This document shows positions 1 through 33,215 of a DNA stretch of 33,215 nucleotides, piece after piece; position 1 is the stretch's first letter, and every line of letters starts with the position of its first letter. The translations under genes were made by a program, and so were the position numbers. Below the pieces are notes generated by a model. It had not been told where the DNA came from. It searched no databases and was given only the letters and a program-made list of their open reading frames with translations. The DNA is from a virus: positions 1 through 33,215 of IMG/VR virus record IMGVR_UViG_3300006166_000003; one strand, given 5' to 3'.

Positions 1-443
1 GTTGCTCCAGTTAATGTTTCACCAGGAGTAAATGTACCTGCCTGATTATCACCATCAATCGCTGTGGTTCCGATGGTTAAAACTTTTGTAAAGTATTCTA
101 CATCATCGGTAGGTTTGAATACATCTAATATGGTAGCAGTAGCACCATTAGTAGTAGTAAACGTCGTGCCTGGGATACTATTCTCATCCGTGAAACCTGG
201 ATCCAACTTCAGTTTATATGCTGATATTGGGTTACCTTTCTGAAACTTATATGCTGAAGTATTCAACCCATCTAGGTGAAGGACTTGCTCATAATCTCTT
301 ATTGCAGCTCTATATGACACACCAGCACCAGACTGATTACAAACATTTAAAACTGTGCTTGCACTCTTGGTTATTGGTGTCCTATACAGGACTGTATTTG
401 TTGTTGCACCAGGCTTGCTGGCGGCTAATCTTCCTGCTGTCAT
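1..443 (-). CDS. Virion structural protein (partial, C-terminus beyond left edge)
   Basis: An open frame starts at 443 on the minus strand and runs without a stop to base 1, giving 147 residues of an incomplete protein. It begins MTAGRLAASKPGATTNTVLY, a start I associate with conserved T4-like cyanophage virion proteins, and continues with a mostly polar, Thr/Gly/Ala-rich sequence that includes LNVCNQSG and a YRAAIRDYEQVLHLDG stretch. The start codon lies one base after the stop of the upstream fibre-like gene, so the two are probably co-transcribed from the late promoter at 1817-1824. The role in the particle cannot be assigned; a tail or fibre component is inferred from the neighbour and the composition. 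Confidence 0.7.
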   Translation of the reverse strand, partial: MTAGRLAASKPGATTNTVLYRTPITKSASTVLNVCNQSGAGVSYRAAIRDYEQVLHLDGLNTSAYKFQKGNPISAYKLKLDPGFTDENSIPGTTFTTTNGATATILDVFKPTDDVEYFTKVLTIGTTAIDGDNQAGTFTPGETLTGA

Positions 444-444
444 T

Positions 445-1788
445 TTACCATCCAGACATAAAGTGTTGTTGTATTCTTAGTTGTCCTCCAAGGACAGGTG
501 CTGCGAGTGCTCCACCGAATGTAATAGCAACTTCACTAATGTTATTAGTAGAAAGTAGTGTTGCATCAGCATTTGGGAATTGAATAGTAACACCAGTGTC
601 GATGTTACTAGCATCAATAGTTATTACACCATTAAGCTCGTCAGGATTATTTATCTTTGCTAATTCCAACGTTTTGTTTGTCAGAGTCTGTTGCTTCTTC
701 TCTGTAACAAGCATGTTGGGATCAGTACCATTATTTAATGGTGCTGTAACCTCATTATCGGGAAAACTAAACACATAGTTTTGGTTATCCTCAATATTAG
801 ATAGGTCAAAGGTTATCTTACGACCTTCACCATCATCAACGTCAGTATCGCAGAATACTGCTCCTTTAAAGACCTTATTAGCAACGGTCTGAGCTGATGC
901 TTCACCAACCACCTTAATGTTAAGGTCTGGCCATATCACAGTACGATCCTGCGTTAATTGTGAAGAATCAAATATTACATACTTAGTAGGGTTATTCTCA
1001 TCATTTGAGGGAGTATTTGAGAATGTAGGGTTAACTAAGTTTTTATTGAATGCATTCTGCTCAGTAATGTCATCCAGTAGCGTGGATTGTGTATTAGCAG
1101 CACCAAAGTCAGGTAGTTTATATGTGTGTGCACCTGGTGCTTCCCAAGCATCAGTCTCAAACTTAGCGATCTTTGATGTATCAGTAGATCCAGTTATCTG
1201 TAACTCACTGTCCTTAATAAGGATAGTCTTGTTAGTTAGAGTCTGGAATGTGTCATTAGCAACTATAGTAGTACTTGTTGAAGTACCAACATTAGGTAAG
1301 TCAAAACGACGTGTGCCTGACTGTGTAGAGATAGTATCTACGTTGAAATGTGCTCTCTTAGCAGGGTTTTGATCACCTGCAAGATAGAACTGTGCATCCG
1401 TCTGGATTATATCACCATTAACAGTTAGATATCCACTACCCTGTGGAGTAAACTCTATACTAGAAACTGCCGATGCACTATCAATTGCTCTAATTACTAG
1501 AGTACTTGATCCATCGGTGTTTGCTCTTCTACTATTGTAGAGAGCTGCAGAACCAAAACTGACACCAATTTCATCTACCGCTGATTGGTAGATTCCAGTG
1601 TCCCTGTCAAGGTCAAAAGCCAATCCTGGTTCTGTCGCTGTTCCTGCACTAAGTCCTCTAAACAGTTGGTTAACTTTGGCCTTTCTGTTTGGGATTAGTG
1701 GATCGGAAATAACGATAGGAAGGATAGCTTCACCAGTTACTAGTCCATCTGCAATAGTTTCTAACTGGGATATCCGTTTAGTTGCCAC
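445..1788 (-). CDS. Tail fibre-like virion structural protein with ~60-residue repeats
   Basis: A 447-residue protein beginning MATKRISQLETI. The body is a series of degenerate repeats about 56-62 residues apart: an aromatic-x-x-Pro-(Asn/Asp) element recurs near residues 163, 225, 286, 342 and 404, and TLTNKT-type elements occur near 183, 301 (TVANKV) and 368. Such beta-rich repeats are common in cyanophage and other phage tail fibres and are thought to build trimeric shafts. A perfect late promoter octamer lies about 30 bases upstream (1817-1824), so expression is expected late in infection. Host receptor binding is an inference; no adhesin tip domain is recognisable. Confidence 0.75.
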   Translation of the reverse strand: MATKRISQLETIADGLVTGEAILPIVISDPLIPNRKAKVNQLFRGLSAGTATEPGLAFDLDRDTGIYQSAVDEIGVSFGSAALYNSRRANTDGSSTLVIRAIDSASAVSSIEFTPQGSGYLTVNGDIIQTDAQFYLAGDQNPAKRAHFNVDTISTQSGTRRFDLPNVGTSTSTTIVANDTFQTLTNKTILIKDSELQITGSTDTSKIAKFETDAWEAPGAHTYKLPDFGAANTQSTLLDDITEQNAFNKNLVNPTFSNTPSNDENNPTKYVIFDSSQLTQDRTVIWPDLNIKVVGEASAQTVANKVFKGAVFCDTDVDDGEGRKITFDLSNIEDNQNYVFSFPDNEVTAPLNNGTDPNMLVTEKKQQTLTNKTLELAKINNPDELNGVITIDASNIDTGVTIQFPNADATLLSTNNISEVAITFGGALAAPVLGGQLRIQQHFMSGW

Positions 1789-1816
1789 GAAATTTCAACA
1801 CAATTTGCTACAGTTT

Positions 1817-1824
1817 TATTTATA
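1817..1824 (-). promoter_or_regulatory. T4-type late promoter (TATAAATA) for the fibre-like gene
   Basis: A perfect TATAAATA octamer on the minus strand, the sequence recognised by the T4 gp55/gp33 late transcription system. It sits 29 bases upstream of the ATG at 1788. It is back to back with a plus-strand copy at 1910-1917, making a divergent promoter region. Confidence 0.75.
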
Positions 1825-1909
1825 CAACCAACGGGTCGTCTTTTAAACTAGGTAAAAACCCGTAGGCAATAATATTTGTATCTTCTGTCCTGGTTATAGG
1901 ACCAAATCT

Positions 1910-1917
1910 TATAAATA
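1910..1917 (+). promoter_or_regulatory. T4-type late promoter (TATAAATA), plus strand
   Basis: A perfect TATAAATA octamer on the plus strand, 73 bases before the small plus-strand gene at 1991. No other plus-strand gene follows before a terminator at 2221-2240, so this promoter seems dedicated to one small gene. Confidence 0.7.
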
Positions 1918-1990
1918 GTGGTAGAATTAGGAATATACAAGATGAAGTGAAACTTTCAACTTTGTTATAGTAACCCTAATAGAAGAGACT

Positions 1991-2161
1991 ATGCACAATC
2001 TAATGTCAAAGAATCAATTAGCTGAGTGGAAACACTCCCACGATGACAACCGTTGCTTGACAACACCACAGGAAGAATTAATAGATGATTATTTCGCCTG
2101 TCTGATTGAGAGCGAGGGTAATGAGCAAGACAAAAGACTCTGTAGACAACTGCTCTGTTGA
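1991..2161 (+). CDS. Small conserved-looking acidic protein, isolated on plus strand
   Basis: A 56-residue open frame, ATG at 1991 and TGA at 2159-2161. The product has an amphipathic charged N-terminus (QLAEWKHSHDDNRCL), then TTPQEELIDDYFACLIE and a Cys-rich end (RLCRQLLC), four cysteines in all. It has no signal peptide or membrane segment. It is preceded by a perfect late promoter on its strand and followed by an intrinsic terminator, forming a one-gene unit oriented against its neighbours. GAAGAG upstream is a weak ribosome binding site; the second ATG at 2003 is an alternative start. The DDYF-x-CLIE pattern looks like small hypothetical proteins I recall from other cyanophages. Function unknown; the paired cysteines could bind metal or form disulfides (inference). 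Confidence 0.65.
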   Translation: MHNLMSKNQLAEWKHSHDDNRCLTTPQEELIDDYFACLIESEGNEQDKRLCRQLLC

Positions 2162-2220
2162 CATCCTGGATGTTTCATACTCAATTCGATCTCCCCAATG
2201 AGTTAGATTGTGTATCTCTT

Positions 2221-2240
2221 ACCCCCATCAGGGGGTATTT
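2221..2240 (+). terminator. Intrinsic terminator after the small plus-strand gene
   Basis: ACCCCC (2221-2226) pairs with GGGGGT (2231-2236) around an ATCA loop, followed by ATTTTAAT. The U-rich side is on the plus strand, so it terminates the 1991-2161 transcript. There is no T-run in the minus direction. Confidence 0.7.
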
Positions 2241-2246
2241 TAATGT

Positions 2247-2405
2247 TCAATAAAACCTAGGTTGATTCACTTCTACTTCAATAGTATCAAATATTCTATT
2301 AAGTGATCTAGCATAGTCTCTATACCCAGACCCAACATATAATTGTCCTGCTAATACTGATAGTGTAGCAGCACCCCAGAAGATGTAATAAAATTTACTC
2401 TTCAC
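2247..2405 (-). CDS. Small single-span membrane protein
   Basis: The clear coding part is a 52-residue protein with a hydrophobic segment at about residues 5-24 (FYYIFWGAATLSVLAGQ) and a soluble tail ending in EVEVNQPRFY. I place the start at the GTG at 2405 because it overlaps by 11 bases the end of the preceding small gene and lies directly before the conserved-looking KFYYIFWGA. The frame stays open to an ATG at 2477, which would add 24 residues (MKKMTQAPPLPEWSPTRR...), but that stretch lies over the coding tail of the upstream gene. One-span topology is visible; function unknown. Confidence 0.6.
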   Translation of the reverse strand: MKSKFYYIFWGAATLSVLAGQLYVGSGYRDYARSLNRIFDTIEVEVNQPRFY

Positions 2406-2559
2406 TTGGTTTCTCTGCTTCTGTCTCCTTGTCGGACTCCACTCTGGGAGTGGTGGTGCTTGTGTCATTTTCTTCATTATTTGTTTTCATTATCCTATCA
2501 TATTCTTCAGCATTGTCAAGAATAGATTTCTTTAAGTCTTCTAGGGACCATTCAGTCAT
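2395..2559 (-). CDS. Small acidic hypothetical protein coupled to talC
   Basis: A 54-residue frame starting MTEWSLEDLKKSILDNAEEY and ending in a Thr/Glu/Lys-rich low-complexity tail (ETEAEKPSEE). The ATG at 2559 overlaps the TGA of talC (ATGA), a classic translational coupling arrangement. The N-terminal half looks like a short amphipathic helix; the tail is likely disordered. Its end overlaps the start of the next small membrane protein. Function unknown. Confidence 0.6.
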   Translation of the reverse strand: MTEWSLEDLKKSILDNAEEYDRIMKTNNEENDTSTTTPRVESDKETEAEKPSEE

Positions 2560-3251
2560 TGAAGTGCGTCTAAATCCCCACCATGTCTGGTGCTATTTTG
2601 TGGACTGTATACTGTATTCTTTTTGACTGACTCCCAGTCTTTATCAAATATTTCTAATCCTTTATCTGTAAGGACATGGTTATACATTCCTTGGAAGATC
2701 TTAGGTGGCATGGTAACAACATGTGCTCCATTCCAGAATGCTCTTGATACCTTATATACGTCACGTATAGATGCTGCAAGTATCTGAGTCTTTACCTGAT
2801 GTACTCTATAGACTTCACTTATAGATCTGACAATCTCCAGCCCAGCAACGCTATTATCGTCCAACCTCCCAATAAAAGGACTGACGTACGTAGCACCTGC
2901 CTTTGCAGATAAGATAGCCTGAGCAGCATTGAATATAAGCGTAACATTTACTTTAATTCCCTCATCGGATAGTTTTTTACAAGTCTGTAGACCTTCTACA
3001 GTGCAGGGTACCTTAATGGTACACTGATCTTCAAATATCGAATGAAGTCGTTTACCTTCCTCATACATATTCTCCACGACTTCCATGCTGATATCTGGGA
3101 TACCCCACTTAGCTAACTCATGGTAAACATCCTCTGGATCTCTACCACTCTTCATAATCAGTGATGGATTAGTCGTCACTCCATCTATCAAACCTGTATT
3201 ATGACAGTTAAGGATCTCGGTAGTATCGGCACTATCAATAAAAATTTTCAC
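2556..3251 (-). CDS. talC: Transaldolase (TalC type)
   Basis: A 231-residue transaldolase of the short TalC/fructose-6-phosphate-aldolase-like class carried by many T4-like cyanophages. It transfers the dihydroxyacetone unit between sugar phosphates in the pentose phosphate pathway. The N-terminus MKIFIDSAD, the VTTNPSL motif at 25-31 and the TIKVPCT motif with the Schiff-base Lys80 are all present, as is a complete C-terminal half of the barrel. Length is normal for the class. The start overlaps the stop of the 87-aa gene upstream. In infected cyanobacteria the phage enzyme is thought to raise pentose phosphate flux for NADPH and ribose; cp12 in this same window should act in the same direction. 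A host-like promoter at 3990-4018 probably drives the group. Confidence 0.95.
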   Translation of the reverse strand: MKIFIDSADTTEILNCHNTGLIDGVTTNPSLIMKSGRDPEDVYHELAKWGIPDISMEVVENMYEEGKRLHSIFEDQCTIKVPCTVEGLQTCKKLSDEGIKVNVTLIFNAAQAILSAKAGATYVSPFIGRLDDNSVAGLEIVRSISEVYRVHQVKTQILAASIRDVYKVSRAFWNGAHVVTMPPKIFQGMYNHVLTDKGLEIFDKDWESVKKNTVYSPQNSTRHGGDLDALQ

Positions 3252-3511
3252 TCAGGAACCTCCTCATAGTTTTCAACGAATTCATTAATTGGAAACAACA
3301 ATGGATGACATGCTTCACAAATTAGATACTGAGAGTATCGATACATGTCATCCATAGTATAACTCTGATTACTAGCAGCTTCCTGCTGTATCTCTTCTAT
3401 TGCCATTGGATCTGGCAACTCATCAAAGGTAAAGGGAATACCCTGTATGTACCACATATCAACTACCTTATCATTTAGGTAACAGTAGTTACGTGTGATA
3501 CGTCCTTTCAT
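3248..3511 (-). CDS. Hypothetical protein upstream of talC
   Basis: An 87-residue acidic protein with no membrane segment. It carries a CEAC motif (YLICEACHPLL near 63-73) that could be half of a zinc site, and an acidic end (ENYEEVPE). Its start overlaps the stop of the 85-aa gene and its stop overlaps the talC start, so the three are translationally coupled. I do not recognise the family. Confidence 0.7.
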   Translation of the reverse strand: MKGRITRNYCYLNDKVVDMWYIQGIPFTFDELPDPMAIEEIQQEAASNQSYTMDDMYRYSQYLICEACHPLLFPINEFVENYEEVPE

Positions 3512-3768
3512 TACAACCCGTTTGTCATCTCCCGTAGAGCAGCGTCCACATATGTTCGTGTTCCCACTGGATCTGGGACAAACTCATCGGGGTTTGGAAT
3601 ATTTATATCTGGTGCTTCTGGGTCTTGAGCAACAGATGCTACTGGTGAGATGATACAAACAATACCCTTGTTAGTAGTTACTCTCAAGGTATTTCCTTTC
3701 TCTACCAGTGTAAGAGAAAAGGGGACATTCTCCTCGAATTCCCCTTGTGTTAGATTAATGATATTCAT
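3511..3768 (-). CDS. Hypothetical protein
   Basis: An 85-residue protein: a beta-rich N-terminal half (MNIINLTQGEF through TNKGIVCIISPV), then a Pro/Asp-rich linker and a short helical end (RTYVDAALREM). It overlaps the genes on both sides by a few bases, which supports it as a real member of the talC run. No motif gives a function. Confidence 0.65.
   Translation of the reverse strand: MNIINLTQGEFEENVPFSLTLVEKGNTLRVTTNKGIVCIISPVASVAQDPEAPDINIPNPDEFVPDPVGTRTYVDAALREMTNGL
3600..3607 (-). promoter_or_regulatory. Possible internal late promoter (TATAAATA) before the 87-aa gene and talC
   Basis: A perfect TATAAATA octamer on the minus strand inside the 85-aa gene, 89 bases upstream of the ATG at 3511. 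It could give late expression of the 87-aa gene and talC, but it may be chance within coding sequence. Confidence 0.35.
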
Positions 3769-3968
3769 ATGTATGTTATCATGTCGTCTGGTACTAGTCG
3801 TTTAAAATGCTGTAGGGTTTCAGTAAACCCATCCACTCCATCTTCACTAAACTCCCACGTCACTATCTCATCATATCCTTCATTATCCATGATCTTCACT
3901 TCTCGCTTAGACACATCAACCCAGATATGCTCTAGGAATGTGTCTGTGTCTCCTGTTATCTCTGCCAT
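3765..3968 (-). CDS. Small acidic conserved-looking protein
   Basis: A 67-residue acidic protein with the pattern FLEHIWVDVSKREVKIMDNEG, then VTWEFSEDGVDGFTETL and the end DDMITYI. It resembles small conserved hypothetical proteins of cyanophages as I remember them. It overlaps the next gene by 4 bases (ATGA), and a host-type promoter lies just upstream (3990-4018), so it is the first gene of the talC transcript. Function unknown. Confidence 0.7.
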   Translation of the reverse strand: MAEITGDTDTFLEHIWVDVSKREVKIMDNEGYDEIVTWEFSEDGVDGFTETLQHFKRLVPDDMITYI

Positions 3969-3989
3969 GTTGGATGGGTTACTGAAATT

Positions 3990-4018
3990 ACTATAGCACG
4001 GTTCCTAGATTTTGGCAA
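3990..4018 (-). promoter_or_regulatory. Sigma70-like promoter for the talC run
   Basis: TTGCCA at 4013-4018 and TATAGT at 3990-3995 on the minus strand, separated by exactly 17 bases, about 20 bases upstream of the ATG at 3968. This fits a host-RNA-polymerase early or middle promoter. The -35 hexamer is identical to that of the promoter at 4937-4965. Confidence 0.6.
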
Positions 4019-4916
4019 GGAACTTGTTGTACACTCCTCTTTTCTTAAGAGAGGTGTGGTTTAGGTGAGCAGTGCTCACACTCAATTGGACTTGACCGTC
4101 TTCCTTGTCTAAGAGTCGGTCAGTAGCTAAGCAAAGTAACTGATACATCATCGTTAGACGACCTTCATTACTCATGTATGCTGCTTTACCTTCTCCTTCC
4201 CAGAATTCTACAAGATCTCTTAGGACTGGGACACTACCATTACCTAGTACTGTATCCTCAAAGTATTCCATGAGGACTTCAGCAACATCACGTAAACCAT
4301 TGTTAACACATAGGGTTGCCCATGCTCCAATAGTCTTTCTGCTGCCAGACCAGTCAGTACATGAATCGAAGAAACTCGATACAATCTTATCTGACTCAAT
4401 GATATAATTTTTCCAGTAGTCCCATTGCTGTATCGCATTGTTAATGGTGAGTTCTTCACCTCTGCGACGCTTTAACAGGTCTTTCATGACTGCTACATTT
4501 TCAGGTGTAGCAGATGAATCCTTTCGATGGATCTCATCAATTGGTTTACGAGGTTTAGATAATGCACACTTGGAGAAGCAATTTGCTTCTACCCCAGTGA
4601 CAACTATAACTGTGAACCATTCATCTGGATCTCTAGTTGATATAACTTTCAACCTGTGCTGTGCCTCAGTGAGGTTACCCTCCTTATTGAAGGTTATAGG
4701 TTGACCATCCAGAAGCCACCCTTGTTCATCAACATTCTTGCTGATCTTTTTAACATGAGTCTTTGACATCTTTCGATTGTCAAAGTTGTATTCTTTTAGC
4801 AGGACATCTGCTATCACACTGTTGATCTTGACGACCAGAGCTTCATATACCTCTGATCTTGGGTTAAAAGGAAGAGCGATTGTGTCTTCCAGTATACTTA
4901 AGGTCATATCTGACAC
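4005..4916 (-). CDS. ParB/DGQHR-like domain protein
   Basis: A 303-residue soluble protein. Residues about 47-92 have the layout of phage ParB-like domains: NRKMSKTHVKKISKNV, then GWLLDGQPITF and TEAQHRLKVI. In that superfamily the usual signature is DGQHR; here it reads TEAQHRL, keeping the QHR. The remaining 200 residues are helical and unassigned. A strong sigma70-like promoter lies just upstream (4937-4965), so it is likely expressed before the flanking structural genes. DNA or nucleotide binding is possible by family; a catalytic role is not shown. Confidence 0.65.
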   Translation of the reverse strand: MSDMTLSILEDTIALPFNPRSEVYEALVVKINSVIADVLLKEYNFDNRKMSKTHVKKISKNVDEQGWLLDGQPITFNKEGNLTEAQHRLKVISTRDPDEWFTVIVVTGVEANCFSKCALSKPRKPIDEIHRKDSSATPENVAVMKDLLKRRRGEELTINNAIQQWDYWKNYIIESDKIVSSFFDSCTDWSGSRKTIGAWATLCVNNGLRDVAEVLMEYFEDTVLGNGSVPVLRDLVEFWEGEGKAAYMSNEGRLTMMYQLLCLATDRLLDKEDGQVQLSVSTAHLNHTSLKKRGVYNKFLAKI

Positions 4917-4936
4917 CTTTTGTATAGGACAAATCT

Positions 4937-4965
4937 ATTATACACTAGTTCAGCAGAACTGGCAA
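4937..4965 (-). promoter_or_regulatory. Sigma70-like promoter for the ParB-like gene
   Basis: TTGCCA (4960-4965) and a perfect TATAAT (4937-4942) with a 17-base spacer on the minus strand, about 20 bases before the ATG at 4916. The -35 box lies inside the 3' end of gp5, so an early promoter is nested in the end of a late gene. Confidence 0.7.
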
Positions 4966-7656
4966 CCCAAAGACCTGACAAGGACCAGCAGCACATCCCA
5001 CTGCCAAGTAACCACTATTGACCACGTATGCTCCCATACCACTGTTACATTGGTTAATGATAGCACCCATAGGCACAAACTCAGCAATAACACCAGTCGG
5101 TGCTGCGATGAATGTAGCATGGAATGCATTGGTAGATCCTGCAAGGATGTCTGCCATACTACTAGGCATTGTCTGACCTACTGAAATTCTAACCTGTGTA
5201 GGTGGTGCAACTCCTGGGAATGGTAGGTCTGTAGTTATATCAACAATACATCCCTTAACCATAGCAAACTGTCCAGTCAAGGACGTTGCAACCATATTGA
5301 ATAGTGCAATAAACTCAAATCTACCTGAGTTTAAGAATGATGATATCCAGTTGGCCTGGTTGATTATCTCACCATCAGCAACATTTTCAATGGTATTACC
5401 TTCTATCTTGACGTTTTGAGAGTTGATCATCAACGACTCAATAGCAGCATAACTTGTCTTCGCTGCTTGTACCTTCAACTCACCACTAACTGCTATATCT
5501 CTATCACCCTCGAATCTTTCAGAAGACTTCTGCTCTGTAGAGTCTTTCAATTCACCTGCTAACTGAGGTCCAGTCTGAGTACGTCCCCACTCGTCAGCAG
5601 CATCATCGAAAGGTATCTCATCAGTAGGATAGAAACCACCTATATTCTCTCTCTTTAATACTTTATTCCTTGCTTTAGCACCATACATCGCTAAGTCTTG
5701 TGACTGTGCAATGACATCTGCTGATACTGTATTCTGAGTGACATTAGTATCTACATCTTTCAGAGCATTACCTCCACCAGTAACATCAGGTGATTCAGAG
5801 GATCCAGAAGATTCTGACTGTGGACCTTGAGAATAGTGACCATTCCATGATCCTGCTACCTCTTGGTGCATGTTACCCATGACCTTAACATAGAAGTCAC
5901 CCTCTACTGTTAGACAGTAGTTACCTTTAATATTCTCACACTTATCCTTAGCAATGATCTTAGTCTCATTGTTAGGTACGTTACGGTGTATATTACCAAA
6001 ACTATCTTCAAAACTACTTACACCACCAGGTCCAGTGACTACTCTCTTTACTTTACCTTCAGTAGCATCATCTATAATTCTTGTGCCATTAAGATGACTT
6101 GATACCTGCATCAGATATGGATTGGTATCCTTAAACATCTCATCAATGTAACTACCCATAGCACCTGATTGAGTGGTGGGTGTCGCTGCCATATTCAATG
6201 ATGTTAAGTCTGCTCCTGAATCCTGATTGATTAAACTATCTACATTCTCATAGGGAGTACCTTTAATAGCATCTTCTATGTTGTCGCATTCCGTGGATCC
6301 TATCAGTGGGAACCACCCCTTAGACTTCGGCCTCTTTATCTTCCTGTTACAACTCTTTTTAAATAGTGCTCCTAGTATTGCCATAAGGATCTGAAGGAGA
6401 CTACCCCAGTCTAGTGAGGTGAAATCAAATTCAAATATACTCTGCACTGTCTCACCCAGTGCCATTGCCTTACCTAGCATTCCTTTAGCAGTGCTTATAG
6501 CAGAGATAACATCACCAGCAACGTCCTTAACACGATTCATTGCAGATGTGATACCACCCAAGACACGGTTGCTTATTCCTTTAACAGCAGAATCAATAGT
6601 CTTACCTAATGCAGACGTAGCTATCTTATCTACAGCAAGGCTCGCCATTTGGTTAGCAAAGTTTGCCGTATCACTCAGTGCTCCCTTCACCAGTCCTAAC
6701 CACATTGGTGTCTTAGCACAGAATAGTGCAAAGATCTGATCCAAGAAGGACATTAATAGGTTAACAACTACCAGTGGTACGAATGAAGATATAATCTTCA
6801 CCAACATTCCTACAACCTCAGCAATTAACTTTGCCATCACCTCTTTTAAAGGTGCAAGGATACCTGCTATACCACCAGAAAGGAAGTTCATTGTCTTCCC
6901 TAGGTGCTCTCTAACCTTGTCTCCTGCTATACTCTTACCACTAATTAAGGATACTAATCCAGTCTCAGCTCTACCTAATGCTGCTGACATATTACCTAAC
7001 TCAGTCAGCATCCTCTTTAAATCTTTCTCAAATCCACCACCAGCAGGTCCAGCAACACCATCACCAATACCCATCATCTCAGTGGGTGGTTTAATACTAT
7101 TAGTTACAGAGTTACCAGGCGTTACTGCCTCTGCCATGTTAATACCACCACCTCTTGACTCCTCCTGTTTTCCTGTTGGAGATGCAGGTGTGTTTTCATT
7201 CTTAGGGAATGGGTTACCAGACCTTGCATTATTGTTAGTAAGGTCAGTCTGTTGTGGAGTACTGGTCTTTAATTCATTTGCAGGTCCAGCATCTGCAATA
7301 GTTGTAGCACCATCAGACTGCTCTTGTGCGAATCCTCTGAACGCACCTAAGACACATGGTAACTGTGCTTCTTCACCATCAAGGAAGAAACCTAATACCC
7401 ATGCGCCTGGTTGTAATTCTGTTGTAGTACCTGCTGATTTAGTCTGTGGTTGGTCAGTTGGTAATAATACTGTTGCCCAAGGAAGTACTTCCTTCGGTAC
7501 TTCTTCTAGATATGCCTTTCCTTCTGAGTTACCTGTATACCAACCAAGTATACGCACTTTAATACGACCTAGCTCGGAAGGATCTCGAATCTCTTCGACT
7601 TCTCCTACCCACCAAGTAAATGTATCTCTTCCAAGATAATCGGTACGTACGCCCAT
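4945..7656 (-). CDS. gp5: Baseplate hub / tail spike protein, gp5-like
   Basis: A 903-residue gp5-like central spike protein, much longer than T4 gp5 (575). Residues about 13-115 form the gp5/gpV-type OB domain (GRIKVRILGWYTG, LPWATVLLPTDQP, GAWVLGFFLDG, PCVLGAFRG). The region near 560-620 (FEDSFGNIHRNV, DKCENIKGNYCLTVEGDFYV, KVMGNMHQEVAGSW) resembles the start of the gp5 beta-helix. Between them lies a hydrophobic Ala/Gly/Leu-rich insert at about 235-430; I find no T4-lysozyme signature. The last 100 residues are a separate hydrophobic, Gly-rich domain. It lies with gp27 as expected for the hub, but three auxiliary genes separate the two. A late promoter variant (GATAAATA) lies upstream. Confidence 0.85.
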   Translation of the reverse strand: MGVRTDYLGRDTFTWWVGEVEEIRDPSELGRIKVRILGWYTGNSEGKAYLEEVPKEVLPWATVLLPTDQPQTKSAGTTTELQPGAWVLGFFLDGEEAQLPCVLGAFRGFAQEQSDGATTIADAGPANELKTSTPQQTDLTNNNARSGNPFPKNENTPASPTGKQEESRGGGINMAEAVTPGNSVTNSIKPPTEMMGIGDGVAGPAGGGFEKDLKRMLTELGNMSAALGRAETGLVSLISGKSIAGDKVREHLGKTMNFLSGGIAGILAPLKEVMAKLIAEVVGMLVKIISSFVPLVVVNLLMSFLDQIFALFCAKTPMWLGLVKGALSDTANFANQMASLAVDKIATSALGKTIDSAVKGISNRVLGGITSAMNRVKDVAGDVISAISTAKGMLGKAMALGETVQSIFEFDFTSLDWGSLLQILMAILGALFKKSCNRKIKRPKSKGWFPLIGSTECDNIEDAIKGTPYENVDSLINQDSGADLTSLNMAATPTTQSGAMGSYIDEMFKDTNPYLMQVSSHLNGTRIIDDATEGKVKRVVTGPGGVSSFEDSFGNIHRNVPNNETKIIAKDKCENIKGNYCLTVEGDFYVKVMGNMHQEVAGSWNGHYSQGPQSESSGSSESPDVTGGGNALKDVDTNVTQNTVSADVIAQSQDLAMYGAKARNKVLKRENIGGFYPTDEIPFDDAADEWGRTQTGPQLAGELKDSTEQKSSERFEGDRDIAVSGELKVQAAKTSYAAIESLMINSQNVKIEGNTIENVADGEIINQANWISSFLNSGRFEFIALFNMVATSLTGQFAMVKGCIVDITTDLPFPGVAPPTQVRISVGQTMPSSMADILAGSTNAFHATFIAAPTGVIAEFVPMGAIINQCNSGMGAYVVNSGYLAVGCAAGPCQVFGLPVLLN

Positions 7657-7675
7657 AGTATATTAGTTGTTTCTT

Positions 7676-8131
7676 TTATTTATCAAGTCTCTCGAAGCAA
7701 AATTCACCTTCCGACTCTTCCTTACCCCATCGAAACTTACCAGTCTCTAAATCATACCCAGTATCTATAGCACGATACTGTTTACCATTGAATCTTATTT
7801 TGGAGACCATCCTCGTGTTACCCTGGATGCATTCTCCATCAGTATTTCCATTCCACCAAATTCCATCCCAATTCCAAATGAAAGGACAGGACTCAACACC
7901 AGTAGTAATATTAGTAGTTTTAGTATAGATGACGTTTGCATCCATTTTCTCCCAATCGTACTGAATATAATTATATGGATCGTCTTCTCCCTTATACTTA
8001 TACCAAGACTTAGCTAATAGTATACCATAACTAGGTTCTGTTATTCGTATATCAATCTGAGGCCACTGTGAAGGATTAGAGAATGCTTGATTTCTATTCC
8101 TATAGTGACCTACTACCTCATTAAATAACAT
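7676..8131 (-). CDS. cpeT: CpeT-like phycobiliprotein lyase family protein
   Basis: A 151-residue protein matching the CpeT/CpcT pattern: HYRNRNQAFSNPSQWPQIDI near 9-28, DPY at 51-53, a central Cys82 followed by tryptophans (FIWNWDGIWW), CIQGNTRMVSKIRF at 101-113, the DTGYD motif at 123-127, and a terminal RWG...EGEF strand. Host CpeT/CpcT proteins help attach bilin chromophores to phycobiliproteins, and cpeT homologues are known auxiliary genes of marine cyanophages. Its start overlaps the end of the oxygenase by 11 bases, within a cassette run with cp12 under a late promoter. The phage protein's own activity is not shown by sequence. Confidence 0.8.
   Translation of the reverse strand: MLFNEVVGHYRNRNQAFSNPSQWPQIDIRITEPSYGILLAKSWYKYKGEDDPYNYIQYDWEKMDANVIYTKTTNITTGVESCPFIWNWDGIWWNGNTDGECIQGNTRMVSKIRFNGKQYRAIDTGYDLETGKFRWGKEESEGEFCFERLDK
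7677..7684 (-). promoter_or_regulatory. Late promoter variant (GATAAATA) before gp5
   Basis: GATAAATA on the minus strand, 21 bases before the gp5 ATG at 7656, overlapping the end of the CpeT-like gene. One mismatch to the TATAAATA consensus. Confidence 0.55.
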
Positions 8132-8765
8132 CGATATCTTTCCAACTGTGGGGATCTATAATAGCAAATTCATTATCATTCTTAACATCAGATGCTGTTA
8201 CTATTATATCATATGATATAGAGTATCGTGGTGTATTACCATGATATTCTTCTACCTCATGCTCTATGTTAGATGGGAATATGAATAGTCTACCCTCTTC
8301 AGGTACATACTGAGTATCACCATAACTAAGGTCATTCAATTCTTCAACATGTATAGGTAATCTATGTATGTTAGGTGAATAGAATTTAAGTTTACCACCA
8401 GTCAATGCACTACCTGTCTTAGGATAATATACTACAGATAATACTGAGTTTGGATGAGTATGTCTATTGATCTTACCACCCTTCTCTACCACCACAGGCC
8501 ATGCCTTTGATGCATATATTTTAATCTTATCTAGATCAACATTATAAGCATTGAGGTATTGTCTACAATGAAATGCTACCTGACTGTTTAACCAAGTGAA
8601 TCTCTCATCATCGAATAACAAATAGTCTCCATAGTTATCCCCAGAATAACTATTGCTTGACGCAGAAATCCCTCTCATATACTCAAGCATTTGATTCTTG
8701 GTATCTTGAGAGGGGTTTAGATCTTCATGATATATTGCGGTTGGAAACCATAAATCAATCGTCAT
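8121..8765 (-). CDS. 2OG-Fe(II) oxygenase family protein
   Basis: A 214-residue protein with the TIGR02466-like 2-oxoglutarate/Fe(II) dioxygenase layout. It has NRHTHPNSVLSVVYY (candidate metal ligands His102/His104), then FIFPSNIEHEV with the distal His169, and PRYSISYDI with Arg180 in the position that binds 2-oxoglutarate. The N-terminus (LWFPTAIYHEDL) is also typical. Such genes are numerous in T4-like cyanophages; substrates are unknown. It overlaps cp12 upstream and the CpeT-like gene downstream by 11 bases each. It is one of three members of this superfamily in the window. Confidence 0.8.
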   Translation of the reverse strand: MTIDLWFPTAIYHEDLNPSQDTKNQMLEYMRGISASSNSYSGDNYGDYLLFDDERFTWLNSQVAFHCRQYLNAYNVDLDKIKIYASKAWPVVVEKGGKINRHTHPNSVLSVVYYPKTGSALTGGKLKFYSPNIHRLPIHVEELNDLSYGDTQYVPEEGRLFIFPSNIEHEVEEYHGNTPRYSISYDIIVTASDVKNDNEFAIIDPHSWKDIDVI

Positions 8766-8982
8766 ACACTAGGCACTCGGGCTCATCTGGATGTTGGTCG
8801 CAGAATAATTCTAAAGCATTTGGATCGTGATGATCTCCTGCAACAATCTCGTCATGATGATGTTCTTCATAATCAATTAAGTCATGTAACTCTTCCTTAT
8901 AGTGCCTTCTAGCAGCAGGATTAAGAGTTGGATCATCAAGGAGCTCTTTATCGTGCTCAATGTGTTGCTCTATAGTTGTCAT
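8755..8982 (-). CDS. cp12: CP12, Calvin cycle inhibitor
   Basis: A 75-residue protein with an unmistakable CP12 C-terminus: DPNALELFCDQHPDEPECLV plus YDD, with the conserved cysteine pair at 61 and 70. CP12 forms a redox-controlled complex with GAPDH and phosphoribulokinase that shuts down the Calvin cycle; cyanophage copies are thought to favour the pentose phosphate pathway. The N-terminal cysteine pair and AWD-type motif of full-length host CP12 are missing; instead there is a charged helix and a His-rich stretch (EEHHHDEIVAGDHH). It is the first gene of a three-gene cassette, just downstream of a late promoter. Confidence 0.92.
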   Translation of the reverse strand: MTTIEQHIEHDKELLDDPTLNPAARRHYKEELHDLIDYEEHHHDEIVAGDHHDPNALELFCDQHPDEPECLVYDD

Positions 8983-9006
8983 GATTGTCTCTGTAGAGTG
9001 TATAGT

Positions 9007-9014
9007 TATTTATG
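9007..9014 (-). promoter_or_regulatory. Late promoter variant (CATAAATA) for the cp12 cassette
   Basis: CATAAATA on the minus strand, 24 bases before the cp12 ATG at 8982. It contains the TAA stop codon of gp27 (9010-9012), so promoter and stop share bases. Confidence 0.6.
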
Positions 9015-10554
9015 TTTCTTGTTTAGGAACTGAGTCTCTAACTAGGTATAACTTGGTAGTTAGACCTTTTTTCTGGTAGATATGTGTTAATCCCGCAATA
9101 ATATACTTACCACTGAACCTATAATCTAACAGAACCTCTTCGTCTTCCTCTGTTGAAGAAGGTATCTTTACATCAATGACATTCCCTGCTGTTAAAGCAG
9201 TATTGCCAGCAACGGTGAGGTTTAACTTAATTGCCTTGAATAGATTATACCTCGCTGCTGCATATTGTGCAACTGCAATGTTATCAATATTAGAGTTTGT
9301 TCCGTTCTCAACATTTGAATTACTACTCTGATTCTTCATACCAGGTAATGCCCTGATCTTCATCCTAGTAGGTTGTGACTTCTCAATGTCATAGAATTCT
9401 GGTATAAGGAATGGTGGTTGTGCTTGGTTACCCCTTGTAGCATCATTACCATCTACTACCTTATCTGCCTTAGCAAATACTTGCTGAAAGTTAAGTACCT
9501 TAAGAGCACTGATAGTACCACTAGGTGCTGATGATAATCCAGTACCTGATACCTTACCACCCTCACTGGTGACAGCATCTACAGATTCATTTGGTGCTGC
9601 TTCTTTCTTCTTACCTGATGTAGGTGTATAACTATCCTTCTGTGATGCCAGTGATATACCTATGGCAGCAGTCTTATAAGTACCCATCCTCATATTAGCG
9701 AGATGATTTGCCTTATCAGGGTAAGTTAGTGTCTCAATAGCATACCTCTTATCTGCTCCCTCTTGAGCACCCTGCACATAGGTGTATGTGTAGACACCAT
9801 TCCTAGTTGCTTCACCTTTAGCAATACTATCGATAGATCTAAAGTTAAACCCATTCCTATTTGACCAGAATAAGAATCCAGACTGTTTATTATCACCCTT
9901 ACTTGAAGCTAATCTAGTTACCTTATCTGATAGGTAATGAATAACATCACTAGGTTTCCAACTACATGCTACGAAAGTAACTTTGGAATGATTCTCAAAA
10001 TTATATTTGTTTGCCTTCTTACTACCCTTAGTCTTAAGGTAAGTATCACAGACATACTTTGGTATATTTTCTACATCCTTAGACTTCTCTCCTGGTCCAA
10101 GTGATTTGAATACCTTATTAGCTTCATCATGGTACATCTCTGGAGATACACAGTGTAAGATATACAACTGTCCTCTCTCAGTCTTAGATATACTACCAAT
10201 CTTATAGACAACCAACTCAACATCTAAGTGATCATTTCTTATAGCAGTACCAGTTACCATCTTAATGATAACCTTCTCACCACCCTGTAAATTCTTATTC
10301 CAGTCAATAGCATCTAAGATACTGATGTCACACCTTAAGAAGGAAGACTCGATAGATTCATGGTACTGGAATTCCAATACCATCTCAGTCATATCATATA
10401 ATGTCTTACCGTTTGCTGTCTCCAGTTGTAACTTCTGGATCTCAAAATCTCTAGCGTTATCAGCATTGAAAGTACCTCCACCTGGATTAGCACCATAGCT
10501 GATCCTCTGCCAGGCAGTCGCAATGCCATTAATGTATTCTACTACTTGTGACAT
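9010..10554 (-). CDS. gp27: Baseplate hub protein, gp27-like
   Basis: A 514-residue protein with features of the T4 gp27 hub family: an N-terminal beta domain (LEFQYHESIESSFLRCDISI near 63-82, GQLYILHCVSPEMYHDEANK near 127-146), a helical stretch with YVCDTYLKTKG, and a C-terminal barrel-like part (GNVIDVKIPSS, SGKYIIAGLTHIYQKKGLTT). In T4, gp27 forms the trimeric hub ring that carries gp5; gp5 follows here after the auxiliary cassette. Residues about 305-360 are a Ser/Gly-rich, likely flexible insert. The start directly follows the stop of the tape-measure-like gene. Some distance from T4 gp27 is expected, so the call also rests on position. Confidence 0.75.
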   Translation of the reverse strand: MSQVVEYINGIATAWQRISYGANPGGGTFNADNARDFEIQKLQLETANGKTLYDMTEMVLEFQYHESIESSFLRCDISILDAIDWNKNLQGGEKVIIKMVTGTAIRNDHLDVELVVYKIGSISKTERGQLYILHCVSPEMYHDEANKVFKSLGPGEKSKDVENIPKYVCDTYLKTKGSKKANKYNFENHSKVTFVACSWKPSDVIHYLSDKVTRLASSKGDNKQSGFLFWSNRNGFNFRSIDSIAKGEATRNGVYTYTYVQGAQEGADKRYAIETLTYPDKANHLANMRMGTYKTAAIGISLASQKDSYTPTSGKKKEAAPNESVDAVTSEGGKVSGTGLSSAPSGTISALKVLNFQQVFAKADKVVDGNDATRGNQAQPPFLIPEFYDIEKSQPTRMKIRALPGMKNQSSNSNVENGTNSNIDNIAVAQYAAARYNLFKAIKLNLTVAGNTALTAGNVIDVKIPSSTEEDEEVLLDYRFSGKYIIAGLTHIYQKKGLTTKLYLVRDSVPKQET

Positions 10555-12915
10555 TTACATAAACTCCACAGGGTCAGTCATAAACTCAGCAATGATGCCA
10601 TACTTAGGTTGTATATACTTATCAGCATCATGATGATCATTACCAGGAATAATGATAGGGTTATCTTGACTCATATCAGATCCAGTCATCTGTCCAGGTG
10701 CTGCATCATCTACAACTACAGTAGAGGCACTATCTTGGAGAGCATTCTGTAACTTCTCAAATTTCTGTTGTTGGAATCTCTGTTTTGCATCATCTATTAC
10801 CTGACCTGCCTTCTGTAACATACCAGATGCTTGATATATTGAATGACCTTGCTTATCAAAGTCAAAGAATCCACCCGTTGCCTGATCAGCAGCACCTGCT
10901 AACCATCTCATTATACCTTTAGGTTTATCATTCTTCGGTTTCTGAATCGCTTGCTTCTTCGGTACAGGTGGTTGTGGGGGTTTGGTAGCTTTAATAACTT
11001 TACCACCTTTAGCAAAACCTGCTGGTAATGCATAACCACCTCTCTTTGCCTGTTTTAATCTTCTACCCGTTAAACCTTTATCACTTCTGGTAGCAGGAGT
11101 ATCAAATGGTACTACGAATGCTCCACCCGCTGCCATCTTAGATCCAACCCACTCAGTGCCATGACCAATAAATGATGTTGACTTACCATCTAATGATACA
11201 GGATATCCTGACTGTGGACCACTGATCCATCCACCTTTGGCAAACAATCCACCTTTAGCGAAACCACCATCCTTAACATCCTTAGCTGTCATCCCTGCTG
11301 CTTTTGCTTCTTCAGGAGATACAGCTCCACCTGACTTATTAAAGTCTTCCATTACACCAGCAGGGTAATCATTACCCATCTTCATACCAAGTTGAATTGC
11401 TACCCTCTGTCTAGGTGACATCTTCTCACCAGGCTCATACCTTTCACCACCATATTTTGTATACCTTTCTTCTGACTTAGTACCTCCACCTCCATCTCCC
11501 TTCAACTCCTTAGTATCACCACCCGTGAAGAGTTTCAAGACAGCAGTTAATGCTTTCATTCCAAGGAATAGGGGCCAAAATAGTACCTTAAATCCTATAC
11601 CAATAATCTTACTGATGATCGGCATGTGAGGTTCTACTGCATCAAGAATCCCACTTAGGAATGTTCCAAGAGTAGTAAAGAACTCCTCCATTGGTTTCTT
11701 TATATCAGCTATAACAGTACCAAAGGTATCACCAATCATCTTAAAGAATCTACTGACTGGTTCTACTATAGGTTGTATCAATCCACCTACTGCATCACCA
11801 ATCTTACCACCTGCCATACCACCGATAGCACCACCTATGGCACCCATACCTGGTATACCAAGTGCTTTACCTGCCATGTCACCTAGTTTGGCACCCACTG
11901 CTTGACCACCAGCAGCACCGACACCAGTAGCTGCTGCCTCTACATTAGTAGCACCATCACCTTTCGCTGCCATGAATCCAGCAGCACCAGCACCCAGTCC
12001 CGTAGCAATCTTACCTCCTCTAGTTGAGAAGAAATTACCCTTACCACCTCTTGCCTTCTTAAGCTTATACTCTCTAAACTTCTGATCCTTACTCTGGAAT
12101 CCAAATAGTTTCCTAAGACCTCCTACTATACCTCCTATTACCTTCTTCGCACCATCAAGCATCAACTTAGGATTCTTAAGCAGTACAAATCCAGCAAATA
12201 TAGGTACCGCACCAGTAAGGAACTTGATTATACCAAAGAATCCCTTCAAACTAATAGGATTCTCTAGGAATGATACAAGACCATCAAGTGACATTCCACC
12301 TAGGAATGAAATTATATTAAATATAAACTTACCAATAGCAGCTAGGGTTAATCCTAACTTAGTAACTGCTTTAGGATTCTTTGCTATCCATTCAAATATC
12401 TTGAATTTGATCGCATCCATCAACAGACCGAACAATCCAAATATAGCAGCAAACAGACCACCACCTGTCTTCTTAGCTGCTCCAATAGCACCAGATATTA
12501 TACCTTCCTTCTTAGACTTAGCTTTCTCTGCCTTATCTTCTTTATTATTCCTTAACTGAAACTTCCTTCTCTTCTCTGTCAACTTATCTTTATTTAACTT
12601 CCTCTTCCTATCTTTCTTATCAGTGAGAGCCTCTTGTTTCTGTATCTTATCAGCACTCTTTACCTGACTTCTAATATTATCTCTCCAACTCTCTACTGTA
12701 TTCTGTGTGTTAGCAGCAATACTATTAAGAGTAGATCCTAATGAGTTTATACCATTAACAATTGACTTAAGTCCAGCACCAACACTCCTCTCAACCGTTG
12801 GTAACCTCTGAGCAGCAGTTAACGGTGTATATTTCGACTGAACACCAGTGACCCCTTTATAAGAGATCATCTTATACATGGATGCCTTTCTAACTTTAGC
12901 AGAAACTTTTGCCAT
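10555..12915 (-). CDS. Large tail protein, tape-measure-like (copy 2)
   Basis: A 786-residue protein with tape-measure-like composition: a lysine-rich coiled N-terminus (residues about 85-135, including NNKEDKAEKAKSKK), hydrophobic segments (about 138-260), a Gly/Ala-rich stretch near 300-370, and a C-terminal domain with repeated FAKGG motifs and a GGWISGPQSGYPVSL element. It shares several blocks in the same order with the 773-aa protein upstream (NKxEDKAEK, W-x-x-NP, LAAIGKF, a Gly-rich GAIGG region, IxPIxEP-x-x-(K/R)FF), so the two are paralogues. Placement before gp27 corresponds to the gp28/gp29 position of T4. Tape-measure function is inferred. Confidence 0.7.
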   Translation of the reverse strand: MAKVSAKVRKASMYKMISYKGVTGVQSKYTPLTAAQRLPTVERSVGAGLKSIVNGINSLGSTLNSIAANTQNTVESWRDNIRSQVKSADKIQKQEALTDKKDRKRKLNKDKLTEKRRKFQLRNNKEDKAEKAKSKKEGIISGAIGAAKKTGGGLFAAIFGLFGLLMDAIKFKIFEWIAKNPKAVTKLGLTLAAIGKFIFNIISFLGGMSLDGLVSFLENPISLKGFFGIIKFLTGAVPIFAGFVLLKNPKLMLDGAKKVIGGIVGGLRKLFGFQSKDQKFREYKLKKARGGKGNFFSTRGGKIATGLGAGAAGFMAAKGDGATNVEAAATGVGAAGGQAVGAKLGDMAGKALGIPGMGAIGGAIGGMAGGKIGDAVGGLIQPIVEPVSRFFKMIGDTFGTVIADIKKPMEEFFTTLGTFLSGILDAVEPHMPIISKIIGIGFKVLFWPLFLGMKALTAVLKLFTGGDTKELKGDGGGGTKSEERYTKYGGERYEPGEKMSPRQRVAIQLGMKMGNDYPAGVMEDFNKSGGAVSPEEAKAAGMTAKDVKDGGFAKGGLFAKGGWISGPQSGYPVSLDGKSTSFIGHGTEWVGSKMAAGGAFVVPFDTPATRSDKGLTGRRLKQAKRGGYALPAGFAKGGKVIKATKPPQPPVPKKQAIQKPKNDKPKGIMRWLAGAADQATGGFFDFDKQGHSIYQASGMLQKAGQVIDDAKQRFQQQKFEKLQNALQDSASTVVVDDAAPGQMTGSDMSQDNPIIIPGNDHHDADKYIQPKYGIIAEFMTDPVEFM

Positions 12916-12918
12916 CTA

Positions 12919-15240
12919 TTAACAGGTAAACATTGGACTTGGTACAGTGGTCACTGCCCGTGTTTTAGTACCAACTGCTACATTATTTATTACTGGTACA
13001 CGAGTCTTTAATACGACTGTCCTCGGTGGTAGCATGATGTCCTGAACACTTGCGTCTTTCTCCTTCTTCCAAGCAAACTTTGCATGTTGCTCTTGTTGCT
13101 TAGCTACCATTGCATTGATATCAGGTGTTTCACCACCCTGAGAGAATTGTGGTAACTTAATATTAGACATATCAATAGGACCACCCTTAGCAAAATCAGA
13201 TATCCAAGATTCACCTGGCTTAAGATTATGCCTCTTATTAAATGCCTTAATTCTTAGTGTCTGAAGTTCATCACTAATCTTTCGTGCTTTACTATCTTCA
13301 TATATCTGATATAAAATCTTCGGATCAATATGATCACCTGCGGTACCCTCAACAAGATCCTGAATCTTAGTTGTAGGTTTAACCAACTTCATTGCCTTCA
13401 GTTTCCCAAGGATATCATCATGATGTTTGAGTAGGATGTGATAATACATGAATCCTAGTATCTCATCCATCTCAGTCTCTTCAGCAAAGTGAACTAACTC
13501 ACCATTTTTTATTCTCTGCTCAGTCTTAGTCGTAAACTTAGTCCAAGAATATACAAATGTAGGTGGCTCTATATCTTCAGGACCAGTAACAATCTTCCTT
13601 ATTTTTCCTCCACCAGCATATCCCGATAATGGTTTCTTCTTAGCAGGTTTACCACTAATTACAATCATTTCACCACCATCACCAAAGGATTCAACCTTAT
13701 CCATCTTCACATCCTTACCAGGATCCTTACCTCTTATAATTTTCCATGCAAATCCTATAGGATTCCTCATAAAGGCAAATATATTCTTAGCAGCTTTAAT
13801 GATGAAACCTATAATACCTCCAATTATTTTAATTACACCACTTAATAACCATGTGATAGGTTTCATTATCCAACCTAACACCGAGAACATCACCTTACCG
13901 ATCTGACCAATAAACTTGAATAAGGTACCAAGAAACTCTGTTACACCTGTCTCTCCAGCAACATCCTTTACTAATTGGAATGCCATGCCAAAGAATTTCT
14001 GAATAGGTTCAAATATGGGTTTAATAACTGGTAAGAATGTCTTACCTACCCACTCACCTAAGAATCCACCTATAGCATTACCAACTATAGGTCCAAATGG
14101 TCCTAAGAATGGTGTCAATAGAGCAGATCCTATCATTCCACCTGCTGCCTGACCAAGACCTGCACCAACTGCTTCAGTCTTATCCTCACCCATAGCAAAA
14201 CCTGATGCTATACGAGTAAGACCACCAGCTACTGCAAGTCCCTTCTGCATACCACCAGGTTTCATCGCCTTCTTACCAAGATTCTTACCAGTCTGCAATC
14301 TGGTAGGATTATTATTTCTGGTATTAAACTGTTTACCTACCTTCCTTGCTTGTTTCTCATTACCTGCTGCTCTTAACTTCTTCTGCTGTCTCTCTACTGA
14401 CTTCTTCTGTGCCTTATATTCTTTCTCAGTGTATATCTTACCTGTCTCTGTATCCTTATAACCAAACTTACGCCATTGCTCGTTTCTTTCCCATGTCAAT
14501 TCCTTCATGGAAGTATCTCTAAAGAGATTCTTTACCTTTGTACCATCACTGAATAGTTTTAATGGGTTTAATAGATACCGCAGGGTCATAAACCCCGTGA
14601 ATAATTGTAATAATCCCGTTAGAGGTGCAAATGCTTTAGCAATACCTGTCTGACCACCAGCACCAAAGACATTAGTAATACCTTTGGCGTACATATTGAC
14701 ACCAAATCCTAAGATCTTAAATGCAAACTTACCTATAGCAGCAACTAACTTAAAGACCTTAGCTGCATTCTTCGCTTTCTCTGGATTAGACAACCATTTA
14801 AAGACTGCCATTGTAACGAAGATATCAAATATAGGGGATAAGAAATTCCCTATCATCTCAAAGAATCCCAAGGCTTTCTCTTTTGCCTTCTCCTTCATGG
14901 GATTTGCTTGTTTCTTCTTCGCTGGTCCCTTCTCTGCCTTATCCTCCTTCTTATTCCTCTGTTCAAACTTGAACATGTTTTTAAAACCTTTACCCCATTT
15001 CTGGAATATATTAAGGTCTCTCTTCTCTTCTGCCTTATCCTCGTCAACCTGTCTATTACTATCTACACGTAACCAATCTCTTTCAAACGTGATGAGTTTC
15101 TCTGTCTCTACCTGATTATGACTAATACTAGTTACTGTGACACCAGTACGATTGATACCCTTCCGAATCTGATTGAAAGTTCCAGAATAGGCACCATCTT
15201 CTTTGATGGGTTTGATTTTAACGTAACTCTTGATTGCCAT
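12919..15240 (-). CDS. Large tail protein, tape-measure-like (copy 1)
   Basis: A 773-residue protein with an N-terminal beta-rich start (MAIKSYVKIKPIKEDG), a Lys/Glu-rich coiled region with NKKEDKAEK near 95-103, several hydrophobic segments (VAAIGKFAFKILGFGVNMY and GVIKIIGGIIGFIIKA), a basic central part (QKKSVERQQKKLRAAGNEKQ) and Gly-rich membrane-like stretches. This mix is typical of tail tape measure proteins, which set tail length and enter the host envelope. It directly follows the predicted frameshifted chaperone-like pair, which is where tape measure genes lie in many tailed phages. It is paralogous to the next gene. Which of the two measures the tail cannot be told from sequence. 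Confidence 0.7.
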   Translation of the reverse strand: MAIKSYVKIKPIKEDGAYSGTFNQIRKGINRTGVTVTSISHNQVETEKLITFERDWLRVDSNRQVDEDKAEEKRDLNIFQKWGKGFKNMFKFEQRNKKEDKAEKGPAKKKQANPMKEKAKEKALGFFEMIGNFLSPIFDIFVTMAVFKWLSNPEKAKNAAKVFKLVAAIGKFAFKILGFGVNMYAKGITNVFGAGGQTGIAKAFAPLTGLLQLFTGFMTLRYLLNPLKLFSDGTKVKNLFRDTSMKELTWERNEQWRKFGYKDTETGKIYTEKEYKAQKKSVERQQKKLRAAGNEKQARKVGKQFNTRNNNPTRLQTGKNLGKKAMKPGGMQKGLAVAGGLTRIASGFAMGEDKTEAVGAGLGQAAGGMIGSALLTPFLGPFGPIVGNAIGGFLGEWVGKTFLPVIKPIFEPIQKFFGMAFQLVKDVAGETGVTEFLGTLFKFIGQIGKVMFSVLGWIMKPITWLLSGVIKIIGGIIGFIIKAAKNIFAFMRNPIGFAWKIIRGKDPGKDVKMDKVESFGDGGEMIVISGKPAKKKPLSGYAGGGKIRKIVTGPEDIEPPTFVYSWTKFTTKTEQRIKNGELVHFAEETEMDEILGFMYYHILLKHHDDILGKLKAMKLVKPTTKIQDLVEGTAGDHIDPKILYQIYEDSKARKISDELQTLRIKAFNKRHNLKPGESWISDFAKGGPIDMSNIKLPQFSQGGETPDINAMVAKQQEQHAKFAWKKEKDASVQDIMLPPRTVVLKTRVPVINNVAVGTKTRAVTTVPSPMFTC
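12984..12991 (-). promoter_or_regulatory. Possible late promoter variant (AATAAATA) before second tape-measure-like gene
   Basis: AATAAATA on the minus strand within the end of the 773-aa gene, 69 bases before the ATG at 12915. One mismatch to consensus; could be chance. Confidence 0.3.
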
Positions 15241-15425
15241 TAGAGAGCCATTTTGTTCTCATCTGCTTTTTGCCTTCTCTCTTCCTCTGCGATATGAGCA
15301 ATAAGAAGGTTCACGTATACATCACGTTCCCACGGTATCATGTCTTCCAACTCAGTTAGAGAGTATTTGTGATGTTGCATTAATGCGAAGTTAGTCTTGT
15401 AGTAATTCTCAAGACTGTCATGCAT
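15240..15425 (-). CDS. Small tail assembly chaperone-like ORF (gp51 position), likely expressed by frameshift
   Basis: A 61-residue, highly helical frame (LTELEDMIPWERDVYVNLLI then EEERRQKADENK). Its ATG at 15425 has no good Shine-Dalgarno. The frame is open upstream through the end of gp26: a -1 shift at the T-TTT-TTC site (15437-15443) enters it as Arg-Val-Ala-Leu then Met, giving a 298-residue gp26 fusion. The PWER-x-x-Y-V-x-x-LL pattern resembles small tail assembly chaperone segments placed before tape measure genes in other phages. T4 has gene 51 in this position, but that protein is far longer. Its stop overlaps the start of the tape-measure-like gene. Confidence 0.7.
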   Translation of the reverse strand: MHDSLENYYKTNFALMQHHKYSLTELEDMIPWERDVYVNLLIAHIAEEERRQKADENKMAL

Positions 15426-15443
15426 TAACGCTACTCGAAAAAA
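15377..15443 (-). promoter_or_regulatory. Predicted programmed -1 ribosomal frameshift signal
   Basis: Read on the minus strand: slippery heptamer T-TTT-TTC (15443-15437) in the correct gp26 phase, a 5-base spacer (15436-15432), then a two-part stem-loop. The outer stem is 10 bp: 15422-15431 (GCGTTAATGC) with 15377-15386 (GCATTAATGC), including one G-U. The inner stem is 7 bp: 15410-15416 (AGTCTTG) with 15393-15399 (CAAGACT), closing a 10-base loop. The gp26 stop (15431-15433) lies just after the slip site, and the -1 frame has no stop before the 61-aa ORF. All components of a canonical -1 frameshift site are visible; actual shifting is inferred. Confidence 0.75.
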
Positions 15444-16135
15444 CTTGCTAGTCCCTCCAGTACGAGATCACTCTCAACTTTTGTCTTAGGATTAGTTACC
15501 TTTAATGTGTATGCCAATTTAGGCATAGTTTCAAAGAATCCTTGAATTTTTGCAAACTGCTCTGCATTTAGGTCTTCAAGAAAATCTAATGCTTCCTTCT
15601 TGGTGAAAGAGTCATAGACTTCTTCTTGATCATATACCTGCTCAATACATCCTGCAGCTAATTCAAATACATCCTCTATATTAGGGTTATCAGAAAGATT
15701 CTGTTGAATGAATATATCCAATGAAGGATACTTCATAATCACACCAACATTCGCATCTAATTGAATCTTAGAGTCGTGTCCTTCTGGTATCTGCACATCT
15801 ACCTGACCAAGAGGTACCTGTACATCAACTTGAGTCTCATCATCATCTGGGCAAGTAACTTTAAATTCACTAACCTCACCAACAGCAACAGATCTAATTT
15901 TAAGGAAGATATATTCAATCTCGAAAGTAGCGAGATTCTCAACTTTAGTCTTCAGATTTGTACAGTTTTTAATTATGGTTTTCACTGCTTTGACCATCTG
16001 CTTGTTGTCTTGCGACTCCATAGCGAGATAGAGTAATTTCTCTTCCTTAACTAGAAAGGGTCTATATGATATTTGTGTGCCTGTGACAGGCAGAGTCGCT
16101 TCATACTCAGGTATGGCTAACTTAGGTAAAGGCAT
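15431..16135 (-). CDS. gp26: Baseplate hub assembly protein gp26-like / tail assembly chaperone
   Basis: A 234-residue protein with the organisation of the T4 gp26 baseplate family: MPLPKLAIPEYEATLPVTG, then YRPFLVKEEKLLYLAMES near 25-42, EIEYIFLKIRSVAVGEV, KVTCPDDD, and a helical acidic C-terminal half (EDVFELAAGCIEQVYD, KKEALDFLEDLNAEQF). T4 gp26 (208 aa) is needed for hub assembly. The stop codon follows a slippery TTTTTTC site backed by a stem-loop, so a fraction of product may be extended into the next ORF. Neighbours are the tube initiator upstream and tape-measure-like genes downstream. A TCTAAATA element lies just before the start. Confidence 0.8.
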   Translation of the reverse strand: MPLPKLAIPEYEATLPVTGTQISYRPFLVKEEKLLYLAMESQDNKQMVKAVKTIIKNCTNLKTKVENLATFEIEYIFLKIRSVAVGEVSEFKVTCPDDDETQVDVQVPLGQVDVQIPEGHDSKIQLDANVGVIMKYPSLDIFIQQNLSDNPNIEDVFELAAGCIEQVYDQEEVYDSFTKKEALDFLEDLNAEQFAKIQGFFETMPKLAYTLKVTNPKTKVESDLVLEGLASFFE

Positions 16136-16156
16136 AACGATTAATAATTATATTTC

Positions 16157-16164
16157 TATTTAGA
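16157..16164 (-). promoter_or_regulatory. Late promoter variant (TCTAAATA) before gp26
   Basis: TCTAAATA on the minus strand, 21 bases before the gp26 ATG at 16135. It includes the TAA stop of the upstream gp54-like gene (16160-16162). One mismatch to TATAAATA. Confidence 0.45.
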
Positions 16165-16894
16165 CACCAAATTGAGCTGCATCTACTTGTTCTGATCCAA
16201 TTCCAACTGAAGCAATACCTGATGTTGAAGTATTGACATATCTATCTGGGGTATTGGTGCCCATAGCGTCAGCTCCAACACCATCAAACCTATATCTCTC
16301 ATGTTTAAACTTAACGCTAAACTTAACTAGATTAGTAGGTCCATTGCTGTATGTAGCACCACCCATGTCATAAGGCCATGCTCCAAAGAATTGCCAAACT
16401 GACATTACACCGTTAAGTCTCTGTCTATAAGTAGCATTTGATTCTGTAAGACCTTCCCAACTGACAGGAGATCCAACTTCCCATTTTGTTACTATAAGAT
16501 TAGTAGTATACTCTTCATACAGTCCAGACCTATTCTCCATGTCTGGTGCTGCCCAATTCATCCAATGCTCAAAGAATTTACGATGGTATTGATACTTGTC
16601 TGATACAAAAGTAATATCTAAATCATTATTCTGTTGTATCCTTGCATGTGAATATGCTGCACCTTGCCATGCTTGTGCTACTGGTGTATCTAATATTCTC
16701 TTACCAGGCACAGCAACTTGATCTGCCATATAATTCATGGCATGAAATGCATGTCTCCTATCTTGATTAACAAATTGAGTATTTGCAAGCATACAAGTAG
16801 GTAGATATAACTTGACACCATAAAGATTCGATCTAGACGGTTCCAGTTTACCAGAGGTAACCTGCTCTTTAAAATCCTGAAAACTGTTTTGCAT
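16160..16894 (-). CDS. gp54: Baseplate tail tube initiator, gp54-like (tail-tube fold)
   Basis: A 244-residue protein with the look of the T4 gp19/gp54 tail-tube fold family: a charged N-terminus, then SRSNLYGVKLYLPTCM near 20-35, a VAVPGKRILDTPV element, NNDLDITFVSDKYQYHRKFFEHWMNW near 88-113 and a C-terminal strand region (YRQRLNGVMSVWQFFGAWPY). T4 gp54 nucleates the tube on the baseplate together with gp48, which lies nearby on the other strand. The assignment to gp54 rather than another tube-like protein rests on the cluster with gp4, gp26, gp48 and gp53. Its start overlaps the stop of the 159-aa gene by one base. Confidence 0.65.
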   Translation of the reverse strand: MQNSFQDFKEQVTSGKLEPSRSNLYGVKLYLPTCMLANTQFVNQDRRHAFHAMNYMADQVAVPGKRILDTPVAQAWQGAAYSHARIQQNNDLDITFVSDKYQYHRKFFEHWMNWAAPDMENRSGLYEEYTTNLIVTKWEVGSPVSWEGLTESNATYRQRLNGVMSVWQFFGAWPYDMGGATYSNGPTNLVKFSVKFKHERYRFDGVGADAMGTNTPDRYVNTSTSGIASVGIGSEQVDAAQFGV

Positions 16895-17373
16895 TACTTC
16901 AATCTACTCCAGATTATGCTACTTGGTACTTCCATTGTTCGACCCAGACCTTTAGGTCTGATAACAAACTGCTCTACGGGAAGTGGTGTCATATCATTTA
17001 ATTCATCTTGCGGTACATTATAAGCACTAGTCACACTAGACATAAAGTATTTATGATGGCAACGCATAGGATATGAAATACCACCACCTGCCCAGGTATT
17101 TGCCATACTCTTTCTACTATTAGGTCTCAAATAGTGCATATTCCCGCCAGAGAACTGCTTCTTCTGGTAATCAACGTCTGTGATTAGTACCATAGGGAAA
17201 GTATCCCAAAATTTCAGATCTGGTGTCTGTGCTGAATAATTGAAAAATATAATATCACCTACAGTAAATCCACCAGTATATGACTCCAATCCATACTGGA
17301 GTTGCTCTCTATACCACTGTTTAGACTGTGACTTGCCACTTGCTAAGTCTTTTACGTCTGTGAAAATGCTCAT
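16894..17373 (-). CDS. Unknown protein between gp4 and gp54-like, probably structural
   Basis: A 159-residue soluble protein. The middle (GGFTVGDIIFFNYSAQTPDL, then FPMVLITDVDYQKKQFSGGN and MHYLRPN) looks like a small beta-barrel of SH3 type; the end carries an aromatic/basic tail (EVPSSIIWSRLK). The frame overlaps gp4 by 4 bases and gp54-like by one, so it belongs to the same assembly operon. I do not recognise a named T4 counterpart. A role in particle assembly is inferred only from position. Confidence 0.65.
   Translation of the reverse strand: MSIFTDVKDLASGKSQSKQWYREQLQYGLESYTGGFTVGDIIFFNYSAQTPDLKFWDTFPMVLITDVDYQKKQFSGGNMHYLRPNSRKSMANTWAGGGISYPMRCHHKYFMSSVTSAYNVPQDELNDMTPLPVEQFVIRPKGLGRTMEVPSSIIWSRLK
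17048..17055 (-). promoter_or_regulatory. Possible late promoter variant (CATAAATA) before gp54-like gene
   Basis: CATAAATA on the minus strand within the 159-aa gene, 154 bases upstream of the ATG at 16894. One mismatch; internal to coding sequence, so uncertain. Confidence 0.3.
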
Positions 17374-17804
17374 ACATTTAAGTGTTTTTCGGTCAGTATG
17401 ATAAATGACATGCCTTTATGTGCACAATATTGCCTTGCTGCTCTCCATTTAGCACTATTTACATTCCAAGTCTTCACTTCTGTTATAAAGGTCCGAGCCT
17501 TCTGCGATTTACGCTTAGGGGGTTTAGTTTGTGCATCTGGTTTAATCTCGATGATTGACTTGGTGATTCCTCCACTCTTCGTTCGTGCCCTAACATAAAA
17601 GTCAGGATAATAACGGTGAGTCCTGTTGTCCAGAGGGCTCCTATAAGGAATAATAATCTCTTCACTTCCCCATTCTAGTACGTTGTTGTTCCTGTCGCAC
17701 CAGTGCATAAATTTCTTTTCCCATAAACTTCTATAAATAACTTTGGTATGATCACCTTTATACTTATGTTTGTTTGATGGTCGGTATTTTCCTGAATAAG
17801 ACAT
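17370..17804 (-). CDS. gp4: Head completion protein gp4-like with PD-(D/E)XK signature
   Basis: From the ATG at 17804 the protein has 144 residues, close to T4 gp4 (150). It begins MSYSGKYRPSNKHKYKGD. It shows a nuclease-like layout: YRSLWEKKFMHW with Glu29, SEEIIIPY, RYYPDFYV with Asp68, and IIEIKPD with Glu86-x-Lys88, as in TnsA-type PD-(D/E)XK folds. T4 gp4 finishes filled heads before tail joining. An upstream in-frame ATG at 17873 would add 23 residues lying over gp48; I reject it because the start at 17804 matches the family and shares the CATG palindrome with the gp48 start. Confidence 0.8.
   Translation of the reverse strand: MSYSGKYRPSNKHKYKGDHTKVIYRSLWEKKFMHWCDRNNNVLEWGSEEIIIPYRSPLDNRTHRYYPDFYVRARTKSGGITKSIIEIKPDAQTKPPKRKSQKARTFITEVKTWNVNSAKWRAARQYCAHKGMSFIILTEKHLNV
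17732..17739 (+). promoter_or_regulatory. T4-type late promoter (TATAAATA) for gp48-gp53
   Basis: A perfect plus-strand TATAAATA located inside the minus-strand gp4 gene, 63 bases before the gp48 ATG at 17803. It is the natural promoter of the plus-strand gp48-gp53 unit. Confidence 0.75.
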
Positions 17805-18792
17805 GGCAGTAACTGTATTTCCAAGAGCGAAACCTTTAGGAGTCAACTCAGCGAGTAGTAGAGAAACAATCACAGATGGTGCTGCATTCCCAACTGAAGT
17901 AATCGATTATCTAAAATTTGAAGTATTCGATCAAAAATCAGATAGATTAAACGACACAATATATCTCTATTTACCCAAGACACTAACTGAGAAACATAGT
18001 CAAGGGTGGGGTCAAGCAAATCTAGGACCAGCAGGTGAAGCAATAATGGGAATAGCAGCATCTGCTGCTAATTCTGAAGGTGGTATTGATACTGATAGTG
18101 TTGCTGCTGATATTGAAAAAGCAGCAAAATCAGCAATGCCACAGATAGGATATAAAGCTGCATCTAAAGTCATAAATGCTGCTATATCTGCCACTGGTGG
18201 TAGTGGGTCTGTAAGTAGAGAGCAATTAACCTCTATAATCGGAAAGAAGATCTTCAACCCATACGCAGAAGCAACATATGAAGGTCAAGGGTCATTTAGA
18301 GACCATTCCTGGAGTTGGGAAATGGCACCTAAGAGCACAGCTGATGCTAAGACCATATACAATATTATTAAGAAGTTTAGAGGATATTCACTACCTGGTA
18401 AAAGTGGAAGAAATTGGTTAACAATACCAGAATACTTCCGTCTTAGCACTGTTAGATATACTGATGCAGGTGGCGGTAATGAAGAAATTTCTGATCCTGA
18501 TAAAGGTGGTGCTGGTGGTATTTTAAGTCAAGTACTACAATTCCCAACAAAGATGGTCTGCACTAACGTTACCGTTAATATGCCAGATTATACATCTCTA
18601 AAATCTTCATACGCTGGATCCAGATTTATGGATTTTGGTGCTGTGAAGTATAGTCTATCATTATCATTCAAAGAGACTGAATTCCTTACAAAAGAGACTT
18701 ATGGATTTGATCCAAAAGAGCAACTCGTAGATGATGCAATTTCAGGAATATTAGGTGACTTTGGTCCATTCAATTCATCAGGTATAGCATAA
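17803..18792 (+). CDS. gp48: Baseplate tail tube cap, gp48-like
   Basis: A 329-residue protein with a T4 gp48-type arrangement (T4: 364 aa). After a polar N-terminus (VTVFPRAKPLGVNSA) comes DYLKFEVFDQKSDRLNDTIYLYLP, an Ala/Ser-rich helical insert (about 75-145), and the tube-fold half with SFRDHSWSWEMAPKSTADA near 167-185, KTIYNIIKKFRGYSLPG, WLTIPEYFRL, MVCTNVTVNMP and a KYSLSLSFKETEFLTKE strand near the end. gp48 caps the baseplate and templates tube growth with gp54. It starts the plus-strand unit; its ATG overlaps that of gp4 in the palindrome CATG, and its stop overlaps the start of gp53 (TAATG). Confidence 0.85.
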   Translation: MAVTVFPRAKPLGVNSASSRETITDGAAFPTEVIDYLKFEVFDQKSDRLNDTIYLYLPKTLTEKHSQGWGQANLGPAGEAIMGIAASAANSEGGIDTDSVAADIEKAAKSAMPQIGYKAASKVINAAISATGGSGSVSREQLTSIIGKKIFNPYAEATYEGQGSFRDHSWSWEMAPKSTADAKTIYNIIKKFRGYSLPGKSGRNWLTIPEYFRLSTVRYTDAGGGNEEISDPDKGGAGGILSQVLQFPTKMVCTNVTVNMPDYTSLKSSYAGSRFMDFGAVKYSLSLSFKETEFLTKETYGFDPKEQLVDDAISGILGDFGPFNSSGIA

Positions 18793-19631
18793 TGGCATAT
18801 TTTACACATTTACCTACGGTTGCAGTAAGGACATCCAGTTATCGTACGAATAACGTAGATCCTTATACTCTTGCAAGAAATATCTTCAGAAGGATCAAAA
18901 TACGTGAAAGTCTAGAAGACGTTATAATGGGATTTGACCAATATACCATTGCGGTCAATGAAAGACCAGATCAAGTGGCATACAAGAAATATGGCAATAT
19001 GTCATATGACTGGATTGTATTATTGTGTAACAATATAATCAATCTATACGATGAATGGCCCATGTCAGAAGATGAGTTAGAAAGGTATATTGACAGTGTA
19101 TATGATGAAGATGCAGATTCTGTCCATCATTGGGTTACTCAAAAGATAGTAGATCAGAAAGGTCGTATCTTAGTAAAAGCAGATCGCACAGTACCAGAAG
19201 GTTACACATATACTAGACCTGATGGAACCTTCGTACCTAAGGAAGAGACCGTTAGACCTATTTCAGTCTATGATCACGAAACTGATAAAAATGACCATAA
19301 ACGCAATATCTACCTTTTAAGGAAAGAGTATGTAACTGGGTTTATTGAAGAATTTACGAGTTTGGTCGGATATCTTCCAAATAGCGAAACTGACGAACAA
19401 ACAGGAGCTAAGAGATCGATCAATACTACTGAAGAGCAGTTCCAGACCGTTAAACCGACTTATAGCACAAATATCGGTGAATCGAGTTCTATCGAATTTG
19501 CGTCTGAAGCAGATTACTCATCTAAGACGTTTGACACCTCTGGTGCCTCTATTAACGAAGGTGACGTATTATCAGATGGAAGCACAGTAGCAGTTACGTC
19601 TGCTGGCACTGGATCTACGTCAGGATACTAA
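18792..19631 (+). CDS. gp53: Baseplate wedge protein gp53-like
   Basis: A 279-residue protein with the gp53 baseplate wedge signature: MAYFTHLPTVAVRTSSYRTN, then ARNIFRRIKI, a YTIAVNERPDQVAYKKYGN segment, SYDWIVLLCNNIINLYDEWP near 72-91, and MSEDELERYIDSVYD. It is longer than T4 gp53 (196) because of a Ser/Thr-rich, probably flexible tail after residue 210. gp53 joins wedges around the hub in baseplate assembly. The start overlaps the gp48 stop, so the two are coupled. A terminator follows at once. Confidence 0.88.
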   Translation: MAYFTHLPTVAVRTSSYRTNNVDPYTLARNIFRRIKIRESLEDVIMGFDQYTIAVNERPDQVAYKKYGNMSYDWIVLLCNNIINLYDEWPMSEDELERYIDSVYDEDADSVHHWVTQKIVDQKGRILVKADRTVPEGYTYTRPDGTFVPKEETVRPISVYDHETDKNDHKRNIYLLRKEYVTGFIEEFTSLVGYLPNSETDEQTGAKRSINTTEEQFQTVKPTYSTNIGESSSIEFASEADYSSKTFDTSGASINEGDVLSDGSTVAVTSAGTGSTSGY

Positions 19632-19652
19632 AAACCCTACAGACAAAAAAAT

Positions 19653-19676
19653 ACCCCCGATTTTTTCGGGGGTTTT
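19653..19676. terminator. Bidirectional intrinsic terminator between convergent units
   Basis: ACCCCCGA (19653-19660) pairs with TCGGGGGT (19666-19673) around a T-rich loop. TTTT follows on the plus strand, and an A-run upstream (19645-19651) gives a U-tract on the minus strand. It separates gp53 (plus) from the secreted-protein/gp32 run (minus). Confidence 0.9.
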
Positions 19677-19707
19677 GCTTGTTCAGAAATCGAAATAATA
19701 TACGGGA

Positions 19708-20013
19708 TTATCTACGGCACCTTTCCCATGCAATCACATCACGATGCTCATAATATCCTGGGATCCATGTGTTACTACGTCCTAGGTAGTGACCTGGTAC
19801 CCAGTATTTCCGAGTGATTAAAACTTCACACTTCCTCCGTTTAGGACGGTGGTGATGGTCATACTGCCAGTCCCTCCAATAAGGATCGGGTCTATGAGCA
19901 TGACCATGATGATAGGACTCCTGAAATGGTTCCCAAAACTCATTCCAAGTTAGTGCTTCTGCCCTTACAGGTGCTGCAAAGAGGAGAAGTGGGAGAAACA
20001 GGAGTCTTTTCAT
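19708..20013 (-). CDS. Exported His-rich protein with WVPGHY-type repeat
   Basis: A 101-residue protein with a clear signal peptide (MKRLLFLPLLLFAAPVRA, cleavage predicted after residue 18), a His/Trp/Tyr-rich middle (HHGHAH, YWRDWQYDHHH), two cysteines (62 and 99) and two related motifs, YWVPGHYLG (70-78) and TWIPGYYEH (82-90). W-x-PG-(H/Y)-Y motifs occur in bacterial envelope proteins of poorly known function. The ATG overlaps the stop of gp32 (TAATG). A signal peptide on a gene coupled to the ssDNA-binding protein is odd. Export to the periplasm, and possibly metal binding, are inferred. Confidence 0.75.
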   Translation of the reverse strand: MKRLLFLPLLLFAAPVRAEALTWNEFWEPFQESYHHGHAHRPDPYWRDWQYDHHHRPKRRKCEVLITRKYWVPGHYLGRSNTWIPGYYEHRDVIAWERCRR

Positions 20014-20930
20014 TAGTCTTCGTTAGCTAGGGCGGCAAAGTAAGAGAGATCTGGTGATTCACCTGACTCTTCAACTTCTTGTATCTTAGCACCAAACCCT
20101 GACTTTGTAGGGGTAGGTGGGTCCGCTTTGACAACTGGACTAGTAAGAGGTGCTAGATTTTCATCCTCTTCATTGGTTTGTACTACAGGTCTTGCTGACT
20201 TGTTAAGCACAACATTCAAACGTGATGATAGATCCTCATAGGATTTGAAATTCTTTAGATCAGTAAACTCTTTAAGAGAATGCTGAGACTTCCACACTTT
20301 CTCAAGTGCATCATCTTCCAATCCACCTAACACAGAGGGTGAGTCAAACTCACTCTTATCATAGTTCCAGTAACCACCGATGGTCTGGATCTTGATCTTG
20401 AAGTTAGCACCCTTCCAAAGATCGAAAGGATTGATTGGACTTTCATCTTCAAACTGTGGTTGCATCGCTGATGCAATCTTGTCATGAATTTTCTTACCAT
20501 ACTTATATAAGAATACTTTACCTTCATTTTCTGGATGAAGTTGATCCTTTACAACATAGATGTTGCTGTAATAAGAAAGCTTACGCTTCTGCTTACGTGC
20601 AGTATCTTTGTCTGCATCTAGTCCACTATTCCATAGTGTCCTATTTAATTCACCTACAGGATCCTTTTGGTTAAGTGTGGTGAGAGAATTCTCTATGTAC
20701 CAACCACCTGGTCCTTGAAATGCATGACTCCATACCTGTGCCCAAGGAAGGTCTTCACCATCTGGTTCAGGAAGGAAACGAATAACGGCATAACCGTTAC
20801 CACTCTTATCTACCTCTGGTTTCCAAAGTCTTTCATCTGGACCCCGTCCCTGAGGCTTGGACAGGTTTTCAATCTGTTGTGTAAGCTTAGAAAACTTACC
20901 AGACTTGCTCTTTAATGATGCAAATGACAT
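20013..20930 (-). CDS. gp32: Single-stranded DNA binding protein gp32
   Basis: A 305-residue T4 gp32-type protein (T4: 301). It has a basic N-terminus for cooperative binding (SFASLKSKSGKFSKL), a core OB domain (GYAVIRFLPEPDGEDLPWAQ near 46-65, NIYVVKDQLHPENEGKVFLY near 123-142, KYGKKI), and an acidic C-terminus ending LSYFAALANED for partner binding. It coats ssDNA in replication and recombination. No cysteine is present anywhere, so the zinc site of T4 gp32 is missing. gp33 lies close upstream, as in T4. The intergenic gap before it holds a perfect TATAAT. Confidence 0.93.
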   Translation of the reverse strand: MSFASLKSKSGKFSKLTQQIENLSKPQGRGPDERLWKPEVDKSGNGYAVIRFLPEPDGEDLPWAQVWSHAFQGPGGWYIENSLTTLNQKDPVGELNRTLWNSGLDADKDTARKQKRKLSYYSNIYVVKDQLHPENEGKVFLYKYGKKIHDKIASAMQPQFEDESPINPFDLWKGANFKIKIQTIGGYWNYDKSEFDSPSVLGGLEDDALEKVWKSQHSLKEFTDLKNFKSYEDLSSRLNVVLNKSARPVVQTNEEDENLAPLTSPVVKADPPTPTKSGFGAKIQEVEESGESPDLSYFAALANED

Positions 20931-20970
20931 TCGTATTTGTCTCCGATTTTGTATTGTATTGTGTTACTGG

Positions 20971-21002
20971 ATTATAGTAACATACTATTTAGGCCGTGTC
21001 AA
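20971..21002 (-). promoter_or_regulatory. Possible sigma70-like promoter for gp32
   Basis: On the minus strand TTGACA (20997-21002) and TATAAT (20971-20976), both perfect hexamers but with a long 20-base spacer. The -35 box is inside the last codons of the upstream gene. A CCTAAATA element (20988-20995) lies between them. The long spacer lowers confidence. Confidence 0.4.
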
Positions 21003-21351
21003 CCCCACCCTCTTGCAATTCTCTCCTCCACGTCCGTAGCTTCTCTTCCATCTGATCTAGTACCATAGTGAGGTTGAGTCCACCACTGTACTCAGTGGTC
21101 ATCATCTCCATCCTACTCTTAATTTCTTTTGCTGAGTCATCATCCTGTAACTCATTTGCTGCTAGTTGCAACCGTGCATAGAATACTTTCTGCTTGGCAA
21201 CTAACTCTAGAGTCTTCTCAATGTGCTCTAGTCGCTCCGATGGATTAAATTCCTTGAGTCCAGCAGACATCTTCAAGAGCTCAGTATAACACTCTTGTAT
21301 TGCTTCTAGTTCCTCTTGGACTACTTCTGATTGAAAGAATTGCTCAGTCAT
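20989..21351 (-). CDS. DUF1825-like protein
   Basis: A 120-residue helical protein starting MTEQFFQSEVVQEELEAIQE. The pattern FF-x-S-E-V-V-Q-x-E, then SERLEHIEKTLELVAKQKVF and YARLQLAANE, resembles DUF1825, a small helical family common in cyanobacteria and in some cyanophages. It lies between gp33 and gp32, where T4 has gene 59, but has no visible relation to that helicase loader. Its start overlaps the gp33 stop by 4 bases. Function unknown; host ancestry is likely for the family. Confidence 0.7.
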   Translation of the reverse strand: MTEQFFQSEVVQEELEAIQECYTELLKMSAGLKEFNPSERLEHIEKTLELVAKQKVFYARLQLAANELQDDDSAKEIKSRMEMMTTEYSGGLNLTMVLDQMEEKLRTWRRELQEGGVDTA

Positions 21352-21593
21352 AAGTTTAAAATGCCTTTACTTGTACGTTTAATGTAGTTTAACTGCTGTG
21401 CATCCCATTTGATCTTATCTTTTAAAGGTTTAGAGATCAGTTTACCTACTGTCTCCACCTCAATCTCAAACTCCTCACACACCGAGGCTACACCCTCGAT
21501 ATAATTTATAAGACCTTGACTCTCCTTAACCCTGTCTTCGACTAGGGAAGTAAACTTACCTTGTGTCATAAATTTCTCTTCAATTTCTTTCAT
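21348..21593 (-). CDS. gp33: Late transcription accessory protein gp33-like
   Basis: An 81-residue helical protein with the pattern of T4-like gp33: KFTSLVEDRVKESQ, GLINYIEGVASVCEEFEIEV, ETVGKLISKPLKDKIKWDAQ and QLNYIKRTSKGIL. gp33 bridges RNA polymerase and the sliding clamp so that gp55-directed late promoters are activated. The many TATAAATA sites in this window are its expected targets. T4 gp33 has 112 residues; marine relatives are shorter. M9 is an alternative start. It overlaps the oxygenase upstream by 4 bases. Confidence 0.75.
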   Translation of the reverse strand: MKEIEEKFMTQGKFTSLVEDRVKESQGLINYIEGVASVCEEFEIEVETVGKLISKPLKDKIKWDAQQLNYIKRTSKGILNL

Positions 21594-22222
21594 TGTATAA
21601 CCTTTATGTTGAGGTGGGAAACACCACTAGAGTTGATGATCCCTGTTGGGAACCAATTCGCTGCTACTGTTATTCTATCACAAGTTCCGTGATTTGGGGT
21701 AGCATTGTGTCGAATAGTAGGTGGGAAGACCATGTACCTGCCAGGTACAGTTGGTTCTTCATGAGTTAGATTGAAGTTATCATCCCAGTTTGCAGAATCA
21801 AAGGGCCAGATGTTACTCTTATCATAGTATGGGTTAGGATAATACCACTTGGTACTACCACTATCACCTGATGCGAAGTAATTGCTACTCATAAAGCAGT
21901 TAGCGTGAGTATGGTCATAGAACCAGTCACCTTTCCTATTTAGATTTGCCCATGCAGAATTACATGTCATCTTATTCGGTATACCCATACTCTCGCACAC
22001 TTCGGCCATGCAGTCTTGCATCCAGTCGAAAAGATAGCGCAGGTCTGGGTTGTTGTAAAGGTCACTGCCTCCCTCGGTCTGATCAATATGAACACCCTTC
22101 CACATTAGATTGGTTTCATTATCTCTCCAAGGAAGTGCTGCAAGTATCTTATAAGTCTCTTCAATCTTATCTGGATTGATATCAAACTTATAGAAAGGGA
22201 TACCTAATACTTCCTGCTTCAT
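21590..22222 (-). CDS. 2OG-Fe(II) oxygenase family protein
   Basis: A 210-residue protein with the same oxygenase layout as the gene at 8121-8765: WANLNRKGDWFYDHTHANCF with His104/His106, FPPTIRHNATPNHGTCDR with His172 and Arg183, then AANWFPTG. Overall divergence from the other two copies is large, so they are not recent duplications. Substrate unknown. It sits in the gp32/gp33/nuclease run, overlaps the nuclease gene by 4 bases, and so is probably expressed in the early or middle phase. Confidence 0.75.
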   Translation of the reverse strand: MKQEVLGIPFYKFDINPDKIEETYKILAALPWRDNETNLMWKGVHIDQTEGGSDLYNNPDLRYLFDWMQDCMAEVCESMGIPNKMTCNSAWANLNRKGDWFYDHTHANCFMSSNYFASGDSGSTKWYYPNPYYDKSNIWPFDSANWDDNFNLTHEEPTVPGRYMVFPPTIRHNATPNHGTCDRITVAANWFPTGIINSSGVSHLNIKVIQ

Positions 22223-22887
22223 GCTACAGTCTTCTCATTATGATAGTCTCTTATCCAATCAATAAGAGTGTCTATGTAAGGTATCTTATCATATTTTTCA
22301 ACGACTTGCATACCTCCATCTTCTGCTACTGATATGGTGACTAACTTGTCAACCTCAACACCAGTCTGCTCATAATACATGTAAGCATACGCTGCTTCTT
22401 GGACAAAGAACTTATCAAGGTGCTCTTCCTTCTTAAGATTCTTAGTGGTCTTAAAGTCTATGATAGCAAGCTCAGAATCAAACTCAGCAATAGCATCAAC
22501 ACGACCAGCAATGAATAGATTCCTAGAAAAAAGAGGGGCTTCAATAGCGTGAATGTTATTAATACGATCAAGAGTCTCACGAGCAGACCTAAAAAGGTAC
22601 GTGGGAAGACCCTTGCTCTCCTTATCTTCTTCCAATTCATTTTTAAGATACTTCTCCACTAGGTTATGGTATTGAGTGCCTCGCCATGCAGATGACCGTC
22701 TGATCCTCTCTGCTTCAGCAAATCCAACTCTCTTCTGCCAAGCTAGTATACCATGCTTCGATGCGTTACCACATATTGTAGTCACACTAGGACACCACTT
22801 GTCATCTATCTTATAGAAACGACCAGTGTCAAGAGTCCTACTAGTCACCTCTTGTAGAGGCTTAGCAGGACCAACATAATTAAACAT
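22219..22887 (-). CDS. PD-(D/E)XK exonuclease family protein
   Basis: A 222-residue protein of the RecB/Cas4-type nuclease fold. A conserved His74 in RGTQYHNLVEKYL is followed by Glu116, the IAGRVDAIAEFD motif with Asp131, and AIIDFKTTKN with Asp144-x-Lys146, then a Gln/Ala-rich helix (FVQEAAYAYMYYEQTG). These are the metal-binding and catalytic positions of single-domain phage exonucleases. It is close to phoH, gp32 and gp33; DNA degradation or recombination processing is the likely role. Start overlaps the phoH stop by one base. Confidence 0.8.
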   Translation of the reverse strand: MFNYVGPAKPLQEVTSRTLDTGRFYKIDDKWCPSVTTICGNASKHGILAWQKRVGFAEAERIRRSSAWRGTQYHNLVEKYLKNELEEDKESKGLPTYLFRSARETLDRINNIHAIEAPLFSRNLFIAGRVDAIAEFDSELAIIDFKTTKNLKKEEHLDKFFVQEAAYAYMYYEQTGVEVDKLVTISVAEDGGMQVVEKYDKIPYIDTLIDWIRDYHNEKTVA

Positions 22888-23639
22888 TAATCAAATCCCA
22901 TTTCATGTTTGCTGATGAGGTATTCTCTGATAAAACCAGACCTCACGATATCATTGATACCGAACTCAACGCAAGCAAATGATTCCATTGCTTGTGTGAT
23001 CTTCATAAAGTCTAGCACACCAGTCCTCTCATTAGCCTTAACTAAATCGGACTGTGAATAATCTCCAGAGAATATGATTCTACTATCCTGACCAACACGA
23101 GTGGTGATTGAATCTAACTCGTGGAAGTTTAGGTTAGAGAACTCATCTACTATTATAATGGCTCTGTCAAGTGTCACTCCACGTAGGAATGAAGTAGACC
23201 AGAAATCTATTGATCCCTGACCTCTTAGGTTGTCATATAATATTCTGAATGCCCCTTCGTCAGGCATGTTAAACATATATCGTACCATATTCCTGTATGG
23301 TATCTGATACAAGTCTGACTTGTCTTCGTGGTCTCCAGGTAGGAATCCGATCTCTCTCGTAGGGACTAGAGATCTGACCATGTATACTTTCTCGTAAGGA
23401 GTAGCAGGATCTAAGACTGACTGTAATGCTAGGTAAAGACTGATGTATGTCTTACCAGTACCAGCAGCACCATGTAATACTAAATGCTTACCTTCACTGA
23501 ACGCTTTAAACACATCCTCCTGACTCTCTGTCAGAGGTTCAATAGTCCTGAGATGCTCAAGATTTATTGGTGGTTTGCGTTTCATTGATCTGGATGGGGT
23601 ACCGTTTCCGTTACCGTTTTTCTTTTTCCTTGCTGGCAT
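22887..23639 (-). CDS. phoH: PhoH-family ATPase
   Basis: A 250-residue PhoH-like P-loop NTPase. A Lys/Gly/Asn-rich tail (1-22) is followed by PLTESQEDVFKAF, the Walker A motif GAAGTGKT at 57-64, the segment VYMVRSLVPTREIGFLPGD, and a Walker B region IIIVDEFSNL (161-170), then TRVGQDSRIIFSGDYSQSDL. phoH is one of the commonest cyanophage auxiliary genes; its role is unclear, and helicase or RNA-related functions have been proposed for the family. It lies 2 bases after the FmdB-like gene. Confidence 0.95.
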   Translation of the reverse strand: MPARKKKNGNGNGTPSRSMKRKPPINLEHLRTIEPLTESQEDVFKAFSEGKHLVLHGAAGTGKTYISLYLALQSVLDPATPYEKVYMVRSLVPTREIGFLPGDHEDKSDLYQIPYRNMVRYMFNMPDEGAFRILYDNLRGQGSIDFWSTSFLRGVTLDRAIIIVDEFSNLNFHELDSITTRVGQDSRIIFSGDYSQSDLVKANERTGVLDFMKITQAMESFACVEFGINDIVRSGFIREYLISKHEMGFD

Positions 23640-23641
23640 AA

Positions 23642-23872
23642 TTAAGTAAACCTCGAAAGGTTAGCACGTGGATGTTGTTCCTGGACCTTACTCATTACTT
23701 CTTTGAATCCATCTGATTGTTTCGGATCACCATAATGTACTCCACCTACACCAGCAGACCAGTCCTTATCCCATTCGGGATTGTCCTTTCTCCACTCATC
23801 ATAGGCTTTCATTGTCATGGAGAGTTCTTTCTTCTCTCCTGTGGTGTTATTTATAACAGGGTATGTTGGCAT
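23642..23872 (-). CDS. FmdB-like small protein without zinc cysteines
   Basis: I start this at the ATG at 23872 (76 residues, MPTYPVINNTTGEKKELSM) because the ATG overlaps the thyX stop as TAATG and MPTY is the typical FmdB-like start; an ATG at 23908 would add 12 residues within thyX. The C-terminus (SDGFKEVMSKVQEQHP...NLSRF) resembles small phage proteins next to phoH in other T4-like marine phages. FmdB zinc ribbons normally carry two CxxC pairs; there is no cysteine here. Function unknown. Confidence 0.7.
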   Translation of the reverse strand: MPTYPVINNTTGEKKELSMTMKAYDEWRKDNPEWDKDWSAGVGGVHYGDPKQSDGFKEVMSKVQEQHPRANLSRFT

Positions 23873-24576
23873 TAGTCTATCCTTAAACATGGTTGGGTGT
23901 CTCCCCACTCCTCGTAACGACAGTCACAGTCGTCAACGTCAGGACACCAGTCTAATGCTTTAGATATGGTGGGGAAGTTACAGATGAAGTGGTCACGACA
24001 TAGGTTTGCTATGTCCATGTGCTCCTTCTGTGTGCCATTGGCAGTCCGTAACTTTATGTAGTGCATCCATGACCTAGCACTGCCAGTCATGTATATTCTA
24101 GTGGGTGTTGCTAGAGGGAGAACAAACCTCGCACACTCTTTCGCAATGCCCTTAGATAATAGGTCAGTGTATAAGTCAAGCCCTTCTTGGAAGTATTGCG
24201 AAATTCGGCCTTGTAAGAACGCCTTCTCGGTTTCGTCGATGTCATCTATACTATTCTGTCTATTCTTGGTGTCCTGTCTCCTTAACTCAGGCACCTCTGG
24301 TTTCTCAAGGAGGTTAGCGTCAGCATATCTCTGACTAAACTCTTGGAATGTAAATGATCTATGCCTTAGTATCTGTGCAGCAATACCACGTGTCGTATTA
24401 ATCTCCAACGTCATGTGTGCTTGCTCAAAGATGGACCAATGTCCATGCTCAATGCAATACTTTAATAAACCAGCAACCTTCGGGTTGTCTTGGTTGTTTG
24501 GATTGGATACTCTTGCGACATATCCTATAGTTTTCTCAGCATCAGGTGTGATGCTCACTAAGCATACTTTAGTCAT
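23872..24576 (-). CDS. thyX: Flavin-dependent thymidylate synthase ThyX
   Basis: A 234-residue ThyX. The signature RHR-S-F-T-F-Q-E-F-S-Q-R-Y is at residues 71-84, preceded by FEQAHMTLEI (50-59); the catalytic region near SARSWMHYIKLRTANGTQKE (166-185) is complete. The enzyme makes dTMP from dUMP with folate and FAD, supplying thymidine for phage replication. Length is normal. A Cys/Asp-rich tail (CPDVDDCDCRYEEWGD) is present. Its start overlaps the end of a small membrane protein by 8 bases. Confidence 0.95.
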   Translation of the reverse strand: MTKVCLVSITPDAEKTIGYVARVSNPNNQDNPKVAGLLKYCIEHGHWSIFEQAHMTLEINTTRGIAAQILRHRSFTFQEFSQRYADANLLEKPEVPELRRQDTKNRQNSIDDIDETEKAFLQGRISQYFQEGLDLYTDLLSKGIAKECARFVLPLATPTRIYMTGSARSWMHYIKLRTANGTQKEHMDIANLCRDHFICNFPTISKALDWCPDVDDCDCRYEEWGDTQPCLRID

Positions 24577-24736
24577 TCCAGTGTCTGATTACTCCACTAA
24601 CGATAAAACAATTGGTGATGAGGTAGGTCATAAAGATAAAGGATCGTACGAAAACGATAACATTATCATAACGTTTGGTTCTTTCATCAGAGAAACTACC
24701 CAACGCATACTTCCACACTCTCCATAATCTAGTCAT
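24569..24736 (-). CDS. Small single-span membrane protein between thyX and its upstream neighbour
   Basis: A 55-residue frame starting MTRLWRVWKYALGSFSDERT and ending IRHWND, with a hydrophobic span at about residues 25-49. The ATG at 24736 overlaps the last codons of the upstream gene, and its stop overlaps the thyX start; both junctions share AATGACTA. It fills an otherwise empty 150-base gap and the N-terminus resembles small cyanophage membrane proteins as I recall them. Basic N-terminus suggests N-in orientation. Function unknown. Confidence 0.7.
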   Translation of the reverse strand: MTRLWRVWKYALGSFSDERTKRYDNVIVFVRSFIFMTYLITNCFIVSGVIRHWND

Positions 24737-24974
24737 TCTTCCTCATTAAGATACGAGAAACTACATACAATCCCATAGCTGACCAGTAACCTAGGGTTGC
24801 CAGTCCAAAGATGCCTGGTATACATGCATTCCATACTAACATAAGGACCAGAGGTGACAGGGTAATGTTACCAATTGCAGTCACTGCTTGCTTACCAAGC
24901 TCCTGATTCTTCTCTTCCTCAGTCATCTCCTCTACAGGTTTGCTTGCCTTCCGAGGGTCAAAATATACTGTCAT
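24729..24974 (-). CDS. Small two-span membrane protein
   Basis: Started at the ATG at 24974, which overlaps the pyrE stop (ATGA); a longer frame from 25031 would add 19 residues inside pyrE. The 81-residue product has a charged N-terminus (FDPRKASKPVEEMTEEEK), and two hydrophobic segments at about 37-57 and 58-77 (LSPLVLMLVWNACIPGIFGL; GYWSAMGLYVVSRIL). Function unknown; the coupling to pyrE and to the next small membrane gene suggests expression in the nucleotide metabolism run. Confidence 0.7.
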   Translation of the reverse strand: MTVYFDPRKASKPVEEMTEEEKNQELGKQAVTAIGNITLSPLVLMLVWNACIPGIFGLATLGYWSAMGLYVVSRILMRKND

Positions 24975-25528
24975 CCTGTTATATCCTCCAAAGTAAATAT
25001 TGACATAAATTCTAGACCATTCTCTACCCATGTAGCATGGTCATCCATCCTATCTACGATAGCAACGACACGATTAACAACGTAACCATTCTCACGTAGT
25101 ACCTTGACTGCTGAGATAGCACTGCTACCTGTTGTTGTTACATCTTCTAAGACTGTTACAACTGATCCTTTAGGTGGTTTTGGTCCTTCAAGTAACTCTC
25201 TCGTACCATATCCTTTGACATTCTTCCTGATAATAAGAGCATCAAGATGCTTATTACCTCTGTAGTATGCCTTCTGTGCTACACCACATACTAATGGGTC
25301 AGCACCTAATGTTAGACCACCTACTGCTACTGCTTCAGGTTCTATCATATCTATCAATAGATGTGACATGAGTGCGTTACCCTCACATGATAGTGTTACA
25401 GGTTTGCAGTTAACATAGTGCTCTGACTTCTTACCAGAGGACAATACATATTCTCCACGTCTGTATGCTTTCTCCTTTAGAAGATCGAGCAAGGTATCGT
25501 GGTAACTCCAATACTTATCATCTGTCAT
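24971..25528 (-). CDS. pyrE: Orotate phosphoribosyltransferase
   Basis: A 185-residue type I phosphoribosyltransferase. The PRPP-binding motif VLEDVTTTGSS is at 126-136; IIRKNVKGYGT (99-109) carries the Arg-Lys-x-x-x-Lys loop typical of PyrE; VAVGGLTLGADPL (67-79) and SGKKSEHYVNCKP (31-43) also match. It makes OMP from orotate in pyrimidine synthesis. With thyX it suggests the phage supports its own pyrimidine supply. Start overlaps the stop of the upstream 104-aa gene by 4 bases. Confidence 0.93.
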   Translation of the reverse strand: MTDDKYWSYHDTLLDLLKEKAYRRGEYVLSSGKKSEHYVNCKPVTLSCEGNALMSHLLIDMIEPEAVAVGGLTLGADPLVCGVAQKAYYRGNKHLDALIIRKNVKGYGTRELLEGPKPPKGSVVTVLEDVTTTGSSAISAVKVLRENGYVVNRVVAIVDRMDDHATWVENGLEFMSIFTLEDITG

Positions 25529-25839
25529 TTCTTTTTCTTAGGCTTAGGTTTGATAGGTGATAGGGGATTATGATACTGACTTGGTTGTCTAGTACCTGAT
25601 GTCCATGACATCTTCTGCATTACATTACCAAACATATCATAGTATGTGTCGAAGACACCTACAGCTTCACCCATTACTATGTCAAACCAGGTGTCATCAC
25701 CCTTCTTTAACTCTAGCAGGTATGCATTAGTTGGCAACGTCTTATCTTCTGCTGCATCAGGTGTGCAACCAGTCTTTATGATGACACAACCCATCCCCCG
25801 ACCATTAATGTCAGCGATCTGCTCATCAGTTAACTTCAT
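25525..25839 (-). CDS. Hypothetical protein with Lys/Pro-rich tail
   Basis: A 104-residue protein. The middle TNAYLLELKKGDDTWFDIVM, then VGVFDTYYDMFGNVMQKMSW resembles small cyanophage hypothetical proteins I recall (a strand-rich part with DIVM then FD-x-YYD-x-FG). The C-terminus is a basic Pro/Lys tail ending in four lysines. It overlaps pyrE and the upstream gene by 4 bases each. Function unknown. Confidence 0.7.
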   Translation of the reverse strand: MKLTDEQIADINGRGMGCVIIKTGCTPDAAEDKTLPTNAYLLELKKGDDTWFDIVMGEAVGVFDTYYDMFGNVMQKMSWTSGTRQPSQYHNPLSPIKPKPKKKK

Positions 25840-26276
25840 CTACCTCTGCCACCCCATTCTATAGAAGGGAATGCTTCTTGGACTGCTGCCTTGGTGATAC
25901 GAAATCTCTTGTGCAGTGTCTTGTTAATTGCCTTTACTAGTACCTCTGCTTCACTCTCATGCAGACCTTCTAGTAGTTGTATAAACATACTCTCTACCTT
26001 GAGAGGTTTGAGTGCATCATCACCACCTCTAAAGAATCGATAGAGTTTCTTAGACTCCTTCTCTAGTAGTGTATGCTCTGTGCCTTTAGGTGCATCGTTC
26101 TTACGATAAGGTACGTCCTCACCTAGAGGGACACGTGTCTCTAAACTGTCGTCAAAGTTTATAATAAAGATCGATCTCAGTCCAGGAGTATTATTATCCT
26201 GAAGGATCTTGATCTTTTGTGCCTTCGTCTTGGCGTTGTGTGCCTTCTGAAGAACCTCAGAAATCATTAATCTCAT
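25836..26276 (-). CDS. Conserved T4-like phage protein (DUF6433-like)
   Basis: A 146-residue soluble protein. The layout EVLQKAHNAKTKAQKIKILQ, then LRSIFIINFDDSLETRVPLG, VPYRKNDAPKGTE, a RFFRGGDDALKPLKVESMFI block and QLLEGLHESEAEVLVKAINK, then ITKAAVQEAFPSI near the end, matches a family I know as DUF6433 in T4-like phages. The domain name is from memory. Function unknown. It overlaps the next gene by 4 bases. Confidence 0.7.
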   Translation of the reverse strand: MRLMISEVLQKAHNAKTKAQKIKILQDNNTPGLRSIFIINFDDSLETRVPLGEDVPYRKNDAPKGTEHTLLEKESKKLYRFFRGGDDALKPLKVESMFIQLLEGLHESEAEVLVKAINKTLHKRFRITKAAVQEAFPSIEWGGRGR

Positions 26277-26279
26277 AAT

Positions 26280-26519
26280 TTACTCGTCGTCATCATACAT
26301 TGTATCATCTTCGTCGTGAATACGCAAGTAGATCAGCTCAGATGGATCAACAGGTCCATTTTCGGTCTGCATCTCAGGATGCATAACGAGTGCTGCATAC
26401 TCTGCTCGCTCTTTCCATGCGTCGAAGACATCTTTTATGTTCCATGATACCACAAAACCTAAAAGAAAACTACCTATAGTTAGAAAGAAAGCGATGTAAA
26501 TAAAACTTATCTCCGTCAT
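26280..26519 (-). CDS. Small membrane protein with acidic tail
   Basis: A 79-residue protein with an N-terminal hydrophobic span at about 5-26 (SFIYIAFFLTIGSFLLGFVV) and a soluble acidic C-terminus ending in DDDE. It has the best Shine-Dalgarno in this run, TTAGGAGG six bases before the ATG. Function unknown. Confidence 0.7.
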   Translation of the reverse strand: MTEISFIYIAFFLTIGSFLLGFVVSWNIKDVFDAWKERAEYAALVMHPEMQTENGPVDPSELIYLRIHDEDDTMYDDDE

Positions 26520-26543
26520 GGAAGCCTCCTAACTATGTCATTT

Positions 26544-26900
26544 TTATTTAGCACCCTTACGTGGTCTGCCTGGTCTACGGTTGTCATAATATTCTTTAGC
26601 ATCATTGATAACCGTCTCAAAATATTTCCTGATCTTCCTTGCCTGTGGTTTAGGCACATTACTATATGCCTCAGACATATACTTATCACGTGCAATGTAT
26701 TGAGATAACTCATCCACTACCTGTGTCAACTCATCCATAGAAGACGAGTCTATTAATTCTTTTGTTTGTTTGCGTGTCCACTTGTTGCCTGTGAGATACG
26801 ACTTCATATTAAAGAGGAATCTCCCATTCAACATTGCTTCATCAATAGCCCTGTCGATAATAGTATAAAGCTCATCAGGGTTGGGGTCCATGTAGGTCAT
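26544..26900 (-). CDS. Helical protein with AT-hook-like C-terminus
   Basis: A 118-residue mostly helical protein. The first 105 residues are charged helices (DELYTIIDRAIDEAMLNG, TRKQTKELIDSSSMDELTQV, ARKIRKYFETVINDAKEYY). The end NRRPGRPRKGAK contains an RRPGRPRKG core (108-116) like an AT-hook, which binds the minor groove of AT-rich DNA. DNA binding is inferred. Start is fixed by an ATGA overlap with the glutaredoxin stop. Family not recognised by name. Confidence 0.7.
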   Translation of the reverse strand: MTYMDPNPDELYTIIDRAIDEAMLNGRFLFNMKSYLTGNKWTRKQTKELIDSSSMDELTQVVDELSQYIARDKYMSEAYSNVPKPQARKIRKYFETVINDAKEYYDNRRPGRPRKGAK

Positions 26901-27148
26901 AGATAAGTGTTTTCTCGGAGGTATTTAACAGTTTCGGAGCATCCACCCATTTTGTGTCCAGAAATTATAACTTGTGGAAAGGTAGCAGCAGGTCCAAATT
27001 CTGTTTTGAATTGCTCTCTAGTAAAGTTAACATCTAATTTGTATTCTGCAAAGCCCCATCCTTTAGATTTGTAAACTTCCTTAATCTTTGTGCAAAATCC
27101 ACAACCTTCTCTCGTATAGATTGCGGTGTTTCCTGGTGTTTTGGCCAT
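26897..27148 (-). CDS. Glutaredoxin
   Basis: From the ATG at 27148 it is an 83-residue glutaredoxin; the frame is open to 27181 but that start would fall in a terminator hairpin. The dithiol active site CGFC is at 16-19, the cis-Pro region is TFPQVIISG, and GG at 69-70 is the glutathione-contact turn. Such proteins reduce disulfides and can supply electrons to ribonucleotide reductase. TATAAT lies only 3 bases before the ATG and no clear Shine-Dalgarno is visible. Confidence 0.85.
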   Translation of the reverse strand: MAKTPGNTAIYTREGCGFCTKIKEVYKSKGWGFAEYKLDVNFTREQFKTEFGPAATFPQVIISGHKMGGCSETVKYLRENTYL

Positions 27149-27166
27149 ATTATTATAGTAGGAAAG

Positions 27167-27190
27167 AAAAAAGGGTCTCATAGAGACCCT
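27167..27190 (-). terminator. Intrinsic terminator after the porin-like gene
   Basis: AGGGTCTC (27172-27179) and GAGACCCT (27183-27190) form an 8-bp hairpin with an ATA loop. On the minus strand it is followed by TTTTTTC (plus A-run 27167-27172), so it ends the porin-like transcript just before the glutaredoxin gene. Confidence 0.85.
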
Positions 27191-27218
27191 TTATTTAGTG
27201 TGATATTAACCTTCTGTT

Positions 27219-27608
27219 TTAGAAAGTGAACTTAACACCTGCTTTAGCACCCCAGTTAACTAGAGAATCGCCAGTAGCATCTTCGTCAGTGATACCAGAG
27301 ATTTCACCGTAAAGTGAAGTAGCATCAGCAACAGCATAAGAAGCACCAACTTTTCCAGAGAAGTCTAGATCTGTATCGTCAGCAGCTTCGCTGTGACTTA
27401 CAGCAGGACCACCTTGTACGTAGTAGGCAAGCTTACCAGTTTCATTTACTCCTTCGTAACCGATGTGTACATCAGTAGTAGCAGAAGAATAAGATCCATC
27501 TGGATATGAGAGGTTACTTTCAACATTCACGTAAGGACCAGCAAAAGCGGCTCCAGCGAGAAGGAAAGGTGATGCAGCTATAGCTGCGATTGTTGATTTG
27601 ATAGACAT
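27219..27608 (-). CDS. Small exported porin-like beta-barrel protein
   Basis: A 129-residue protein with a strong signal peptide (cleavage after AFA at 21-23), then alternating hydrophobic strands with Gly turns (YVNVESNLSY, ATTDVHIGYEG, GKLAYYVQGGPAV, FSGKVGASYAV, ATSLYGEISG) and a terminal strand WGAKAGVKFTF ending in Phe, the typical outer-membrane barrel ending. I recall similar small porin-like proteins in cyanophages. It forms a unit of its own, with promoter elements and a structured leader upstream and a terminator downstream. An outer membrane location is inferred; six or so strands would be a very small barrel. Confidence 0.8.
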   Translation of the reverse strand: MSIKSTIAAIAASPFLLAGAAFAGPYVNVESNLSYPDGSYSSATTDVHIGYEGVNETGKLAYYVQGGPAVSHSEAADDTDLDFSGKVGASYAVADATSLYGEISGITDEDATGDSLVNWGAKAGVKFTF

Positions 27609-27634
27609 TTTAAGTTAAAAAGTATCTCGCACGG

Positions 27635-27696
27635 AAAAAACCCTGCGGATGATGAGACCCCCGACATGGGGTCTGTTTGTCATTCAACACAGGGTT
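27635..27696 (-). promoter_or_regulatory. Nested stem-loop with U-run in the porin-like gene leader
   Basis: An outer stem pairs 27690-27696 with 27639-27645 (AACCCTG/CAGGGTT on the minus strand). It encloses a 7-bp hairpin, 27668-27674 with 27655-27661 (AGACCCC/GGGGTCT) with a 6-base loop. The outer 3' arm runs straight into T6 (plus A-run 27635-27640) and lies about 27 bases before the ATG. It looks like a terminator placed between promoter and gene. Confidence 0.6.
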
Positions 27697-27725
27697 ACGA
27701 TTGTTTCGAGTCCTTTGTTAAGAAG

Positions 27726-27760
27726 TATTTATACTATCAGGTATTACGGCATACCGTCAA
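27726..27760 (-). promoter_or_regulatory. Overlapping late and sigma70-like promoter elements for the porin-like gene
   Basis: A perfect late octamer TATAAATA at 27726-27733 overlaps a TAGTAT (27731-27736) that lies 18 bases from TTGACG (27755-27760). This could allow expression by host-type and late transcription. A leader of about 110 bases follows. Confidence 0.6.
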
Positions 27761-27780
27761 GGGGGGTTGTGACAGTTGTG

Positions 27781-28374
27781 CTACTGGTACAAGTAGGATG
27801 AATCTCCTACATCGATCATACCTTTAGGCAACACGTTGAATGCTAGTGAATATCTCTCATACTGAGAGTAATTCTTTAACACTCGGTGTCTTATACTGCT
27901 CGGAAACAATAGTATAGTGCCCCTAGAAGGCACCACAACGTGATCCGTAGCATTATATTCATTATCCGTAGAAGGAAGCACGTAGACCCCTTGTGGAGGG
28001 TTTACAAACTGTATTGGAGCAGAGTTGTCATCATACTCATCGAAGTATACTACACCACTGAACCATGAATTGCAATGTGCGTGTTCATCTGCTGACCCAC
28101 CAGGTAATGTTGCTGTGAACCAAGAGGTGGTGATCTGTATGTCACAATGATACCCCAGCTCACAGACACACTGTCTCACCTTACGAGTGAAGTAGTCTAT
28201 GACTGAGGTTTTGTTATGCAATACATGTTTATTAACAGTTACAGCACTCAATCCATCCTCATCTTCTGAGAAATCATATTCACGTAGCATATCTGTGAGG
28301 ATATCACAGATCTCTGGGTTAATCCTAGAGGTTGCTAGTGGATTTGGAAAGAGGGGTTGCGTCTTCCAAGTCAT
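27781..28374 (-). CDS. 2OG-Fe(II) oxygenase family protein
   Basis: A 197-residue member of the same superfamily as genes at 8121 and 21590. The start MTWKTQPLFPNPLATSRI has the usual opening for the family. DEHAHCNSWFSGVVYF holds His98/His100; LLFPSSIRHRVLKNYSQYER holds His163 and Arg174. Its ATG lies 50 bases inside the end of the upstream gene, an unusually long overlap; the family-like N-terminus argues that this start is right. Substrate unknown. Confidence 0.8.
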   Translation of the reverse strand: MTWKTQPLFPNPLATSRINPEICDILTDMLREYDFSEDEDGLSAVTVNKHVLHNKTSVIDYFTRKVRQCVCELGYHCDIQITTSWFTATLPGGSADEHAHCNSWFSGVVYFDEYDDNSAPIQFVNPPQGVYVLPSTDNEYNATDHVVVPSRGTILLFPSSIRHRVLKNYSQYERYSLAFNVLPKGMIDVGDSSYLYQ

Positions 28375-28576
28375 TCAAAGGTACCATTCTAATAAATTGC
28401 TCATTCAAATTGTAAAAGAGTTTAAAGTGAGTAGTATTGACCCAGTAACCCTTAATATCTGCACCGTCGCAGTGGTATCCATACCCTGTAACGGATTCGT
28501 TTACTCCATCAATACGAAAAGTCTTACTACTACCTATGTAAGAGCCAAACTTCTCCTCTAAATTAATCATCGGCAT
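28325..28576 (-). CDS. Hypothetical protein
   Basis: An 83-residue protein beginning MPMINLEEKFGSYIG (the second ATG at 28570 is an alternative start). The sequence GYGYHCDGADIKGYWVNTTH, then FKLFYNLNEQFIRMVPL is beta-rich and soluble. The end overlaps the downstream oxygenase by 50 bases in another frame. A CATAAATA late-like element lies 61 bases upstream. Function unknown. Confidence 0.6.
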   Translation of the reverse strand: MPMINLEEKFGSYIGSSKTFRIDGVNESVTGYGYHCDGADIKGYWVNTTHFKLFYNLNEQFIRMVPLNDLEDATPLSKSTSNL

Positions 28577-28934
28577 CGGTGGTTTTGGTTAGTCTATCAC
28601 GGAGCTCAGCTTCCTGAGCATCTGTTAACGAACTGTTATTTATGTCCGAATCCTCACACTCTTCACGTGGGTCCACATATTCGGCCATTCTCTCCAAATT
28701 CTGCTGCAAATCTTCAGGGGGTGTCCAGTTAGGTCCCTTCGGTTTGTAGTCGAGTGACTTCACCTCTGCTAAAGGACTCCTCCAATACTTCTGCATCTTC
28801 TTGAGCATCTTCTTCTTACCCTTCGGATCATCCTTATACCTTTCGATGACCTTCCTAAGAGTCCTTAACTCTCGTGAAGATTTTTCTAGAGATCTCTCTG
28901 CGTTGACCTCTCTTCCGCTGAAACCGTTTGCCAT
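28563..28934 (-). CDS. Hypothetical charged protein
   Basis: A 123-residue highly charged protein. A basic helical N-terminal half (ERSLEKSSRELRTLRKVIER, DDPKGKKKMLKKMQKYW) is followed by a Pro-containing linker (KPKGPNWTPPED) and an acidic end (TDAQEAELRDRLTKTTDADD). A coiled-coil region near 12-50 is likely. It lies 4 bases after the 1259-aa structural gene and may be co-expressed with it. Function unknown. Confidence 0.65.
   Translation of the reverse strand: MANGFSGREVNAERSLEKSSRELRTLRKVIERYKDDPKGKKKMLKKMQKYWRSPLAEVKSLDYKPKGPNWTPPEDLQQNLERMAEYVDPREECEDSDINNSSLTDAQEAELRDRLTKTTDADD
28637..28644 (-). promoter_or_regulatory. Late promoter variant (CATAAATA) before 83-aa gene and oxygenase
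   Basis: CATAAATA on the minus strand inside the 123-aa gene, 61 bases before the ATG at 28576. Same octamer as the cp12 cassette promoter. Confidence 0.45.
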
Positions 28935-28938
28935 AATT

Positions 28939-31900
28939 TTAAGGGGGATCTGTGCACTGTGTAAGAGTTATCTTAAATCTAACTCTGAATTTTGCTTTGT
29001 CGGTACCACTATACCATACAACTGAGTCTTTGTTGTGTGACTCTTGATAGAAGGCTTCCTTAAGACTCCTTCTAACTAGGTCTTCATTCTCCCACCAAGC
29101 AAGTTGTTTACCTACTGGGAATGAGAAACCTGCTTCCTGATCAGGATAGTATGGTGTCTGTGATGGATTCTCACTCGACCTATCTCTCATCGGAGGCCAT
29201 GTTAGCACAAACTCTGACCCTTTGGTGTAACCTTTACCTTGATCAATGACATCAATGACGTGAACCATTGCTTGCCAGTAGTGCACCTGTTTAGATGAAG
29301 TAGTCTGATCAAAGATAACTGGATAGAATGTGATGCCTACACGTATCTTAGCAGCATCAGCATAGTTTCCACCACCAGTACCATGATAGTTGTCAAGAGT
29401 ATAGTCTTGTATGAATGTAATAGGAGAGAAGTATGTGTCTCTTTGCGGTGCTTGTGCTGCACCATCCCATATATTATTCACAACAGTCAGGTAGTGACTG
29501 CCAATTGAGTTGGCTCCTAAAGTATACCACGGTTTGCTGCCTCGTGCAAACGTTGTCGGTGCTGCTTGCGTAAGGATGTCTCTGTATGCCTGTGATATAT
29601 TGGTACCACTCAGAGTTTCAAACCTAGTGAAGAGATAGTCCTCAACAAGGTGGTTGTATACTCCTGATAGATTCCTGTAGTTGTAGGACTCTAGTAATGT
29701 AGCAGAGAAATAGTTTGCTTCAACATCATAAAGATATCCTGTGTCTATGTAAGCACCAGGTAATGTAGGCATCGCAGTGTTACCTATTATCCTACTCTGT
29801 CCTGGTATATCTGGGTTGACTTGTAGTGACCCATGCATAGCGACTGGTATATTATTTGCCCAAACATATGTGTATGGATCTCCTGGGTCAGGCACGTTGT
29901 CCTCACTCCATGTCTCAGCAAGTTTACTACCTGCCTCCCACTCAAACTCTTGTCTGTTGGTAGGATTAAATGAGAATGCAAATCCTTCTATCTCTCCACC
30001 CTCTTTAGTTATTGGGTTGAGTGTTGGGTTACCTGTCTGTTTTGCTATCACACTATCATGTGACTGAGTGCCTAGCATTATCTTAAATGATCCCTCAAAC
30101 ATAGTAGAATCTAATGCATAAAGAGATGCTTCCAGTGCTATGTCACCTGTGACTGCACCTGTATCAATACTTACTACCTCAAAGGTTAACTCATCAGTTG
30201 GTTCTAAAGTAATGTCCTGATCCCATAAGTCTCTACCTATTGCGGGCCAATACTGTGCTTCAAATTGCTTGGTGAATATTGTGGTACCATTCTTCTTCAT
30301 ACGAAGAGTAAACTTCATGCAAGCACCATAGATGCCGCCATTGATACCACCCATAGATACAAACCTAAAGGATCCACCGACTGCTGCTTCAATAGTCTGG
30401 TTGGTATTTAATTTGACTGAGTATTCACCATTACATGTGCCACACTCCCACTCAACATCATTACCTACGACGTTAGGGACTTTGTTACCGCAGTCCATGC
30501 GTCTCATAACTACGTCCTTAAAGCTGGCCTTTAATATTCTAGCGTCGCATTTTACAGAAGGGTCTATCTTTCTCATGACCTTCTCTGGTGCAGCTTCTGC
30601 ATACAAATAGCATTGGATACCCTCGTAGGTATACCCACCATAGGTCCACCCAAGTCTATGCCAGAATCTTAGGTCATCATAGTCATCGTCACCTGCTATC
30701 AAGTCCTCCCAGAATTGATTGTTTTTACCCTGCCACTTAGTCTGATCCTTCTTCATAGGATTCCATTCTCTATCACTGAAGAGACAGTAGTTACTCTGTG
30801 CTGTGCTGATACCTATCGCACTGAATCCTCCATCGTGAGGAGAATTAAGTGGGTTGAATGTAACCTCTTGCATAATGCTGAGTGAATTCTGGCCACCACC
30901 ATCAGGGATGAGGAAAAATCCCATCGTCCCTCCAGCATACTCGTTGAGTTTTAGACTGGTCATCCATGCATTGTATAGGTTGGTACCATTCCTAGCACTC
31001 GTTACAATGATGCGTCCATACTTAGGACCTGTAGCATCTGCTAGGTAGAAACCAATTGCGTTATCATATCCTGCTGATCCTTTCTCAACATCCATTGAGA
31101 TGTTAAGGTCTGCCTTAGATTCTATCGGTATACGATAGCACCACCTCTTAGGTATCTTCTGAGGGTTACCACCTACTATCTCACCATCAATAGTATACTT
31201 GTGGTCGAAAGGATTACTGCTATGGAATCTATGTAATGCTTCTGCTTGCTCATCAGCATGTAGATAACTATTCATTGAGGCAGCAGTTGGGAAGACATGT
31301 CCTAGCACCTCACCACCTGCCATGCCAGAAGCATTCATCGATGCTCTCTCACCTGCACCTTTAGTATCAGGCTCACCAGGATTAGTAGTTAAGAATGTAT
31401 CTTGCTTGACTGTTGAATAGAATCTAAACAGTGGGACAGTTACATTTGCTATAGGTTGTGCAAGTATATAAAATGCTGGTTTAGCATTAGTTAAAGTGTA
31501 TCCTGACTTAGCACCTTGAGGATCGTATGCATGATCAGATCCTATGTTAGTAGATACAATACTGAAGTTAGCATTACAATCACTACCATGTGTATCCTTC
31601 ATGCATATTCTGGTGTTGTTATCAACGATAGTAAACCCACCAGAGTTACCATTCATAGTAATAGATGTAGTACCAGCACCACTAAGAGCAAGTGTCTGAA
31701 TCTCTTCACCTGATCTACCAGTCCTTGTCCACGTCTTACCTCCCATCTGAATGTTATCGATGGCAACACCATGTGTGTTGGGGTTATCATTCCATTGTAG
31801 TTTTAGTACTGCAACACCAGTACCACTACCAGTAGCAACTAGATTACCTGAAGCATCAAACGATGTCTGTATGGTGCCACTGGATAGTGATGACTCATAG

Positions 31901-32718
31901 ATTGGTATCCTATCTGGGAAACAATTCTCTACACATACCTCAGTCTGGTTACCACTCCATCCATTAGGCCAGTAAGCACTACAATCTGACTTGGGTGGTT
32001 GCCATGCACCACCAAGGTAAGGTCTAAACAGACAGTCTAATGCATTTCTAACACAAGTTTTGAATGGGTCACCAGCTAATCCCTTATCAATATCACAATA
32101 ATATTTCTCTCCTGTTTCTATATGCTCCCACCATCCAGGTGCAGGGAATCCTGGTAAACTAAAATCTTTTAATGGTCTGAGTAACTTGAGTTCTAATAAC
32201 TTTCTAACCTTATCACATTGATCCTCAGGACCAGTCTTAACAATAATATATGAATTATCTTTTGTTGGTGGGTGAAGAGTCAACTTCATTGGTGGCAACC
32301 AACCAAACTCCTTGTGCATCCACGGTCCCCAAGGAGGTAACTCCCAGTCCAAACCATAGTCAGGTAACTCAGGTGGATCTGTTAGCTCTGGGATACCTGG
32401 CGGAGTCTTATAACATCTGTCAACTATTCTTCTTATAACATCACCAGGTTTAGGATCAGGTACCACTACAGGTGGATCACCTTCTGGTAGTGGATTCTGC
32501 TCGTCTAATACGTTAGGTAGGTTGTAGACTGGGACACTGTAACATCTCCCAACTATATTTCTTATTGCTTCTCCAGGATTGATAGTAGGTACAACATTAC
32601 CTGATGATCCAGCAGTAGGTACATTAGGATTCAACTGGTCTAATGGATTAGATGCCAGTATCCCACTCGGTGTTGAGTAACACCTCTCTACTATATCTCT
32701 GATGGTCTCGCCAGCCAT
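28939..32718 (-). CDS. Large virion structural protein with N-terminal triple repeat
   Basis: A 1259-residue protein with no signal peptide. Three copies of a 15-residue motif (GETIRDIVERCYSTP at 3-17, GEAIRNIVGRCYSVP at 49-63, GDVIRRIVDRCYKTP at 92-106) are spaced by Pro/Asn-rich linkers, followed by a Pro/Trp-rich domain (LPPWGPWMHKEFGWLPPMKL). A region with VPLFRFYSTVKQDTFLTTNP resembles DUF5648-type carbohydrate-associated domains. The rest is Gly/Thr/Trp-rich and beta-like. Size, composition and the late-like promoter (ACTAAATA, 32740-32747) suggest a tail fibre or decorative structural protein of cyanophages. Binding to the host surface is inferred. Confidence 0.75.
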   Translation of the reverse strand: MAGETIRDIVERCYSTPSGILASNPLDQLNPNVPTAGSSGNVVPTINPGEAIRNIVGRCYSVPVYNLPNVLDEQNPLPEGDPPVVVPDPKPGDVIRRIVDRCYKTPPGIPELTDPPELPDYGLDWELPPWGPWMHKEFGWLPPMKLTLHPPTKDNSYIIVKTGPEDQCDKVRKLLELKLLRPLKDFSLPGFPAPGWWEHIETGEKYYCDIDKGLAGDPFKTCVRNALDCLFRPYLGGAWQPPKSDCSAYWPNGWSGNQTEVCVENCFPDRIPIYESSLSSGTIQTSFDASGNLVATGSGTGVAVLKLQWNDNPNTHGVAIDNIQMGGKTWTRTGRSGEEIQTLALSGAGTTSITMNGNSGGFTIVDNNTRICMKDTHGSDCNANFSIVSTNIGSDHAYDPQGAKSGYTLTNAKPAFYILAQPIANVTVPLFRFYSTVKQDTFLTTNPGEPDTKGAGERASMNASGMAGGEVLGHVFPTAASMNSYLHADEQAEALHRFHSSNPFDHKYTIDGEIVGGNPQKIPKRWCYRIPIESKADLNISMDVEKGSAGYDNAIGFYLADATGPKYGRIIVTSARNGTNLYNAWMTSLKLNEYAGGTMGFFLIPDGGGQNSLSIMQEVTFNPLNSPHDGGFSAIGISTAQSNYCLFSDREWNPMKKDQTKWQGKNNQFWEDLIAGDDDYDDLRFWHRLGWTYGGYTYEGIQCYLYAEAAPEKVMRKIDPSVKCDARILKASFKDVVMRRMDCGNKVPNVVGNDVEWECGTCNGEYSVKLNTNQTIEAAVGGSFRFVSMGGINGGIYGACMKFTLRMKKNGTTIFTKQFEAQYWPAIGRDLWDQDITLEPTDELTFEVVSIDTGAVTGDIALEASLYALDSTMFEGSFKIMLGTQSHDSVIAKQTGNPTLNPITKEGGEIEGFAFSFNPTNRQEFEWEAGSKLAETWSEDNVPDPGDPYTYVWANNIPVAMHGSLQVNPDIPGQSRIIGNTAMPTLPGAYIDTGYLYDVEANYFSATLLESYNYRNLSGVYNHLVEDYLFTRFETLSGTNISQAYRDILTQAAPTTFARGSKPWYTLGANSIGSHYLTVVNNIWDGAAQAPQRDTYFSPITFIQDYTLDNYHGTGGGNYADAAKIRVGITFYPVIFDQTTSSKQVHYWQAMVHVIDVIDQGKGYTKGSEFVLTWPPMRDRSSENPSQTPYYPDQEAGFSFPVGKQLAWWENEDLVRRSLKEAFYQESHNKDSVVWYSGTDKAKFRVRFKITLTQCTDPP

Positions 32719-32739
32719 GTATTACATACACCTACACCT

Positions 32740-32747
32740 TATTTAGT
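32740..32747 (-). promoter_or_regulatory. Late promoter variant (ACTAAATA) before the 1259-aa gene
   Basis: ACTAAATA on the minus strand, 22 bases before the ATG at 32718. Its TAA is also the stop codon of the tiny membrane ORF (32743-32745). Confidence 0.45.
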
Positions 32748-32823
32748 GAGGGTTATAGAGTCCCAAATAATATACGAATGCACAAACAGTGACAATCATA
32801 AGGAGTCCGATAAAATAAATCAT
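32743..32823 (-). CDS. Tiny single-span membrane peptide
   Basis: A 26-residue frame (MIYFIGLLMIVTVCAFVYYL then GLYNPH) that is nearly all one hydrophobic span. Its ATG is 2 bases after the halogenase stop and it fills the only gap before the late promoter of the next gene. Length alone gives weak support; placement and composition argue for a real small membrane peptide. Confidence 0.45.
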   Translation of the reverse strand: MIYFIGLLMIVTVCAFVYYLGLYNPH

Positions 32824-32825
32824 AA

Positions 32826-33215
32826 TCACCAGTTGTTTCTTAGTAGTGCTTTGTAATCTTGCTTTGTTTCCATGTTGCAATAAGTAGCGATGACTGATAG
32901 GAAACTGAAGTAACTATAGTTGTAAGCACTTCCGTTTGATAACCGTCTCCACTTCTCATTCTTCGCTTCATCTATTATGTTATTGAATACTCTACAAGGT
33001 TGGTAGAGATCCTTAGCATACTGCCAGAAGGGTGTGTCATAGTTAGACCCATGTGCATAGTGATAGAGAAGGAAGTTTGCATTCTCTTGGATGTCTCGTT
33101 GATTTTCATCAATAATATCCTGTAGTATACCACCCTTCATAATATATTGCATACATCTTTGTATCCATACAAGGTAACCTGTTATACTTGTTGCCTCCAT
33201 TGGTTCAATGAAGAA
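32826..33215 (-). CDS. FAD-dependent (tryptophan) halogenase-like protein, C-terminal fragment
   Basis: The frame is open to the right edge, so 129 residues of the C-terminus are seen. It begins FFIEPMEATSITGYL, which matches the (F/Y)-(I/V)-EP-(L/M)-E-(A/S)-T motif of tryptophan halogenases, followed by NFLLYHYAHGSNYDTPFWQY, equal to the family's conserved HY-x(6)-DTPFW block. Marine cyanophages are known to carry such enzymes (the viral halogenase VirX1 was described from a Synechococcus phage). The FAD-binding N-terminus and catalytic Lys lie outside the window, so activity cannot be judged. An ATG at 33200 is internal, not the real start. Confidence 0.82.
   Translation of the reverse strand, partial: FFIEPMEATSITGYLVWIQRCMQYIMKGGILQDIIDENQRDIQENANFLLYHYAHGSNYDTPFWQYAKDLYQPCRVFNNIIDEAKNEKWRRLSNGSAYNYSYFSFLSVIATYCNMETKQDYKALLRNNW

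Follow-up and report, generated by a model that had tools for sequence, protein, structure and literature searches.

The interval between the baseplate hub genes gp27 and gp5 is likely to be a long-established place for cargo among the late structural genes of T4-like marine cyanophages, at which promoter-like boxes would split late transcription, overlapping reading frames would couple translation, and the cargo would be made from the replication-to-assembly phase onward. We analysed this site in a window of 33,215 nt, the whole stretch of DNA taken from IMG/VR virus record IMGVR_UViG_3300006166_000003, where all of the genes concerned lie on the minus strand. A gp27-like baseplate hub gene (9010..10554; 514 aa; phrog_350, 1.7e-87) forms the upstream border and is followed by cp12 (8755..8982; 75 aa; PF02672, 6.6e-11), a 2OG-Fe(II) oxygenase gene that represents the variable cargo (8121..8765; 214 aa; PF13759, 1.5e-18; phrog_81, 3.2e-32), a cpeT-like gene for a putative T-type bilin lyase or bilin carrier (7676..8131; 151 aa; PF06206, 1.3e-9; phrog_488, 1.3e-30), and, as the downstream border, a gp5-like gene for the baseplate hub/spike protein (4945..7656; 903 aa; phrog_694, 1.4e-162). 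The end of cp12 (Asp-Asp-stop) doubles as the start of the 2OG gene in an 11-nt overlap (ATGACGATTGA, 8755..8765), and the end of the 2OG gene likewise doubles as the start of cpeT (ATGTTATTTAA, 8121..8131). Late-promoter-like boxes stand 32 nt 5' of the cp12 start (CATAAATA, 9014-9007, minus strand), overlapping the gp27 stop codon, and 28 nt 5' of the gp5 start (GATAAATA, 7684-7677, minus strand), overlapping the cpeT stop codon. The first-pass annotation had described this gene order, strand and set of coordinates, with two overlaps of exactly 11 nt and late-type boxes before cp12 and gp5, and our analysis bears it out on each of these points, the boxes being of the NATAAATA type. A megablast search of the region against phage records returned 0 matches, and there is therefore no isolate close to it at the DNA level.

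The two flanking genes also hold as hub genes, as had been proposed, gp5 by sequence and gp27 by predicted fold. The N-terminal domain of gp5 gives a profile match to T4 gp5 (1pdl, 1.8e-23). For gp27 there is no significant sequence match to T4, and the AlphaFold model (mean pLDDT 76.8) has T4 gp27 (1wth_D) as its best structural row, with a VIA Z of 25.6 over 335 aligned residues at an rmsd of 3.3. Directly 3' of gp5, the window carries a second cargo stretch (2556-4916, minus strand) made up of a 303-aa gene, three small genes, one of them with a weak likeness to the Phd antitoxin, and talC. In the window cp12 and talC flank gp5 on opposite sides, whereas in P-HM2 they are adjacent near psbD.

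The CP12 domain scores 43.2 bits against PF02672 (cut-off 22.7), its C-terminus matches the solved CP12 chains 3zdf, 3b1j and 6gfo, and the C-terminal GAPDH-type cysteine pair is kept, with C61 and C70 invariant among 13 aligned phage sequences. The same alignment lacks the N-terminal cysteine pair, and the AWD_VEE core of the classical form reads HYKEEL. Cyanophage CP12 is a known exception with respect to these N-terminal and core features (PMC3906501), and judged by its sequence the window's protein is the phage form of CP12. In the 2OG oxygenase, the domain reaches 67.5 bits against PF13759 (cut-off 27) and both H102 and H169 are invariant in the alignment. CpeT scores 38.6 bits against PF06206 (curated cut-off 21) and matches the phage CpeT structure 5hi8 at 1.7e-7; it resembles 5hi8 and the cyanobacterial CpcT 4o4o in sequence (residues 8-127 and 62-149), but its identity to them is low and a lyase or bilin-binding role is putative. 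A single terminator-like hairpin within cpeT was at chance level and was discarded as a candidate. All three cargo genes are under purifying selection, with dN/dS of 0.02-0.37 wherever it could be computed.

Going by gene order, the place of these genes between two touching hub proteins could mean that the cargo proteins are themselves virion components. We think this extremely unlikely, given that the cargo families are cytosolic enzymes or regulators and that the reported virion proteome of S-SZBM1, a phage with the same gene order, lists 24 structural proteins, five proteins whose function is unknown and one enzyme, a cytidylyltransferase, and does not mention CP12, the 2OG oxygenase or CpeT (PMC9146016).

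What the site contains among relatives was surveyed in intervals taken from IMG/VR and from isolates, 190 of them distinct. The loci are a non-random set, since each search kept the 80 best hits to proteins of the window, and the frequencies given here apply to phages related to this one and not to cyanophages at large; open reading frames in the intervals were called automatically, and a few cp12 genes missed by the tiling were recovered by motif. Among the matches listed, the interval is empty, holds cp12 only, or holds 2-9 genes. P-HM2, P-SSM2 and Syn1 have empty sites, with cp12 missing from them too, and cp12 is the lone interval gene in S-SSM7 and in 37 contigs. Where other genes follow cp12 they include cpeT (in at least 127 cases), 2OG oxygenases of at least two unrelated families, a bilin reductase, a cupin, NdhI and SpeD, and one such content is ndhI together with speD; in Syn9, cp12 and cpeT both sit in the gp27-gp5 interval. 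The first gene of the interval is cp12, a near-fixed resident: among the matches listed, it was present in 116 of the 116 intervals that were reached via gp27 or gp5 and not via cargo.

Further marks of exchange come from comparisons between contigs. The sister contigs L123 and L020, which share 89% identity in gp27 and 94% in the gp5 N-terminus, differ in the interval by exactly one gene, a 2OG oxygenase. At third codon positions, L030 is 77% identical to the window in cpeT versus 55% in gp27, and L123 is 77% identical to it in the 2OG gene versus 57% in gp27. Both the indel and the closer likeness of cargo than of flanks to the window are marks of exchange. Variable content between conserved flanks, the pattern by which we recognise a cargo hot-spot, is thus seen both across the 190 intervals and in the indel of the sister pair. 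In a separate comparison, the window's cp12 showed 96-97% protein identity to its nearest relatives, in L009 and L010, yet only 67-69% identity at third codon positions, where gp27, cpeT and gp5 reached 79-91%, a contrast suggesting that recombination may have replaced cp12 as well.

These results speak to two proposals of the first-pass annotation. Its suggestion that the interval is a cargo hot-spot is confirmed by isolates and metagenomic relatives alike, with empty, cp12-only and loaded intervals. Its description of an inserted cassette stands as regards variable cargo and fails as regards a one-off insertion, since cp12 is near-fixed and P-RSM6 and S-SZBM1 share the gene order. The opposite extreme, in which an ancient fixed block of three genes and not a cargo site occupies the interval in all relatives, takes its appeal from the same facts: cp12 is nearly always there and in first place, the order of gene types, gp27-cp12-2OG-cpeT-gp5, is one that the window has in common with P-RSM6 (HQ634193) and S-SZBM1 (NC_070839), and P-RSM6 cp12 is 80% identical to that of the window. 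The 2OG genes of these two phages, however, belong to another cluster, of the PF13640 type versus the PF13759 type of the window, and a direct comparison of the P-RSM6 and window 2OG proteins found no BLAST-level similarity. Together with the many other contents and the empty sites, the differing 2OG families refute a three-gene ancient block and make a fixed block very unlikely as an account of the interval; a fixed-block reading holds for cp12 only.

Several other cargo types were encountered at the site. A ferredoxin-dependent bilin reductase occupies the hub interval of L200 (5230-5946; PF05996, 1.3e-45) and falls in a cluster of cargo proteins with five members; L228, L240, L320 and L321 probably carry the enzyme too. 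Additional divergent 2OG-Fe(II) oxygenases lie inside the interval in L018 (10839-11390) and L215 (4045-4656), as if this superfamily were drawn to the site. L198 (3645-4343) and 14 relatives share another cargo protein, about 230 aa long and without a Pfam match, whose HEGWH motif is reminiscent of a zinc metalloprotease.

The way in which genes join onto cp12 is itself recurrent. CP12 ends in Tyr-Asp-Asp-stop, and with the tyrosine encoded as TAT this reads TATGACGATTGA, in which an ATG lies 11 nt from the end of the gene. In the relatives, a start at this position is used by cpeT in at least 28 loci, by 2OG genes of the two families in at least 11, and by several other open reading frames. 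The 11-nt overlap is thus a recurrent docking point because the protein end of CP12 is conserved, and we infer that, through the overlaps, the three cargo genes are coupled in translation.

T4-type late promoters direct late transcription via gp55, gp33 and gp45. The octamer NATAAATA is a published cyanophage late promoter (PMC2984593). Across the whole window there are 12 occurrences of ATAAATA where 9.5 are expected, which is not above chance, and the argument therefore had to rest on relatives, in which a box was scored as NNTAAATA at 22-44 nt 5' of a start. By this definition gp5 has a box in 147 of the 149 intervals with cargo besides cp12 and in 1 of the 38 with cp12 alone, a strong regularity that lacks independent replication because the gp5 tree has only about two changes of cargo state, leaving 2 independent pairs for the cargo-box comparison. 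In the cargo-bearing intervals, 117 of 142 cp12 starts have a box, kept at 28-40 nt before the start, and the strict form NATAAATA precedes gp5 in 87 cases and cp12 in 99. Shuffled gp5 upstreams of the cargo class contain NNTAAATA in about 3% of cases. Whether a box is present is mostly a consequence of spacing, since cp12 has one in 117 of 119 loci where the gap to gp27 exceeds 22 nt and in 0 of 45 where it is 14 nt or less; among control genes, the corresponding counts are 50 of 61 at 25-60 nt spacing and 1 of 378 tightly packed starts. The hub-site boxes are like the T4-type late promoter TATAAATA (NATAAATA in S-PM2 and Syn9) in their octamer core and in their distance 5' of late structural genes. 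The boxes of the relatives differ from it in that the second position is often C (NCTAAATA) and in being fused with the upstream stop, and we regard them as candidate promoters. Other genes in the window, at 32718, 16135 and 1788 (minus strand), also have NNTAAATA 29, 29 and 36 nt before their respective starts, which fits a spacing of late boxes that is general to this phage.

A sceptical reading would treat the boxes as incidental AT-rich stop contexts, with the cassette belonging to a single long operon that is transcribed by read-through from a late promoter further upstream. Since it contains TAA, the box forms more easily at stop codons, most of the boxes do overlap a TAA stop, the motif is no more frequent in the window than chance predicts, and the cp12-only intervals, mostly devoid of boxes, must in any case be read through. 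Against this reading, the box overlaps the stop of the last cargo gene in 97 of 149 loci versus 5 of 338 tightly packed control stops; about half of the gp27 stops in cargo loci overlap one as well. Also against it are the narrow box-to-start distance of 24-42 nt, seen together with low information in the bases flanking the core, and the rarity of boxes before gp27 starts (3 of 140). We therefore consider incidental boxes unlikely and favour a role of the boxes as promoters of the late type.

Late expression of the cassette is plausible, the one line of support for it being the conserved late boxes. The cassette could instead be expressed mainly in the middle period, via sigma70-type promoters or read-through, with the late box prolonging or boosting its expression. 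This alternative draws on P-HM2, in which all of the auxiliary metabolic genes, cp12 and talC included, group with the middle genes (PMC5082946). The P-HM2 cp12 lies beside talC, far from the hub genes and outside the gp27-gp5 site, and has a composite sigma70/late promoter with TTGACA, TTGACATAAATA, in which a -10 element follows 17 nt after TTGACA; its score was reached by 2 in 1000 shuffles, and the composite is common to close relatives. It is the kind of promoter invoked in a proposal that overlapping early and late promoters underlie the cyanophage middle mode (PMC2984593). The octamer CATAAATA is also found about 33 nt before P-HM2 cp12, and because that gene is a middle gene, the octamer alone is no predictor of late timing. 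In the window, however, a sigma70-type scan 5' of cp12 gave nothing notable (score 8.5), hub-site cp12 upstreams scoring at least 9 are barely more frequent than in shuffles (20.6% versus 19.1%), and structural genes flank the cassette on both sides, so that mainly middle expression appears to us somewhat unlikely. With the sigma70 half lacking from the window's cp12 and present in the P-HM2 composite, timing is therefore predicted to depend on position, late here and middle there. The relocated cp12 beside talC (L156, 3682-3801; L322-L326) lies under a TTGACATAAATA...TAGGAT composite promoter, which five metagenomic relatives of P-HM1 and P-HM2 carry in almost the same form.

Sullivan et al. 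2010 (PMC3037559), in an account of cyanomyoviruses that covers the carbon-metabolism genes cp12 and talC, had already reported a hot-spot in the vicinity of gp5 and had placed cp12 "near gp5". Their accessible text agrees with our findings in the genomic neighbourhood and in its variable content, described there as mobile, and gives cpeT in 12 of 16 genomes. The movers stressed in that text are tRNAs and endonucleases, and the same portion of the paper does not describe paired late boxes, a box-spacing rule, 11-nt docking or a 2OG slot used by two unrelated families. No account of the promoter bookends, of the rule on spacing, of the fusion of box and stop codon, or of the docking was found in the searchable literature, mostly outside subscription journals. 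The site was thus known in outline, and what is new, as far as we have found, is the promoter bookends and the recurring docking at the CP12 end. Host-derived metabolic cargo within a structural module is likewise a feature of the g15-g18 hyperplastic region (Millard et al. 2009, cited by PMC2984593), but that region has another position and other cargo (plastoquinone-related genes, zwf and gnd).

In the mechanism that we favour, metabolic genes, here those for the 2OG oxygenase and CpeT, would be exchanged between cp12 and gp5 through recombination. The boxes before cp12 and gp5 would provide separate late transcription starts, and cargo could then come and go while gp5 stays independent of read-through from gp27. 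The Tyr-Asp-Asp-stop end of CP12, where its tyrosine codon is TAT, would offer a ready start codon to any next gene. The three products would appear during and after the switch from replication to assembly, with CP12 putatively restraining the Calvin cycle via its GAPDH-binding tail and CpeT putatively handling bilin. One attractive, if tentative, extension is that the site is an insulated slot, in which a promoter at the stop codon and a start codon at the CP12 end may permit scarless swaps within an essential late operon, with late expression that would set this cargo apart from the middle-class metabolic genes found elsewhere.

The usual view of metabolic genes in cyanophages is that they act early or in the middle period and supply DNA replication. 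Should cp12 and cpeT at this site be late, the Calvin cycle would be kept restrained and bilins handled during particle assembly, and the timing of cp12 would be set by its position in the genome, at the hub site or in the neighbourhood of talC. A slot bookended by promoters would also explain, in concrete terms that can be tested, how an essential structural operon takes up foreign genes and is left undisturbed.
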